Assembly (NCBI GenBank): GCA_945876385.1
Contig: CAMCNU010000003.1
Location: forward strand, 1-64,000
Source: an uncultured Veillonellaceae bacterium
GTDB lineage: Bacteria; Bacillota; Negativicutes; Veillonellales; Negativicoccaceae
Direction of reading: 5' to 3'
Length of the DNA stretch: 64,000 bases
Below, piece after piece: positions 1-64,000 of this stretch. The notes under the pieces were generated by a model. The model did no database searches. It saw only the letters and a list, made by a program, of their open reading frames with translations, and was not told the DNA's origin. Position 1 is the first letter of the stretch; each line of letters begins with the position of its first letter. A program made the translations under genes and the position numbers.

Positions 1-985
1 CACCGAAATAGGCATACAAGTCAGGGCGCGCATAGTATTCCGCACGCATCATAACGGCCTTGTTTTCCAGCGCGCCATACAATCCCTTAATACCTTTTCC
101 CGGATCCGGCGCAGCGGGCAATCGATGTGCAGAAAGAAAATCCTTGTGAACACTCTGTACCAAGTAGCCGCCGGCCCCGCTGAAATCGTCTTTAATATAA
201 TAGCCGTCCACCGTCACGCCCCAGCGTTCACCGACATAATCCAGCGCTAACGAAGCGAGTTTTCTGCCTTGCGTTTGCCCATCGACACCGAATCGTCCGT
301 CCCGCCGGACTGCATTGACGCGTGCGCCGAATTCATCTTGTGCCCCCAAGCGTGAAGAAATATCGGCATGAACGCCTTTTCTCCCCGGTGCCGCATAATC
401 CAAGGAAATTTTACGTATCGGCTCCTGCTGTGCCCGTTTCATTGTCAGGTTAATCGCGCCGGCCACTTCACCGCCCGGGTTAATACCGCTTAGCAATGCA
501 GTCGGCCCTTTTTGCAATTCTACATTCTCCAAAAACTCCGTTGCCGCCGAACCGTACGGTGCCATTCCCGTAACGCCGTTCAACGACATATTTCCTCCGT
601 TGTATGTCAATCCGCGAATATAGTAATTTTCCATCAACGTTCCGGATGGATATTGATACCGCACACCGGGATCGGACTGCAAGACTTCCGCCACCGTTGT
701 CTTCATTGTATTTTCCATCCGCTGCGCGGTGTAGGAAATTGTCGTAAACGGGGTATCCATGAAATCCCGCTCTCCCAACACGCCCAATTGTGTGCTTCTC
801 GCCACCTGTCCGCCGGCATATGTCTGCGGTGTGCGAAGAATATTGCCCCATACATATACCGTATCCAACGTCTGTGTCGGTACATCCGTTTCTGCAGCTG
901 CCGCTCCCATTCCGGCACCGCACAACAGTACCATCATTCCCCATACCGCCTTACGCGATACCTTCCGTTTTCCCTGCCGAACCAT
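1..985 (-). CDS. TonB-dependent (siderophore-type) outer membrane receptor, N-terminal part
   Basis: The open frame starts at ATG 985 and runs off the left edge, so about 328 residues are visible and the C-terminal barrel is missing. A GAGGAGGT site lies just upstream of the ATG. Residues 1-31 form a signal peptide (basic start, hydrophobic core, AAAA before the mature end). A TonB-box-like stretch (TLDTVYVWG) follows, then the plug domain: DTPFTTISYTA, VAEVLQSDPGVR, NYYIRGL and VELQKGPTALL are typical of ferric-siderophore receptors, and the first barrel strands begin near residue 190. It would take up iron chelates or a similar large ligand across the outer membrane using TonB energy. The ligand cannot be told from the fragment. 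It shows that the organism has an outer membrane. Confidence 0.9.
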   Translation of the reverse strand, partial: MVRQGKRKVSRKAVWGMMVLLCGAGMGAAAAETDVPTQTLDTVYVWGNILRTPQTYAGGQVARSTQLGVLGERDFMDTPFTTISYTAQRMENTMKTTVAEVLQSDPGVRYQYPSGTLMENYYIRGLTYNGGNMSLNGVTGMAPYGSAATEFLENVELQKGPTALLSGINPGGEVAGAINLTMKRAQQEPIRKISLDYAAPGRKGVHADISSRLGAQDEFGARVNAVRRDGRFGVDGQTQGRKLASLALDYVGERWGVTVDGYYIKDDFSGAGGYLVQSVHKDFLSAHRLPAAPDPGKGIKGLYGALENKAVMMRAEYYARPDLYAYFG

Positions 986-1215
986 ACTTACCTCCTCATT
1001 TTTCTCATACTTAACAATCACAATATGTTTCCCCAAACCATACTACCATATTTATATTACACAATCCACTTCGCCAATCCGACATTTTCAGTGTATGCCT
1101 ATCGGCAACTATCACGTGCGTTCATTTCTTGACCGCCCGAAATGTCGATTTTCAACTCTCTTCTCCGCTGAATCTGTCCGTCCGAAGTCATCTCCTCATT
1201 CCTGAAAATCCACCG
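986..1215. other. Intergenic region upstream of the TonB receptor
   Basis: AT-richer stretch between the receptor start and the tRNA promoter. It must hold the receptor promoter on the minus strand, but I see no close -35/-10 pair and no convincing Fur box. No gene is recognisable here. Confidence 0.4.
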
Positions 1216-1244
1216 TTGCCCTCGGCGTTACAACATGATATAAT
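1216..1244 (+). promoter_or_regulatory. Promoter of tRNA-Arg
   Basis: TTGCCC at 1216-1221 and TATAAT at 1239-1244 are separated by 17 bases, and the mature tRNA begins 18 bases after the -10 box. Confidence 0.8.
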
Positions 1245-1261
1245 GTTTTGGTAAGCAAAAA

Positions 1262-1336
1262 GCGCCTATAGCTCAGGGGATAGAGCACCGGTCTCCGGAA
1301 CCGGGTGCGCAGGTTCGATTCCTGCTAGGCGCACCA
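1262..1336 (+). tRNA. tRNA-Arg (CCG anticodon)
   Basis: Full cloverleaf: acceptor stem GCGCCTA/TAGGCGC, D stem GCTC/GAGC, anticodon stem CCGGT/ACCGG with loop CTCCGGA giving anticodon CCG, T arm GCAGG-TTCGATT-CCTGC, and an encoded CCA end. It is a single-gene transcription unit. Confidence 0.96.
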
Positions 1337-1531
1337 GATTTCTTGCAGGCTTTTGTGAAAGCCTGTTTTTTTATTCCTTCCTGTGCGCTGCGCCGTATTC
1401 TCCTGCACCCGGCAGTATCCATCGCCCTGTATGGCACAAAAGCAGGGCCGACAATCGTATTGCCGCCGGCGACCGATGTATGCGGTCGGTTGCGCCTCAC
1501 GCCGATCATGTCCGCATGCCGCTTCTCTTTG

Positions 1532-1567
1532 CAACAAAAAATCTCCCCGCGGGGAGATTTTTTGTTG
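1532..1567. terminator. Perfect 36-base palindromic bidirectional terminator
   Basis: A perfect inverted repeat (18 + 18 bases, centre CCCCGCGGGG) with A6 and T6 arms. It serves the crotonase gene from the minus strand and could also stop the tRNA-Arg transcript. Confidence 0.85.
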
Positions 1568-1579
1568 ACGATGAAGTCG

Positions 1580-2353
1580 TTATTTTTTGCCGAATGATTC
1601 CATCCGCACACGTTGATCGTCGGTGGCAAAGCACAGGCCGAAGAGTTGTGCCTCGTGCTCGATAGCGGCGCGCTGATCCATGTCCTGTCCGTGCAGTATG
1701 GCACGTTTGGTCGCGCGTACGGCAAAGCGGGCGTTGGCTTGGATACGGCGGGCCAATTCGAGTACGGCCGGCAAGAGTTCGGCTTGCGGCAGCACCCGAT
1801 TGACCAGTCCGATGCGCAGCGCTTCTTCAGCGTCAATCATGTCGGCAGTATACAGCATTTCCTTGGCCATTGCCGGACCGACGGCACGGACAAGACGCTG
1901 ACTGCCGCCAAAGCCGGCACAAATGCCCCACTTGACTTCCGGCTGTCCGAATTTCGCATTGTCCGAGGCATAACGGATATCACAGGCCAGCGACAATTCA
2001 CAACCGCCGCCGAGTGCAAAGCCGTTGACAGCGGCGATGACCGGTTGCGGCAAATCTTCGATGCGTTGCATGACCCGCTGTCCGAACGCCCCCCAATCGC
2101 GCCCGGCAATCGTGTCCATCTTGGCCATTTCTTTGATATCCGCACCGGCAACGAACGCCCGGTCTCCTGCTCCTGTCAAGACAACCACATCAATCTCGTC
2201 CGCCGTGGCCAGCTCCGCAAATAGCGCGTCCAATTCCCGCATCGTGGCGGCATTCAATGCATTCAAGGCCTTCGGCCGATTTACCCGCACGACGGCAATC
2301 CCGTCGGTAATCTCGATGGCGACATTCGTCCATCCGTCTGTCCGTACTGTCAT
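1580..2353 (-). CDS. Enoyl-CoA hydratase/isomerase family protein (crotonase)
   Basis: A 257-residue protein of normal crotonase length, probably hydrating a short-chain enoyl-CoA in the cytoplasm. Seen: the substrate-binding GADIKEM segment, the oxyanion-hole stretch NGFALGGGCELSLACD with the first catalytic Glu, and FGQPEVKWGICAGFGG with the second catalytic Glu, so both acid residues are present. Its start overlaps the end of the upstream small gene by 4 bases (ATGA), which implies translational coupling. The neighbours do not name a pathway; butyrate-type beta-oxidation, amino-acid degradation or an isomerase role are all possible. The C-terminus is slightly shorter than the usual FLEKR-type ending. 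Confidence 0.9.
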   Translation of the reverse strand: MTVRTDGWTNVAIEITDGIAVVRVNRPKALNALNAATMRELDALFAELATADEIDVVVLTGAGDRAFVAGADIKEMAKMDTIAGRDWGAFGQRVMQRIEDLPQPVIAAVNGFALGGGCELSLACDIRYASDNAKFGQPEVKWGICAGFGGSQRLVRAVGPAMAKEMLYTADMIDAEEALRIGLVNRVLPQAELLPAVLELARRIQANARFAVRATKRAILHGQDMDQRAAIEHEAQLFGLCFATDDQRVRMESFGKK

Positions 2354-2691
2354 CTTGGTCCCTCCTCTTCAAATCGCGCGATATTTTCCGCGCGGCGGTG
2401 TGCCATCCGCTCGATAATGTGCTCGGCGTCCGCCGGTTCGGCACCGGCCAATGCTTGCCACTCCGCCACGTCGCGCAAGGTCACACTCCACTGAAATTCG
2501 CCTTCCTCTGTCGCTTCGTCGACGATGTACAGCGACCAGTACAATGTCTCGTCCGCCCGTTCGGGGACGCGCCCGTCCGTGTCACTCACCACGGCAAAAC
2601 GACGGTCGTCGAGTTCCTGAATCACGGCCGCCTCTTCGCCTTCACCGTCCACATAAATCGCGAGCGGTTCGCCCCATTTCAAATCAATCAT
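2350..2691 (-). CDS. DUF1292-like small acidic protein
   Basis: An acidic protein of 113 residues. The ATG at 2691 is preferred because the AGGAGG is 7 bases upstream; an in-frame GTG one codon earlier is closer to it. The N-terminal half (LAIYVDGEGEEAAVIQELDD, then FAVVSDTDG) resembles the small beta-rich DUF1292 family, which has no known function. It has its own promoter and is coupled to the crotonase gene by a 4-base overlap. The assignment rests on overall pattern only. Confidence 0.7.
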   Translation of the reverse strand: MIDLKWGEPLAIYVDGEGEEAAVIQELDDRRFAVVSDTDGRVPERADETLYWSLYIVDEATEEGEFQWSVTLRDVAEWQALAGAEPADAEHIIERMAHRRAENIARFEEEGPR

Positions 2692-2712
2692 CACGACGCC
2701 TCCTTTATCTGT

Positions 2713-2741
2713 ATTGTACTGTATTTTCCCGCCTTACGCAA
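2713..2741 (-). promoter_or_regulatory. Promoter of the DUF1292-like/crotonase operon
   Basis: On the minus strand TTGCGT (2741-2736) and TACAAT (2718-2713) are spaced by 17 bases, directly before the ribosome site of the small gene. The -35 box overlaps the edge of the upstream terminator. Confidence 0.65.
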
Positions 2742-2763
2742 AAAGCACCCGCGAGGGGTGCTT
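2739..2763 (-). terminator. Terminator of the sugar/G3P ABC transporter operon
   Basis: AAGCACCC / GGGTGCTT stem followed by a T run on the minus strand, immediately after the TIM-barrel gene stop. Confidence 0.85.
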
Positions 2764-2767
2764 GTAC

Positions 2768-3574
2768 TTACAGTGCGCGAATTTCTTCGAGTTGGGCGCG
2801 CAATTGGGGCATGGTCAATGTCACATGCGGTTCATATTCCAGCACCATATTCGCATCGGGGGTGTATTCTTTCGCCCAGCGAACGACTTGCGCCACATCG
2901 GCGGTACCTTGCGGTGCGTGAATCTCCAAATGCTGGTCGGCGGTGCCGTCATTATTGTGCAAATGGAACGACGTCACCCGCGGCCCGTAGGTCATGAGCA
3001 TCCGTTTGACATCCAACCGATTGACATTGGCATGTCCGACGTCAATGATGGAATGCGCATTCGGAAAACGCGTAAACAGTTCCATATATTCTTCGTTCGT
3101 AAACAAGTGTTTACCGTGCGCTTGCCGTGCGAGGTTTTCGATGACCATGTTGACCCCGCGGTCATCGGCCAGTTGCAACAAATCTTCCAGATTACGATAC
3201 GCGTGCGCCTGTGCCTGTGCGTGTTCCGCTTCCGTAAACGACAGCTGCGAATAATGCACGACGACGTGACGGACATGATGCTGCGCCGCCAAATCAAACA
3301 CACGTTCATACGCCGTCCGTAGCCACGCCCCGGCTTCACTGTCCGGGTCGGAGGTCACTTCGACACCGATCCACGGTCCGTGAAAGGTACACGGACAAGT
3401 GACTTCGTCCATGAACCGGACGACGCGTTGCCAATAGGCCTCGTCATGCGTAAACGCGGCGATTTCCACGCCGATATCCGGATCGTTCCACGCCATGACC
3501 TGACGCGCCACATCTTCAAAATGGTTGTCACGATGATCGACACTGGCGATCAAGGTACTGAGATAATATTTCAT
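2768..3574 (-). CDS. Sugar phosphate isomerase/epimerase-like TIM-barrel protein
   Basis: 268 residues from ATG 3574, chosen because the GGGAGG site precedes it and because it overlaps the ATPase stop by one base (TGATG). The fold is xylose-isomerase/AP-endonuclease-2 like; candidate metal ligands are Glu in VIENLARQ, Asp and His in IIDVGHAN, His residues in SFHLHNNDG, Asp-x-His in the following DQHLEIH and Glu in VLEYEPH. It is the last gene of a five-gene ABC importer operon, so it probably acts on the imported sugar or polyol phosphate. The exact reaction is not readable. A phosphodiesterase, which often accompanies Ugp systems, is not seen here. Confidence 0.82.
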   Translation of the reverse strand: MKYYLSTLIASVDHRDNHFEDVARQVMAWNDPDIGVEIAAFTHDEAYWQRVVRFMDEVTCPCTFHGPWIGVEVTSDPDSEAGAWLRTAYERVFDLAAQHHVRHVVVHYSQLSFTEAEHAQAQAHAYRNLEDLLQLADDRGVNMVIENLARQAHGKHLFTNEEYMELFTRFPNAHSIIDVGHANVNRLDVKRMLMTYGPRVTSFHLHNNDGTADQHLEIHAPQGTADVAQVVRWAKEYTPDANMVLEYEPHVTLTMPQLRAQLEEIRAL

Positions 3575-4668
3575 CACAATTCCTCCCATGTTGACGGATA
3601 GCCTACATTCACACCGTCTTGTGCAAAGAAATGCAGGCGCTGTGCGTTCGGCACCCAGTAGGTCGGTACATCCGGTGAAATGGTATGCATCGGCGACACG
3701 GCCACTGTTTCCACCCCGTTGACGGCAAAGTAGTATGCCACCCGATTGCCGTAATCTTCCACATAATCGACTTTGACGGGAACCGCACCGGAAACGAGGT
3801 CATTGGTCAGCTCGACATGCTCGGGGCGAATCCCCAGCTCCGTCGGCTCACTTGCGGCCGCGCCCAAATGCTGCCGCCAATCCGTGCTGTGCGCGACGGT
3901 CACTTCATTTAATACAATCCCTTCATTCGTATACCGGACGGGAATCATATTCATTGCCGGCGAGCCGATAAAGGTGGCGACAAATCGATTGGCCGGACGA
4001 TGATACACGCGTTGCGGCGTGTCGAGCATCTGCACCTTGCCCTGATCGAGCACGGCAATCCGCGGACCGACCGTCATCGCTTCGATTTGGTCGTGCGTGA
4101 CGTACAGGAAGGTCTGCCCGTACATTTCATGGATTTTGACCAGTTCTTTGCGGGCGTGCGCACGCAGCTGCGCATCCAGATTGGAAAGCGGCTCGTCCAG
4201 GAAGAAAAAGTCCGCCTGATTGACCAACGCACGCGCCAAGGCGACCCGCTGCCGTTGCCCGCCGGACAATTGTTTCGGCAGGCGGTCCGCCAACCCCGTC
4301 AAGCGCAGGAGCTCGAGTGCTTTGTCGATGCGACGGCGAATCTCGTCTTCCTCCACTTTGCGAATCCGCAGCCCGTAGGAGATATTTTCCGCAATCGTCA
4401 TATGCGGGAACAGTGCGTAGTTTTGGAAGACCATGGCCACGCCGCGATCGCCGGGGTCGATATCGTTGGCGACGACACCGTTGAGATACAGCGTCCCGTC
4501 ACTGATGGTTTCCAAGCCGCTAATCATCCGCAAAATCGTCGACTTGCCGCAACCGGACGAGCCGAGCAGGATGAGCCGTTCGCCTTTACGGATTTGCAAG
4601 TTCAGTTGGTCGATGACGACCGTGTCGCCGAACCGTTTGGTGACATTTTCTAAAACAATACTGTGCAT
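3574..4668 (-). CDS. ABC transporter ATP-binding protein (UgpC/MsmK/MalK type)
   Basis: 364 residues, the usual length of CUT1-type importer ATPases. Walker A is GSSGCGKST, the Q-loop VFQNYALFPHM, the signature LSGGQRQR and Walker B FFFLDEP with the catalytic Glu; the H-loop is VTHDQIEAM. The C-terminal 130 residues form the OB-like regulatory domain. It powers import through the two permeases encoded upstream. Its stop overlaps the start of the TIM-barrel gene. Substrate is inferred only from the similarity of the operon to glycerol-3-phosphate (Ugp) and oligosaccharide systems. Confidence 0.93.
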   Translation of the reverse strand: MHSIVLENVTKRFGDTVVIDQLNLQIRKGERLILLGSSGCGKSTILRMISGLETISDGTLYLNGVVANDIDPGDRGVAMVFQNYALFPHMTIAENISYGLRIRKVEEDEIRRRIDKALELLRLTGLADRLPKQLSGGQRQRVALARALVNQADFFFLDEPLSNLDAQLRAHARKELVKIHEMYGQTFLYVTHDQIEAMTVGPRIAVLDQGKVQMLDTPQRVYHRPANRFVATFIGSPAMNMIPVRYTNEGIVLNEVTVAHSTDWRQHLGAAASEPTELGIRPEHVELTNDLVSGAVPVKVDYVEDYGNRVAYYFAVNGVETVAVSPMHTISPDVPTYWVPNAQRLHFFAQDGVNVGYPSTWEEL

Positions 4669-4676
4669 ATTCGCTC

Positions 4677-5501
4677 CTATCCTTTAATCCCCGACTGGGC
4701 AAACGTACCGATGATAAATTTCTGGCAGACCGCATACAAGATTAGCGGCAACAGCATCGTCAAGGTCGATACCGCCATCGCGACCGGGATATCCGTGCCG
4801 CCTTCCGCACTGACAAACATCTGCAGCGCCAGCGACAGCGTATAGTTTTCCTGACTCTTAATCATCAATGCCGGCCAGACGTACTCATTCCAGGAGTTGA
4901 TGAAGAAGATAATCCCGATGGACAAAATGGCCGGCCGCACCAGCGGAATGACAATCGACCGCATCCGCGACCAGTGCGATGCCCCTTCCAAATCGGCTAC
5001 TTCCATCAAGGCCTTGGGGATTCCTTTCATGTGCTGACGCAACAGGAATATCCCCGTCGCATCCGCCAGCTGCGGCAACGCCATCCCGAACAGATTGTCG
5101 ACCAGTCCCATTTTCGAGAGCGTAATATAGTTCGGTATCATAATGACGGTAAACGGAATGAAAATCGTACTGATGAGCGCGAAATACACCCATTTTTTAC
5201 CGCGGAAATCCAAAAAGACAAAGGCATAGGCTGCCAGCACGCCCGTACATAGTTTGAACGCGGTCACGATACTCGCCACGATGAAGGTATTGCTCAAAAT
5301 GTGGAAAAACGGCAACACATCCAGCACGCGCACATAGGCCGATGCGGTCGGTTCGTGCGGGATGAGATGCACCCCGCCGCTGAACGCTTCCGGCATGGAT
5401 TTAAACGAGGTCGATACCGCAAACAAAATCGGATACAGCATCACGCCCAATACCAGCAGAAAGAGGATGTGCCATTTCCATTCGGCCCAATCAATTTTCA
5501 T
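4677..5501 (-). CDS. ABC transporter permease (UgpE-like)
   Basis: 274 residues with about six membrane segments and the inner-membrane coupling motif EAADLEGA-like (VADLEGASHWSRMRSIVIPL), characteristic of MalG/UgpE proteins. The start follows GAGGTGTATT and lies inside the end of the previous permease gene (11-base overlap). Partner of the UgpA-like permease. Confidence 0.92.
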   Translation of the reverse strand: MKIDWAEWKWHILFLLVLGVMLYPILFAVSTSFKSMPEAFSGGVHLIPHEPTASAYVRVLDVLPFFHILSNTFIVASIVTAFKLCTGVLAAYAFVFLDFRGKKWVYFALISTIFIPFTVIMIPNYITLSKMGLVDNLFGMALPQLADATGIFLLRQHMKGIPKALMEVADLEGASHWSRMRSIVIPLVRPAILSIGIIFFINSWNEYVWPALMIKSQENYTLSLALQMFVSAEGGTDIPVAMAVSTLTMLLPLILYAVCQKFIIGTFAQSGIKG

Positions 5502-6405
5502 AATACACCTCTTCCTCCACGTATTTGAATTCCAAGTACAACAGTACGACGAACAGCAAGAGCGTCACGACGGACACGACGGAGGAAATCCCCGTTTCAT
5601 AGTAGGTGAACGCCGTTTCATACGCATGGTAAATCAAGTTGGAGCTGGCATTATTCGGACCGCCCTGTGTCAGTACTTTTATCGGGGTAAAGACATACTG
5701 GATTCCCTGTACCATGCACATAATCAAAATATAGACCGCCGACGAGGAGGTCAACGGAACGACGATTTTGCTGAAAATCGACCGCGCCGGCGCTTTTTCC
5801 AAGCGCGCCGCCTCAATCAATTCTTCCGATACGCTCGACATCCCCGACAGTAATATCAGGAAATTGTAGCCGAAGGCTTTGTACACCGCCACCAGCGAAA
5901 TGACAAAGATGACCAGTCCGGCCGTCTTCGACCAGGTCGGCATCGTGATACCGACCATCGCGGCGAGTGCGCCGATCGGTCCCGTCAGCGGATTGAATAT
6001 CCATTGCAACACGATGGCACCGACCACCAGAGAAATCAGACTCGGTACGAAAAGCAATGTCTTGTAGATGTCTTTTCCTTTTTTCATCATAAAGGTATTG
6101 ACGAAGGCCATCACATACGGCACGGCAAAAGAGAAAAACACCAGCAACAGCAAGTACACGACCGTATTGCGCATAATCTGCCACATCACGGGATCTTGCA
6201 TGACCTGCAAGTAATTGTCGAAACCGACGGCAATCATTTTCGGCGATACCATGTTCCAGTCAAAGAAACTGAGATACATCGTATACACCAGCGGCCAAAA
6301 CATAAACAACAGAAACACGATTAACGCCGGCGCAATCAGCACCGCCGCCAAGCGCCGTTCCTGCCACTTACGGGCAGTCAACGTACGACCAGCACCAGTT
6401 TTCAT
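5491..6405 (-). CDS. ABC transporter permease (UgpA/MalF-like)
   Basis: 304 residues, six or more membrane spans, with the coupling loop ELIEAARLEKAPARSIFSKI that docks on the ATPase. An AAGGGG site precedes the ATG. It forms the heterodimeric channel with the next permease. It is separated from the binding-protein gene by a hairpin with a short T run, which would lower permease expression relative to the binding protein. Confidence 0.92.
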   Translation of the reverse strand: MKTGAGRTLTARKWQERRLAAVLIAPALIVFLLFMFWPLVYTMYLSFFDWNMVSPKMIAVGFDNYLQVMQDPVMWQIMRNTVVYLLLLVFFSFAVPYVMAFVNTFMMKKGKDIYKTLLFVPSLISLVVGAIVLQWIFNPLTGPIGALAAMVGITMPTWSKTAGLVIFVISLVAVYKAFGYNFLILLSGMSSVSEELIEAARLEKAPARSIFSKIVVPLTSSSAVYILIMCMVQGIQYVFTPIKVLTQGGPNNASSNLIYHAYETAFTYYETGISSVVSVVTLLLFVVLLYLEFKYVEEEVYYEN

Positions 6406-6432
6406 AATGCCCCTTCAGGAAAGCGACTCATT

Positions 6433-6463
6433 AAAAACGGGGACCCGTCAAGCGAGTCCCCGC
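6433..6463 (-). terminator. Intra-operon attenuator between binding protein and permease genes
   Basis: GGGGAC / GTCCCC stem followed by TTTTTAA on the minus strand, in the 63-base gap after the binding-protein gene. A partial terminator here would give excess binding protein. Confidence 0.7.
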
Positions 6464-6468
6464 TACGC

Positions 6469-7767
6469 TTACTTCAACAACTTGTTCAATTCGTCCTGCG
6501 CGTCTTGCAGGGCATCCATCACGGTCGCTTTGCCGCCGAGAATCCGGTCACGGGCATCGGCAAACATTTTTTCCGCACGGACACCGACATCACCGGGGAA
6601 GGCCGCCCACGGTGCCAGGGTATCCATTTCTTCAAATGCGGCACGCAACGGCTCGCTCTTGGCGACTTGCGCTTTCAAGGTTTCATCTTCACGCGCTTCG
6701 GGACGCGGCGGCATGTAGCCGGTTTCCACAGTCCACTTCGCGAGATTCTGTTCTTTCATGATAAACTTGAGGAATTCCCAAGATGCTTTTTGTACTTCCG
6801 GGTCTTGCGCGGTAATGGCGATGAAATTGCCGCCGACCGGCAGACGTCGTTCTTTGCCGGCGAAGGTCGGATACGTCGCCCCGCGCAAATCAAAGCTTAC
6901 CGCGGAAGAAATCGTGCCGATTTTCGCGCTGGAACCGGCCAGAATACCGACCTTGCCGCTGCTGAAGGAGGCAATCCCTTCATCCGCCGCCATATGGAGG
7001 GCGGACTTGTCCTCAATGACCATATCGCGCAACAGCTGGTAGGCTTCCGCCGCTTCCGGTGAAGCAAAGGTCGCGGTTTTGCCGTCGTCCGACAGCATCC
7101 GGGCGCCGTTACTTTCCAGCAATCCCTGTACCGCCCAGTTGTCTTGGTATTCCTGCATATAGAAACCGTAGTTGCCGGTTTTTTCTTTGATAATCTTGGC
7201 GTGTTCGCGGACATCTTCCCAGGTCACCGGAGGTTGATCCGGATCCAGTCCCGCCTGCCGATACAAATCGGCATTATAGTACAGAATCGGTGCGCTGATG
7301 GAATACGGCACGCCGACCTGACGGCCTTCGACTTGCGCCAATTCCAAAATGTTCGGCATGAAGTTCGTCGTGAGGTAGTCCGCATCGCCGGGCACGTCTT
7401 TGCACAAGTCCGTCGGCGACACGTATTGGAAGTTTTGATCGAAATATTTCAAATAGTTGTACCCGATCATGACCATGGACGGATACTTGCCGGCCGCTAC
7501 TTCCGCCTGCAGGTTTTGCATCAGGCCCGGATACATGTCCGGATTGTAGACTGCCTTGACTTCGATTTTGTCTTGCGACTTGTTGAATTCGTCCACCATT
7601 TCTTTGATGACCGGTGCACCGAAGTTTTCCGAATACACATGCCAGAAAGTGACTTGTACTTTACCGTTTGCTTTCCCCGCATCGCCCGAGTCGCCGCAGC
7701 CGGCAATCCCCAGTGCCAATACGGCCGCCATGGCAGCGGCACCCCATTTTTTCTTTGCGAAATTCAC
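6469..7767 (-). CDS. Extracellular solute-binding lipoprotein (UgpB-like)
   Basis: 432 residues from GTG 7767; this start has AGGAGG 8 bases upstream, while a nearer in-frame position upstream lacks a sensible spacing. Signal sequence with lipobox LGIAGC, then a family-1 binding protein: VTFWHVYSENFG, LQAEVAAGKYPSMVMIG, VGVPYSISAPILYYN and GGNFIAI motifs. It delivers the substrate to the downstream permeases and ATPase. Homology by eye is closest to glycerol-3-phosphate and sugar binders, but the ligand is not proven. First gene of the operon. Confidence 0.88.
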   Translation of the reverse strand: MNFAKKKWGAAAMAAVLALGIAGCGDSGDAGKANGKVQVTFWHVYSENFGAPVIKEMVDEFNKSQDKIEVKAVYNPDMYPGLMQNLQAEVAAGKYPSMVMIGYNYLKYFDQNFQYVSPTDLCKDVPGDADYLTTNFMPNILELAQVEGRQVGVPYSISAPILYYNADLYRQAGLDPDQPPVTWEDVREHAKIIKEKTGNYGFYMQEYQDNWAVQGLLESNGARMLSDDGKTATFASPEAAEAYQLLRDMVIEDKSALHMAADEGIASFSSGKVGILAGSSAKIGTISSAVSFDLRGATYPTFAGKERRLPVGGNFIAITAQDPEVQKASWEFLKFIMKEQNLAKWTVETGYMPPRPEAREDETLKAQVAKSEPLRAAFEEMDTLAPWAAFPGDVGVRAEKMFADARDRILGGKATVMDALQDAQDELNKLLK

Positions 7768-7837
7768 GTCATGTCCTCCTTTTTCAACTGCTGAAACTGT
7801 CAACGATTCCGTGTCTATTCCGTTATTTCTATGATAG

Positions 7838-7852
7838 CATAAGAATCTTATG
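7838..7852. promoter_or_regulatory. Candidate operator upstream of the ABC transporter operon
   Basis: A perfect 7-1-7 inverted repeat (CATAAGA, one base, TCTTATG) about 70 bases upstream of the binding-protein start, beside a TATCAT -10-like element. Size and position fit a repressor or activator site; the regulator is unknown. Confidence 0.45.
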
Positions 7853-7923
7853 AGGTACAGTGGGCAACGGGATTTTTTCTTGCCTTTTTCGCCCTCTTGA
7901 CAGTCATCGTTGCCCGCATTGCA

Positions 7924-10080
7924 TCAGCGCATACTGTCCGTCCTGTACAGCCTGAGCGCATTGGCCACCACCGAAACCGAACTGCAGGCCATCGCCGCTC
8001 CGGCGAGCAGCGGCGAAAGCAACCCCGCCGCCGCCAACGGAATCCCGACGGCATTGTAAATCATTGCCCAAAACAGGTTTTGCCGAATATTGCGGCGAGT
8101 GGCGCGGGATAAGCGCAGCATCCGCACCACGCCGCGCAAATCGGGCTGTAAGAGTACGACATCGGCGCTTTCGACGGCGACATCCGTCCCGCCGCCGATA
8201 GCGATGCCGATATCCGCCGTCGCCAATGCCGGCGCATCATTGACCCCGTCTCCGACCATGGCGATACATTCACCGTCCGCTTGACGTGCCGCGAGGTAGG
8301 CCGCCTTTTCTTCCGGCCGCATGCGGGCCCGTACGTCCTCGATACCCGCCGCCGCCGCGACCGCTTCCGCCGTCCGCCGGTGATCGCCGCTGAGCAGTGC
8401 CGTCCGCACGCCTTCTGCATGCAGCATACGCACCGCCTCGGCCGCTTCCGGCCGCAATGTATCCGCCACTGCCAGTACCGCGACGGTCCGCTCGCCTTCA
8501 CTCAGTACCATGACTGTATCGCCCGCGTCTTGCCACTCGCGGACGACCGGCATCTCCGCCTGGGTATCGGTCGGCCGTCCGAGTCGGTACATCCGTCCCG
8601 CCAGCTGCCCGTACACGCCGTCGCCGACCGCGTCACGACCCGCCGTCACCGCTGTCGGCCTCACGTCGGCCGCCGCCGCATACGCACGTACCGCCGCCGC
8701 CAGCGGATGCGCGGATACCGATTCCAGTCCCGCCGCAAGCGCCACCTCTTCGCGCGGTCTGTCGGTCGCACTCCACCAACGGGTCACGGTCAATTCGCCC
8801 TGCGTCAGCGTCCCCGTTTTATCGAAAACGATGCGGTCCAATTGCCCTGCCCGCTCCAAATGCGCCGCACTCTTGAATAAAATCCCGTGCCGCGCACCGA
8901 CACCCGAGGCGACCATGACAGAGGTCGGCACCGCCAACCCCAAGGCACACGGACAGGCAATGACCAAAACCGCGACCGCACGCCAAATCGCGGTTTCCAC
9001 CTCACCGGGCGCCAGCAGGACATACCACACCCCGGCGGTCAGCACCGCCACGCCGATGACCGTCGGGACAAATATGCCCGCGACCTTATCCGCCACACGC
9101 TGAATCGGCGCCTTCGACAGTTGCGCCGCTTCCACGACCTGTACAATCCGCGCCAACGTGCCGGCCTCACCGACCTGTGTCGCACGGACGGTCAACGCGC
9201 CGCTGCCGTTGAGTGTGCCGCCGATGACCGTATCGCCGACGGTCTTGTCCACCGGCATACTCTCCCCCGTCAACATTGATTCATCCACTTCACTCCGGCC
9301 GGAGATGACCTCTCCGTCCACGGGAATCTGTGATCCCGCCCGTACCAGTATCGTCTCGCCGCGTTGCACCGCAGACGCCGCCACCTCCACCCAGTGCCCG
9401 TCCCGCTCGACGTGTGCCGTTTTCGGCCGCCAGCGAAGCAACGCCGCCAGTGCGCTCCCTGTCCGTGCTTTGGCACGTGCCTCCAGGTAGCGCCCCAGCA
9501 AGACAAAGGTAATCAGCCAGGCAGATGTCTCAAAATAGAGCGCCCCGCCCGTCCCTACGTGGACCACGGAAAACAGGTACGCCGTCGTCGTTCCCAACAC
9601 GACGAGCGTATCCATCGTCATCGCGCCCCCCTTGAGCGCGCCCCATGCACCGCGATAAAACACCGCCCCCGGACCGAACTGTACCGCTGTCGCCAATACC
9701 CATTCCGCCCACGCAGGCAACATCGGCCACCATCGGGTCATGTGGCCGAGCATGCCGATCATCAGCGGCAATGACAAGACAAGCGCCGTCAAGAACATCC
9801 GCCGCTCTGCCGGCGCATCGATTGCCGCGTCTGCAGGCGTATCCGGTACATGCTCGCGCGCACCGAACCCGATGCGCTCTATCCGCGCCATAATCTCGGC
9901 CGGTGTCACGCACCCGGGGTCATAGCGCACCTCGCCTTCCTGTTGCAACAAATTCACCGCCACCGACGTGACGCCGTCCAGCTTGCCGACCGCCTTTTCA
10001 ATCCGCGCCACACACGCCGCACAATGCATGCCCTCAATCTGTATCCGTATCGTCTGTTGTACCTCGCTCGCCATCGCCAT
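7924..10080 (-). CDS. copA: Copper-exporting P1B-type ATPase
   Basis: 718 residues from ATG 10080 (GGAG 5 bases upstream). One N-terminal metal-binding domain with GMHCAAC (residues 17-23), then membrane segments, the actuator loop with LTGES, the metal-site helix IACPCALGL (CPC), phosphorylation motif DKTGTLT, the HP of SAHPLAAAV and hinge GDGVNDAP. The last helices carry [10 protein letters not shown] and [12 protein letters not shown], which together with CPC fit the Cu+ subgroup. It expels Cu+ from the cytoplasm. It sits alone, divergent from yigZ, with no adjacent chaperone or CsoR/CopY gene in the window. Confidence 0.95.
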
Positions 10081-10120
10081 GCGCACTCCGTTTCTTCGAT
10101 TGATTTTTATCGATATATTT

Positions 10121-10172
10121 ATTGTACCACAGCCATGCATCCCTTGCATTGCGTACGGTTTTGCGGTATTGT
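10121..10172. promoter_or_regulatory. Overlapping divergent promoters of copA and yigZ
   Basis: Plus strand: TTGCAT (10144-10149), 17 bases, TATTGT (10167-10172), serving yigZ. Minus strand: TACAAT (10126-10121) with a poor -35 exactly over the plus-strand -35 box, serving copA. The shared -35 position would couple the two promoters. Confidence 0.5.
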
Positions 10173-10192
10173 ACGCATAGGAGGAACGCACC

Positions 10193-10834
10193 ATGACCGG
10201 CTATGATTCAATCGGTTCCGCGCATGTCTATACGGAACTCATCCAAAAATCCAAATTCATCGTCTATCTGGCTCCCGTACAATCCGCGGAAGACGCACGC
10301 GACATGCTCGCCGCCCTGCGCAAAGAGCACTACACGGCGACGCATATCTGCAGTGCCACACGTCTCGGACAGCACCCCGTCCGCGAACAATCTTCCGATG
10401 ACGGCGAGCCGGCCGGTACCGCCGGGCGACCCATGCTGCACGTCTTGCAACAACAGGGACTGACCGATATCGCGGCGGCGATCGTCCGCTATTTCGGCGG
10501 TATCAAACTCGGCGCGGGCGGCTTGATTCGCGCCTACGGCGGGACATTGGCGCGGGCACTGGAGAGCGCTTCCCTCATTCGCTACACGCCCCATCACCGC
10601 TACCTCGTCCGCATCCCTTACGACCTGCTCGGCCGCCTTGAAAACGACTGGCAGCAGCGTCCCTATCGCGTTGCGGATCGCGCATTTGCCGCCGACGTCA
10701 CCCTGACGGTCGACGTACCGTCCGTACTGGCCGCCGACTTTGTCCCCGCGCTCACCGACCTCACGGCTGCCCGCAGCGTCATCACGGACGAAGGTGAGCA
10801 CCTGCTCGCGCTGCCGCGCCCGAATGCGAAATAG
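10193..10834 (+). CDS. yigZ: YigZ family protein (IMPACT/UPF0029)
   Basis: 213 residues, strong AGGAGG site 7 bases before the ATG. The N-terminal domain carries the family pattern [58 protein letters not shown] (here IVRYFGG) and the C-terminal small domain follows. YigZ-type proteins are conserved and linked to translation or proline-peptide turnover, with no firm reaction. Stand-alone gene with its own terminator. Confidence 0.93.
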
Positions 10835-10973
10835 TCGCAATCGTTTCTTTTTTCATAGCCTTTTTTCATTTTACAATCGTTATGCCTTCTTGCTATACTG
10901 GCCTCAGGATGGGAACTGTATAAACGGCGTGTCGGGGAATCACGTCATTTCCAAGCGCCCGTCCGCAGGACTC

Positions 10974-11000
10974 AAAAAAAGGACCGTAGGGTCCTTTTTT
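10974..11000. terminator. Bidirectional terminator between yigZ and the LysR gene
   Basis: GGACC-GTAG-GGTCC stem flanked by A7 and T6; it can serve the two convergent genes. Confidence 0.85.
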
Positions 11001-11024
11001 ATTGTGCCACATTGCGTTTACCGA

Positions 11025-11969
11025 TTATAATTCGTCCGCTTCGATCACTTTCTTCCCTTTCTTAATCCCGGTCTTGCCGCCGCGTCGCGACGTCGGCGAA
11101 ATCGTCGAGTAATACTCCAAAAACACTTTTGCGACATGTGTCAGCGGTCGCTCGACGGCCCGGATAATCGATTTGTGCATGACATAGTCATAGGCGATGC
11201 GACATGACTGCATCCCCTCCGGCTGAAATTCATCCGGCTCTGCGGGAATCAGTGCCGCCGCCGCCCCCGTACGGGCCCACGCCAGCGCCGCATGCTTCGT
11301 CGTGCTCACGCAGACGACATGCAGCAAGTCATGCAAGTCCCCTTGCTCGCACGCCAGCATCTGCGCACACCCGCCGGAAATCGCCACCGGTATCTGCGCG
11401 ATTTCTTCCAAAGTCAATTCCCCCGAGGCGGGCATCTCAAACAGCTCCTTGTTGCCGATCAGCATGAGCTGCTCCTCGCGTGTAAACAAAATCTCAAAGC
11501 GTTCCGGCTGGGTCAGTTCCGCACTGCAGACTGCCAAGTCCGTCACCCCGCTCAACAGCTCCTCCTGCTGGCGACTGACAATCCCTTCGTACAGTTCAAA
11601 TGTCACCCGCGGGTATTTCCGATTGAATCCCGACAATACCCGCTGAATAAACCGCTCCGTCCTCCCCGGTGAAATGCTGATGCGCAGCGGCCCGCTCACT
11701 TCCTCGAGCGCCACCATGACTTCCTGCCGCGCCAAGTCTTCCAATCCGCAAATATGCTTGGCACGTCGATACAGCACCTCGCCCGCCTCCGTCAAGTACA
11801 TAATCCGCCGTCCGCGTTCCGCGACCACCAGCTTGGCACCGTACATCTTCTCCAACAATCGCAGTTGCTTACTGAGTGTCGGTTGCGTAATATGTAAAAA
11901 TTCAGCGGCCTGGGTCATATTCCCTGCTTCGACCAACGCCAAAAAGTTGCGGTAATACTGCGTATCCAT
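11025..11969 (-). CDS. LysR family transcriptional regulator
   Basis: 314 residues, the normal LTTR length. The N-terminal winged helix (YRNFLALVEAGNMTQAAEFLHITQPTLS...) is classical and the rest is the effector-binding domain. It is divergent from the small gene and DASS transporter at 12.1-13.6 kb, the standard LTTR arrangement, so it probably controls that transporter in response to a dicarboxylate or related acid. The last 25 residues are lysine/glycine-rich (GGKTGIKKGKKV), a slightly unusual basic tail. Confidence 0.93.
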   Translation of the reverse strand: MDTQYYRNFLALVEAGNMTQAAEFLHITQPTLSKQLRLLEKMYGAKLVVAERGRRIMYLTEAGEVLYRRAKHICGLEDLARQEVMVALEEVSGPLRISISPGRTERFIQRVLSGFNRKYPRVTFELYEGIVSRQQEELLSGVTDLAVCSAELTQPERFEILFTREEQLMLIGNKELFEMPASGELTLEEIAQIPVAISGGCAQMLACEQGDLHDLLHVVCVSTTKHAALAWARTGAAAALIPAEPDEFQPEGMQSCRIAYDYVMHKSIIRAVERPLTHVAKVFLEYYSTISPTSRRGGKTGIKKGKKVIEADEL

Positions 11970-12071
11970 AGTTCCTCCATTCGGTTATCTTACTGTTTAT
12001 AATGTATTGTACCACTCTTTATCACGGTAAGTTCATAAAATGTCTGCATATTAATTATAGAAAGTATCAAT

Positions 12072-12101
12072 TTTACAACACTTATGACAAGAGGCTATAT
12101 T
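12072..12101 (+). promoter_or_regulatory. Promoter of the small gene/DASS transporter operon
   Basis: TTTACA (12072-12077), 18 bases, TATATT (12096-12101). Lies in the AT-rich divergent region where the LysR protein would bind. Confidence 0.65.
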
Positions 12102-12141
12102 AAACATGAAATCGATTTCAATTTCAGAAAGGAATGTGGTT

Positions 12142-12345
12142 ATGTCTCATTACTCATTACCGATGTCGACACAACTACCGACATCCCCTACTGAACAGCA
12201 GGTACCTGTACGCTTGGATGTAGAAACAAAACTATATTTGCGACGAATGAGTCGTCATTTCTACCATCACCTGTTGGAAAAACGGTTAGCGTCAGGGCAA
12301 TCTTTTCTTTCATCCAATTCTACTGTACGTCACCGTAAGAAATGA
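12142..12345 (+). CDS. Small protein with Y-x-H-L-L motif, unknown function
   Basis: 67 residues from ATG 12142 (AAAGGAA site upstream; an earlier in-frame ATG at 12106 has no ribosome site). Polar N-terminus rich in Ser, Thr and Pro, then a basic helix-like segment LYLRRMSRHFYHHLLEKRLA. It precedes the DASS gene by 28 bases in the same operon. The FYHHLLEKRL stretch resembles two repeats in the small gene after the transporter. I do not recognise a family; the function is unknown. Confidence 0.55.
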   Translation: MSHYSLPMSTQLPTSPTEQQVPVRLDVETKLYLRRMSRHFYHHLLEKRLASGQSFLSSNSTVRHRKK

Positions 12346-12373
12346 CATCATCCGTCCGGTAAGGAAGTGGATT

Positions 12374-13636
12374 ATGTCACCTGCAATTACATGTTTAATC
12401 GTGCTGGTCATTGTCGCGGTACTTTTCATCACCGAAATCATTCCGCTCGCCGTGACCGCCATCATGGCCGCAATGGCCTGCGGACTGCTCGGACTGATTC
12501 CGATGCACGAAGTGTTTCTGGGGCTGGCCGATGATACCGTCGTCCTGTTCGGCGGGATGTTCATCGTCGGCGCGTCAATGTTCCACACAGGTCTGGCGCA
12601 GCGTATCGGTGCGGCTGTCGTCCGTGCCTGCGGCACCGGCGAAAACAAGCTGATGCTCGGCGTCATGACAATTGCGGCGGCGCTCTCGTCGGTATTGTCC
12701 AACACCGGCACGTGTGCCTGCCTCATTCCTGTCGTCAAGGGTATTTGTGCCAAAGCGCACATCTCTTGCTCCCGACAATTATTGCCGCTCGCTTATGCCT
12801 GCGGTTTGGGCGGCACGATTACGCTCATCGGCACACCGCCGAACATCATCGCCAATGTCGCCTTGAAAACAGCCGGCATGGAAGAGTTACAATTCGGGTT
12901 CTTTGAATATGCTTGGCTCGGTATCCCGATTACCGTCGCGGGTATCCTCTACATGATGCTGGTCGGCAAGTATCTCTTGCCCAACGAAAAGCGCGATGTC
13001 CCGGAAGAAGTCACCAACGACGACGAGCCGGCTACCTGCGGCACCATTCGCCGCTGGATTTGCGGCCTCATTTTGGCGGCCGTCGTGGTCTCCATGGCCT
13101 TGGGGTTGCCGCTGCATATGGTCGCTATCGCCGGCGCGATTGCCTGCGTCTTGACACGCTGCATCACCGAAAAAGCCGCCTATGCGTCGATTGACTGGAT
13201 GACGATTTTCCTCTTTGCGGGCATGATTCCGCTCGCCACCGCGATGAACACCTCCGGCGCCGGCAAGTTGATTGCCGACAACGTGATTTCGTGGATGGGC
13301 GGATCGCCGTCGGTCTATCTCGTCACCGTCGTGCTCTTCCTGATTGCGGTCACCTTGACGCAGTTCATGTCCAACACCGCCTCCAAAGCCCTGCTTTGTC
13401 CGGTCGGGATTGCCATTGCCGCCGATCTCGGTGCCAATCCGCAAGCCGTCCTCATGGCGATTTTGATTGCGTCGTCCTGCGCCTTTGCCAGCCCTGTCGG
13501 CACACCGCCGAACACGTTGGTACTCGGCCCGGGGCACTATCGGTTCATGGATTACCTCAAATGCGGTACCGGTCTGGTGCTCGTTTGCCTCTTGGTATCC
13601 TGCATCGTCATTCCGGTGGTATGGCCGTATTACTGA
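12374..13636 (+). CDS. DASS (SLC13) family anion/dicarboxylate transporter
   Basis: 420 residues with about eleven hydrophobic segments. Two substrate/Na+ motifs typical of the family are visible: SNTGTCACLIPV in the N-terminal half and SNTASKALLCP in the C-terminal half, each near a GTPPN motif (IGTPPNIIAN and VGTPPNTLVLGPG). It would import succinate or another di- or tricarboxylate with Na+. It is a diverged relative of the three carriers at 15-23 kb but is on the other strand, has no decarboxylase partner gene, and lies beside a LysR regulator. AAGGAAGTGGATT precedes the ATG. Confidence 0.92.
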   Translation: MSPAITCLIVLVIVAVLFITEIIPLAVTAIMAAMACGLLGLIPMHEVFLGLADDTVVLFGGMFIVGASMFHTGLAQRIGAAVVRACGTGENKLMLGVMTIAAALSSVLSNTGTCACLIPVVKGICAKAHISCSRQLLPLAYACGLGGTITLIGTPPNIIANVALKTAGMEELQFGFFEYAWLGIPITVAGILYMMLVGKYLLPNEKRDVPEEVTNDDEPATCGTIRRWICGLILAAVVVSMALGLPLHMVAIAGAIACVLTRCITEKAAYASIDWMTIFLFAGMIPLATAMNTSGAGKLIADNVISWMGGSPSVYLVTVVLFLIAVTLTQFMSNTASKALLCPVGIAIAADLGANPQAVLMAILIASSCAFASPVGTPPNTLVLGPGHYRFMDYLKCGTGLVLVCLLVSCIVIPVVWPYY

Positions 13637-13682
13637 TGGTAAAACATTCGTTTCTTGAAGTTTTACGATGAAAATGATTGAT

Positions 13683-13711
13683 TTTACCCCGACGTAATTT
13701 CGATTTACAAT
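13683..13711 (+). promoter_or_regulatory. Promoter of the small gene at 13.8 kb
   Basis: TTTACC (13683-13688), 17 bases, TACAAT (13706-13711), placing a start near 13718, so the next small gene is its own transcription unit. Confidence 0.65.
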
Positions 13712-13786
13712 AAGGGTAGAGAAAGACAGCTATTCCGTTACCAAGTCTTGTCAGCGAAAGGAGGGACCGGATTATCCGGGTCAAAG

Positions 13787-13981
13787 ATGACGTATTACGA
13801 ACATTTAATTGCTTGTCGTATGGAAAGAAACAACTATTTCCGCGACATTTGCCAAGGTAAAGAGGCGATTACGGGTCGTGACTTGTTGCGCCGGCAGCAC
13901 ATTCGCATGCGCACATCCAACCACCTTTTCACCGACCGACTCTACTATCATCTGTTGGCATGCCGCTTGGCACGAGCATAA
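13787..13981 (+). CDS. Small protein with duplicated YY-x-HL motif, unknown function
   Basis: 64 residues. It contains an internal repeat, YYEHLIACRMERN near the start and LYYHLLACRLARA at the end. A strong AAAGGAGG lies 24 bases before the ATG, too far in linear sequence, but a CCGGA-TTA-TCCGG hairpin between them would shorten the gap; an in-frame TTG at 13748 is an alternative start without a ribosome site. It has its own promoter and a strong terminator, so the roughly 310-base transcript could also act as an RNA. No family recognised. Confidence 0.5.
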   Translation: MTYYEHLIACRMERNNYFRDICQGKEAITGRDLLRRQHIRMRTSNHLFTDRLYYHLLACRLARA

Positions 13982-13995
13982 CTCAGGGAAACCGA

Positions 13996-14032
13996 AAAAG
14001 GAGCCGCGCAACCGCGCGAGCTCCTTTTTCAG
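13996..14032. terminator. Terminator after the small gene
   Basis: AAAAAGGAGC ... GCTCCTTTTT stem with a GC-rich loop, usable from both strands. Confidence 0.85.
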
Positions 14033-14034
14033 TG

Positions 14035-15015
14035 CGTGTCTATCCCGCCTTCGGTACGACAGTGGCGCGCCGGCATGTGCACAGATGCTCCCCGCAACGA
14101 CGCCGAACCGCGTACTCCAGGCCACGCAGAATATCGCCGCCAGTTCCTGAAAAGGCCCTGCCGGGGACGTCGTCCCTGCGCTTAGCCACCGTACGCATCG
14201 TACCGCAACCATCATACCGCGCCGCCACCACCCGTGAGGCGGCCGCACGATTGGTGCAACGCCGCCTGTCCGCCCTGTCCAGCATGACAACCACCACACT
14301 TACCGCTTGTACCGCGACAAGACGCGCATCACGCCCCGTCAAGCAATATCCCGTACGTCCCTTCACACGTCCCCGACAAGGCAAAAGAGACCTGTTTGCG
14401 TCAGCGTAACACCATAGCGTGACCGCCATTCCGCGACCGCCATTCCGTCAGGAAGAGCGTCACCGACAACAGTCCCCCATGCATCGTGCCCCTGTTCCTC
14501 CTTCGTCACCCCCTTCACCATCTCCACCGCTATGCGGCGATACACGAGGATGCCCCGCTGATTTCGCGCGTCACCGACCTGTTACGACGCAAGCCCGATT
14601 GCGCGCTCCCCGCCGGCACGACTGCGACGTCAACAAGCATGCTGCCCCTGTGGCAATCGGCATACATACACGCCACCCGGATCCGTATCGCCGGCAACAG
14701 ACCTACGATTGCTCGCCCGCACGCCGCGCCGACAATCCTATACGCCTCGGCGTTGTACAAGCAGTCCTGACGCATACAATCGGCTTCATCACAGTCAAAA
14801 TATACGACACAAGCGCGATGAAAGGAATGCGCCTCCCGCGCGCTGTTTTCAACCGACAACAATGTGATACCGAGCGGTTCGCGCGTTTGCCCCCTGCTGA
14901 CGACAGAGATAATTCCGCCCCTTGCCCATCCGCACTGCTTTTGCAATGCGCCGAAGCTTGTCACCGTATGCCGTCTCCTCTCCGTGCATATCCCGGCGCC
15001 GCGCCGACAGCACAC
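14035..15015. other. 980-base GC-rich region without a recognisable gene
   Basis: Frames on both strands are short or of low-complexity basic composition (Arg/Pro/Ala), lack good ribosome sites and match no family I know. The longest minus-strand frames (around 14040-14429 and 14530-15015) might be decayed coding sequence. It lies between two oppositely oriented transporter units, each with its own terminator. Confidence 0.5.
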
Positions 15016-15049
15016 AAAAAGACCTTACCGCGTAGCGGTAAGGTCTTTT
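15016..15049 (-). terminator. Terminator of beta/DASS operon 1
   Basis: AAAAGACCTTACCGC / GCGGTAAGGTCTTTT stem with T run, 14 bases after the DASS stop on the minus strand. Confidence 0.92.
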
Positions 15050-15062
15050 GTCAGCCCCTATC

Positions 15063-16340
15063 TCAGGGGAAGAACGGCCAGATAATCGGAATGATAATCA
15101 TACAAGTGATAAATCCGACGATACAGAGCGGAATCCCCACTTTCAGATAATCATTGAACGAGTATTGCCCCGGTCCGAGTACCAACGTGTTCGGCGGTGT
15201 CGCGACCGGCGTGGCAAATGCAGCCGATGCGGCAATCGCGATGCACATCAGGACGGCTTTCGGATCGGCCCCGATAGCCTGCGCCATCGAGATACCCAGC
15301 GGTGCCAAGAGCGCCGCCGTCGCCGTGTTGTTCATGAACTGCGTCATGATGTTGCTCAAGAGATACATAACCGCCGCAATCACGAGCGGGTTCGGATGGT
15401 CCCCGAGCAGTCCGACGACCGAGTGCGCAATCAGCGCGCCCGCGCCCGATTTGTCAAGCGCCGTGGCAATCGGCATCATGCCGGCAAACAGGAAAATCGT
15501 AACCCAGTCAATCGATGCATACGCCTGTTTTTCCGTCATACAGCCCGTCAGTACCGCGACGATCGCGCCGATGACAGCCGCCGTCGTGAGCGATACGCCG
15601 AGTTCTTTCGAGAAAATCATGACAACGACAACACCGACCAAAATCAAGAGAGAAATCATCTTCTTGCTCTTGCTTTGCTTGATTTCCGATGCATCGACTT
15701 CCTGTTCGACTTCCGCCGATTCGTCGATGTCATGTTTCGGGAGCAGCTTCTTGCCCACCGTCAAGGTAAAGAGCACCGTCACGATGGAGAGCGGTACACC
15801 GATCCAGGCGAATTCGAAGAATCCGAAGGTCGGGAGACCCGCCTGCTGCAGTGCGCCCGTCGCAATGATGTTCGGCGGTGTGCCGACCATCGTAATCGTA
15901 CCGCCGACGTTGGCGGCAATCGCCATCGGCATCAGGAAACGCGAGCCTTTCAGTTTCGCGACCGCGCAGATACCGGTGACAACCGGAATCAAGGATGCGG
16001 CCGTACCGGTGTTCGACAAGACCGAGCTCATGATAATCGTAACGAGCATGACGCCGAACATCAGCTTCGTTTCGCTGGAACCGCACATCTTAACGACTTT
16101 GGCGCCGATTTCCTGCGCCATACCGGTGTGGAACAACGCCGCACCGATGACAAACATACCCGCGAACAAGACGACCGTCGAGTTCGACAGACCCGTGAAA
16201 ATTTGTTTTTCCGGAATAACACCGAGCAGACCCAATGCAATCGAGCCGCTCAGGGATGTAATCGCCAGAGGAATAATTTCCGTGATAAACAGAATGGCGA
16301 CTACTGCAAGTACACACAGTGTGATAATTGCAGGACTCAT
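15063..16340 (-). CDS. DASS (SLC13) dicarboxylate transporter, copy 1
   Basis: 425 residues, about eleven membrane segments. Family motifs: SNTGTAASLIPVVTG in the first half, VGTPPNIIATG, NNTATAALLAPLG in the second half and ATPPNTLVLGPGQY. The second motif reads NNT where classical members and the paralogue at 12.4 kb have SNT. A charged cytoplasmic loop rich in Glu, Asp, Lys and Ser lies near residues 205-225. It likely brings in succinate with Na+. It follows the decarboxylase beta gene by 47 bases (AAGAAGGTG ribosome site) and closely resembles copies 2 and 3, with several stretches identical at the DNA level. Confidence 0.92.
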   Translation of the reverse strand: MSPAIITLCVLAVVAILFITEIIPLAITSLSGSIALGLLGVIPEKQIFTGLSNSTVVLFAGMFVIGAALFHTGMAQEIGAKVVKMCGSSETKLMFGVMLVTIIMSSVLSNTGTAASLIPVVTGICAVAKLKGSRFLMPMAIAANVGGTITMVGTPPNIIATGALQQAGLPTFGFFEFAWIGVPLSIVTVLFTLTVGKKLLPKHDIDESAEVEQEVDASEIKQSKSKKMISLLILVGVVVVMIFSKELGVSLTTAAVIGAIVAVLTGCMTEKQAYASIDWVTIFLFAGMMPIATALDKSGAGALIAHSVVGLLGDHPNPLVIAAVMYLLSNIMTQFMNNTATAALLAPLGISMAQAIGADPKAVLMCIAIAASAAFATPVATPPNTLVLGPGQYSFNDYLKVGIPLCIVGFITCMIIIPIIWPFFP

Positions 16341-16387
16341 ACGTTACACCTTCTTTGCTAAAAAAGAACGAGGGTAAAATCCACTTG

Positions 16388-17509
16388 TCAGCCGACTGCC
16401 CCAAGCATCGCGAGCATCGTGCCGGCGGCTACCGCCGTACCGATGACACCGGCCACGTTCGGGCCCATCGCGTGCATCAAGAGGAAGTTTGCCGGGTTGG
16501 CTTTCGAGCCGACGACCTGCGATACGCGAGCCGCCATCGGTACTGCCGAGACACCGGCCGAACCGATCAACGGGTTCGTCTTGCCGTCAATCATCAGCAT
16601 AATCTGACCGAAGATAACACCGCCGGCCGTACCGAAGATGAAGGCTACCAAGCCCAAGCCGATGATTTCCAGCGTCTGCAAGTTGAGGAAGCTTTCCGCC
16701 GACATCGTGCAGCCCGTGCCCAATGCCAGGAAAATCGTGACCGTGTTCATCATCGCGTTTTGTGCCGTATCCGACAACCGCGCGGTGACGCCCGATTCGT
16801 TAATCAAGTTACCGAACATCAGCATCCCCAAGAGTGCCGTAATCGACGGCAAGAGCAAGCTGATGAAAATCGTCGCCGCAATCGGGAATACGACTTTTTC
16901 AAAGTGCGAAACCGGGCGCAGCTGTTCCATGACGATTTGACGTTGTTTCTTCGTCGTGAACAGCATCATGACCGGCGGCTGAATGAGCGGTACCAGGGAC
17001 ATGTAGGAATACGCTGCAACCGCAATCGCCCCCAACAGTTCCGGCGCCAATTTCGCCGCGAGGTAAATCGAGGTCGGGCCGTCCGCGCCGCCGATGATAC
17101 CGATAGCGGCCGCCTGCGGAGCCGTAAAGCCCAGGAACATCGCGCCGCCCAAGGCAACGAAGACGCCGATCTGCGCCGCCGCGCCCAAGAGAAGCGTTTT
17201 CGGGTTCGCCAGCAGCGGACCGAAGTCCGTCATCGCACCGACACCCATGAAAATCAACGGGGGGAAGATTTCCTGACTGATGCCTAAGCCGATCAGATGG
17301 AATACCCCTTCTTCAAAACCGTTCTTCGGCAAGTTTGCCAAGATACAACCGAACGCAATCGGTCCGAGCAACAACGGCTCGAATTCCTTGACAAATGCCA
17401 AGTACAACAACAGGAGTCCCACAATAATCATCAAGAGATGACCCCATGTGAAGACGATCATGCCGCTATCATGCCATACCGAGTTAATGGCCACGATAAA
17501 ATCTTGCAT
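16388..17509 (-). CDS. mmdB: Na+-pumping decarboxylase beta subunit, copy 1
   Basis: 373 residues, the size of methylmalonyl-CoA/oxaloacetate decarboxylase beta subunits, with about nine to eleven membrane helices. [12 protein letters not shown] carries the Asp (residue 143) that corresponds to the essential intramembrane Asp of Oad[19 protein letters not shown] near the C-terminus is the second conserved helix, with Thr where OadB has Ser. It couples decarboxylation of the carboxybiotin carrier to Na+ export. ATG 17509 is chosen by alignment with copy 2. About 620 bases appear identical to copies 2 and 3. The soluble partners lie at 27-30 kb. Confidence 0.93.
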
Positions 17510-17972
17510 GTCTTTCAATTCCCCTTTCATCACAACGTTTCCGGTCGGCGCAGATACTCGCCCGATGTCGGCTCTTAGTCCGCTCCACCGCGCACGATGA
17601 ATCGGATGTCCCCACGCGAAGCCTTCTTCGCCCAGCCGCCACCGCATGTCGCCATGCTGCGATACCGGTACGACGCCCTTGCGCCTTGTGTACCGTCTGC
17701 CGCTAACGAACCGTGTCCGTTTTGCTGCCGCCGAAACTCCGACAATAGAGGTCTACCCCACCTGCTATCGCCCCATGTCGTCAGAAACAATCGCTTTTGC
17801 TGCTTCGGCAGCTGTGTTGACGCTGTCTTTACCCATCAGCGTCAACACCCGCTTTCGCCGCACTTCACGATGATCCCCATCATCCTCAAGTGTCCCACCG
17901 GCGAGTTACCGTTGCTGCCCCGAAACATGTATACATTACTGTATTTTTATGCAAATCACGGTTGTCTATTGA
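17510..17972 (-). promoter_or_regulatory. Structured 5' leader of beta/DASS operon 1
   Basis: A leader of about 460 bases without a credible gene. It contains an 11-bp hairpin at 17814-17848 (loop with GGGTAAAGA on the minus strand), an ATGGGGAT hairpin at 17869-17884 inside a longer stem, and several other inverted repeats. The first two have counterparts in the leader of operon 2. Confidence 0.6.
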
Positions 17973-17979
17973 CATCTTT

Positions 17980-18008
17980 ATTATGCATTTTTGTACGCGG
18001 TTTGTCAA
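17980..18008 (-). promoter_or_regulatory. Promoter of beta/DASS operon 1
   Basis: Minus strand TTGACA (18008-18003), 17 bases, CATAAT (17985-17980). Confidence 0.85.
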
Positions 18009-18217
18009 GGCTCTCACGCAAACGATGCCCCGTTCTTCCCCCTACGAACGGGCTTTTCTTCCGACGCTTACGCGCGCAATCCTTACCGGGCGCAGGATTC
18101 CGTACATTTTCTCCCTTTACGTCTTATGCATATTCTTGTATATATATTTTTTATTATATTATATATATTATATACATGAATATATAGAGGAAAGACAACG
18201 CCCCTTTTGCCCGACAA
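18009..18217. other. Spacer between operons 1 and 2 with a very AT-rich tract
   Basis: At 18133-18187 there are some 55 bases of almost pure TA/TTTA repeats in an otherwise GC-rich genome, followed by GC-rich sequence up to the promoter of operon 1. No gene seen. The tract could act as a DNA-unwinding or protein-binding spacer, or hold a second promoter. Confidence 0.5.
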
Positions 18218-18246
18218 AAAAACACCCGAGAGATTCTCGGGTGTTT
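18218..18246 (-). terminator. Terminator of beta/DASS operon 2
   Basis: AACACCCGAGA / TCTCGGGTGTT stem with flanking A and T tracts, 16 bases after the DASS stop. Confidence 0.92.
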
Positions 18247-18261
18247 CCGTCAGCCGCATCC

Positions 18262-19539
18262 TCACGGGAAGAACGGCCAGATAATCGGAATGATAATCAT
18301 GCTGGTGATAAATCCGACGATACAGAGCGGAATACCCACTTTCAGATAATCATTGAACGAGTATTGCCCCGGTCCGAGTACCAACGTGTTCGGCGGTGTC
18401 GCGACCGGCGTGGCAAATGCAGCCGATGCGGCAATCGCGATGCACATCAGGACGGCTTTCGGATCGGCCCCGATAGCCTGCGCCATCGAGATACCCAGCG
18501 GTGCCAAGAGCGCCGCCGTCGCCGTGTTGTTCATGAACTGCGTCATGATGTTGCTCAAGAGATACATAACCGCCGCAATCACGAGCGGGTTCGGATGGTC
18601 CCCGAGCAGTCCGACGACCGAGTGCGCAATCAGCGCGCCCGCGCCCGATTTGTCAAGCGCCGTGGCAATCGGCATCATGCCGGCAAACAGGAAAATCGTA
18701 ACCCAGTCAATCGAGGCATACGCCTGTTTTTCCGTCATACAACCGGTCAGTACCGCGACAATCGCGCCGATGATGGCCGCTGTCGTGAGCGATACGCCGA
18801 GCTCTTTCGAGAAAATCATGACCAGTACGACACCGACCAAAATCAAGAGCGAAATCATCTTTTTCGCTTTGCTCTGTTTGACCTGTGAAGCGTCGACTTC
18901 CTGCTCCACTTCCACCGAATCGTCGATGTCATGTTTCGGGAGCAACTTCTTGCCGACAGTGACAGTGAACAGTACCGATACGATGGAGAGCGGTACACCG
19001 ATCCAGGCGAATTCGAAGAATCCGAAGGTCGGAAGACCCGCCTGTTGCAGTGCGCCGGTTACGATGATGTTCGGCGGTGTGCCGACCATCGTAATCGCCC
19101 CGCCGACGTTGGCGGCAATCGCCATCGGCATCAGGAAACGCGAGCCTTTCAGTTTCGCGACCGCGCAGATACCGGTGACAACCGGAATCAAGGATGCGGC
19201 CGTACCGGTGTTCGACAAGACCGAGCTCATGATAATCGTAACGAGCATGACGCCGAACATCAGCTTCGTTTCGCTGGAACCGCACATCTTAACGACTTTG
19301 GCGCCGATTTCCTGCGCCATACCGGTGTGGAACAACGCCGCACCGATGACAAACATACCCGCGAACAAGACGACCGTCGAGTTCGACAGACCGGAAAAGA
19401 CCTGTTTTTCCGGAATCACGCCGAGCAATCCCAGCGCGATGGCTCCGCTCATCGACGTAATCGCCAGCGGAATAATCTCCGTGATAAAGAATATGGCCAC
19501 TACTGCCAATACACAGAGTGTAATAATTGCAGGACTCAT
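18262..19539 (-). CDS. DASS (SLC13) dicarboxylate transporter, copy 2
   Basis: 425 residues from ATG 19539, matched to the starts of copies 1 and 3; GGGGG lies about 10 bases upstream. Motifs and topology are as in copy 1, including NNT in place of the second SNT. It differs from copy 1 mainly in the loop near residues 205-225 (DSVEVEQEVDASQVKQSKAK) and at scattered hydrophobic positions, so substrate range may be shared while expression differs. It follows beta copy 2 by 43 bases. Confidence 0.92.
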   Translation of the reverse strand: MSPAIITLCVLAVVAIFFITEIIPLAITSMSGAIALGLLGVIPEKQVFSGLSNSTVVLFAGMFVIGAALFHTGMAQEIGAKVVKMCGSSETKLMFGVMLVTIIMSSVLSNTGTAASLIPVVTGICAVAKLKGSRFLMPMAIAANVGGAITMVGTPPNIIVTGALQQAGLPTFGFFEFAWIGVPLSIVSVLFTVTVGKKLLPKHDIDDSVEVEQEVDASQVKQSKAKKMISLLILVGVVLVMIFSKELGVSLTTAAIIGAIVAVLTGCMTEKQAYASIDWVTIFLFAGMMPIATALDKSGAGALIAHSVVGLLGDHPNPLVIAAVMYLLSNIMTQFMNNTATAALLAPLGISMAQAIGADPKAVLMCIAIAASAAFATPVATPPNTLVLGPGQYSFNDYLKVGIPLCIVGFITSMIIIPIIWPFFP

Positions 19540-19582
19540 ACCATCCAATCCCCCTTTTTCCTCTCACCCCTCAGGGTGTGAA

Positions 19583-20707
19583 TCAGTAACCTGCTGCACT
19601 GAGCATCGCGAGCATCGTGCCGGCCGCTACCGCCGTACCGATGACACCGGCCACGTTCGGGCCCATCGCGTGCATCAAGAGGAAGTTGGACGGATTGGCT
19701 TTCGAGCCGACGACCTGCGATACGCGGGCCGCCATCGGCACTGCCGAGACACCGGCCGAACCGATCAGCGGGTTCGTCTTGCCGTCTACCATCAGCATAA
19801 TCTGACCGAAGATGACGCCGGCCGCGGTGCCGAAGACAAAGGCCACCAAGCCCAAACCGATGATTTCCAGCGTCTGCAAGTTGAGGAAGCTTTCCGCCGA
19901 CATCGTGCAGCCCGTGCCCAATGCCAGGAAAATCGTGACCGTGTTCATCATCGCGTTTTGTGCCGTATCCGACAACCGCGCGGTGACGCCCGATTCGTTA
20001 ATCAAGTTACCGAACATCAGCATCCCCAAGAGTGCCGTAATCGACGGCAAGAGCAAGCTGATGAAAATCGTCGCCGCAATCGGGAATACGACTTTTTCAA
20101 AGTGCGAAACCGGGCGCAGCTGTTCCATGACGATTTGACGTTGTTTCTTCGTCGTGAACAGCATCATGACCGGCGGCTGAATGAGCGGTACCAGGGACAT
20201 GTAGGAATACGCTGCAACCGCAATCGCCCCCAACAGTTCCGGCGCCAATTTCGCCGCGAGGTAAATCGAGGTCGGGCCGTCCGCGCCGCCGATGATACCG
20301 ATAGCGGCCGCCTGCGGAGCCGTAAAGCCCAGGAACATCGCGCCGCCCAAGGCAACGAAGACGCCGATCTGCGCCGCCGCGCCCAAGAGAAGCGTTTTCG
20401 GGTTCGCCAGCAGCGGACCGAAGTCCGTCATCGCACCGACACCCATGAAAATCAACGGGGGGAAGATTTCCTGACTGATGCCTAAGCCGATCAGATGGAA
20501 TACCCCTTCTTCAAAACCGTTCTTCGGCAAGTTTGCCAAGATACAACCGAACGCAATCGGCCCGAGCAACAACGGCTCGAATTCCTTGACAAATGCCAAG
20601 TACAGCAACGCAAGTCCCACCACAATCATCAAGAGATGACCCCAAGTGAAGACAATCATGCCGCTGTCGTTCCAGACGGAACTGATTGCTACAAGAAAAT
20701 CTTGCAT
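19583..20707 (-). CDS. mmdB: Na+-pumping decarboxylase beta subunit, copy 2
   Basis: 374 residues, AAGGAG 6 bases before ATG 20707. Same family features as copy 1: the GGADGPTS helix, the [14 protein letters not shown] helix and the C-terminal [15 protein letters not shown] helix. The central two thirds look identical to copies 1 and 3 at DNA level, while the first 40 residues and the extreme C-terminus (SAAGY) differ. It is the only copy accompanied by a small delta-subunit gene, which lies 159 bases upstream. Confidence 0.93.
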
Positions 20708-20866
20708 GTTTTTCTCCTTCCATACCTACCAACCATCCGAATAACAGGTCACGTCCATATCCCGGCCGCGTTCGGTTCCGGTGAATGAAAATGAATAATA
20801 GCGATAAACGAGGGAACGTTTCCGCGTGCCCGACATGTACGTGACGTCGATGTGAAGCGGAATCGA

Positions 20867-20989
20867 TTACGATTCTTTTTTTGCCTTGGTCGGATCAATC
20901 ATATGAATGATTGTAATCAAGACCCACAGTGCCATCAATACGCCGAACACAATCGTCATATTAATCGACATAAACAGCCAAGGATTCAT
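20867..20989 (-). CDS. Orphan small delta subunit of the Na+-pumping decarboxylase (membrane anchor only)
   Basis: A 40-residue protein, [20 protein letters not shown] at the start and ending DPTKAKKES, with an AAAGGAG site before the ATG. It matches the N-terminus of MmdD at 27.8 kb almost residue for residue ([20 protein letters not shown]...[10 protein letters not shown]), but stops just after the single membrane helix and lacks the Ala/Pro linker and C-terminal domain that MmdD uses to bind its partners. It lies first in operon 2, before beta copy 2. Role inferred: alternative anchor or assembly factor for that beta subunit. Confidence 0.85.
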   Translation of the reverse strand: MNPWLFMSINMTIVFGVLMALWVLITIIHMIDPTKAKKES

Positions 20990-21239
20990 ATCTTTTCTCC
21001 TTTCCGCCACCTGTCCGTCGACAAGCAACCTACCCGAATTGCTTTTGTCGTTCGATTCATTCGACCGTCGAAGATAGGTTGATGCTCTCTTTACCCCGTA
21101 GCATCAACCGCTCTCAAATACCTGCCGCAGGTATCCCCATACACTGCGACTCCCCGTAGGTATTTTCCTGCAAGGAACGACGGGCATAATATGCTATGCA
21201 TATTTATGCACTCGGTAAATTGTTTCTAACGACACTTAG
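20990..21239 (-). promoter_or_regulatory. Structured 5' leader of operon 2
   Basis: About 245 bases from the inferred start to the delta-like gene. It holds the hairpin GGTTGATGCT/AGCATCAACC at 21077-21109 with loop GGGGTAAAGAG on the minus strand, a GTATGGGGATAC hairpin at 21131-21142, and a competing ATACCTG/CAGGTAT hairpin at 21119-21134. Stem and loop match the leader of operon 1 with base-pair substitutions. Confidence 0.6.
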
Positions 21240-21269
21240 ATTATGACATTGAACCCCTCGTTTTGTCAA
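21240..21269 (-). promoter_or_regulatory. Promoter of operon 2
   Basis: Minus strand TTGACA (21269-21264), 18 bases, CATAAT (21245-21240). Confidence 0.82.
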
Positions 21270-21581
21270 TACGCTCTCACTAACCTCCAGTAAAGCATTG
21301 CAGTTATCGTTTATTTCTGTTTTTCTCTGTTCTCATTTTAGTACTTGCTCACTTTCCGCAACTCATTTCACCTGAGCTTTTTGCTCTATCATTATGCATA
21401 AACATGTATAATAATATTTATATATATCCTATATATAAGAGCGCTCCGATTTTCAGGATGCTTTTTTACCGATTCGTGTCTGCTGTTCTCAATTCCCGAA
21501 TTCCCCTCACTAACTTTTCTTTTCCACAAACATAATCTTTTTTAATTTCAAAATTTCCGTTCCTTTTTCATGCACACAAAA
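21270..21581. other. AT-rich spacer between operons 2 and 3
   Basis: About 310 bases with no gene. It includes a TATATA-rich tract at 21402-21438, similar in character to the one between operons 1 and 2. Confidence 0.5.
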
Positions 21582-21610
21582 ACACCCTGTCGAAATTCGA
21601 CAGGGTGTGT
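21582..21610 (-). terminator. Terminator of beta/DASS operon 3
   Basis: ACACCCTGTCGAA / TTCGACAGGGTGT stem followed by TTTT on the minus strand. Confidence 0.92.
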
Positions 21611-21641
21611 GTTACCTGACTATCCTGATTATCGCGTCCGA

Positions 21642-22919
21642 TCAGGGGAAGAACGGCCAGACAACCGGGATGATAATCATACAAACAATGAATGCGACGA
21701 TACAGAGCGGCACACCGACTTTGACATAGTCATTGAAGGCGTATTGCCCCGGTCCGAGTACCAACGTGTTCGGCGGTGTCGCAACCGGCGTGGCAAATGC
21801 AGCCGATGCGGCGATACCGATGCACATCAGGACGGCTTTCGGGTCGGCCCCGATGGCCTGTGCCATCGAGATACCCAGCGGTGCCAAGAGCGCCGCCGTC
21901 GCCGTGTTGTTCATGAACTGCGTCATGATGTTGCTCAAGAGATACATAACCGCCGCGATCACGAGCGGGTTCGGGTTATCCCCGAGCAGTCCGACGACCG
22001 AGTGCGCAATCAGCGCGCCCGCGCCCGACTTATCAAGGGCGTCGGCAATCGGCATCATCCCGGCAAACAGGAAAATCGTCACCCAGTCAATCGATTGGTA
22101 CGCCTGTTTTTCCGTCATACAACCGGTCAGTACCGCAATGATAGCGCCGATGACGGCCGCCGTCGTGAGCGATACGCCGAGCTCTTTCGAGAAAATCATG
22201 ACAATGACAACACCGACCAAAATCAAGAGCGAGATTGCCTTCTTCGTCGGGTCGCGTTTGATTTCCGATTCATCGACTTCCTGTTCGACTTCCGCCGATT
22301 CGTCGATGTCATGTTTCGGCAGCAAGCGCTTGCCGATCGTCAGGGTAAAGAGAACAGTAACGATCGACAACGGTATACCGATCCAGGCGAATTCAAAGAA
22401 TCCGAAGGTCGGGAGACCTGCTTGCTGCAGGGCGCCGGTTACGATAATATTCGGCGGGGTACCGACCATCGTAATCGTGCCGCCGACGTTGGCGGCAATC
22501 GCCATCGGCATCAGGAAACGCGAGCCTTTCAGTTTCGCGACCGCGCAGATACCGGTGACAACCGGAATCAAGGATGCGGCCGTACCGGTGTTCGACAAGA
22601 CCGAGCTCATGATAATCGTAACGAGCATGACGCCGAACATCAGCTTCGTTTCACTGGAACCGCACATTTTAACGACACGTTGACCGATATCCTGCGCCAT
22701 TCCTGTATGGAACAACGCCGCACCGATGACAAACATGCCGGCGAACAAGACAACCGTCGAGTTCGACAGACCCGTGAAAATTTGCTTTTCCGGGATAACA
22801 CCGAGCAGACCCAATGCAATCGAGCCGCTCAGGGATGTAATCGCCAACGGAATAATTTCAGTGATAAACAGAATGGCGACTACCGCAAGTACACATAAAG
22901 TGATTACTGCAGGACTCAT
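21642..22919 (-). CDS. DASS (SLC13) dicarboxylate transporter, copy 3
   Basis: 425 residues from ATG 22919 (AAGAAGGTG site). Same motifs as copies 1 and 2. Differences cluster in the cytoplasmic loop (ESEIKRDPTKKA), in GQRVV for AKVV around residue 80, and at the C-terminus. It follows beta copy 3 by 48 bases. Confidence 0.92.
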   Translation of the reverse strand: MSPAVITLCVLAVVAILFITEIIPLAITSLSGSIALGLLGVIPEKQIFTGLSNSTVVLFAGMFVIGAALFHTGMAQDIGQRVVKMCGSSETKLMFGVMLVTIIMSSVLSNTGTAASLIPVVTGICAVAKLKGSRFLMPMAIAANVGGTITMVGTPPNIIVTGALQQAGLPTFGFFEFAWIGIPLSIVTVLFTLTIGKRLLPKHDIDESAEVEQEVDESEIKRDPTKKAISLLILVGVVIVMIFSKELGVSLTTAAVIGAIIAVLTGCMTEKQAYQSIDWVTIFLFAGMMPIADALDKSGAGALIAHSVVGLLGDNPNPLVIAAVMYLLSNIMTQFMNNTATAALLAPLGISMAQAIGADPKAVLMCIGIAASAAFATPVATPPNTLVLGPGQYAFNDYVKVGVPLCIVAFIVCMIIIPVVWPFFP

Positions 22920-22967
22920 ACTTGACACCTTCTTTGCTCAAAAAGAATACGTGTGAAATCAGGCGAC

Positions 22968-24089
22968 TCAGCCATGTGCGCCGAGCATCGCGAGCATCGT
23001 ACCGGCGGCTACCGCCGTACCGATGACACCGGCCACGTTCGGGCCCATCGCATGCATCAAGAGGAAGTTTGCCGGGTTGGCTTTCGAACCGACAATCTGC
23101 GATACGCGGGCCGCCATCGGCACTGCCGAGACACCGGCCGAACCGATCAGCGGGTTCGTCTTGCCGTCTACCATGTACATAATCTGACCGAAGATAACAC
23201 CGCCGGCCGTACCGAAGATGAAGGCAACCAATCCCAAACCGATGATTTCCAGCGTTTGAATGTTGAGGAAACTTTCCGCCGACATCGTGCAGCCTGTGCC
23301 CAATGCCAGGAAAATCGTGACCGTGTTCATCATCGCGTTTTGTGCCGTATCCGACAACCGCGCGGTGACGCCCGATTCGTTAATCAAGTTACCGAACATC
23401 AGCATCCCCAAGAGTGCCGTAATCGACGGCAAGAGCAAGCTGATGAAAATCGTCGCCGCAATCGGGAATACGACTTTTTCAAAGTGCGAAACCGGGCGCA
23501 GCTGTTCCATGACGATTTGACGTTGTTTCTTCGTCGTGAACAGCATCATGACCGGCGGCTGAATGAGCGGTACCAGGGACATGTAGGAATACGCTGCAAC
23601 CGCAATCGCCCCCAACAGTTCCGGCGCCAATTTCGCCGCGAGGTAAATCGAGGTCGGGCCGTCCGCGCCGCCGATGATACCGATAGCGGCCGCCTGCGGA
23701 GCCGTAAAGCCCAGGAACATCGCGCCGCCCAAGGCAACGAAGACGCCGATCTGCGCCGCCGCGCCCAAGAGAAGCGTTTTCGGGTTCGCCAGCAGCGGAC
23801 CGAAGTCCGTCATCGCACCGACACCCATGAAAATCAACGGGGGGAAGATTTCCTGACTGATGCCTAAGCCGATCAGATGGAATACCCCTTCTTCAAAACC
23901 GTTCTTCGGCAAGTTTGCCAACACACAGCCGAAGGCGATCGGTCCGAGCAAGAGCGGTTCAAACTCTTTCACGAACGCCAGGTACAACAGCACAAGCCCC
24001 ACCACAATCATCAAGAGATGACCCCAAGTGAAGACAATCATGCCGCTATCATGCCATACCGAATTGATGGCCACGATAAAACCTTGCAT
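22968..24089 (-). CDS. mmdB: Na+-pumping decarboxylase beta subunit, copy 3
   Basis: 373 residues from ATG 24089, preceded by AAAAGGAG. The reading frame happens to stay open for 267 bases upstream, but alignment with the other copies and the ribosome site fix the start. Conserved Asp helix GGADGPTS and C-terminal [15 protein letters not shown] are present. The block 23298-23922 is identical by eye to copies 1 and 2, while both ends of the gene carry many silent differences, so this copy shows the mosaic most clearly. Confidence 0.93.
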
Positions 24090-24655
24090 AATGACTCTCC
24101 TTTTCACATATTCAGCTTCGTACCAATCGATGAATGCGATGTCGCCTTGTCTTTCCCGACACCTTTGCTCTTCCCGTCCCACGGGGAACAGCAAGACACT
24201 GCTGTGAGTGCGGTTCATCCTACCGTCAGCTGCGGACGGCGTTTTGCGTCCAACCGCAAAACGTTCGGTTTGCCGACTTCCGTCGGCCCTTCGTCTTACG
24301 ACAGTCGCCTCCCCTGTCACCGCCGACGCGGTGCTTCCGTACAAGTTCCGCTCCATCGCAATCCGTCGGATGAAGTGCCCTTCATCCCGTTACCCTGCCG
24401 GACGGCTGCGCCTGTCGGTGCGACTGTACCCGTGCCGCCTCCCGAACAACCGTGTCGACCCATCCGTATCGGCGCTCCCCGCCGGTATCCCCACTCAGTC
24501 CGGCCGCTGCCGAGACTGCGTTCGGTATGGGTATTACGACCTTTCCGCCCCCACGGAAAGGGAACTGTTTGTTCCCGTCCGACCTCGGTCGGACTGTCGG
24601 ATGAGTGCATCGCCGATGGCGATGTGTTTCCGTCCAATATATTCAGGTATAACTT
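24090..24655 (-). promoter_or_regulatory. Long structured leader of operon 3
   Basis: About 566 bases between promoter and beta copy 3. Many perfect inverted repeats are visible on the minus strand, for example CATCGC/GCGATG, GTCCGACC/GGTCGGAC, CCTTTCCG/CGGAAAGG, GGATGAA/TTCATCC, GCCGAC/GTCGGC and CGTTTTGCG/CGCAAAACG. The GGGTAAAGA hairpin of operons 1 and 2 is not found. No credible gene. Confidence 0.55.
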
Positions 24656-24661
24656 AATTAA

Positions 24662-24689
24662 ATTATACATGAATTTATAGGGAAGTCAA
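24662..24689 (-). promoter_or_regulatory. Promoter of operon 3
   Basis: Minus strand TTGACT (24689-24684), 16 bases, TATAAT (24667-24662). Confidence 0.82.
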
Positions 24690-26291
24690 TAGCGAAAGAA
24701 TTTTTTTGCAATAAAAATTCCGATTTTCTATGAAGCTGCCCATCCCCGCGCCCGCTCCGCCCCAACCGCTCCACACCTCTCTACCGCATAACGCCGTGAA
24801 CCGGCAGCCACACGTAGTGCCCCCCGCACGGTACGGCCGTCTGCGTATCCGTGTGTCCTTTCCGGCAGCGGTGTCATCGCGGCACCGTCCATCACTCCGC
24901 GCCATCGTGCCTCCTTGATGGTGATTACTTCCGCGCCGCGCCTTCCTATCACTTCTGCGCAGGCTTGTCCACACCGGCATACCGCCTTGCCGCCTTTATC
25001 TATCCGTTGTGCAACACCGCTCGTCTGCAGCGACAACGCCCCGGCAACTGTTTGATTTTTCGCGCGCCGTCGACCTGCCGCACGGCCGCGACCATCCCAC
25101 ATTGCCTCGGTGATATCACTCCCGTGACCGTTCTCTCCCCGTATCGATTCTCCGTAACGTGCCCACCATATCGGCCAACGCCGCACGCTCCTGTTGCAGC
25201 GAGCGGCGTATCGTTTCTACACCGAGACGAAAATCCCCCGCATCATGGCGTGCCGTTCTCATCGCGATTCGCTCCCCCTCCATCCGTCCGCCCGGGCAAG
25301 CCGTACATGCCTGTCGGCAGCATGCGTTCCGCTCCGTCAGTACTGCATCGAATGTCGCTCGCTATCCGATTCGCCATACCCTCACGCGGCGTTACCGATG
25401 CGCGAAAAACAGCGCCGTCTCTGCGGGTGTCTGCCGCCGCGGTGTTTGATTTCCGCAACCTCACTTCGGCACGGCTTCCCGTCATCACCGCGCCCATGGC
25501 CGCGACACCCCGAAATGTCCCGACAGCACCGGCCGCTGATGCGCCGTCGCTCCTGCCGCTCGGCTCACCGCACATCTGCACCATTGATCATCACGATACG
25601 ATAATTGCCCGTACCGCATTCTCCGGGATCCCCCACACCGGGACGAACGGTACCTGCCGAGGCCGTTCTGTTTCGCACACATCCGTATCCCCTGCACGGA
25701 CAACCGCCTGTCCGACCGCAAGTATCATTCCTTTGTTTAACTTTTTACCTGTCGTCGGTCTTCCTCTACACATTTCCTCTTACCTCCTTCACTGTGACTC
25801 CCTCCCGCACACAACGCCTCTTGAATCATTAAAATCAGGCTTGTTTTTCTGTTTTTTCTCAATCGTCAACGACGTGGACTCTATTTTTGTTTTTCTCCCA
25901 AAATTCATCTTTTATTTTTGTTTTTGAGACAGCGCATACAGAGCATATGACTTGCATATAACAACACGCGTGTCATTGTTGCGTCATCTTTTTCTCAAAC
26001 ATGCCCTCAAATCGTTTTTTTCGGGTGTTTTTTAGAGTCCTTGGTATATTCTTGTGGAAGTTTTCATGAATTCTGTCGAATTGAAAATTTGCCCCCTTTT
26101 CTTGCTTTTCGTTTTCCGCAACAGCAGTCAAAACATGTCCGCGATTTCCCGTCATTGCGTTTCCGCCTCTGCACGTTTGATTGTTGTCTTCTGTCGCCAA
26201 GTTGCGCCGCGGCGAATCTCCCTGCCGCCCGCCGCGACAGCCGCCGCCACGCGCCCCGTTTTCTGCTTCGGCAGGCAATGCGTCAAAACGA
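24690..26291. other. 1.6-kb region without a recognisable gene, possibly decayed
   Basis: Only short, mostly Arg/Gly/Ala-rich frames. Some minus-strand frames do have good ribosome sites: ATG 25773 (AAGGAGG 9 bases upstream, 60 residues with MILAVGQAVVRAGD), and ATG 24914 (AAGGAGG 4 bases upstream). A 48-residue frame at 25262-25116 reads RLGVETIRRSLQQERAALAD, and a shift into the neighbouring frame continues with a W-x-G. This may be a decayed small-gene cluster; no function is assigned. Confidence 0.4.
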
Positions 26292-26320
26292 CAAAAAGAG
26301 CGGTATATTGCCGCTCTTTT
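26292..26320. terminator. Terminator-like hairpin
   Basis: AAAAGAGCGG ... CCGCTCTTTT, usable in both directions. No confirmed gene ends here, which suggests an unrecognised or lost transcription unit next to it. Confidence 0.6.
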
Positions 26321-26444
26321 CTCGCTTGACGGATTCCTCACAAAAATCCTGTGTTGCGCTAAATACCCCGTTTTCGCTACGCCTGTACCCCCCCGGTGTG
26401 CCGCATGCCGGCTGTATTGTTTGTACCCGACTTTGTGCCCGCCA

Positions 26445-26480
26445 ATAAAAAACGGCTTGCCGATGCAAGCCGTTTTCTTA
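26445..26480 (-). terminator. Terminator of the small membrane protein gene
   Basis: AACGGCTTGC-CGAT-GCAAGCCGTT stem with A6 and T tracts, overlapping the stop codon of the gene on the minus strand. Confidence 0.85.
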
Positions 26481-26768
26481 ATCCAGCAGAGAAGTGGTAA
26501 AAATAAACCAAGTGCAGAGTCCGATGACCGAGAGCATTGCCAAAAAAACACCGATTCCTTCGAGTGTTTTCGGGTACCCGTAGTGGAATTTCTCCCCCAA
26601 CAATCCGCGCCGTAAAAACCATGAAAATTTGGTTCGCTTCTGAAACCAGCGGGCTTTTCGTTCTTCACCGATAATCTCTGCCGTAACACCGAATACTATC
26701 AATGTCACAATAACGGTAATCAACAAGCGATACATCACCTGCTGATCACTCAACTGTGTCATTTCCAT
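26478..26768 (-). CDS. Small two-helix membrane protein, unknown function
   Basis: 96 residues from ATG 26768 (CAGGAG 9 bases upstream). Membrane helix 1 is around residues 13-32 (LLITVIVTLIVFGVTAEII), followed by a basic loop with ERKARWFQKRTKFSWFLRRG, and helix 2 at residues 72-90. It lies downstream of the methylmalonyl-CoA decarboxylase operon but is set apart by a terminator-like hairpin and 600 bases. It does not resemble MmdE or a gamma/delta subunit. Family not recognised; a helper of the decarboxylase is possible but unsupported. Confidence 0.75.
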   Translation of the reverse strand: MEMTQLSDQQVMYRLLITVIVTLIVFGVTAEIIGEERKARWFQKRTKFSWFLRRGLLGEKFHYGYPKTLEGIGVFLAMLSVIGLCTWFIFTTSLLD

Positions 26769-26793
26769 ACTGTCCACTCCTGTAACAGGAAAA

Positions 26794-26814
26794 GCCTCGA
26801 CAATTCGAGGCCTT
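26794..26814. terminator. Short terminator hairpin upstream of the small membrane gene
   Basis: GCCTCGA-CAAT-TCGAGGC with A4 and T3 flanks. It lies 25 bases before the small gene start, so it could end the mmd operon transcript or attenuate the small gene. Confidence 0.55.
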
Positions 26815-27295
26815 TCGCAACTGCTTCGTAGGTTCGCGGGGAAGACCGCATCCCCTACAAAACACATGTCATTTGTAGCGAATACCGTTCGCCGCATCTC
26901 GTCGCGCTTTACTTACCGTAAAGACGCTTTCACCAGGTGCGAACGCAACGCTTCCGAGGGGTGGGGAACCGCCTCGAAGACGTGATTGCCGTGCAATGCA
27001 TTCGTTGTGACACGCGACCGCCCGTTGGAATGGCGAGCGCATGTCTCCGCTTTCGCGGGACCGATGTTTCGTGCATGAAACTACCCGTTTACTGTCTGTA
27101 TTCGACGAAATCCTTGCCTTGCATACTTAAAGAGATGAAAACGATAAATCCGGTATTCCAAAGTATGCGACTATCCTTCGCCTGACAGCCTGCGGGGTGT
27201 CGGTCGTTCTTTCTTTTCGCGAATCGGCCGGGTAGTGCCTCTTCGTCTGTGGGTAAGATGAAAAGAAAGAGGTGGGTACGTTTTCTTCCAACATG
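26815..27295. other. Non-coding stretch 3' of the mmd operon
   Basis: No gene. It contains inverted repeats such as CTTTAC/GTAAAG near 26908-26926 and an 11-base arm pair TCTTTCTTTTC (about 27210) and GAAAAGAAAGA (about 27260-27270). It may hold a processed 3' RNA. Confidence 0.4.
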
Positions 27296-27378
27296 TCCGG
27301 GACTCTTCGCCGCAAGCGATTACCCCGCATCAAAACGATGCGGACGGTAATCTGTCAGCATGCGAAGCGAGTCCGGGA
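27296..27378 (-). ncRNA. Two-level stem-loop immediately downstream of mmdC
   Basis: Nested inverted repeats: outer arms TCCGGGACTCTTCGC and GCGAAGCGAGTCCGGGA, then inner arms GATTACC-CCGCATC and GATGCGG-AC-GGTAATC around a five-base AAAAC loop. No T run follows, so it is not a simple terminator. Probably an RNA stability or processing element at the 3' end of the mmd transcript; a stand-alone small RNA is also possible. Confidence 0.5.
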
Positions 27379-27391
27379 AAATCCGCTCGTT

Positions 27392-27784
27392 TTAGCCGAG
27401 AACGACCAGGTCGTCGCCGGCTTGTACCGTTGCGTTGGCCGCAACAATTACGTCTTTGACAGTTGCATCATGCGGAGCATAGATTTCGTTCGCCATTTTC
27501 ATCGCTTCCAATACGCAGAGGATGTCGCCTGCTTTGACAGCATCGCCTGCTTTGACAGCGACCGACAAAATCTTGCCCGGCATCGGGGCTTTGACAGTTT
27601 CAGCACCTGCCGGAGCTGCTGCTTTCGGAGCTGCTGCCGGAGCCGGTGCCGGTGCTGCCGCCGGAGCGGGAGCCGCTGCCGGAGCCGGAGCTGCTTTCGG
27701 AGCTGCAGCCGGAGCCACGCCGCCTACTTCATTTACTTCTACATCGTACACTTGACCGTTAACGGTTACGGAAAATTTTTTCAT
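27392..27784 (-). CDS. mmdC: Biotin carrier subunit of methylmalonyl-CoA decarboxylase (gamma)
   Basis: 130 residues, ATG 27784 with AGGAGG 7 bases upstream. The N-terminal segment ([16 protein letters not shown]) is followed by an Ala/Pro linker of about 35 residues and the biotinyl domain with [11 protein letters not shown], where the Lys of EAMKM is biotinylated. It carries CO2 from the carboxyltransferase MmdA to the membrane beta subunit. It is the last gene of the operon, where a beta gene would be expected but is missing. Confidence 0.96.
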
Positions 27785-27813
27785 TCTTGATCCTCCTAAA
27801 GTAAAATTCTGAA

Positions 27814-28146
27814 TCAGTACGTATCTACTGCCGAGATACGTGCGGCTGCAGTCCAACCGGTATTTTTGGCCGGCCGGATCGAGGCGACTTGACCGCTGCT
27901 ATACCCCATTGACATAATTGCTGCCGTAATGACGGCTACGACTTCATCTTGGCTCGTCGCAGCAGGTGCTGCTGCGGACGCCGAAGCCGGAGCTGCCGTT
28001 TTTACCGGTTCAGCAGATTTTTTTTTTGCCTTTGTCGGATCGATTGCGTGGATAATCACCATGAGCACCCACAGCGCAATCAGAACGCCAAAGACGATTG
28101 TCATGTTGATGGCCATAAACAGCCATGCATTCAGTTCACCTGACAT
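27814..28146 (-). CDS. mmdD: Delta subunit of methylmalonyl-CoA decarboxylase
   Basis: 110 residues. One N-terminal membrane helix ([20 protein letters not shown]), a DPTKAKKKS boundary, an Ala-rich linker, then a C-terminal domain ([15 protein letters not shown]...) that in known enzymes binds the alpha and gamma subunits to the membrane complex. The length is close to characterised MmdD. A separate MmdE, which resembles the C-terminal half of delta in Veillonella, is not found. It lies between mmdA and mmdC. Confidence 0.93.
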
Positions 28147-28207
28147 ACTCGCTTCCCATCCTCTCTTTGTGAATTTATATTACGTTGCGCATGCCTGAAG
28201 CATGAAA

Positions 28208-29737
28208 TCACAACGGAATATTCGCATGTTTTTTCGCAGGACGAGCTTCGCGTTTGCTTGCGAGCATGGCCAATGCGTTGATGACGTACGGCCGTGTTTC
28301 TTTCGGTTCGATGACCGCATCGACAAATCCACGTTCCGCCGCTTTGTACGGTGTCGCAAATTCTTCGACATATTCGGCCGTCTTTTGATCCTTGTCCGGA
28401 TCTTTCTTGAAGATAATGTTCGCAGCGCCTGCCGGTCCCATTACCGCAATTTCAGCCGTCGGCCATGCAAATACCTGGTCTGCTCCCAAGTCTTGCGAGC
28501 ACATTGCCAAGTACGATCCGCCGTATGCTTTACGCGTAATAACGGTGACCTTCGGTACCGTCGCTTCCGAGTAAGCAAAGAGCATCTTCGCACCGTGGCG
28601 AATGATACCGCCGTATTCCTGCTGTACGCCCGGCAAGAAACCCGGTACGTCAACGAAGTTTACGATCGGAATATTGAAGGCATCGCAGAAACGGATGAAA
28701 CGGCTGGATTTGTCCGAGGCATTGATATCCAAGCAGCCGGCCATGAATTTCGGCTGGTTGGCGATAATGCCGACCGTCTGTCCGTCCATACGGGCAAAGC
28801 ACGTGATGATGTTTTTCGCATAGTGCGCCAAGACATCATAGAATTCGCCGTTGTCGACAACCGATTTGATGACGTCGTACATATCGTACGCCGCGTTCGA
28901 GTTGTCCGGAAGCAAGGTGTTCAGACCTTCATCCATCCGCAACGGATCATCACCGGTATCCACAATCGGGGCTTCTTCCATGTTGTTGCTCGGCAAGAAG
29001 CTCAAGAGGTAACGAATCTGGTTCAAGCAGTCTTCATCGTTTTCCGCAATGAAGTGCGATACGCCGGAAACGCTGTTGTGCGTCATTGCGCCGCCGAGCT
29101 GTTCCGCCGTGACGTCTTCACCGGTAACCGATTTGACAACCAACGGACCCGTGATAAACATTTGGCTGGTATTCTTGACCATGTAGATGAAGTCCGTCAA
29201 CGCCGGCGAGTATACCGCGCCGCCTGCCGACGGTCCCATGATCGCCGAAATCTGCGGAATGACACCGGACGAAATCGTATTTTCGAAGAAAATACGGCCA
29301 TAGCCGGCCAATGCGTCAACCGCTTCCTGGATACGTGCGCCGCCGGAATCGTTCAAGCCGACACAGGGTGCGCCCATTTTCAGAGCCAGTTGGAGTACGC
29401 GCACGATTTTGCTCGCGTGCATTTCACCGAGCGAACCGCCTTCGACGGTGAAGTCCTGCGCGAACGCATAGACCAATTTGCCGTCTACCGTACCGTAACC
29501 GGTGACAACGCCTTCACCCGGCAAGTCTTTCTTGTCCTGTCCGAAGTTGACGCAGCGATGTTTGACCAAAGCGCCGATTTCGACAAAGGAGCCGTCATCA
29601 AACAACTGTGCCAAACGTTCACGGGCAGTCATTTTGCCTTTAGCGTGTTGTTTTTCAATCCGCTTTTCGCCGCCACCCATACGGACATGTTCCATATTTT
29701 TGTGGAGCAATTCAATCTTCTGTTGGTTTACAGACAT
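28208..29737 (-). CDS. mmdA: Methylmalonyl-CoA decarboxylase alpha subunit (carboxyltransferase)
   Basis: 509 residues from ATG 29737 (GGAGGTG 4 bases upstream), matching the usual MmdA length. It has the two crotonase-like halves of acyl-CoA carboxyltransferases: [13 protein letters not shown]-type start, [32 protein letters not shown] and, in the second half, [24 protein letters not shown] and [11 protein letters not shown]. It moves the carboxyl group of (S)-methylmalonyl-CoA to the biotin of MmdC. Next to mce and mmdD. Confidence 0.96.
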
Positions 29738-29771
29738 TCTCACACCTCCGATAATTGTCCCCCACAAGGGG

Positions 29772-29797
29772 AGCCGCCTTGGAAAACAGCGGCGGCT
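29772..29797 (-). other. Intercistronic hairpin between mce and mmdA
   Basis: AGCCGCC ... GGCGGCT stem of seven pairs in the short gap between the genes, with no T run; it may protect or separate the mmd part of the transcript. Confidence 0.45.
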
Positions 29798-29810
29798 TGG
29801 CTGTTTTGAA

Positions 29811-30230
29811 TTAGCTCATGCGTTGGGTCAATTCAATAAGAAGTCCGTTCGTAGCTTTCGGGTGTAAGAAGCCAATCCGGCATCCGCCTGCACCGTAGCG
29901 GGGTTTTTCGTCCAACAGACGAACACCGCGTTCTTTCAGGTCCGTCAATGCGTTTTCGATGTTGTCGACACGCAATGCGACGTGCTGGAAGCCGTTACGA
30001 TGTTTTTCGATGTAGCGGGCAATCGGGCCGTCCGGAGTGGTGGATTCGAGGAATTCCAATTCCGCTTCACCCAATTTGAAGAAGCTTACGTTAACCGCCT
30101 GTTCTTCAACAGTTTCGTCCGGAGATGTCGGATGAATATCCAACGCTTCTTCAAACAACGCTTTTGTTTTTTGCAGGTCATCGACCGCAATGCCGACGTG
30201 ATCGACACAAAGCACTTTCCAGTTTGCCAT
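29811..30230 (-). CDS. mce: Methylmalonyl-CoA epimerase
   Basis: 139 residues, AAGGAGGAG site before the ATG. Vicinal-oxygen-chelate fold with the metal ligands His in [11 protein letters not shown], His in [12 protein letters not shown] and Glu in LLIELTQ near the C-terminus. It interconverts the (R)- and (S)-methylmalonyl-CoA isomers, linking the mutase to the decarboxylase. Position between meaB and mmdA fits. Confidence 0.95.
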
Positions 30231-30271
30231 GTTTAACTCCTCCTTAAACTTGAAACTTGAACTACTTGAAA

Positions 30272-31210
30272 CTATTTTACCACCTTTCCCACGAGGGATT
30301 CAACGACTGTGTAAGGATCGATTTTCCTTGCAAAGACTTGATCCACGTAGGTATCAAATTCACCCGTCGATGTCACTTTGTTCATGACATAGCGGGAGAT
30401 TTGCTCTTTGACCATCTCCGTAATCTCATTGACAGTGCGTTCCCGACGACGTTGTTCGAGTTCGCCCGTTTCAATCAGATGTTGGCGATGTTCTTCCATC
30501 GCGTTGATGACGTCTTCGACGCCTTCGTTCTTGCTTGCGATGGTACGCATAATCGGCGGTCGCCAAGCGACTTCTTCCGTGTTCAGGTCGAGCATCATTT
30601 CAATTTCGACATTCAGGCGGTCCGCTCCGTCACGGTCGCATTTGTTAATCGCAAATACGTCACCGATTTCCAGAATCCCCGCCTTGATTGCCTGGATGTC
30701 GTCACCCAGACCCGGCACCAATACTACCAACGTAGTATCCGCATTCTTCACGATATCCACTTCGGACTGACCGACACCTACCGTTTCGATCAGCACCACG
30801 TCCATACCGAACGCATCCATCAGCTTGACCGCGTCGGCCGATTTTTTCGACAAGCCGCCGAGGCTGCCGCGTGTCCCCATACTGCGGATAAACACGCCGG
30901 TATCCAGCGTCAAGTCATTCATCCGAATCCGGTCACCCAAAATCGCGCCGCCGCTGAACGGGCTGGTCGGGTCGACCGCGACGATGCCGACAGTCTTCCC
31001 CTGCGTGCGATAGTACTTCACCAATTTGTCCGTCAGCGTACTTTTCCCCGCTCCCGGTGCACCGGTAATCCCGATTACCTGGGCATTGCCGGTATGGCTG
31101 TATACTTCGCGAAGTATGTCCGTGTATCCTTCCGTCTCGTTTTCTACCGCAGAGATCGACCGCGCTAAGGCCAGCCTGGATCCATTCCAGAATTCTTTCA
31201 TTAAATCCAT
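30272..31210 (-). CDS. meaB: MeaB-type GTPase chaperone of methylmalonyl-CoA mutase
   Basis: 312 residues from ATG 31210 (AAGGGGGG 6 bases upstream). Walker A GAPGAGKST, the Asp of VAVDPTSPFSGGAILGDRIRM, VETVGVGQSE and the NKCD guanine-binding motif are all visible. It protects and reloads the B12 mutase. The gene sits directly after the mutase subunits, as in most genomes. Confidence 0.95.
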   Translation of the reverse strand: MDLMKEFWNGSRLALARSISAVENETEGYTDILREVYSHTGNAQVIGITGAPGAGKSTLTDKLVKYYRTQGKTVGIVAVDPTSPFSGGAILGDRIRMNDLTLDTGVFIRSMGTRGSLGGLSKKSADAVKLMDAFGMDVVLIETVGVGQSEVDIVKNADTTLVVLVPGLGDDIQAIKAGILEIGDVFAINKCDRDGADRLNVEIEMMLDLNTEEVAWRPPIMRTIASKNEGVEDVINAMEEHRQHLIETGELEQRRRERTVNEITEMVKEQISRYVMNKVTSTGEFDTYVDQVFARKIDPYTVVESLVGKVVK

Positions 31211-31285
31211 CGGTTTGCCCCCCTTGGTCAATACACCGGTCCCGGCGGCAAGTTGCCGCCGTACCGGTTGAGCACAAAGAAATGC

Positions 31286-31684
31286 TTATTTCTTAACGTG
31301 TTCGTTAATGAATTCTACGATCTTCGAGGTCGGAGTCCCCGGCGTGAATACGGCCTGTACGCCGGCTGCTTTCAGATCCGGAATATCGCCTTCCGGAATG
31401 ACGCCGCCGCCGATCACGAGTACATTGTCCATGCCGCGTTCTTTGAGCAACTCAATGACACGCGGGAACAAGGTCGCATGTGCGCCGGAAAGCAGGCTCA
31501 ACGCAACTACGTCAACGTCTTCGGACAAGGCCGCTTCCGCGATTTGTTCCGGCGTCTGACGCAAACCCGTGTAAATAACTTCGAATCCTGCATCGCGCAA
31601 GGCGCGAGCAACTACTTTTGCACCGCGGTCATGACCGTCAAGACCCGGTTTTGCTACGATGACTCTGATCAGTTTTTCTGCCAT
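31286..31684 (-). CDS. Methylmalonyl-CoA mutase B12-binding subunit (C-terminal domain protein)
   Basis: 132 residues, GGGAGG site before the ATG. The cobalamin motif D-x-H-x-x-G (GLDGHDRGA) with the Co-ligating His, followed by SLLSGAH and VIGGGVIP, defines a stand-alone B12-binding domain. Together with the 548-residue subunit it forms the split mutase that turns succinyl-CoA into (R)-methylmalonyl-CoA. Confidence 0.95.
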
Positions 31685-31712
31685 GATGATTTACCTCCCG
31701 TAATTAGCTAGA

Positions 31713-33359
31713 TTATACCGTTGCATGTGCCTGGTATTCACCGAAGACATCACGCAATACGTTACAAATTTCACCCAACGATGCATACACACGTACTGCA
31801 TCGAGAATCAGCGGCATGAGGTTGACGTTTTCGTCTTGTGCACCGGCACGCAATGCTTCCAGGGTCTTCTTGACCGCTTCCTGATCGCGTTCCGCTTTGA
31901 CTTTCGCCAACTTCTTGGACTGGAATTCGCCGACCGATGCGTCGACCTTCAAGAGGCCTTCGACCGGTTTTTCTTCGACTTGGAATTTGTTGACGCCGAC
32001 AATTACGCGTTCGCCGGATTCAACTTCCATCTGCCATTGATATGCCGATTCCTGAATTTCTTTTTGGATGTAGCCTTTTTCGATTGCTACGACCGCGCCG
32101 CCCATTTCGTCAATCTTGCGGATATATTCTTCCGCTTCTTTTTCGATTTGGTCGGTCATCGCTTCGACATAGTACGAGCCGCCGAGCGGGTCGACTACGT
32201 CAGCCAGGCCGGATTCGTAAGCAACGATTTGCTGCGTACGGAGAGCAATCTGTACCGATTCGGTCGTCGGCAATGCCAACGCTTCATCGCGGGAGTTCGT
32301 GTGCAGGGACTGGGTACCGCCCATAACCGCAGCGGCCGTTTGCAACGCAACGCGGACGATGTTGTTGTCCGGCTGTTGCGCCGTCAGCATCGAGCCGGCA
32401 GTCTGCGTGTGTACACGAAGCATCATGGATTTCGGTTTTTTCGCACCGAAACGTTCTTTCAAAATGCGTGCCCACAGACGGCGGGACGCACGGAATTTTG
32501 CGACTTCTTCCAGTACGTTGTTGTGCGCATTCCAGAAGAACGAGAGACGCGGCGCGAAGTCGTCGATATTCAAACCGGCTTTGAGCGCTGCTTCAATGTA
32601 GGCGATACCGTCGGCAATCGTGAATGCGATTTCCTGCGACGCCGTCGAACCCGCTTCACGAATGTGGTAACCGGAAATCGAAATCGTGTTCCATTTCGGT
32701 ACATTCTGCGAGCAGTATTCGAAGATGTTCGTAATCAACCGCATCGACGGTTTCGGCGGGAAGATGTAGGTACCGCGAGCCGCATATTCTTTGAGAATAT
32801 CGTTCTGGATCGTACCGCGCAACGCGCTGGCCGGTACACCCTGTTTTTCCGCAACGGCAATGTACATCGCCAAGAGAACGGACGCCGGAGCGTTGATCGT
32901 CATCGAGGTGGAGACTTCGCCCAAGTTGATTTGGTCAAACAGGATTTCCATGTCCGCCAAAGTGTCAATCGCAACCCCGACTTTACCGACTTCGCCGGCA
33001 CTCATCGGATCGTCAGAGTCATATCCGATCTGGGTCGGCAAGTCAAATGCGCAGGACAGGCCTGTCGCACCGTTTTCAATCAGGTAACGATAGCGTTGGT
33101 TGGATTCTTCCGCGGTCGCAAACCCCGCATACATACGCATCGTCCAGAGACGACCGCGATACATGGTCGGTTGGACACCGCGTGTGTACGGGTATTCACC
33201 CGGGATTCCCAGGTCACGTTCGTAATCAAAGCCTTCTACATCCAGCGGAGTGTAGAGCTTGTTGTGTTTCAGATTCGGACGCTCCGGGCGTTTCGCATAC
33301 ATTTCGGCAACTTTTTCTTCGTATGCCGCGAGTTTGGCCTGCAAGGATTCGTTAGCCAT
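31713..33359 (-). CDS. Methylmalonyl-CoA mutase large (substrate-binding) subunit
   Basis: 548 residues with the TIM-barrel pattern of the mutase family: [40 protein letters not shown], and later [19 protein letters not shown] and [18 protein letters not shown]. The B12 domain is absent here and encoded by the next gene. An AGGAGG lies 11 bases before the ATG. Substrate assignment to methylmalonyl-CoA follows from the operon, with epimerase, MeaB and decarboxylase genes. Confidence 0.95.
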
Positions 33360-33395
33360 GTGTTCATCATCCTCCTAAAAAATATAAATATATCG

Positions 33396-33420
33396 CTTCG
33401 CAGTCCTTCACGCTGCGAAG
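33396..33420 (-). other. Intercistronic hairpin between CoA transferase and mutase genes
   Basis: CTTCGCAG ... CTGCGAAG in the 140-base gap. It is followed by an AT-rich run on the minus strand and could be an attenuator or processing site. Confidence 0.5.
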
Positions 33421-33499
33421 GTGACTATCGACGCGAAACGCTTTGCGGGTTTTCCCCGTCTTTCGGTTTCGCGCGATGGGTCAACTGAATCGTACGGAC

Positions 33500-35005
33500 T
33501 TACGCTTTTTTCATGCTACCCGTTTCGAGGAAGCGGGTATAGAAGTCAAACGCTTCGTCCATGAGATGCGGGGTCTGGGAACCGCCGCATTTCGCTTCGG
33601 CACGTTTGAGGTAATCACGCAATTCGTCCTGATAATCCGGGTGAACGATATTGTCGATGATGACCCGTGCTCTTTCTTTCGGCGACAAGCCGCGCACGTC
33701 GGCCACGCCCAATTCGGAAATATATACATGCACGTCGTGTTCCGAGTGATCCACATGGGACACAAACGGCGTGATGCAGGAGATTTTGCCTTCTTTGGCA
33801 ATCGAGTTCGTGAAGAAGATGCTCAGGTAGCCGTTGCGTGCGAAATCGCCCGAACCGCCGATACCGTTCATCATCTTCGTACCGGTAACATGCGTCGAGT
33901 TGACGTTGCCGTAAATATCCATTTCCAGCGCCGTATTCATCGCGATAACGCCGAGGCGACGGATGACTTCCGGGTTGTTGGAAATTTCCTGCGGACGCAG
34001 CACGATTTTTTCACGGTATTCTTTGATATTGTCATAGAACCGTTTCAATCCGTCCGGCGACGGCGAGAGGCTCGTCCCCGAAACGACGTCCAATTTGCCG
34101 GCATCAATCAGGTCAAACATGCCGTCCTGGATGACTTCGGAGTATACCGAAAGTCCTTCGTACGGCGAGTCTACCAAGCCGGAGATAACCGCGTTGGCTA
34201 CATTGCCGACGCCCGATTGCAGCGGCAAGAGGTTCTGCGGCAGACGACCGTGTTTGACTTCGTTTTGCAAGAAATCAATCAGGTTGTGGCTCATCGCTTT
34301 GGCATCGTCACCGATCGGTGCGAACGGACGGTTTTTGTCCGTGATATCCGACGGAACGATAGCGATGATCTTGTTCGGATCGCATTCGATGTACGGAGTA
34401 CCGATGCGGTCACCTGCAGATACGATCGGAATCGGTTGCCGGTTCGGCGGGTTGAGCGGTTGATAAATGTCGTGCATCCCTTCGAGTTCTACCGGTTGCG
34501 ATACATTGACTTCGACGATGACGCGTTTTGCCTGGTCAACATATACCGGCGAGTTGCCGATCGCCGTTGTCGGTACCAAATGACCGTCTTCCGTAATCGC
34601 ACATACTTCGATGATGCAGACATCCAAATCTCCGAAGAAGCCGTAGCGTGCCTGTTGGGCGACATGGCTCAGATGCATATCGATGTAATGCACTTTGCCG
34701 CTGTTAATCGCCTTACGCAGTACGCCGTTGGTCTGGTAGGGGAACCGACGGTTCATCCCGCCGCACTCTACCAGGGCCTGGTCCGCTTCCGGTCCGACCG
34801 ACGCGCCGGTCCACAGGTCGATTTGGAAATGTTCCTTTTCGATGCGGTCTTTCAATGCCAGCGGCACCGCTTTCGGATAGCCGGACGGTGTAAAACCGCT
34901 GATCCCGATTTTGTCGTTCGGGTTGATCATCTTGGCCGCTTCTTCAGCCGTTACCACTTTGGAGAGAAGTTCTTTACAACGAATTCTGTCCTGAATGTCG
35001 ATCAT
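33500..35005 (-). CDS. Succinate/propionyl-CoA CoA-transferase (acetyl-CoA hydrolase family)
   Basis: 501 residues, AAAGGAG site before the ATG. N-terminal IGISGFTPSGYPKAVP, CoA-binding GNVANAVISGL, the catalytic Glu in VYSEVIQDGMFDL, and GIGGSGDFARNGYLSIF are those of the Cat1/ScpC-type transferases. In this operon it most likely moves CoA from propionyl-CoA to succinate, producing propionate and succinyl-CoA, the entry reaction of the pathway. An acetate-using variant is possible. First gene of the operon. Confidence 0.93.
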   Translation of the reverse strand: MIDIQDRIRCKELLSKVVTAEEAAKMINPNDKIGISGFTPSGYPKAVPLALKDRIEKEHFQIDLWTGASVGPEADQALVECGGMNRRFPYQTNGVLRKAINSGKVHYIDMHLSHVAQQARYGFFGDLDVCIIEVCAITEDGHLVPTTAIGNSPVYVDQAKRVIVEVNVSQPVELEGMHDIYQPLNPPNRQPIPIVSAGDRIGTPYIECDPNKIIAIVPSDITDKNRPFAPIGDDAKAMSHNLIDFLQNEVKHGRLPQNLLPLQSGVGNVANAVISGLVDSPYEGLSVYSEVIQDGMFDLIDAGKLDVVSGTSLSPSPDGLKRFYDNIKEYREKIVLRPQEISNNPEVIRRLGVIAMNTALEMDIYGNVNSTHVTGTKMMNGIGGSGDFARNGYLSIFFTNSIAKEGKISCITPFVSHVDHSEHDVHVYISELGVADVRGLSPKERARVIIDNIVHPDYQDELRDYLKRAEAKCGGSQTPHLMDEAFDFYTRFLETGSMKKA

Positions 35006-35247
35006 GTTACCATCTCCTTTTACCTATTAAATTTGTACCATAAGAACCGCGGTGGTAGCACGATTCTTGCAGAAACTAAAAGAAGGATCCTTGACAACAC
35101 AAAAGATCCTTGTACGTGCGAAGAGACCTTTTGCGGTCCCATGGCCGATGGCATAGGGAATCATCATCCTTCATCCGATCCTCTGCAGCGGTAGTAACCG
35201 CTCCTTGCCGACCCGACAACTGTCGGCAATGCGGATGATCTTGTTTC
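35006..35247 (-). promoter_or_regulatory. Structured leader of the succinate-to-propionate operon
   Basis: About 240 bases with several hairpins on the minus strand: CCGAC/GTCGG, AGCGGT-TACT-ACCGCT, and a terminator-like AAGGATC ... GGATCCTT followed by CTTTTAG at 35087-35118, then AAGAA...TTCTT around ACCGCGG nearer the gene. The layout looks like an attenuated leader, but I cannot match a known riboswitch class. Confidence 0.5.
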
Positions 35248-35253
35248 GTCTTC

Positions 35254-35282
35254 ATTCTAAGACAGAACGCAAGAAAAGTCAA
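35254..35282 (-). promoter_or_regulatory. Promoter of the succinate-to-propionate operon
   Basis: Minus strand TTGACT (35282-35277), 17 bases, TAGAAT (35259-35254). The only clear sigma-A promoter before the eight same-strand genes from 35005 down to 27392. Confidence 0.85.
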
Positions 35283-35395
35283 TTACGGTTTTTCTCGCAT
35301 TCTTTCGTCCGAGAAAATTGATATTTTATTTAGAAACGCAGTTGACATTGCGTTTGGTCATCCGCACAAAACGATTTTTGTCGATTTTCTCTATT

Positions 35396-36649
35396 TTATA
35401 AATCTCCATGTTCTGTTTTGTTTGATTTATTGTCAACTTTTTGTTGGCAGGCGCCCGCCCACAACCCGCACAAAAACCAATACGTCAACGCGACCGAACG
35501 ATTAAAAAAAGCATAATCGGTCAACCCGTTGACCGTCATTCCGGCCGTTGCCAGCAAGACGGCCAGCGAGGCACCGCGCACCCAACCGCCTGCGGCGGTG
35601 CGATACGTCCGCCAAGCGGCATAGCCGTGTCCCCAAAACGCCAGCAGAAAGAGCATCAGTCCCGGCAGTCCCGTCTCCGCGGCAATATGCAGGTACATAT
35701 TATGCGCATGATAAATCAAGACATCCGCATTGTGTACATAGTAGTCATACTGCGGATACACGCTGACATATGCGCCCCAGCCGATACCCGTCCACGGCGC
35801 GTCGGCAATCATCTGCAAGGTACTGTCCCAAAACGCAAACCGCAGCAAGACGGAGGTGTCCGTCCCGCTGAACAGCGACACCATCCGTTCCGTAATCTGC
35901 CCGTGGTACCCGAGGATAAACAGCGGTATCAAAGGTAATCCCCACGCCAACCGCCGCTCCCAGCACAGCGCCGCGACCATCCACATCACCACGACAGCGA
36001 CCCACGCACCGCGCGAATACGTCAGCGCCAGCGCGACTGCCGTCACGACCAGCACGAGCGCGACCGCCCGCCGCGCTCTCGACCGCCGCAATGCCGCCAG
36101 CGCACCGACCATCGCCGCCACCGCCAGCAGCAAGTACGCCGCCAGCAAGTTCGGATTGCCGAGTGTACTGTACATCCGACGGCGCAACAGCGGAAACCGC
36201 ACCGCATCCGTCCACACGTCCGTCGTACCGCGAATACTCTCGACAAAGTACTGATAAAATCCGTCGCCCAATACGACCAAGAGTCCCGCCACAAACGCGC
36301 CGATGGCCCGATTCAAATACCGGCGCGCAGTCAAGTACCGCCGCAGTAAAAAATAAAATCCGACCCACCCGCCGACATGGTACCAAAAGTTATACGCGCT
36401 GGCGGCCGGGTCCGGCGCCTCGTATGTCGTCGCGTACGCCCACACGGCAAACAATACCAAGGCAGCCCCCGCCGCGGAAAGCGGCTTTCGCCGGCGCGTC
36501 AGCACCAGCTCCGGCAGACACAGGCACACGCCGGCCAGCAGGCACCACGCCCACGCCGCGGCGCACCACGGCATAAAAAAAACGGCGGCATAGACCAGCA
36601 GTCGGATTCCCGCACGCAATGCGGAAACCGCCGATACCGACAATGACAT
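35396..36649 (-). CDS. O-antigen ligase family membrane protein (WaaL/Wzy-type)
   Basis: 417 residues with 10-12 membrane segments. The Wzy_C-type features are present: RMYSTLGNPNLLAAYLLLA, LALTYSRGAWVAV, and the periplasmic loop ending in YHAHNMYLHIAAETGLPGLM. Such proteins join O-antigen or similar glycans to lipid A-core, or polymerise surface glycan, on the outer face of the inner membrane; this fits a diderm envelope. It stands alone. Ligase versus polymerase cannot be decided from sequence. Confidence 0.88.
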   Translation of the reverse strand: MSLSVSAVSALRAGIRLLVYAAVFFMPWCAAAWAWCLLAGVCLCLPELVLTRRRKPLSAAGAALVLFAVWAYATTYEAPDPAASAYNFWYHVGGWVGFYFLLRRYLTARRYLNRAIGAFVAGLLVVLGDGFYQYFVESIRGTTDVWTDAVRFPLLRRRMYSTLGNPNLLAAYLLLAVAAMVGALAALRRSRARRAVALVLVVTAVALALTYSRGAWVAVVVMWMVAALCWERRLAWGLPLIPLFILGYHGQITERMVSLFSGTDTSVLLRFAFWDSTLQMIADAPWTGIGWGAYVSVYPQYDYYVHNADVLIYHAHNMYLHIAAETGLPGLMLFLLAFWGHGYAAWRTYRTAAGGWVRGASLAVLLATAGMTVNGLTDYAFFNRSVALTYWFLCGLWAGACQQKVDNKSNKTEHGDL

Positions 36650-36809
36650 GCACGAACCCTCCTTTATCTTGACCGCGATTTGTCATATTTTTGACCTTTA
36701 ATTGCTCCTATTATACCTATTTGCCGTATGCTTTGTCTATTATCATCCGCTGTTCATCGACACCGACGGAATCGATGTGATACAATATACCCAGCAAGGA
36801 GGGACACAT

Positions 36810-37001
36810 ATGAGCAAAATCAAGCTGGGCACATTGGTCGTCGCGTTCGGCTATATTATCTACCACATCAACCATTTCGGCTGGAACTACGGCAACGCCG
36901 CCGTCTTTGCGTTTCTGATGGTCTGTATTGCCGCCGATTGCTACCAAATGGCACGGAAAAGCACCGCCGACAAACACCGCAACAAGCGGTTACGCAAATA
37001 A
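36810..37001 (+). CDS. Small membrane protein, unknown function
   Basis: 63 residues from ATG 36810, with AAGGAGG 7 bases upstream. Two short hydrophobic segments (LGTLVVAFGYIIYHI and AAVFAFLMVCIAADCY) and a basic tail (KHRNKRLRK). It precedes the peroxiredoxin gene by 68 bases on the same strand. Family not recognised. Confidence 0.75.
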   Translation: MSKIKLGTLVVAFGYIIYHINHFGWNYGNAAVFAFLMVCIAADCYQMARKSTADKHRNKRLRK

Positions 37002-37069
37002 AACTTGTACCGGCGAGCAGATTGCGCCCGTTAATGTGTATCCCGCTATTATGACAAGGAGGTGCTCCT

Positions 37070-37633
37070 ATGAGCATGATTGGCAAACATTTACCCGAAT
37101 TTCGCGCCGACTATTACCAAAACGGCGAATTGAAACAGCTGACCGACAAAGACGTCCTCGGCAAGTGGGCGATTTTCTTCTTCTACCCGGCGGACTTCTC
37201 ATTCGTCTGCCCGACGGAACTGGCGGATTTGGCCGACCACTATGACGAAATTCAACAATTGGACTGCGAAGTCTACAGCGTCTCGACAGACAGCCACTTC
37301 GTCCACAAAGCATGGGCAGATGCCTCGGAAAGCATCCGCAAAGTAAAATACAAAATGATCGGCGACCCTGCCGGCGTACTCACCCGCTACTTTGACGTCA
37401 TGACGGAAGAAGACGGCATGGCACAACGTGGCGCCTTCATCATCGATCCGCAAGGCATCATCCAAGGCATCGAAATCACTGCCGACGGCATCGGCCGCAA
37501 TGCCGCCGAACTCGTCCGCAAACTGGAAGCGGCGCAATTTGTGGCCGAGCACGGCGACCAAGTCTGCCCCGCCCGCTGGAAACGCGGCGACAAGACCCTC
37601 ACTCCGGGCGCCGACCTCATCGGTCATATCTGA
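37070..37633 (+). CDS. ahpC: Alkyl hydroperoxide reductase C-type peroxiredoxin
   Basis: 187 residues, AAGGAGG site. Peroxidatic Cys in YPADFSFVCPTELADLA (Cys 46) and resolving Cys in DQVCPARWKRG near the C-terminus, a typical 2-Cys AhpC. It reduces peroxides in the cytoplasm. No ahpF follows; the next gene encodes a flavodiiron protein, so another reductant may be used. Confidence 0.96.
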   Translation: MSMIGKHLPEFRADYYQNGELKQLTDKDVLGKWAIFFFYPADFSFVCPTELADLADHYDEIQQLDCEVYSVSTDSHFVHKAWADASESIRKVKYKMIGDPAGVLTRYFDVMTEEDGMAQRGAFIIDPQGIIQGIEITADGIGRNAAELVRKLEAAQFVAEHGDQVCPARWKRGDKTLTPGADLIGHI

Positions 37634-37634
37634 C

Positions 37635-37666
37635 AACAAAAAAGCCGCCGTACGGCGGCTTTTTCA
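37635..37666. terminator. Terminator of ahpC
   Basis: AAAAAAGCCGCC-GTAC-GGCGGCTTTTT, perfect stem with A and T tracts. Confidence 0.92.
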
Positions 37667-37668
37667 AT

Positions 37669-37698
37669 TGCACAAACCACTACACTTGCGCTATACTG
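37669..37698 (+). promoter_or_regulatory. Promoter of the flavodiiron protein gene
   Basis: TTGCAC, 18 bases, TATACT, located after the ahpC terminator and about 40 bases before the gene. Confidence 0.55.
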
Positions 37699-37736
37699 AG
37701 CACAATCCAACGAACGCAAAAAGGAACGGTGAATCT

Positions 37737-38954
37737 ATGATTATTACACGCACACTCAGTGACGGTATCTACTGTCTCGGCGCCTCGGACTGGCGCAACG
37801 ATCGATTTGAAAACTTATTTCCCTTGCCGGACGGGTTGAGCTACAACTCCTACCTGATTCGCGATGAAAAAATCGCTATTCTCGACACCGTCGATGCCTC
37901 CGTCCGTCGCGAATACATTGAAAACCTGCTCGGTCTCCTGGACGGTGCCAGCCCGGACTACCTCGTCATCAACCACATGGAGCCCGACCATTGTGCTTGC
38001 ATCCTCGACCTCGTCGAACGATTCCCCGACATGCAACTCGTCGGCAATCGTAAAACCATGATTTTCTTTGAACAATTCTACGGGACCGCCCTCCCCGACC
38101 GCTATCATTTCGTCAAAGACGGCGACGTCCTCGACCTCGGCCGCCACAAGCTGCGTACCTTGATTATGCCGATGGTCCACTGGCCGGAAGTCACCGCCAC
38201 CTTTGAAGAAACGACGGGCACCCTCTTCAGCGCCGACGCATTCGGCTCCTTCACCCCCGTCACCGGCAATATTTTCCTGGACGAACGTGACAACCACGAG
38301 GCCTATTTTGCCGAAGCACGTCGCTACTATGCCAACATCGTCGGCATGTACGGCCCGCAAGTCGCCCATGCAATCAAAAAGCTCTCGGCGCTGCCCATTC
38401 GCATGATTGCCCCGCTCCACGGGCTCATCAGTCGCACGCCGCAAGACGTCGACGCCTTTCTCGACCGCTACCGACTCTGGAGCACCTACACACCGGAGAC
38501 GGACGGCGTGCTCATCTGCGTCGCCTCCATGTACGGCAACACCGAACGCGCCATGCAATATTTCGCGGCTCGTCTCGCCGATGCCGGCGTGCGCAACATC
38601 GCGACCAGGGAAATCTCCAAAACCGACCTCTCCTACGTCATCGCGGACTGCTTCAAGTACAGCCACATCGTACTGGCCGCCCCGACGTACAACTTTGACC
38701 TCTTCCCGCGCATGGCCCACCTGCTCGACGACTTCGGACGCTTGCACCTGTCTCACCGCCGGCTTTTCCTCGTCGGCAACCACACCTGGTCGAGCCATGC
38801 CATCAAAAAAATGACCGCCGCGCTGGAAGGCTTGCGCGACATGACCATGGTCGCAGATCCCGTCGACATTCTCTCCTCGCTGTCTGCGGAAACGGAAACC
38901 GCCCTCGCCGACGCCGCAAAGGCCGTCGCCGCCGACCTCCGTACACGCCGTTGA
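37737..38954 (+). CDS. fprA: A-type flavodiiron protein (O2/NO reductase)
   Basis: 405 residues from ATG 37737 (AAGGAA upstream). The N-terminal metallo-beta-lactamase-like domain has the diiron ligands in NHMEPDHCACIL (H-x-E-x-D-H), the His of MVHWPE, the Asp of SADAFGSF and the His of APLHGLI. The C-terminal flavodoxin domain starts at ICVASMYGNTERAM. It reduces O2 to water (or NO to N2O), protecting an anaerobe; placement after ahpC gives a small oxygen-defence locus. No rubredoxin domain is fused. Confidence 0.95.
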   Translation: MIITRTLSDGIYCLGASDWRNDRFENLFPLPDGLSYNSYLIRDEKIAILDTVDASVRREYIENLLGLLDGASPDYLVINHMEPDHCACILDLVERFPDMQLVGNRKTMIFFEQFYGTALPDRYHFVKDGDVLDLGRHKLRTLIMPMVHWPEVTATFEETTGTLFSADAFGSFTPVTGNIFLDERDNHEAYFAEARRYYANIVGMYGPQVAHAIKKLSALPIRMIAPLHGLISRTPQDVDAFLDRYRLWSTYTPETDGVLICVASMYGNTERAMQYFAARLADAGVRNIATREISKTDLSYVIADCFKYSHIVLAAPTYNFDLFPRMAHLLDDFGRLHLSHRRLFLVGNHTWSSHAIKKMTAALEGLRDMTMVADPVDILSSLSAETETALADAAKAVAADLRTRR

Positions 38955-38979
38955 CAAACCGTGCCAAGTTCGGTAAAAT
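38951..38979 (+). promoter_or_regulatory. Promoter of tRNA-Ser
   Basis: TTGACA (38951-38956) overlaps the stop codon of the flavodiiron gene; 17 bases on lies TAAAAT (38974-38979), 18 bases before the tRNA. Confidence 0.85.
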
Positions 38980-38996
38980 AGACAAGTATTGAGCAC

Positions 38997-39088
<92 letters not shown>

Positions 39089-39610
39089 GCCGTAAAAAAC
39101 AATATTGCACCATGTTGCAGTATCTTGCCATACGCCGTCAAGCCTTGTCGCTTGGCGTTTTTTTCTTGTATGAGTTCAATGAGTATCAAGCGCCTTTTAG
39201 GTTAATTATGTGCTGTACGTTGCTGCTTTCCGCCCTATTTCTGCCCTATTTCCACAGCTTGCCCTATTATCCGCGTCCGTTTTGAGACTTGTTCAGATGG
39301 TAGGATGCATCGCCCCTTATCCTATTACTTCTATGTCGCCGGCAATTTTCCCGTTTCGCTTTTTTCGGCGACCATTCCCGCCGATGTCGGTCTTGTTCTT
39401 TACCGCCTGCAATGCGAAAAAGGCAATCAAAAAAGACGCCGAAGCGTCTTAATCGGTAACTCAATAAGCGGCCGGGGTGTGAGCATCTTGCAAGCGGAGG
39501 ACAACCACGGTCTAAGTAAGCAAGATAAACGGAAAACGCGTTTATCTTGTTTCTCTTTGTTTACTCAAATTTGCCGTAATACCCGCAACAATTCGGGGGT
39601 GGGCAGTTTC
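39089..39610. other. Region between tRNA-Ser and the phage-like remnant
   Basis: Starts with a terminator-like hairpin (39132-39168: ACGCC...AAGC / GCTT-GGCGT, T7). Three copies of GCCCTATT follow at about 39235, 39246 and 39261. Further on lie a hairpin CAAGATAAAC/GTTTATCTTG near 39520-39549 and the terminator described separately. No gene seen. No copy of the tRNA 3' end was found, so no attachment site can be claimed. Confidence 0.45.
39428..39450 (-). terminator. Terminator downstream of the phage-like small gene
   Basis: AAGACGC-TTCG-GCGTCTT followed by TTTT on the minus strand. Confidence 0.7.
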
Positions 39611-39814
39611 CTATTTCCTGCGTTTCTTGCCCTCAAATTTTTCCTCATACTCATCTACGTAGTATACCTTACCGTCTTCACCTACAAACTCCGCTTTGCG
39701 TAAATCGATGCGCCCTTTGTTTCTTTCCAGAATTGCTTTGTACTCCTCATAGGTCAGGCCTTTAATTCTCGCCATTTCGCGGTCTGTCTCTTCATAGATT
39801 TCGTCAATCGTCAT
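39611..39814 (-). CDS. Small hypothetical protein of phage-like character
   Basis: 67 residues, very charged (MTIDEIYEETDREMARIKGL start, KKRRK end), ATG 39814 with GGAGGTGATTGTTA upstream. AT-richer than its surroundings. It overlaps the end of a broken frame carrying an ADP-ribosyltransferase-like motif and lies near a tRNA, so it is probably part of a prophage remnant. No family recognised. Confidence 0.6.
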   Translation of the reverse strand: MTIDEIYEETDREMARIKGLTYEEYKAILERNKGRIDLRKAEFVGEDGKVYYVDEYEEKFEGKKRRK

Positions 39815-39965
39815 TAACAATCACCTCCAATTTCACACGCGTTATTTCGCCGTCTGTTGTCACATCAACGATTTTATATCTCGTGCCGCGCGATCAGAAA
39901 CTCTTGTTGCCCTCTGTACCGCGACAGCGGGGAGATATACGCACCGCGTCGTTTTTCTGAACAGT
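39804..39965 (-). pseudogene. Frameshifted C-terminal fragment of an ADP-ribosyltransferase-like (phage head protein) domain
   Basis: Read on the minus strand, one frame gives AYISPLSRYRGQQEFLIAR and then stops; the next frame continues RGTRYKIVDVTTDG to a stop at 39804. Joined, they give the pattern S-x-x-S ... Q-x-E-F-L-I-x-R-G-T-x-Y-x-I seen at the end of ART domains, such as those fused to phage minor head proteins. There is a one-base frameshift near 39888 and no upstream part, so it is broken. The remainder of the gene is absent, cut off at the rpoC terminator. Confidence 0.5.
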
Positions 39966-39968
39966 ATA

Positions 39969-40005
39969 GCACAAAGGACTCTCCGCAAGGGAGAGTCCTT
40001 TGTGC
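39969..40005 (-). terminator. Terminator of rpoBC
   Basis: GCACAAAGGACTCTCC paired with its near-perfect complement around a GCAA-type loop, 28 bases after the rpoC stop on the minus strand. The T tract is weak. Confidence 0.75.
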
Positions 40006-40032
40006 ATCTATCCGCCTTACCCTACGGTAAGA

Positions 40033-44403
<4,371 letters not shown>

Positions 44404-44430
44404 ATATACCGCTCCCTTCCCGCTGTCGTA

Positions 44431-47400
44431 TTAGTTTTCGTCCGGTTCTTCCGTTGCAAAAAACGGATCGTCCGCGCGCACGCGACTGCTTGCGCCCGTT
44501 GCGTCGTCTTCGGCGTCTTCATCCGCCGGTACGAGGCCGCCTTCGTCGGCAGCATGGTCGTCGGATTCCGGCGCCGGTATATAGCCTCCGTCAGCGCCGT
44601 TCCGGCCGATGAGCTCGCCGACCTCTTCCGAGGTCATCTGGCTGTCTTCATCGTCGAGTTCCTTGATGACGACTTCTTCGCCGTTTTCATTCAAAATCCG
44701 CACGTCCAAGCCGATGCTCTGCAGTTCCTTGAGCAGGACTTTGAACGATTCCGGTACGCCCGGTTCGGGGATATTTTCCCCTTTGACGATTTTTTCATAC
44801 GCTTTGACACGACCGATGACATCGTCGGATTTGACGGTCAGTATTTCCTGCAAGGTATAGGCCGCCCCATACGCTTCCAAGGCCCAGACTTCCATTTCCC
44901 CGAACCGCTGTCCGCCGAACTGGGCTTTGCCGCCGAGCGGCTGTTGCGTCACCAGCGAGTACGGACCGGTCGAACGGGCGTGAATCTTGTCGTCGACCAA
45001 GTGGTGCAATTTGAGCATGTACTTGTAGCCGACGGTGACTTTGTTGTCCATCCGTTCGCCCGTGCGACCGTCATAGAGCCACGTCTTGCCGTCACGCGGC
45101 AAGCCCGCCATTTCCAGTGTGGTAAACACATCTTCTTCGGACGCGCCGTCAAAGACCGGCGTCGCGATATGCACGCCTGCCACATCCGGCTCCGGCATGC
45201 CGTACGTATCGACATCATAGCCGCCGTCGCGCAAGCGCTGTTCCACATCGGGGTCGCCGTTGCGGATTTGCATACCGAGTGCCTGCACCGCGCGGCCCAA
45301 GTGCGTTTCCAGTACCTGTCCGATATTCATTCGGCTCGGTACGCCCAAGGGATTCAGTACGATTTGCACCGGCGTACCGTCCGGCATAAACGGCATATCT
45401 TCCTGGCGCATGACGCGCGACACGACCCCTTTGTTGCCGTGACGCCCCGCCATCTTGTCGCCTTCATGGATTTTCCGTTTTTGGGCGATATAGACCCGCA
45501 CCAATTTATTGACACCGGGGGCCAGTTCGTCCCCGTTTTCGCGTGTAAATACGCGCACATCGACGATTTTGCCCGATTCGCCGTGCGGTACCCGCAGACT
45601 CGTATCGCGGACTTCGCGTTCTTTCTCACCGAAAATCGCCCGCAACAGCTTTTCTTCCGGCGTCTGTTCCGTTTCGCCTTTCGGCGTGCATTTGCCGACA
45701 AGCACATCGCCCGGCGAGACTTCCGCCCCGACCATGATGATGCCGTCTTCATCCAGATATTTGAGCGAATCTTCGCTGACATTGGGAAGCTGACGGGTGA
45801 TTTCTTCCGCGCCGAGCTTCGTATCGCGCGAATCGCATTCGTATTCTTCAATATGAATCGACGTATAAATATCTTCTTTCGCCAATTCTTCGCTGAGCAA
45901 AATCGCGTCTTCGTAGTTGTAGCCTTCCCACGGCATGAACGCGACCAGCACATTGTAGCCCAGTGCCAACTCGCCGCCGTCCGTCGCCATACCGTCCGCC
46001 AGCGTTTGCCCCGCTTCCACACGCTCGCCCTTCGTCACCAGCGGATGCTGATTGACGCAAGTGCTTTGGTTGGAGCGGACGAACTTGATGAGGTCGTAGC
46101 GGTCGAGCTCCCCGCTGTCGGTGCGGATGATGATTTCTTCTGCGGTGACGCGCTTGACCGTACCGGCCCGTTCCGCCAGTACGCAGACACCGGAATCGCG
46201 GGCGGCGGTGTACTCCATCCCCGTCCCGACGAGCGGCGCTTGCGTGCGCAGGAGCGGTACCGCCTGCCGCTGCATGTTCGCCCCCATCAGAGCGCGGTTC
46301 GCGTCGTCGTTTTCCAAGAACGGAATGAGCGCCGTCCCGACGGAAACGACCTGCTTCGGCGATACGTCCATCATATCCACCCGCTGCGGCTCGACTTCCA
46401 AGACATCCGACTCCAAGCGGCTGGCGACATGCTTATGGACAAAATGATTCTTGTCATCGAGCGGCTCGTTGGCCTGCGCGACGACCAGGTTTTCTTCTTC
46501 ATCAGCCGTGACGTAGCGCACTTCATCCGTGACCGTCGTCTCGCCGTTCTCCTGCGTGACAATGCGGTACGGCGTTTCAATCAAGCCGTATTTATTGACC
46601 TTGGCAAAGTTGGCCAGCGACGAAATTAACCCGATATTCGGACCTTCCGGCGTTTCAATCGGACACATCCGGCCATAGTGCGAATGGTGTACGTCGCGGA
46701 CTTCAAACCCGGCGCGTTCGCGCGACAGACCGCCCGGCCCGAGCGCCGACAAACGACGCTTGTGCGTGAGCTCGGCCAGCGGATTCGTCTGGTCCATGAA
46801 CTGTGACAGCTGGCTCGACCCGAAGAACTCTTTCAACGAGGCCACAATCGGCCGAATATTAATCAGCGATTGCGGTGTCAAGCTGTCGCGATCCTGCACG
46901 GCCATGCGTTCCTTGGCGGTACGTTCCATCCGTGCCAGACCGACACGAATCTGATTTTGGAGCAACTCCCCGACACAACGCAAGCGTCGGTTTCCCAAGT
47001 GGTCGATATCATCAATCTGACCGACACCTTCAATCAGGTTCAGCAAGTACGAAATATTGGCAATCATATCCTCCGGCGCCACTGTGCGGACATTGTCGGA
47101 GAGATTGGCGTCATTGCAAACCATTTTGATGGTCCGTTCGCCGTCGGCACTGTAAATATAAATCTCCTGCGCGCCCTCACCGGCAAATACGCCCTTATCG
47201 CGTAAGTCTTCAATATCCGCCGCCCGGATCACGGTATCCGCTTCGACGATAATTTCCCCCGTCTCCGGATGGACAATCGGCTCCGCCAGCTTGTGACCGC
47301 GCAGGCGGTTTTCCCAGCCGAGCTTCTTGCCGAGCTTGTACCGGCCGATATGCGCCAAATCATAGCGGCGCGGGTCAAAGAACAGATTGTTGAACATCTG

Positions 47401-48168
47401 CGTTGCGCTTTCCACCGACGGCGGTTCGCCCGGACGCAATTTTTTATAAATCTCAATCAAGGCTTCATACTTCGTCCGCGACGGGTCTTTTTTCAGCGTC
47501 TCCGTAATCCGCGGATCGTGTCCGAACAGCTCTTCAATGGATTCATTCGTTTCATAGCCGAGTGCGCGCACCAAGACCGTCGCCGGCAATTTGCGGTTGC
47601 GGTCGATGCGGACATTGATAATATCGTTGGCATCCGACTCGAGCTCGATCCACGCGCCGCGGTTCGGAATAATCGTCGACGAAAAGAGCGATTTGCCCAT
47701 CGCGTCGACCTCTTTATTAAAATAAACTCCCGGCGAACGCACCAACTGGCTGACGATAACACGTTCCGCCCCGTTGATGACAAATGTCCCCGTGTCCGTC
47801 ATCAAGGGGAAATCGCCCATATAAATCTCCGTCTCCTGGATTTCCTGCGTTTCCGCATTTTCCAGGCGGACTTTCATGCGCAGCGGTGCCGAATACGTCG
47901 CATCCCGTTCTTTGCATTCGCGAATCGAGTATTTCGGTTCTTCAAAACGATACTCACCGAAATACAATTTCAACTTTCCGTCCTTATCATTCCCGCGTTC
48001 GTTACTTTCAATCGGTGAAATATCATCAAAACTGTCGCGGATTCCCTCTTTGATGAACCAAGCATAAGAATCCCGCTGCAAATCGAGCAAATGCGGCATA
48101 CGCAATACTTCGTTGATTTGCGCGTAAGTATAGCGTTTTCTTTTGCCCATCTGTATCGGTTTGAACAT
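44431..48168 (-). CDS. rpoB: DNA-directed RNA polymerase beta subunit
   Basis: 1245 residues from ATG 48168 (AGGGG about 10 bases upstream). Rifampicin-site segment [20 protein letters not shown] and [11 protein letters not shown] are present, and the C-terminal clamp region [20 protein letters not shown] is intact. As in the beta' subunit there is an acidic tail of about 60 residues, with [11 protein letters not shown] and [13 protein letters not shown]. The gene is not preceded by rplJL as in many bacteria; a znuA-like gene and a terminator lie upstream, so it has its own tandem promoters. Confidence 0.98.
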
Positions 48169-48225
48169 GCACTCGTCACCCCTTCTGTATTGTCGCAAGC
48201 CGCAGGAAGGTTGAAAAATGACAAT

Positions 48226-48262
48226 AAAAGCAAGGTTCGCTACTTTCTTGAACCTTGCTTTG
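48226..48262 (-). terminator. Attenuator hairpin in the rpoB leader
   Basis: AAGCAAGGTTC ... GAACCTTGCTT followed by TTATTG on the minus strand, about 60 bases before rpoB. A partial terminator here could tune RNA polymerase synthesis. Confidence 0.65.
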
Positions 48263-48330
48263 TGATTTTTCGGGTCCCGTTTCTCCTCCGTCAATCGCTT
48301 ACGATATTAACGACACTATTGCAATTAACA

Positions 48331-48359
48331 ATTATATCATCAATTCATACGCCCGTCAA
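48331..48359 (-). promoter_or_regulatory. rpoB proximal promoter
   Basis: Minus strand TTGACG (48359-48354), 17 bases, TATAAT (48336-48331). Confidence 0.8.
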
Positions 48360-48399
48360 GAGAACCTGCCGACCTTCGCGTATAGGTTTTTTCAGGTGT

Positions 48400-48428
48400 A
48401 TTGTACACCAAAATACCGACGCTGGCAA
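48400..48428 (-). promoter_or_regulatory. rpoB distal promoter embedded in the znuA terminator
   Basis: Minus strand TTGCCA (48428-48423), 17 bases, TACAAT (48405-48400). The -35 lies in the terminator loop and the spacer in its 3' arm. Confidence 0.7.
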
Positions 48429-48448
48429 GTGCCCGCATCGGTATTTTG
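48409..48448 (-). terminator. Terminator of znuA
   Basis: AAAATACCGA ... TCGGTATTTT, ten-pair stem on the minus strand, 31 bases after the znuA stop. Confidence 0.8.
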
Positions 48449-48479
48449 TTACCGCCTCCGTGCGGTCGTCTGCAGAGCC

Positions 48480-49538
48480 TCAGTTCGCCGTCAACGCCGC
48501 GAGATTTTCACGTTGCAGCGAGAGATAGTCCGCGCCCGCTTTTTCCTGCGCCGCTGTCAGGCCCTCAATCGGGTTGAGCATGCGCACTTGCGCACCCGTT
48601 TCTCGTGCGATAGCCTGCGCGAGCTTCGGCGAAATCAGTTCTTCCGTATAAATCACTTTGATATCGTGCGTGCGTACCGCTTCAATCAAGTCCGCCATGC
48701 GTTCCGGTGTCGGTTCCGCATCGGCATCGATACCCATAATCGCAATCTGTTCCAAACCGTAGCGGTCGGCCAGGTAGCCGAACGCCGCATGCGTCACCAA
48801 GAGGGTGCGATTGCTGCGTTGTGCCAACGCTTGCGCAAAGTCGGCATCCAGCTGTGCCAATTCTTTTTTGTACGCTTCGCCGTTGGCTCGGTACGTCGCG
48901 GTATGGGAGGGATCGGCCTCCGAGAGCGCTGCCACAACGGTATCGACTTGGTGCATCACATTGTGCGGGTCGAGCCATACATGCGGATCCACCCCGCCGT
49001 GATGGTGATGATGATGCCCGTGTTCATGCTCATGCGCATGTTCGACCGTGCCTTCGTGGTCATGGTCGTGGTCGTCATCATGATGCGCATCGGCGTCGTC
49101 ATGGTGATGGCCGTCCTCATCATGCGCATCGGCATCATCGTGATGATGGCCGTCATGGTCATGGTCTTCATGCGCCGTCGGGACACGCAACTTGAGCCCT
49201 TGCGAGAGTTCGACCGCTTTCGCATTCCCCAATACCTCCGGCGTCAACAGCTGCTCCATCGGTTCGAGCCCCGCACCGTTGTAAAAGAACACCTTGGCCT
49301 GACCGATTTCCTTGCGGTCACTGACCGTCGGCTCCCAATCATGCGGCTCTGCCCCCGGCGGTACCAGCAAATGCACATCCACCAAATCGCCGCCGACTTT
49401 TTTCACCACATCGGCCACCGGGAATACCGTCGCCACGACGCGCATCTTGTCGCTTTGCGGCGCGGCATCCTTGCCGCATCCTGCCGCCACTACCATCAGC
49501 GCCGCACACATAAGCGCCAACATCCATTTCATTTTCAT
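48480..49538 (-). CDS. znuA: Zinc ABC transporter substrate-binding lipoprotein
   Basis: 352 residues. Lipobox VVAAGC, then the cluster-9 metal-binding fold: GAEPHDWEPT with a metal-binding His, a long His/Asp-rich loop (about residues 122-182), DPHVWLDPHN with another ligand His, THAAFGYLADRYGL and the C-terminal EELISPK. The loop has some thirty His and contains a direct repeat of DGHHHDDADAH. It would capture Zn2+ in the periplasm. No permease or ATPase gene is adjacent; the restriction-modification pair lies directly upstream, so the partners are elsewhere or lost. Confidence 0.93.
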   Translation of the reverse strand: MKMKWMLALMCAALMVVAAGCGKDAAPQSDKMRVVATVFPVADVVKKVGGDLVDVHLLVPPGAEPHDWEPTVSDRKEIGQAKVFFYNGAGLEPMEQLLTPEVLGNAKAVELSQGLKLRVPTAHEDHDHDGHHHDDADAHDEDGHHHDDADAHHDDDHDHDHEGTVEHAHEHEHGHHHHHHGGVDPHVWLDPHNVMHQVDTVVAALSEADPSHTATYRANGEAYKKELAQLDADFAQALAQRSNRTLLVTHAAFGYLADRYGLEQIAIMGIDADAEPTPERMADLIEAVRTHDIKVIYTEELISPKLAQAIARETGAQVRMLNPIEGLTAAQEKAGADYLSLQRENLAALTAN

Positions 49539-49731
49539 ACTATCACTCCTTTACACTGACGGTAATTATACGCAAACTTGACAGTCCCCGCCACTTTACG
49601 TACTACCGTGGAACAGTCATTCATGCAATCCTATAGCGGAAACGAGCGCATTAGGGAAACCTTTTACTCATCCAGTTATTTTATTTTCTTACCTTTCGTT
49701 AATCTTTATTGTATCCATTCCACACAACCCA

Positions 49732-49767
49732 AAAAAGGATTTTGCCATGACGGCAAAATCCTTTTAA
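49732..49767. terminator. Terminator of the restriction-modification operon
   Basis: AAAAGGATTTTGCC-ATGAC-GGCAAAATCCTTTT, symmetrical with A and T tracts. Confidence 0.92.
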
Positions 49768-49811
49768 TCTCCTGTCATACCAACATTCAACGCTTTTTCT
49801 TCCCGCAACAA

Positions 49812-51053
49812 TCAATCTTCATTTAAGATAATACGTTTCAACAGCGGCTCCAGCCGAGAAACTATTCCTGTAACCAATGCATTCCCCATAACAAAGTATC
49901 TCGTTCTTGTAGGCATTGTGTCTGTCCAATTAGGCGGAAACATTTGAATCATTTCACACTCAACAGGCCTCAAAATTCTGTACCGGTTGATTCGTTTATC
50001 AAAAATAATATGCGAAGAGCGATTTTGAGTTCCTTCACTTGTCAACATTGTTCTCGCGGGCACATCAAGATTTTCCGGAAATGCCATTGTCCCCTCGCTG
50101 TATATATAGACGTGCCCGTTTCTTGCCCTTCGCTCAATTTTTTTACTGCCCTTCAAATACTTCCACTTGTCCAGCCGCTCGTTGGCAACAATGTACGCAC
50201 TCATATCTTCACTATACAGCTGCGCAGCATTTTGCAAAACCTCTGCCAACGAGTATACCGGCTCTTGTTTTGCCAATACGTCTGCATGGACAACACGTCC
50301 GTTATTCATGATTCCGCTGTCAAAAAACTTTCCTTCTGAAAAACCGTTTGATACCGCCAGTATATCCTCGTACGCATTCAAATCAATTTCCGCCAAAGTG
50401 CTAATCTCTTGCAACGGGAAAACTGTATTAAAAAAACTTGTCGTTAACTCATCCGATGCAACTGCATTTGCATACTTGGTAGATTTCAAATATGCAAAAA
50501 TAAATACCCGTTTCCTTTTTTGCGGCATACCGTAGTCGCCGGCATTCAATACTCTCCACTGCACGCCATATCCCAATTCATCAAAGGTTTTCAGCATGAC
50601 GGCAAAATCACGCCCCCGCCGACTTGCCGGCGATTTTAACAATCGATCAACATTTTCCAGCAATACAAACGGCGGTTTCTTTGCAACCAGGACATCTTTA
50701 ATATCCCAAAAGAGAACACCTTTTTTACCTTCTATTCCTTGTTCATTCGACAATGAGCGTGCGACCGAATAATCTTGGCACGGGAACCCGCCTACCAGCA
50801 AGGAATGATTCGGTATGCTTGTTTTTTCAACGAGATGGATATCCTCATTGGAGTGATTTTCACTGCCGAATCGCGTTGCATAACAATCAAACGCATGTTG
50901 AACTTTTTTCGCAGGTTCAAACTGATTTGCCCACACGAATCTCCAATCTCCGTTTTCTATCGCACGTCCGTTTGCATCGATGTCCTGAATGCGATTCAAT
51001 CCGACACGAAATCCTCCCACCCCTGCAAACAGCTCCGCTACCGTTAACTCCAT
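49812..51053 (-). CDS. DNA (cytosine-5) methyltransferase, Sau3AI-type
   Basis: 413 residues. Motif I FAGVGGFRVGL, motif IV GGFPCQDYSVA with the catalytic Cys, motif VI LLENVDRLL, motif VIII QKRKRVFIFA and motifs IX-X (RILRPVECEMIQMFP, MGNALV) are in order. Its partner is a Sau3AI-like nuclease, so it should methylate the inner C of GATC and protect the host. AAAGGAG precedes the ATG, 13 bases after the nuclease stop. AT-richer than the neighbours, as expected of a transferred cassette. Confidence 0.93.
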   Translation of the reverse strand: MELTVAELFAGVGGFRVGLNRIQDIDANGRAIENGDWRFVWANQFEPAKKVQHAFDCYATRFGSENHSNEDIHLVEKTSIPNHSLLVGGFPCQDYSVARSLSNEQGIEGKKGVLFWDIKDVLVAKKPPFVLLENVDRLLKSPASRRGRDFAVMLKTFDELGYGVQWRVLNAGDYGMPQKRKRVFIFAYLKSTKYANAVASDELTTSFFNTVFPLQEISTLAEIDLNAYEDILAVSNGFSEGKFFDSGIMNNGRVVHADVLAKQEPVYSLAEVLQNAAQLYSEDMSAYIVANERLDKWKYLKGSKKIERRARNGHVYIYSEGTMAFPENLDVPARTMLTSEGTQNRSSHIIFDKRINRYRILRPVECEMIQMFPPNWTDTMPTRTRYFVMGNALVTGIVSRLEPLLKRIILNED

Positions 51054-51066
51054 ACCTACTGCTCCT

Positions 51067-52569
51067 TTATATATCGCAGATGATTTTGGCTATATAATCA
51101 TTGTTCAACCAAAAACACTGATTCGTCATTTTATTTCCGTCCGGCAGGCTATCCATATCGGAGTCCCTACCATTTCCATACCGAACGCCCTGAATCACAT
51201 ATGCACTTTTGGCACTATGCGGGCGCAAATGAAATATATTCGTCTCCGTTTTCTTGGGTAAATCATTACGCACTCGTATCGCTCCGTTTTTTCCCGATTG
51301 TATATCAAAAGATACACCGGCAAGAAATTTTTCTTTATACCGTTGCCAATCTTCCCTGCCGCCACCCTCCAAATCGGTTATCGGCATATTCCAAAACTTT
51401 GCTCCTTGCAAGACATATTCTCCCGTCTCTGTTTCTTGAAATACTACAAACAAAAACCTTGTTTCCGAGAAATATGTATATTCATACGATGCTTCAAACT
51501 CTTGCCGAACGAAATCACCAATCCTAATCTTAGGGAAGGACATGCTTTCTTTAGGCCTTCCGTTTCTTTGCACACGAATCGTTTTTACCGCAATATTGGC
51601 CTTCTGAAACTCTTCTGTATTGTCCGTTCGCACGCCCAGCATTCTGCAAACCAATAATTGATTTTTTTGTTTTGCTACTTTCCCTCTATACAAATCAAAG
51701 TGTCGATAGAGCCATTCTTCTGTTTTCCCTTTATATACGGATATTTTATTGATGACCTGACTTTCAAAAGGACTGTCTTGTAGTTCTTCTTCCGTACATA
51801 TCGAATCATATGACATCTGTCCGGTAACCACATAATGATTCAATACATATGTCATGTACGACTGTTTTAATGAAAATGCTCTCCGTTTTGCCAAAACATT
51901 TTTATTGTACCATTGCGGTTGTAAACTCTTTTTCGCACTGGCCCCCTTCGTGCACGCCCCCAAATACGTGGTATCACTTTCAGATAATTCATGTGCTTTT
52001 CCGGCTATTATTTTTTCTGCTATCTTGCGGTAATCTTCTCTGATAATCGCTAAATCCTTCTTGCAAACTTCACTATATAAATCATATAGATTAACAAAAT
52101 CAATTCGATACTCCGTACGTTTCTTTACCAAAGTATTATCAGTTTTTCGTTCTCTCAAATACCAAATCATTAAAATTTTGCTCAATTTACTTTGGAGATG
52201 GAAATTATCTTTGAAGTCCTCTGCTATCGCCTCTGTATTCGGTATCATGGAAATAACCAAGCGTTCTCCTGCACGCAATCCTTTTTTTGTTCGCTCATAG
52301 GGAGTTACCTTTAGCTCAACTCCTGCATCGGGAAAGTCCGCTTGTGACAAGCTGTTCGGTTCATACATAAAATAATACTTTTCAAGCAGGTTTCCCAAGC
52401 CGCCTTTTGATTGGCTCGAATCATAATACTCGACCTCATCGGAAAAATCCGTTCGTAGCAAGGACTCTTCCAACACCTCCGCGAATGTTTTGCTGACTAA
52501 TTTCTCTGCATACTGCAAGATATCCGTACAATTTTGCGCATCATACGGTAAATCGGTATCACAACTCAT
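51067..52569 (-). CDS. Type II restriction endonuclease, Sau3AI/MutH-like (GATC)
   Basis: 500 residues from ATG 52569 (GGAGAAG upstream). The N-terminal MutH-like domain shows KGGLGNLLEKYYFMYEPNS and the catalytic D-x-n-E-x-K pattern in DFPDAGVELKVTPYE. A second, degenerate MutH-like half follows from about residue 260, as in Sau3AI, whose length is similar. It probably cleaves GATC. Paired with a C5 methyltransferase 13 bases downstream. Codon use is AT-rich compared with the flanking genes. Confidence 0.88.
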   Translation of the reverse strand: MSCDTDLPYDAQNCTDILQYAEKLVSKTFAEVLEESLLRTDFSDEVEYYDSSQSKGGLGNLLEKYYFMYEPNSLSQADFPDAGVELKVTPYERTKKGLRAGERLVISMIPNTEAIAEDFKDNFHLQSKLSKILMIWYLRERKTDNTLVKKRTEYRIDFVNLYDLYSEVCKKDLAIIREDYRKIAEKIIAGKAHELSESDTTYLGACTKGASAKKSLQPQWYNKNVLAKRRAFSLKQSYMTYVLNHYVVTGQMSYDSICTEEELQDSPFESQVINKISVYKGKTEEWLYRHFDLYRGKVAKQKNQLLVCRMLGVRTDNTEEFQKANIAVKTIRVQRNGRPKESMSFPKIRIGDFVRQEFEASYEYTYFSETRFLFVVFQETETGEYVLQGAKFWNMPITDLEGGGREDWQRYKEKFLAGVSFDIQSGKNGAIRVRNDLPKKTETNIFHLRPHSAKSAYVIQGVRYGNGRDSDMDSLPDGNKMTNQCFWLNNDYIAKIICDI

Positions 52570-52620
52570 TATTTCTTCTCCACGAATATTTACTACGACA
52601 CAACAATCGGACTTGCCTGT

Positions 52621-52630
52621 ATTATACCAT
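52621..52630 (-). promoter_or_regulatory. Extended -10 promoter of the restriction-modification operon
   Basis: TATAAT on the minus strand preceded by TGG (extended -10), about 50 bases before the nuclease start. No good -35 box. Confidence 0.5.
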
Positions 52631-52698
52631 AGCACCGATACCGCCCTTTTTCTTTATGCTCGAACCGAGTGTAAACATTTGGAATCGTAATTTGTCAT

Positions 52699-52732
52699 CA
52701 AAAAGAGACTTGCCTACCGGCAAGTCTCTTTT
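52699..52732 (-). terminator. Terminator of the LCMT-type methyltransferase gene
   Basis: AAAAGAGACTTGCC-TACC-GGCAAGTCTCTTTT; with A and T tracts it can also act on the plus strand. Confidence 0.9.
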
Positions 52733-52740
52733 CGGGTTTG

Positions 52741-53625
52741 TCATTTCTTCCATTCGGCATAGGCCGGTGACTGCACCATGCTATCCGTGCGGTGCTGCCC
52801 CCATACATCGCGCGCCTTGCGCGTGGCCGCCGCGGCATGATAGTGATACAGTCCCATGCGGTTATTCATCAGGTACAGCATCGGTATCATCAGCTTCCGC
52901 CAGCCGGGGATGATGCGCCGCATCGTATCGGTAAAATTGATATATCCCGTTTGCACCACGCCCGGCGCGAGCTCCGTCACTTCCTTGCCGCGCCATGTTC
53001 CCGACCGAAACTCCGCCTGCATGTGCCGCACGGCATCATGCTGCCGACTGCGCCCGACCATCCACGGCTGCGCAAAATCCAAATGCAAATCAAACTCGGC
53101 AAATTCCGTCGTGACGATTTGCAAAAACGTACCGATTTCTTCCCAGGTCAGGTACATGACTACGCCCTCGGCGATAATCAGCAGCGGTCGATCGTGCGGA
53201 ATCGCATAGGTCCACGCACGCTCGAGCATGTTTCCCGCGACAGTCGTCACCCGCGGATGCGGTGCAAACAGCCGCTCGCGATAGGCAATCACTTCGGGAA
53301 AATCGACATCAAACCACTCGACCGTCCCGTCATCGACCCGCGAAAACCTTGTATCGAGCCCCGAACCGAGCGACACCACCACCCCGCCGGGGTGCCGATG
53401 CAACCAGCGACGAATCTCCCCGTCCATCGTCATCGCTCGCGCCAGTATCCCGTAATAACTCATCCAGGTCATCTTGCATTGTGTATTGTCGGCGGCCAGC
53501 CGCGACGCCAATTCCGCCGCGTCCGTATCGCCCAACAGCGGCCGCTCGCTCTCGGCATCTCGCGCCCGTGCCGTCAGCGTGATCAGCAGTGTTTGCGCCA
53601 CACCGTGTAAATCAATCCGTTCCAT
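52741..53625 (-). CDS. Class I SAM-dependent methyltransferase, LCMT (leucine carboxyl methyltransferase-like) family
   Basis: 294 residues. SAM motif VVSLGSGLDTRFSR, the acidic loop VEWFDVDFPEVI, and LLIIAEGVVMYLTWEEI are the pattern of the LCMT/Ppm1-like family. Bacterial members methylate small molecules or unknown targets. An AT-poor gene, separate from the restriction-modification pair by a terminator. Substrate unknown. Confidence 0.85.
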   Translation of the reverse strand: MERIDLHGVAQTLLITLTARARDAESERPLLGDTDAAELASRLAADNTQCKMTWMSYYGILARAMTMDGEIRRWLHRHPGGVVVSLGSGLDTRFSRVDDGTVEWFDVDFPEVIAYRERLFAPHPRVTTVAGNMLERAWTYAIPHDRPLLIIAEGVVMYLTWEEIGTFLQIVTTEFAEFDLHLDFAQPWMVGRSRQHDAVRHMQAEFRSGTWRGKEVTELAPGVVQTGYINFTDTMRRIIPGWRKLMIPMLYLMNNRMGLYHYHAAAATRKARDVWGQHRTDSMVQSPAYAEWKK

Positions 53626-53689
53626 AGATTCACCTCACTTTACGATACCGCCCTTTTTTCTTATTCTAGCATGAAAGTCCGCTATACGC

Positions 53690-53723
53690 ACCAAAAAACG
53701 CACGACGGCTCGTGCGTTTTTTG
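53690..53723 (-). terminator. Terminator of the Fe/phosphonate-type ABC operon
   Basis: CAAAAAACGCACGA-CGGC-TCGTGCGTTTTTTG, perfect palindrome after the permease stop. Confidence 0.93.
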
Positions 53724-53738
53724 CCACTGCTGCACCTC

Positions 53739-55403
53739 TTACATCGAGATATCCCGCCGCCCCGTCAGCTTGAAAAAGAGCAGCAGACTGATAATACTGG
53801 TCACGGTCAATATCGTGGAAAACGCGCTGGCGTTGCCGTAATTGCCGCGGATGACTTCCGTATAAATCGACACGGTCAACGTCTGCGTCTGACTCGTGTA
53901 CAGGATAATCGAGCTGGACAGTTCACTGATGACGGTCACCCAGCTCATAATCGCCCCGGACAAAATCCCCGGCACCATCATCGGCAGCATGATTTTGCGA
54001 AATGTCGTCGCATCCGACGCCCCGAGCGATATCGCCGCCTCTTCCACGCTCGGCGAAATCTGTCCGATAATGGCAGCCGTACTGCGGACGGTGTACGGCA
54101 TCCGCCGGATGGCATAGGAGATAATCAAAATCAAGGCCGTCCCTGAAAGCAAGAGCGGCGGTTTGTTAAACGCAAACAAAAACGCAATCCCCAGTACCGA
54201 CCCCGGAATGATGTAGGGAAACATCACGATGACGTCCAGCACATGGGTGAGCACGTTGCGATGCCGCACCGTCAGGTACGCCACCAGGACACCGATGAGC
54301 AAAATCAGCACCAACGCCGCCAGCCCCAGCGAGTAGGTATTCCAGACCGCGTTGGTATCTTTGGCAAAAATCGCCTCGTAGCTGGCGAGCGAGAAACCGC
54401 CGGTATAGACCTGCCCGCCGTTCGTCGCCAGGAAACTGGTATAGATGACCACCGCCTGCGGGATAATCGCCAAGCCGACGACCGCATACACCAGTGCATG
54501 CAGCGCCCCATTTTTCCAACCGCGGGCGCGCACTTTCGTCATCGGTTTGAGCGCGGTCATCGTGTACGAACTGCGTTCCGAGATAAACCGCTGCGCAAAA
54601 AACAGCAACATCGTCATCACCACGACGATTAAGCACAGCGCCGCGGCAAATCCGTCATCGCCGCCCACTTCGCTCATGAATTGGTTGTACACCAGGACCG
54701 GCATCGTCTTGTAGCCTTCCCCGATGAGCATCGGTGTCCCGAAATCGGAAAAAACGCGCATGAAGATGAGTAGCGCCCCTGCAAGCAGTGTCGGCATGAC
54801 CAACGGCACGACGATGCGGCGCATCCGGTCAAACGAGCCCGAGCCGAGGCTTTCCGCCGCCTCGATCAGCGAGCTGTCCATATTTTTGAGCGCACCGGCG
54901 ACATACAGATAAATCAACGGGAACGACTGCAGGGAAAAGACCAGTAATATCCCCGCAAACCCGTAAATCCCGTCAAACGCCCACCCGAATGTATCGTTCA
55001 ACCAAGAGGTCAGTACGCCGCTGCGCCCCAAAAGCTGAATCCAGGCATACGCCCCGATAAACGGCGGCGACAGATACGAAATCACAATCAGGACATTCAA
55101 CAAAGCCGAGCCGTGTATCTTGTACTTCGTCAAAATATACGCCATCGGCACGCCGATGACGGCCGCCATCAGCGTCGCCGCCATGGTGACTTCCAGCGAG
55201 TTGACCAGGGTCGACCAGTAAAACCGCTTAGCGAAAAACTTCCCTACATAATCAAGCGTCAGCGCACCGCTCGTCGGGTCAATGACCGCTTTGTACAGCA
55301 CCAAGGCCAGCGGTAACAGGATAAAAATCGCTCCGAACGCAAATACCATCAGACTCAGTACCGTCCAGCCGTTCAGCTTTCCTGTGTGTGTCATCTTACA
55401 CAC
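53739..55403 (-). CDS. ABC transporter permease, fused two-domain FbpB/PhnV type
   Basis: 554 residues with twelve membrane segments in two homologous halves. Each half has a coupling loop: SLIEAAESLGSGSFDRMRRI in the first and SVEEAAISLGASDATTFRKI in the second. This fused layout is typical of Fe3+ and 2-aminoethylphosphonate or thiamine importers. It overlaps the ATPase gene by 8 bases. Last gene of the operon. Confidence 0.92.
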   Translation of the reverse strand: MCKMTHTGKLNGWTVLSLMVFAFGAIFILLPLALVLYKAVIDPTSGALTLDYVGKFFAKRFYWSTLVNSLEVTMAATLMAAVIGVPMAYILTKYKIHGSALLNVLIVISYLSPPFIGAYAWIQLLGRSGVLTSWLNDTFGWAFDGIYGFAGILLVFSLQSFPLIYLYVAGALKNMDSSLIEAAESLGSGSFDRMRRIVVPLVMPTLLAGALLIFMRVFSDFGTPMLIGEGYKTMPVLVYNQFMSEVGGDDGFAAALCLIVVVMTMLLFFAQRFISERSSYTMTALKPMTKVRARGWKNGALHALVYAVVGLAIIPQAVVIYTSFLATNGGQVYTGGFSLASYEAIFAKDTNAVWNTYSLGLAALVLILLIGVLVAYLTVRHRNVLTHVLDVIVMFPYIIPGSVLGIAFLFAFNKPPLLLSGTALILIISYAIRRMPYTVRSTAAIIGQISPSVEEAAISLGASDATTFRKIMLPMMVPGILSGAIMSWVTVISELSSSIILYTSQTQTLTVSIYTEVIRGNYGNASAFSTILTVTSIISLLLFFKLTGRRDISM

Positions 55404-56478
55404 TCCCCATCAGCGTCTGCGTCGTCGCCGTATCAAATACATTAATCTTCCGCGGATCCATACGCGCCCACAGCGTCGTGCCGTCAGGGAAAATATCCTC
55501 CCGACTGCGGTCTTGAATGATTTCCAGCCGCTCACCCGTATCGGTACGGGCAAAATAATGCGTCACCAAGCCCAAGAAGACCGAGCTTTCAATCGTCACG
55601 CGTACACCGGGGCCGTCTGTCGCGAGCGTCCATTCCTCCGGCCGTACCGCCACCGTCACCGTTTTGCCGTACGCATCAGGTGACAATCCCGGAATCCGTT
55701 CCGTATAGGAGTCCGTCACCTGCAGCACCGGTTCCGTGTCCGCCACCGTCGCCGACACCGAGTTGGACAGGCCGATGAATGAGGCGACAAAAGTATTGGC
55801 CGGACGCCGATAAATCCGCACCGGCGTATCCACCTGCTGGATTTCTCCCGCCTGCATGACCGCAATCCGATCCGAAACGGCCAGTGCCTCTTCCTGATCG
55901 TGCGTCACATATACCGTCGTGATACCCACCCGATGCTGAATCTCCTTAATCACATTGCGCATCTCCACACGCAGCTTCGCATCCAAGTTGGAGAGCGGTT
56001 CATCCATCAGCAATACCTCCGGCTCAATCACAATCGCCCGTGCGAGCGCGACACGCTGCTGCTGACCGCCGGACAACTGCGACGGCATGCGGTCCGCCAA
56101 GTGGTCGATTTTGACAATTTGCAAAATCTCCTCGACCGAATGCGCCATCTCGCCCTTCGATCGGCCCCGCATTTTCAACCCGAACTCGACATTTTCCCGC
56201 ACGGACATATGCGGAAAAATCGCGTAATTCTGAAAGACCATCCCCATATTCCGCCGATTGGTCGGAATATCGTTGATGACCTTGTCGTCAATCCGAATCT
56301 CGCCGCCTTCAATCGAGTTAAACCCGATAATCATCCTGAGTAATGTTGTTTTCCCGCACCCCGACGGCCCGAGCAAGGTAAAAAACTCCCCCGGCCGAAT
56401 GGATAGCGAAATGCCTTTAATGACCGTTTCCTGTCCGTACTGCTTGACCACACGGTCTAATGTAATCGCGACTCCCAA
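55396..56478 (-). CDS. ABC transporter ATP-binding protein, FbpC/PotA type
   Basis: 360 residues. Walker A GPSGCGKTT, Q-loop VFQNYAIFPHM, signature LSGGQQQRV, Walker B VLLMDEPLSNLDA and H-loop VTHDQEEAL. The C-terminal TOBE-like domain starts near residue 240. Pairs with the fused permease and the downstream-positioned binding protein gene product. Confidence 0.93.
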   Translation of the reverse strand: MGVAITLDRVVKQYGQETVIKGISLSIRPGEFFTLLGPSGCGKTTLLRMIIGFNSIEGGEIRIDDKVINDIPTNRRNMGMVFQNYAIFPHMSVRENVEFGLKMRGRSKGEMAHSVEEILQIVKIDHLADRMPSQLSGGQQQRVALARAIVIEPEVLLMDEPLSNLDAKLRVEMRNVIKEIQHRVGITTVYVTHDQEEALAVSDRIAVMQAGEIQQVDTPVRIYRRPANTFVASFIGLSNSVSATVADTEPVLQVTDSYTERIPGLSPDAYGKTVTVAVRPEEWTLATDGPGVRVTIESSVFLGLVTHYFARTDTGERLEIIQDRSREDIFPDGTTLWARMDPRKINVFDTATTQTLMGSV

Positions 56479-56504
56479 CTTGTTTCCTCCGCCCCATACG
56501 CAAA

Positions 56505-56524
56505 TGGAGCCCCGCGGGGCTCCA
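56505..56524 (-). other. Hairpin between binding protein and ATPase genes
   Basis: TGGAGCCCCGCGGGGCTCCA, a perfect 20-base palindrome with a weak ATTT tail, in the 63-base gap after the binding-protein gene. It parallels the attenuator in the other ABC operon. Confidence 0.65.
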
Positions 56525-56541
56525 CATGACTCTACGATTCG

Positions 56542-57591
56542 TTATTGCAACGAATTTTCCAAATGCCGGTTCCATTCCGCGACAATTTCCGGTTTATGTT
56601 CCGCAACCCAATTTTCATCGTAATTGTCAAACATCCGAATTTCGTCTTGCGGTTTCATATAGTCCGCCAGCTTTGCGCCTTTGCGCAACGGACGTACCGT
56701 CAATGTTTCACCGACCATATTCTGCACTTTTTCCGACAACATATAGTCGACAAACTTCTTGGCGTTTTCAATATGGCGCGCACCCTTGATAATCTGTACC
56801 GATTCACCCGGGAAAATGGCACCTTCCGACGGGAATACGACTTCCACCGGCGCACCGTTCTTCACATAGTTGGCCGCCGGATCTTCCCAAGTCAAACCGA
56901 CCGTATATTCACCGTCCGCTACGCCTTTATGAACCGCCCCCGAACTGTTCAGGAACTTACCGTCCACATTTTGAATAAACCGATCGACAAATTCCCACGC
57001 TTCGGGACTCATCGGGTCATTATTCTTGCCGTGCGCATAGAGCATCGCCATCAGCGACTGGAAGGCCGAGCTCGAATTGGCCGGATCGCCCATGGCGATT
57101 TTGCCGCGCAATTCGGGATTGAGCAAGTCACTGAAACTGCTGATCGGACGCTGCGCCAAATCCGTATTGACAATCAATACAGTCGGATCCGCAAAGGCCG
57201 GTGTAAAATATCCGCTCTTGTTTTGGAATGCCGGCAACATATTGGTATTTTCCGGCGATACATATTGCTCGAACAGCTCCTTCTTCGAGGACAACATCGT
57301 TTCGTCGGCCGCCCAGAAGATATCGCCGCCCGGATTTCCTTGTTCCGATTCCACGCGCTTGAGCAGAGGACCGGTCCCCGCTACGACGACTTCCACTTTG
57401 ATACCCGTATCTTTTTGGAAGTTTTCAATGACCAAATTGTTCAACTGTTCACTGCGCGCCGTGTACACGACCAGCTTGTCGCTGTCCGCCGCGTCTTTTT
57501 TCGGTGTATCACCGCCGCCGCAACCGGCAATCGCCATCGCGAGCACCGCCACACCGGCCAGTTTTGCCCAGCGTTTCGACATCATACCCAT
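56542..57591 (-). CDS. ABC transporter solute-binding lipoprotein, AfuA/FbpA- or PhnS-type
   Basis: 349 residues from ATG 57591 (GGGAGGG site). Lipobox AIAGC, then LVVYTARSEQLNNLVI, GDIFWAADETML, GDPANSSSAFQSLMAML and GLTWEDPAANYVKNGAPV. The pair of Tyr that bind Fe3+ in FbpA is not evident at the expected place near residue 230, so a phosphonate or other anion is a reasonable alternative to iron. First gene of the operon. Confidence 0.88.
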   Translation of the reverse strand: MGMMSKRWAKLAGVAVLAMAIAGCGGGDTPKKDAADSDKLVVYTARSEQLNNLVIENFQKDTGIKVEVVVAGTGPLLKRVESEQGNPGGDIFWAADETMLSSKKELFEQYVSPENTNMLPAFQNKSGYFTPAFADPTVLIVNTDLAQRPISSFSDLLNPELRGKIAMGDPANSSSAFQSLMAMLYAHGKNNDPMSPEAWEFVDRFIQNVDGKFLNSSGAVHKGVADGEYTVGLTWEDPAANYVKNGAPVEVVFPSEGAIFPGESVQIIKGARHIENAKKFVDYMLSEKVQNMVGETLTVRPLRKGAKLADYMKPQDEIRMFDNYDENWVAEHKPEIVAEWNRHLENSLQ

Positions 57592-57727
57592 GTGAATCCC
57601 TCCCATAACGATAGAAACTATCTTATCTCCTATCATCATAGCACATACCTGTTTTTTACACCAGTTTTACATCCCCTTGAAACAGTTCCCAAATCGCATA
57701 TCGGGCGTGCATTTTTCACGTAGGTCA

Positions 57728-58438
57728 TCACTGTTCGTCTGTCCACTCCCAGGCGGGCGTCGTCGCCGTCAGCAGGCCGAGGCGGACCTGTGCGCCGAAA
57801 TCGGTTGCGAGAATATCACTCAGCATCTGCATGGCCGCCTTCACTCGGCTTGCCGTACCGACCGCACCGTCAATCGGAAACAGTGCCCGTGTCGTCGCAT
57901 CGGTAATTTTGCCGCATTCGCTTTGGCGCCAGATAAACCGCCGTGTCCGCACGCTCGCACCGCTCGCGTAGACGATTTCCCCCGTATCGGGATGCTCTGC
58001 CGTATCACTGCCGAAAGGGATAAAGGTATCCCCCGACCGCGCCGGCCGCACGGCCAAGACGCCGTCTGTCAATGTGGCCGCATCATGCGCGCCGATCGGC
58101 ACATCGCAAGTCAGCGACACAACATTGACCGCATCCACCAGCGGTGAAACCGACGGCAGTCCCTTGCCCTTGACAATGCGCGTCAGCAAGGCTTCCAACG
58201 AAGGCGGATAGCGGTTCGGGTTCATCCCCAATGCCCGCATCAAGTCACGATACGGCACCACCGCCGGATCGTCTTTTATCCGCTCCGTGCGACGTGCCGC
58301 ATTCAAGGCGACGGCCTCCTCCAGCCGCCGCGACCACGATTGCGCCCCGCCGCGCGGACGCACATCGACCGCCGCCACCACCCCGAAACATATCTCCGGT
58401 GCCGCCTGCCACACGGCACCGTCCACTTCATAGCGCAT
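57728..58438 (-). CDS. B3/B4 tRNA-binding domain protein (PheT-domain homologue)
   Basis: 236 residues from ATG 58438 (AAGGGAGAGG site). NPNRYPPSLEALLTRIVKGKGLP-type segment and LVDAVNVVSLTCDVPIGAHD are the signature of stand-alone B3/B4 domains, which resemble the editing domain of PheT. Role unknown, perhaps trans-editing of mischarged tRNA. Downstream of bofA but behind a terminator. Confidence 0.85.
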   Translation of the reverse strand: MRYEVDGAVWQAAPEICFGVVAAVDVRPRGGAQSWSRRLEEAVALNAARRTERIKDDPAVVPYRDLMRALGMNPNRYPPSLEALLTRIVKGKGLPSVSPLVDAVNVVSLTCDVPIGAHDAATLTDGVLAVRPARSGDTFIPFGSDTAEHPDTGEIVYASGASVRTRRFIWRQSECGKITDATTRALFPIDGAVGTASRVKAAMQMLSDILATDFGAQVRLGLLTATTPAWEWTDEQ

Positions 58439-58454
58439 AGTCCTCTCCCTTCGT

Positions 58455-58486
58455 ACAAAAAAAGACGAGTTGCCCCGTCTTTTTAA
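58455..58486 (-). terminator. Terminator of the dnaX-ybaB-recR-bofA operon
   Basis: AAAAAGACG ... CGTCTTTTTTT overlapping the bofA stop on the minus strand. Confidence 0.88.
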
Positions 58487-58722
58487 AAAATCGCTCGCCA
58501 AAGCGCGATGACAATCGTGCCCGGCATTCCGAAAAACGCCACAATCAATACATCCAGCAGCGACCACGGCAACGCCACCAGTCCCAACGCATCAATCAGC
58601 CAGTACGCAATACCGCCGGCAATAATATTGCCGATAAACGGCCGTAGCGCCCAGCCGAGAAACTTGGCAATCAAGATGACAATCACGGCCGTAATCAAAA
58701 ACACTAATCCGACTTCCGGCAT
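58483..58722 (-). CDS. bofA: BofA family membrane protein
   Basis: 79 residues from ATG 58722 (GAGGTG site), which overlaps no gene but starts 10 bases after recR ends. Two or three membrane segments and the family ending FGMPGTIVIALWR. In Bacillus BofA holds back SpoIVFB during sporulation. Here it keeps the ancestral position after recR. Confidence 0.88.
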   Translation of the reverse strand: MPEVGLVFLITAVIVILIAKFLGWALRPFIGNIIAGGIAYWLIDALGLVALPWSLLDVLIVAFFGMPGTIVIALWRAIF

Positions 58723-58732
58723 TGTATTCACC

Positions 58733-59326
58733 TCACATGGTCTGCCGGTGCGCCAACGCACCCGCCAGTGTAATCCCGTCGACAAAGCCGATATCGCCGC
58801 CCGCCGGCAAGCCGCGGGCAATCCGCGTCACCCGCACGCCGATCGGCTTGAGCAGCCGCGCCAAGTACAGCGCCGTCGCTTCGCCTTCCACATCGGGATC
58901 GGTCGCCAGGATGACTTCCTGCACCTGATCGCTGCGCAGACGCTCCAGCAATTCGCGTATCCGTAAATCTTCCGGACCGACACCGTCCAGCGGCGACAAT
59001 ACGCCGCCCAGCACATGGTACACGCCGTGATAGCCTTGCGAGCGTTCCATCGCCATCACTTCCGCCGCCGTCTCCACGACACAAATCAAGCTGTGGTCAC
59101 GTTTACCGTCGGCACAAAATTCGCAGGGATTTTGCGTCGACAAATTCCCGCAAATTCGGCAATATCCGACTTCACGCCGCGCATCGACAATCGCCTTGAC
59201 CAATGCATCGACCGTCTCCGCGGGCTCTTCCATCAGAAAGTACGCCAGCCGACGGGCCGTCTTGGCGCCGACACCCGGTAATCGCCGCAACTGCTCGACC
59301 AAGTACGCAAACGGTTCGTTCATCAA
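58733..59326 (-). CDS. recR: Recombination mediator protein RecR
   Basis: 197 residues. N-terminal helix-hairpin-helix (LPGVGAKTARRLAYFL), C4 zinc finger CRICGNLSTQNPCEFC, Toprim domain with VVETAAEVMAMERS and ATDPDVEGEATALY, and the C-terminal Walker-B-like end. It acts with RecFO in gap repair. Start overlaps the ybaB stop by 4 bases. Confidence 0.97.
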   Translation of the reverse strand: MMNEPFAYLVEQLRRLPGVGAKTARRLAYFLMEEPAETVDALVKAIVDARREVGYCRICGNLSTQNPCEFCADGKRDHSLICVVETAAEVMAMERSQGYHGVYHVLGGVLSPLDGVGPEDLRIRELLERLRSDQVQEVILATDPDVEGEATALYLARLLKPIGVRVTRIARGLPAGGDIGFVDGITLAGALAHRQTM

Positions 59327-59649
59327 AACATTCCCGGAGGAAGTCCCATACCGCCCGTAATCCGATTGACTTCCTGTGTCGCCATATCGTCGATTTTGCG
59401 CACGGCTTCATTCACCGATGCCGTCACCAAATCTTCCAGCATTTCCGGATCGCTCGGGTCGATGACTTCCGGTGCAATGGACAATTCCGTAATCTGCTTT
59501 TCCCCGTTCATCACCAACCGAATCGCACCGCCGCCGGCAGTGACTTCGGTAGTTTTGGATTTCAATTCCGCCTGCATTTTCTGCATGTCGTCTTGCATTT
59601 TTTTGACCTTTTTCATCATGCCGGCCATCTGTGCTTTATTTCCGAACAT
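59323..59649 (-). CDS. YbaB/EbfC family nucleoid-associated protein
   Basis: 108 residues: MAGMMKKVKKMQDDMQKMQA start, a central VTAGGGAIRLVMNGEKQI and C-terminal GMGLPPGMF. Dimeric DNA-binding protein. Classical position between dnaX and recR. Confidence 0.96.
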   Translation of the reverse strand: MFGNKAQMAGMMKKVKKMQDDMQKMQAELKSKTTEVTAGGGAIRLVMNGEKQITELSIAPEVIDPSDPEMLEDLVTASVNEAVRKIDDMATQEVNRITGGMGLPPGMF

Positions 59650-59675
59650 CTGTTGTCTCCTTTACTGCGTATCGC

Positions 59676-61652
59676 TTATGATTCTTCTTTGATATATATA
59701 TCATACTCCGCACTATGTTTCAAGATAGCGTCCATAACCGGGTGCGACCGGTCTTGTGCCGGGACATCGGCGGCCGTGATTTTCCGATAGCCGTCGCTCC
59801 CCGTCGGCGCTGCCTCGACAGGTGCTGTCGCCGGTAACTCCGCCGCCCTGCGCAATGCTTCCTGCGCGGCGCTGCTGTCCGCCTTGACCGCCTGTACGAC
59901 AACTTGATGCCCCGTCAAGGATTGGATAATCCGCCCGACCTTGGCGCGATACGCCTCTTTGTTCGCCGTGTCAATCAGAAACGGATGCGCCGTACTGACG
60001 ACCGCCCGCCCGCCTTCCAGCAAGAGCAGTGTCATACTGCCGTAACAGCTGCTCTCGGCAATATATTTTTGCGCCTTGAGCGTATCGATGACACGCTTCC
60101 ACAAGGCCTCGTATTCGGCCGCCGGGACAAAAAACGCGTCGTCCGCCGCAGGGCTTGCCGGCGCGGCCGCGCTGCGCTTTCGCCGCGGCGATACAGGCGT
60201 TGTACTTGCCGCAGGCGCCGCGGGTGCGGGCGCCGGTGCGGCCGTCGGTGTCGGACGGGTCGAGGCGGCGGGCGCAGGGCGTTGCGGTGACAGTCCGCGC
60301 GCGTGAGCCAATTCGTCTTCCGTCACCACACCGCCGTACTCCTCGTCCGGAAAGGACGCGCCGCCGGTATCATCCGGACGGGACAGGGGTGTCGGTGCAG
60401 GCGACGGATTCGGTGCGGGCGGCGTCTGCTGCGTACCGACGGGTGATGTGGCAGGCGGGGCGACCGTGGCCGCAAGTACGGGTGTGACCGGTCGTGCATT
60501 GCCGCCGTCACGCACCCGATTTTCCAACGCCGTCACGCGCGCTTCCAACTCCCGGTTCGGCGCATCGCCGCCGGCCCGACACAGCCGAATCACGACCAGC
60601 TCCGCCTGAATCCGCGTGGCCATTCCGGCCCGCGCCTCTTGAATCCCCCGTCCCAGCACATCCGCCATGACCGTCAGACGTCCCGTCGGTACTTGCTTTG
60701 CCAACTCCAGCAACCGCGGCTTGCCCGCACCGTACTCGGCGAGTTCCGGCCAGTCCGGCCGGCTCTGACAGAGCAGGACGTCGCGCACCCATTGCAATAC
60801 TTCCTGCAAAATCGGACGCGCCTCTTTCCCTTCCTGAAACAAGCGATACAGCTCCGCCAGTGCACCCGCCGCATCGCGTGCCGCAATCGCTTCGCCCATC
60901 TGCAAAACGGCCTCGCGCCGCGGTACGCCCAGCATGGCATAGACACTGTCCGTATCGATTTCCGTATCGCCGCCGCCCGCGCACTGATCGAGCAAGCTCA
61001 GCGCATCACGCAGCCCGCCTTCCGCCCGCACCGCGATGACCTGCGCCGCCGCCGCCGTCAGGCGGATACCGCTTTTTTCCGCAATCGTCAGCAAGTAGCG
61101 GGCAATCGTTTCCGTGTCAATCCGCCGAAATTCGTAGCGCTGACAACGTGACACAATCGTCACGGGGATTTGCTCGGGCTCGGTCGTCGCCAAAATAAAA
61201 ATCACATGTTCCGGCGGCTCTTCCAGCGTCTTGAGCAGGGCATTGAACGACTCTTTGGTCAGCATATGCGCTTCGTCGATGATATAGACTTTTTTGCGCG
61301 ACTGCGTCGGCATCATCGTGACGGTTTCGAGCAACGCTCTGGTCTCGTCAATCCCGCGATTGGAGGCGGCATCCAGCTCCATCACGTCAAACGCGCTGCC
61401 GTCCGTCACGGAACGGCAAACATCGCAAGTATTGCACGGCTCGGCCGTCGGCCCGTGTACGCAGTTCAGTGCTTTGGCCAAAATTTTCGCCATACTGGTC
61501 TTGCCCGTGCCGCGCGGACCCGAAAACAAGTACGCATGCGCGATACGTCCCTCGACGACCGCCTGCGCCAGTGTCTTGGCGATGATGTCCTGACCGACCA
61601 CTTCGGCAAATGTCTGCGGCCGCCAGCGCCGATACAATGCCAAGTACGCCAT
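59676..61652 (-). CDS. dnaX: DNA polymerase III gamma/tau subunit
   Basis: 658 residues from ATG 61652 (AAAGGAGG, 7 bases). AAA+ clamp-loader domain with Walker A GPRGTGKTS, zinc-binding Cys in ALNCVHG...CNTCDVC, DEAH box VYIIDEAHML and sensor SRCQRYEF. Then domain III and, from about residue 395 to 510, a Pro/Ala/Thr-rich linker before the C-terminal tau domain. It loads the beta clamp at the fork. Confidence 0.97.
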   Translation of the reverse strand: MAYLALYRRWRPQTFAEVVGQDIIAKTLAQAVVEGRIAHAYLFSGPRGTGKTSMAKILAKALNCVHGPTAEPCNTCDVCRSVTDGSAFDVMELDAASNRGIDETRALLETVTMMPTQSRKKVYIIDEAHMLTKESFNALLKTLEEPPEHVIFILATTEPEQIPVTIVSRCQRYEFRRIDTETIARYLLTIAEKSGIRLTAAAAQVIAVRAEGGLRDALSLLDQCAGGGDTEIDTDSVYAMLGVPRREAVLQMGEAIAARDAAGALAELYRLFQEGKEARPILQEVLQWVRDVLLCQSRPDWPELAEYGAGKPRLLELAKQVPTGRLTVMADVLGRGIQEARAGMATRIQAELVVIRLCRAGGDAPNRELEARVTALENRVRDGGNARPVTPVLAATVAPPATSPVGTQQTPPAPNPSPAPTPLSRPDDTGGASFPDEEYGGVVTEDELAHARGLSPQRPAPAASTRPTPTAAPAPAPAAPAASTTPVSPRRKRSAAAPASPAADDAFFVPAAEYEALWKRVIDTLKAQKYIAESSCYGSMTLLLLEGGRAVVSTAHPFLIDTANKEAYRAKVGRIIQSLTGHQVVVQAVKADSSAAQEALRRAAELPATAPVEAAPTGSDGYRKITAADVPAQDRSHPVMDAILKHSAEYDIYIKEES

Positions 61653-61671
61653 GTCCGTTCCTCCTTTGTGC

Positions 61672-61692
61672 ATAAAAAAAGCAGCTCACGCT
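61672..61692 (-). terminator. Terminator of the SRP RNA gene
   Basis: GCAGC-GTGA-GCTGC followed by T7 on the minus strand, just upstream of the dnaX ribosome site. Confidence 0.88.
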
Positions 61693-61858
61693 GCGACCGA
61701 CTTGCCGGCAGAAACCGATTATGACAACCTCCCGAGTAACCTCGTGGCACATGAAAGGATTCGCTTACTGCTGCTTCCTCTCGGACCTGACAGGGTTCAC
61801 AAACTTCCATTGCACAAGCCCCGAAAGGTTGCCATAAGCGACCTCTGCCGGTCGCGGT
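61690..61858 (-). ncRNA. ffs: Signal recognition particle RNA (4.5S/scRNA)
   Basis: On the minus strand the apical SRP signature is clear: TGTGAACCCTGTCAGGTCC, then GAGAGGAAGCAGCAGTAAG, with the long hairpin closed by GGCAACCT / AGGTTGTC and an outer stem GCGACCGGCAGA / TCTGCCGG...TCGGTCGC. About 170 bases, shorter than the 270-base Bacillus type. Upstream of dnaX, as in Bacillus. Its ends are inferred from the promoter and terminator. Confidence 0.93.
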
Positions 61859-61864
61859 ATGTTT

Positions 61865-61893
61865 ATTATACAATACACGGTCGGGAAGCGCAA
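61865..61893 (-). promoter_or_regulatory. Promoter of the SRP RNA gene
   Basis: Minus strand TTGCGC (61893-61888), 17 bases, TATAAT (61870-61865). Confidence 0.85.
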
Positions 61894-61914
61894 GCACCCG
61901 ACCGCATCCGACTC

Positions 61915-62754
61915 TCACTGCCGCCGCCGACAAGCGGTAACGACCGCCTCCAACATCATGACGGTTGTCACCGCACCGACGCCGCCCGGTACCGGTGTCA
62001 AGGCCGCCGCCACCTCGCGCACCGCGGGATCGACATCGCCGACCGTCGCGCCGTCCACACGATGAATCCCGACATCGATGACCGTCGCACCCGGGCGAAT
62101 CATCTCCGCCGTAATCGCCCGCGGCCGCCCCAACGCCGCCACCACGATATCCGCCCGGCGAGTGACCGCCGCGAGTTCCCGCGTATGCGAATGACAAATC
62201 GTCACCGTCGCGTGGGCGGCAAGCAAAAGACGCGCGACGGGTTTGCCGATGACATCACTGCGGCCGATGACCACCGCCTCTTTACCCTCGACGGCAATCC
62301 CGTAATGTGTCAGCAGTGCCAGACAGGCGCGTGCCGTCGCCGGTACAAAGGCATCTTCCCGCCCCGTCGCCAGCAGCCCCGCCTGCGTCGGCGTCAAGCC
62401 GTCGATATCCTTGGCGGGATTGAGCGCATCGAGCAACGCCCGCCGATCGGCATACGCCGGCAACGGCATCAAGAGCAACACGCCGTCCACTTCGGGCGCC
62501 GCATTGAGACGTCGAATCAACGCCAGTGCCTCTTCTTGCGAGTGGGCCGCATCGGGTTCGATACGGATGACGGCAATGCCGACATCACCGGCCGCTTTCG
62601 CCAAAAATTCGGCATACATCCGCGCGCCCGCATCCGTACTCAACCGCACCAGCGCCAGCCCGGGCGTACGTCCCTGCGCCGCGAGCTCCGCCACTGCGCG
62701 GCAGACCTCCTCCCGGCGGACACGTGCGACTTCCTTTCCGTACAATTCACGCAT
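61915..62754 (-). CDS. folD: Divergent FolD-like methylene-THF dehydrogenase/cyclohydrolase
   Basis: 279 residues from ATG 62754 (AGGAGG, 4 bases). The NADP domain is standard: VVIGRSDVIGKPVA, ATVTICHSHT, ADIVVAALG, VIDVGIHRV and TPVPGGVGAVT. The N-terminal active site is not: where FolD has Y-x-x-x-K, here it reads MYAEFLAK, giving Leu 51 at the catalytic Lys, and the usual VQLPLP is LLMPLP with Leu 95 for the folate-contacting Gln. The enzyme may have lost cyclohydrolase activity. It follows fhs by 8 bases. Confidence 0.9.
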   Translation of the reverse strand: MRELYGKEVARVRREEVCRAVAELAAQGRTPGLALVRLSTDAGARMYAEFLAKAAGDVGIAVIRIEPDAAHSQEEALALIRRLNAAPEVDGVLLLMPLPAYADRRALLDALNPAKDIDGLTPTQAGLLATGREDAFVPATARACLALLTHYGIAVEGKEAVVIGRSDVIGKPVARLLLAAHATVTICHSHTRELAAVTRRADIVVAALGRPRAITAEMIRPGATVIDVGIHRVDGATVGDVDPAVREVAAALTPVPGGVGAVTTVMMLEAVVTACRRRQ

Positions 62755-62762
62755 ACGCCCTC

Positions 62763-64000
62763 CTAAAACAATCCGCTGATGCGACCTTCCGCATCGACAT
62801 CGATTTGTTCCGCCGCCGGTCGCTTGGGCAGTCCCGGCATCGTCATCACGTCGCCGGTCAACGCGACAATAAATCCCGCGCCCGCCGCAATCCGCAGCTC
62901 CCGCACATGCAAGGTAAATCCTTCCGGTCGCCCGATACGGCTCGGGTCGTCCGAGAAAGAATACGGTGTCTTGGCGATACACACCGGCAACTCGTCGTAG
63001 CCGTACGCCGCAATATCGGCCAACGTCTTTTCCGCGGCCGGCGCCAATACGACATCCGCCGCGCCGTAAATACGTGTCGCGACGGTGCGGATTTTATCGA
63101 CAACGGACATCGACAAGGGATACAGCGGCGCAAACGCAGCATCCGCCTTCGCCAGCGTGCGCACTTCCTTCGCCAACTCGATACCGCCGGCACCGCCGTC
63201 GGCAAATACGCTCGACAGCACCGCCGGGACACCGTGACGACGGCAGCAGGCCACGACTTCTTCCCATTCTTCCCGCGTATCCGTTGCAAATTCATTCACG
63301 GCCACCACAGCCGGTACACCGAACGCCGCGATATTTTCCAAATGTTTTTCCAGATTGACACAGCCGCGCCGCACCGCCTCGACATCCGGGCGATCCAGTT
63401 CCGCCTTGGCGACGCCGCCGTGCATCTTGAGCGCCCGCACCGTCGCGACCACCACCGCCGCACACGGTGTCAGCTCACCGTACCGGCACGCGATATCAAA
63501 GAACTTTTCCGCCCCCAAGTCCGCGCCGAAACCGGCTTCCGTCACGACATAATCCGCCATATGCAATGCCGTCTTCGTCGCCGTCAACGAATTGCACCCG
63601 TGTGCGATATTGGCAAACGGACCGCCGTGGACAAAGGCCGGCACGTGTTCCAGCGTTTGCACGAGGTTCGGCTTGAGCGCCTCTTTGAGCAGCGCGGTGA
63701 GCGCTCCCTGTGCCCGCAATTCGCCCGCCGTCACCGGCCGGCCGTCCCGCCGATACGCGACAATAATCCGCGCAATCCGCGCTTTCAAATCATCCAAATC
63801 CCGCGCCAAACACAAAATCGCCATGATTTCCGAGGCCACGGTAATATCGAATCCGTCTTCGCGCGGCACGCCGTTGACCTTGCCGCCGAGACCGATGACG
63901 ATATGCCGCAAGGCGCGATCATTCAAATCGACGACCCGTTTCCAGACGACCCGCCGCGGATCGATATCCAATTCGTTACCTTGTTGCAGATGGTTGTCCA
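62763..64000 (-). CDS. fhs: Formate-tetrahydrofolate ligase, C-terminal part
   Basis: The frame enters from the right edge (412 full codons visible, 5' end missing). Recognisable segments: [57 protein letters not shown] and [17 protein letters not shown] near the end. It makes 10-formyl-THF from formate, THF and ATP. It is the upstream partner of the folD-like gene in a one-carbon operon. Confidence 0.97.

Follow-up and report, generated by a model that had tools for sequence, protein, structure and literature searches.

Reactions that yield as little as about 30 kJ/mol can sustain anaerobes equipped with biotin-dependent decarboxylase pumps. The membrane part of these pumps includes a small subunit (delta in MmdD and GcdD, gamma in OadG; PF04277, NF047902, TIGR01195) characterized by an N-terminal membrane helix and a DPTK junction. 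In glutaconyl-CoA decarboxylase, delta starts with a helix at its N-terminus, runs on through an Ala/Pro linker, and is linked to alpha by its C-terminal part (PMC7145394). Cryo-EM of the Salmonella oxaloacetate decarboxylase showed the homologous gamma (OadG), in its visible part, as a helix of ~40 amino acids (residues 2-43) bound to beta in a beta3-gamma3 complex, with one gamma per beta; the helix touches both the scaffold and the core domains of beta and remains bound in the purified complex, and when residues 61-84 are removed from gamma, beta binding stays intact while alpha binding is severely reduced (PMC7274780). Within this enzyme family Veillonella also has a further, incomplete copy of delta, the epsilon subunit MmdE (NF047904), which resembles only the C-terminal part of delta (the model aligns with MmdD residues 57-103).

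Here we examine a 40-residue protein, called mini-delta below, that is the mirror image of MmdE: it has the helix and the DPTK junction and is encoded beside mmdB, but it lacks the Ala/Pro linker and the C-terminal alpha-docking segment of its homologs MmdD, GcdD and OadG (40 amino acids against 110). It is tail-less like the engineered Salmonella gamma-delta-CT, which kept beta binding and lost alpha (PMC7274780); that protein is a laboratory truncation of residues 61-84, whereas mini-delta is natural, shorter (it has no linker), separately encoded and conserved. By examining its locus, its distribution among the Negativicutes, and its pattern of substitution, we hypothesize that mini-delta is probably a helix-only delta belonging to the Na+-translocating methylmalonyl-CoA decarboxylase, where it would take the place of delta on beta but leave alpha undocked; its translation, its binding to MmdB and its part in setting subunit ratios are what we infer.

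The short gene and its operon

The gene lies in the second of three beta-transporter operons in the window (the whole stretch of 64,000 nt that was analysed), among the following features, all on the minus strand:

20989..20867, minus: helix-only delta gene (mini-delta, an mmdD N-terminal paralogue), 123 nt, 40 aa, ATG start, TAA stop
21005-20997, minus: Shine-Dalgarno sequence GGAAAGGAG, 7 nt 5' of the mini-delta ATG
21269-21240, minus: sigma-70-like promoter of operon 2, TTGACA-18-CATAAT with extended -10 TG (pattern scan, 11/12 matches)
21608-21582, minus: terminator-like intrinsic hairpin closing the preceding operon 3 (pattern scan, 12 pairs then a T run)
20990..21232, minus: long structured 5' leader of operon 2 (fold z-score -5.2; start inferred from the promoter)
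20708..20866, minus: 159-nt spacer from mini-delta to beta2, with no remnant of an MmdD tail
19583..20707, minus: mmdB copy 2 (beta, carboxybiotin decarboxylase, Na+ pump; PF03977, TIGR01109), ribosome site AAGGAG at 20719-20714
18262..19548, minus: DASS-family dicarboxylate transporter of operon 2 (Pfam CitMHS and Na_sulph_symp; the operon 3 paralogue matches TIGR00785)
27814..28146, minus: full-length mmdD (delta) with helix, Ala/Pro linker and C-terminal alpha-docking part (OAD_gamma 57 bits, MmdD model 116 bits)
28208..29767, minus: mmdA (alpha, carboxyltransferase; TIGR01117), single copy by its single genome match
27392..27856, minus: mmdC (gamma, biotin carrier; Biotin_lipoyl), likely start at the ATG at 27784
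16388..17509, minus: mmdB copy 1 (operon 1), without mini-delta upstream
22968..24089, minus: mmdB copy 3 (operon 3), without mini-delta upstream

The product scores 28.5 bits against Pfam OAD_gamma (PF04277), above the gathering score of 27, in a borderline match (a six-frame scan of the genome gave 26.3 at the same place) that is confined to profile positions 2-39 of 76. Its 40 residues match the N-terminus of the full MmdD, whose gene lies ~7 kb off (28146..27814), with 80% identity; 88/120 nucleotides are identical between the two genes, and a search of the whole 1.5-Mb genome with mini-delta matched only its own site and the full mmdD. The invariant N, VF, VL, L and DPTK columns of MmdD are shared, as is the N-terminal membrane helix with its DPT(K) junction; the C-terminal alpha-docking segment is absent, the stop codon following directly after DPTKAKKES. 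The 40 residues thus retained correspond to the beta-bound stretch of OadG. Against the MmdD model (NF047902), whose cut-off of 150 bits is set for full-length delta, mini-delta scores 57 bits over model positions 8-46 of 112, and the MmdE model (NF047904) gave no match at E up to 1. By family rules, then, mini-delta is a member of the OAD_gamma superfamily, yet not an MmdD equivalog. The initial annotation of this locus had described a gene for just the MmdD helix and DPTKAKK junction, preceded by a good ribosome site, and both points hold; it had also called the gene too short for normal ORF calling, but 123 nt, if short, is not under the usual limits of gene finders.

Operon 2 runs from mini-delta through mmdB2 to the DASS transporter, and mini-delta is its first gene, as had been proposed, because the promoter at 21269-21240 and the terminator at 21608-21582 lie upstream. 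Operons 1 and 3 have promoters of their own (18008-17980 and 24689-24662, respectively) and, again as proposed, lack the short gene: no delta-like frame was found upstream of their betas. A beta gene accordingly needs no mini-delta in cis, since only one of the three operons has one. The three betas share 94-96% of their DNA and about 96-98% of their protein sequence, with residues 57 to 276 identical, so any helix that binds one of them should bind all three, and a role in assembling beta copy 2 alone, as had been suggested, is for this reason unlikely. In this genome mmdA-D-C stands without an adjacent beta, followed by the three beta-transporter operons in tandem. We also considered a collapsed duplicate of D-C-B and rejected it, as a tblastn search of MmdD over the stretch matched the N-terminal part only, with no tail remnant.

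An mmdA-D-C cluster without a neighbouring beta, like that of the window (27392-29767, minus), is also seen in Dialister-like genomes (L160, L161), unlike in Negativicoccus and Veillonella. The leaders of all three beta-transporter operons are long (17510-17980, 20990-21240 and 24090-24660, minus; 250-570 nt) and fold far above shuffled sequences (z -4.9 to -5.3), with almost no likeness to one another and no Rfam family; a search of Rfam for a riboswitch that might account for the operon 2 leader likewise found no family.

Short delta genes in related genomes

Short delta genes were sought in 61 genomes of the order, class-wide in 380 genomes of Negativicutes, and in 59 genomes in a family-level search. 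Negativicoccus massiliensis, the nearest named relative (beta 91%), and the family relatives G001-G003 have the order mmdA-D-C-B-transporter, without the short gene (N. massiliensis locus L006). Absence from the three nearest relatives compared, and from operons 1 and 3, would suit a dead duplicate, that is, an mmdD 5' end that was copied ahead of beta2 and is now drifting. Against this, other families keep an equivalent short gene in the same position: of the 380 Negativicutes genomes, about two dozen, from four families, have a helix-only delta (about 39-46 aa, usually ending in DPTK and a few Lys), which usually stands just upstream of an mmdB. The check proposed in the initial annotation, a search for the same short gene upstream of mmdB in related genomes, thus returned a conserved gene, and the term "orphan" used there does not fit, similar helix-only genes preceding mmdB in many relatives.

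Among the 61 genomes of the order, short-frame matches fall in a Dialister-like genus; the class-wide and family-level searches added an Acidaminococcaceae-like family (f5), with a short delta in 15 genomes as judged by open-frame length, and f24. We read 13 short genes closely (12 Dialister-like and the window copy): each opens with a Met shortly ahead of the helix, closes with DPTK followed mostly by Lys, and has a ribosome-site-like stretch upstream. In the 12 Dialister-like cases beta starts 21-41 nt downstream, and across relatives the spacer between short delta and beta ranges from 21 to 230 nt. Such a range is too loose for translational coupling, and with the peptide conserved while its nucleotides change, it makes it scarcely credible that the frame is a leader ORF whose translation mainly couples or controls that of beta2, the peptide itself being immaterial, even if an upstream frame behind a long structured leader has the look of one.

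The arrangements are diverse. One genome (G006) carries six tandem units of transporter, short delta and beta, along with a separate mmdA-D-C without beta; elsewhere we found mmdA-D-C-B followed by short delta-B (L146), repeats of short delta-B (L144, L145, L148), repeats of short delta-D-B-transporter (L154, L155), and A-short delta-D-C-B (L150). In three genomes (G338, G298, G062) mini-delta adjoins a full delta gene. Two of the six G006 units (contig C1, about 65-86 kb; L126, L127) are nearly identical, a long intergenic leader precedes each unit, and most share AAAGGAGGATAGCAGGTT shortly 5' of the transporter. At one locus (L131 8384-9376; G010 C7) the beta after the short delta matches in separate pieces only and looks decaying or misassembled. 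A 63-aa frame in G042 proved to be a frameshifted full MmdD and was left out of the count; this full mmdD, in a Veillonella-like genome (contig C18; L133 3659-4143), appears to be split into two overlapping frames by an assembly error or a real mutation, and is followed by a separate C-terminal-only, MmdE-like copy. The phage records that we searched held no match to mini-delta.

In nucleotides the window copy shares 71% of the core with its own MmdD and 70% with other short genes, and is thus about equally near to both. The Dialister-like short genes cluster as a group of their own, and those of f5 often lie nearer to short genes of other genomes than to the MmdD of the same genome. Either a single origin of the short gene or several would suit these comparisons.

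Selection on the short gene

Within groups of short genes pN/pS is 0.10-0.13 amid high synonymous divergence; the helix part of the full MmdD of Veillonella gives a similar 0.145. The window gene differs from its own mmdD at 21/33 third positions, and 27/33 core residues are kept; when neutral drift was simulated to equal third-position divergence, 0/5000 runs reached this conservation and the mean was 7.6 residues kept, in a simple mutation model with one copy drifting, with which a very recent loss of the window gene would still be compatible. Three of the six core differences moreover look derived on the MmdD side, the outgroups agreeing better with Pro3, Thr26 and, arguably, Met30 of mini-delta. 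Because residues are kept amid near-saturated synonymous change and because these replacements fall on the MmdD side, we conclude that mini-delta is a selected protein. An open frame would say little by itself, as the copied 5' end of a gene, ribosome site included, may by chance escape stop codons for a while (43% of the neutral simulations remained free of stops); yet the dead duplicate is made extremely improbable by the retained residues, the MmdD-side replacements and the conserved position just upstream of mmdB in relatives, and the marks of a pseudogene (pN/pS near 1, a broken frame) are absent. Judged by these substitution patterns, the short genes are under strong purifying selection (pN/pS about 0.1). 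Their recurrence beside extra pump copies in many relatives makes mini-delta look like a genuine, previously unnamed part of the pump.

Beta copy number and the proposed role

Counting mmdB at E <= 1e-100 and short delta as frames of at most 80 aa, we found a short delta in 16/19 genomes with at least two mmdB and in 4/57 with one (Fisher p 4e-10, which is only a guide: the genomes are not phylogenetically independent, and fragmented draft contigs may hide copies). Within f5 the figures are 12/13 for multi-beta genomes and 3/27 for those with one beta. The three multi-beta genomes without a short delta are G002, G003 and G104. Many genomes have as many short genes as they have betas in addition to that of the main operon (for example, 4/3, 3/2, 2/1), and alpha is single in multi-beta genomes with a short delta where it was sought and found.

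We propose that the mini-delta protein would cross the membrane once, by its N-terminal helix, and end in a short, Lys-rich stretch in the cytoplasm, and that this helix would pack on beta where the MmdD helix normally sits, one per beta (compare structure 6IWW). With no Ala/Pro linker and no C-terminal segment, it would not dock the carboxyltransferase alpha. Encoded together with an extra beta, it would fill or stabilise delta sites in the beta trimers and bring in no further tails for docking alpha, so that a cell could run many beta pumps per alpha, with beta number and alpha docking set independently. The trimers may be mixed (delta and mini-delta), or alpha-free and served by the mobile biotin carrier MmdC. 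Of the roles offered in the initial annotation, that of an alternative beta-bound helix, unable to dock alpha, is the one best supported, by homology to OadG and by the behaviour of gamma-delta-CT.

Competition with full MmdD for beta, which the initial annotation had also offered, may be a side effect. Taken as the main function, it would make mini-delta a negative control that cuts alpha loading when operon 2 is induced, and the same binding logic implies it. In G338, G298 and G062, where a full delta gene adjoins the short one, the tail-less helix would dilute docking, which is the natural reading there; the adjoining full delta also means that the filling of sites left empty when beta is in excess accounts for these three genomes only in part. 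Most copies, by contrast, go with extra beta genes and not with a full delta, so that beta sites are added along with the helix, and we consider a chiefly competitive role rather unlikely. A chaperone that is made first, aids the folding, insertion or trimerisation of beta, and does not stay as a lasting subunit would agree with the place of mini-delta before beta in the operon and with the contacts of the homologous gamma helix to both the scaffold and core domains. We regard it as very unlikely nonetheless: the sequence is that of a stable subunit, the homologous helix is still bound in the purified complex, and two of the three window betas have no copy in cis.

If the helix-only delta acts as proposed, a natural delta that lacks the tail and follows the copy number of beta would give a direct handle on alpha:beta stoichiometry. 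More tentatively, and with considerable doubt, Negativicutes living on succinate or other decarboxylations might generally use the helix-only delta to run alpha-free beta Na+ pumps, in which beta3 with mini-delta decarboxylates the carboxybiotin borne by mobile MmdC. The number of pumps would then no longer be tied to that of carboxyltransferases, and the arrangement may have had more than one origin. The helix-only and C-terminal-only (MmdE) versions, both natural, indicate that delta is modular.

Our searches of the open literature found nothing on mini-delta or a helix-only delta, and we provisionally regard a natural helix-only delta as an undescribed version of the known delta/gamma subunit family. 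In the libraries searched it is a small gene without a dedicated family model: in NCBIfam, the matches of the short proteins at E up to 1 were limited to MmdD, OadG and chance hits. The NCBI product name "OadG-related small transporter subunit" corresponded to no model matched and is absent from the open papers searched.

Other features of the window may be recorded here. Between a small conserved membrane-protein gene (26478-26765, minus) and the next beta operon lies a gene-poor stretch of 1.7-1.8 kb (24700-26470) with no convincing gene, and N. massiliensis has a gene-poor stretch at the equivalent position (L006 4731-6404). A fourth transporter gene, DASS-like as in the three operons, stands alone on the opposite strand (12374-13636, plus). 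A large bacterial signal recognition particle RNA is encoded at 61697-61911 (minus; Rfam RF01854, 102.6 bits).
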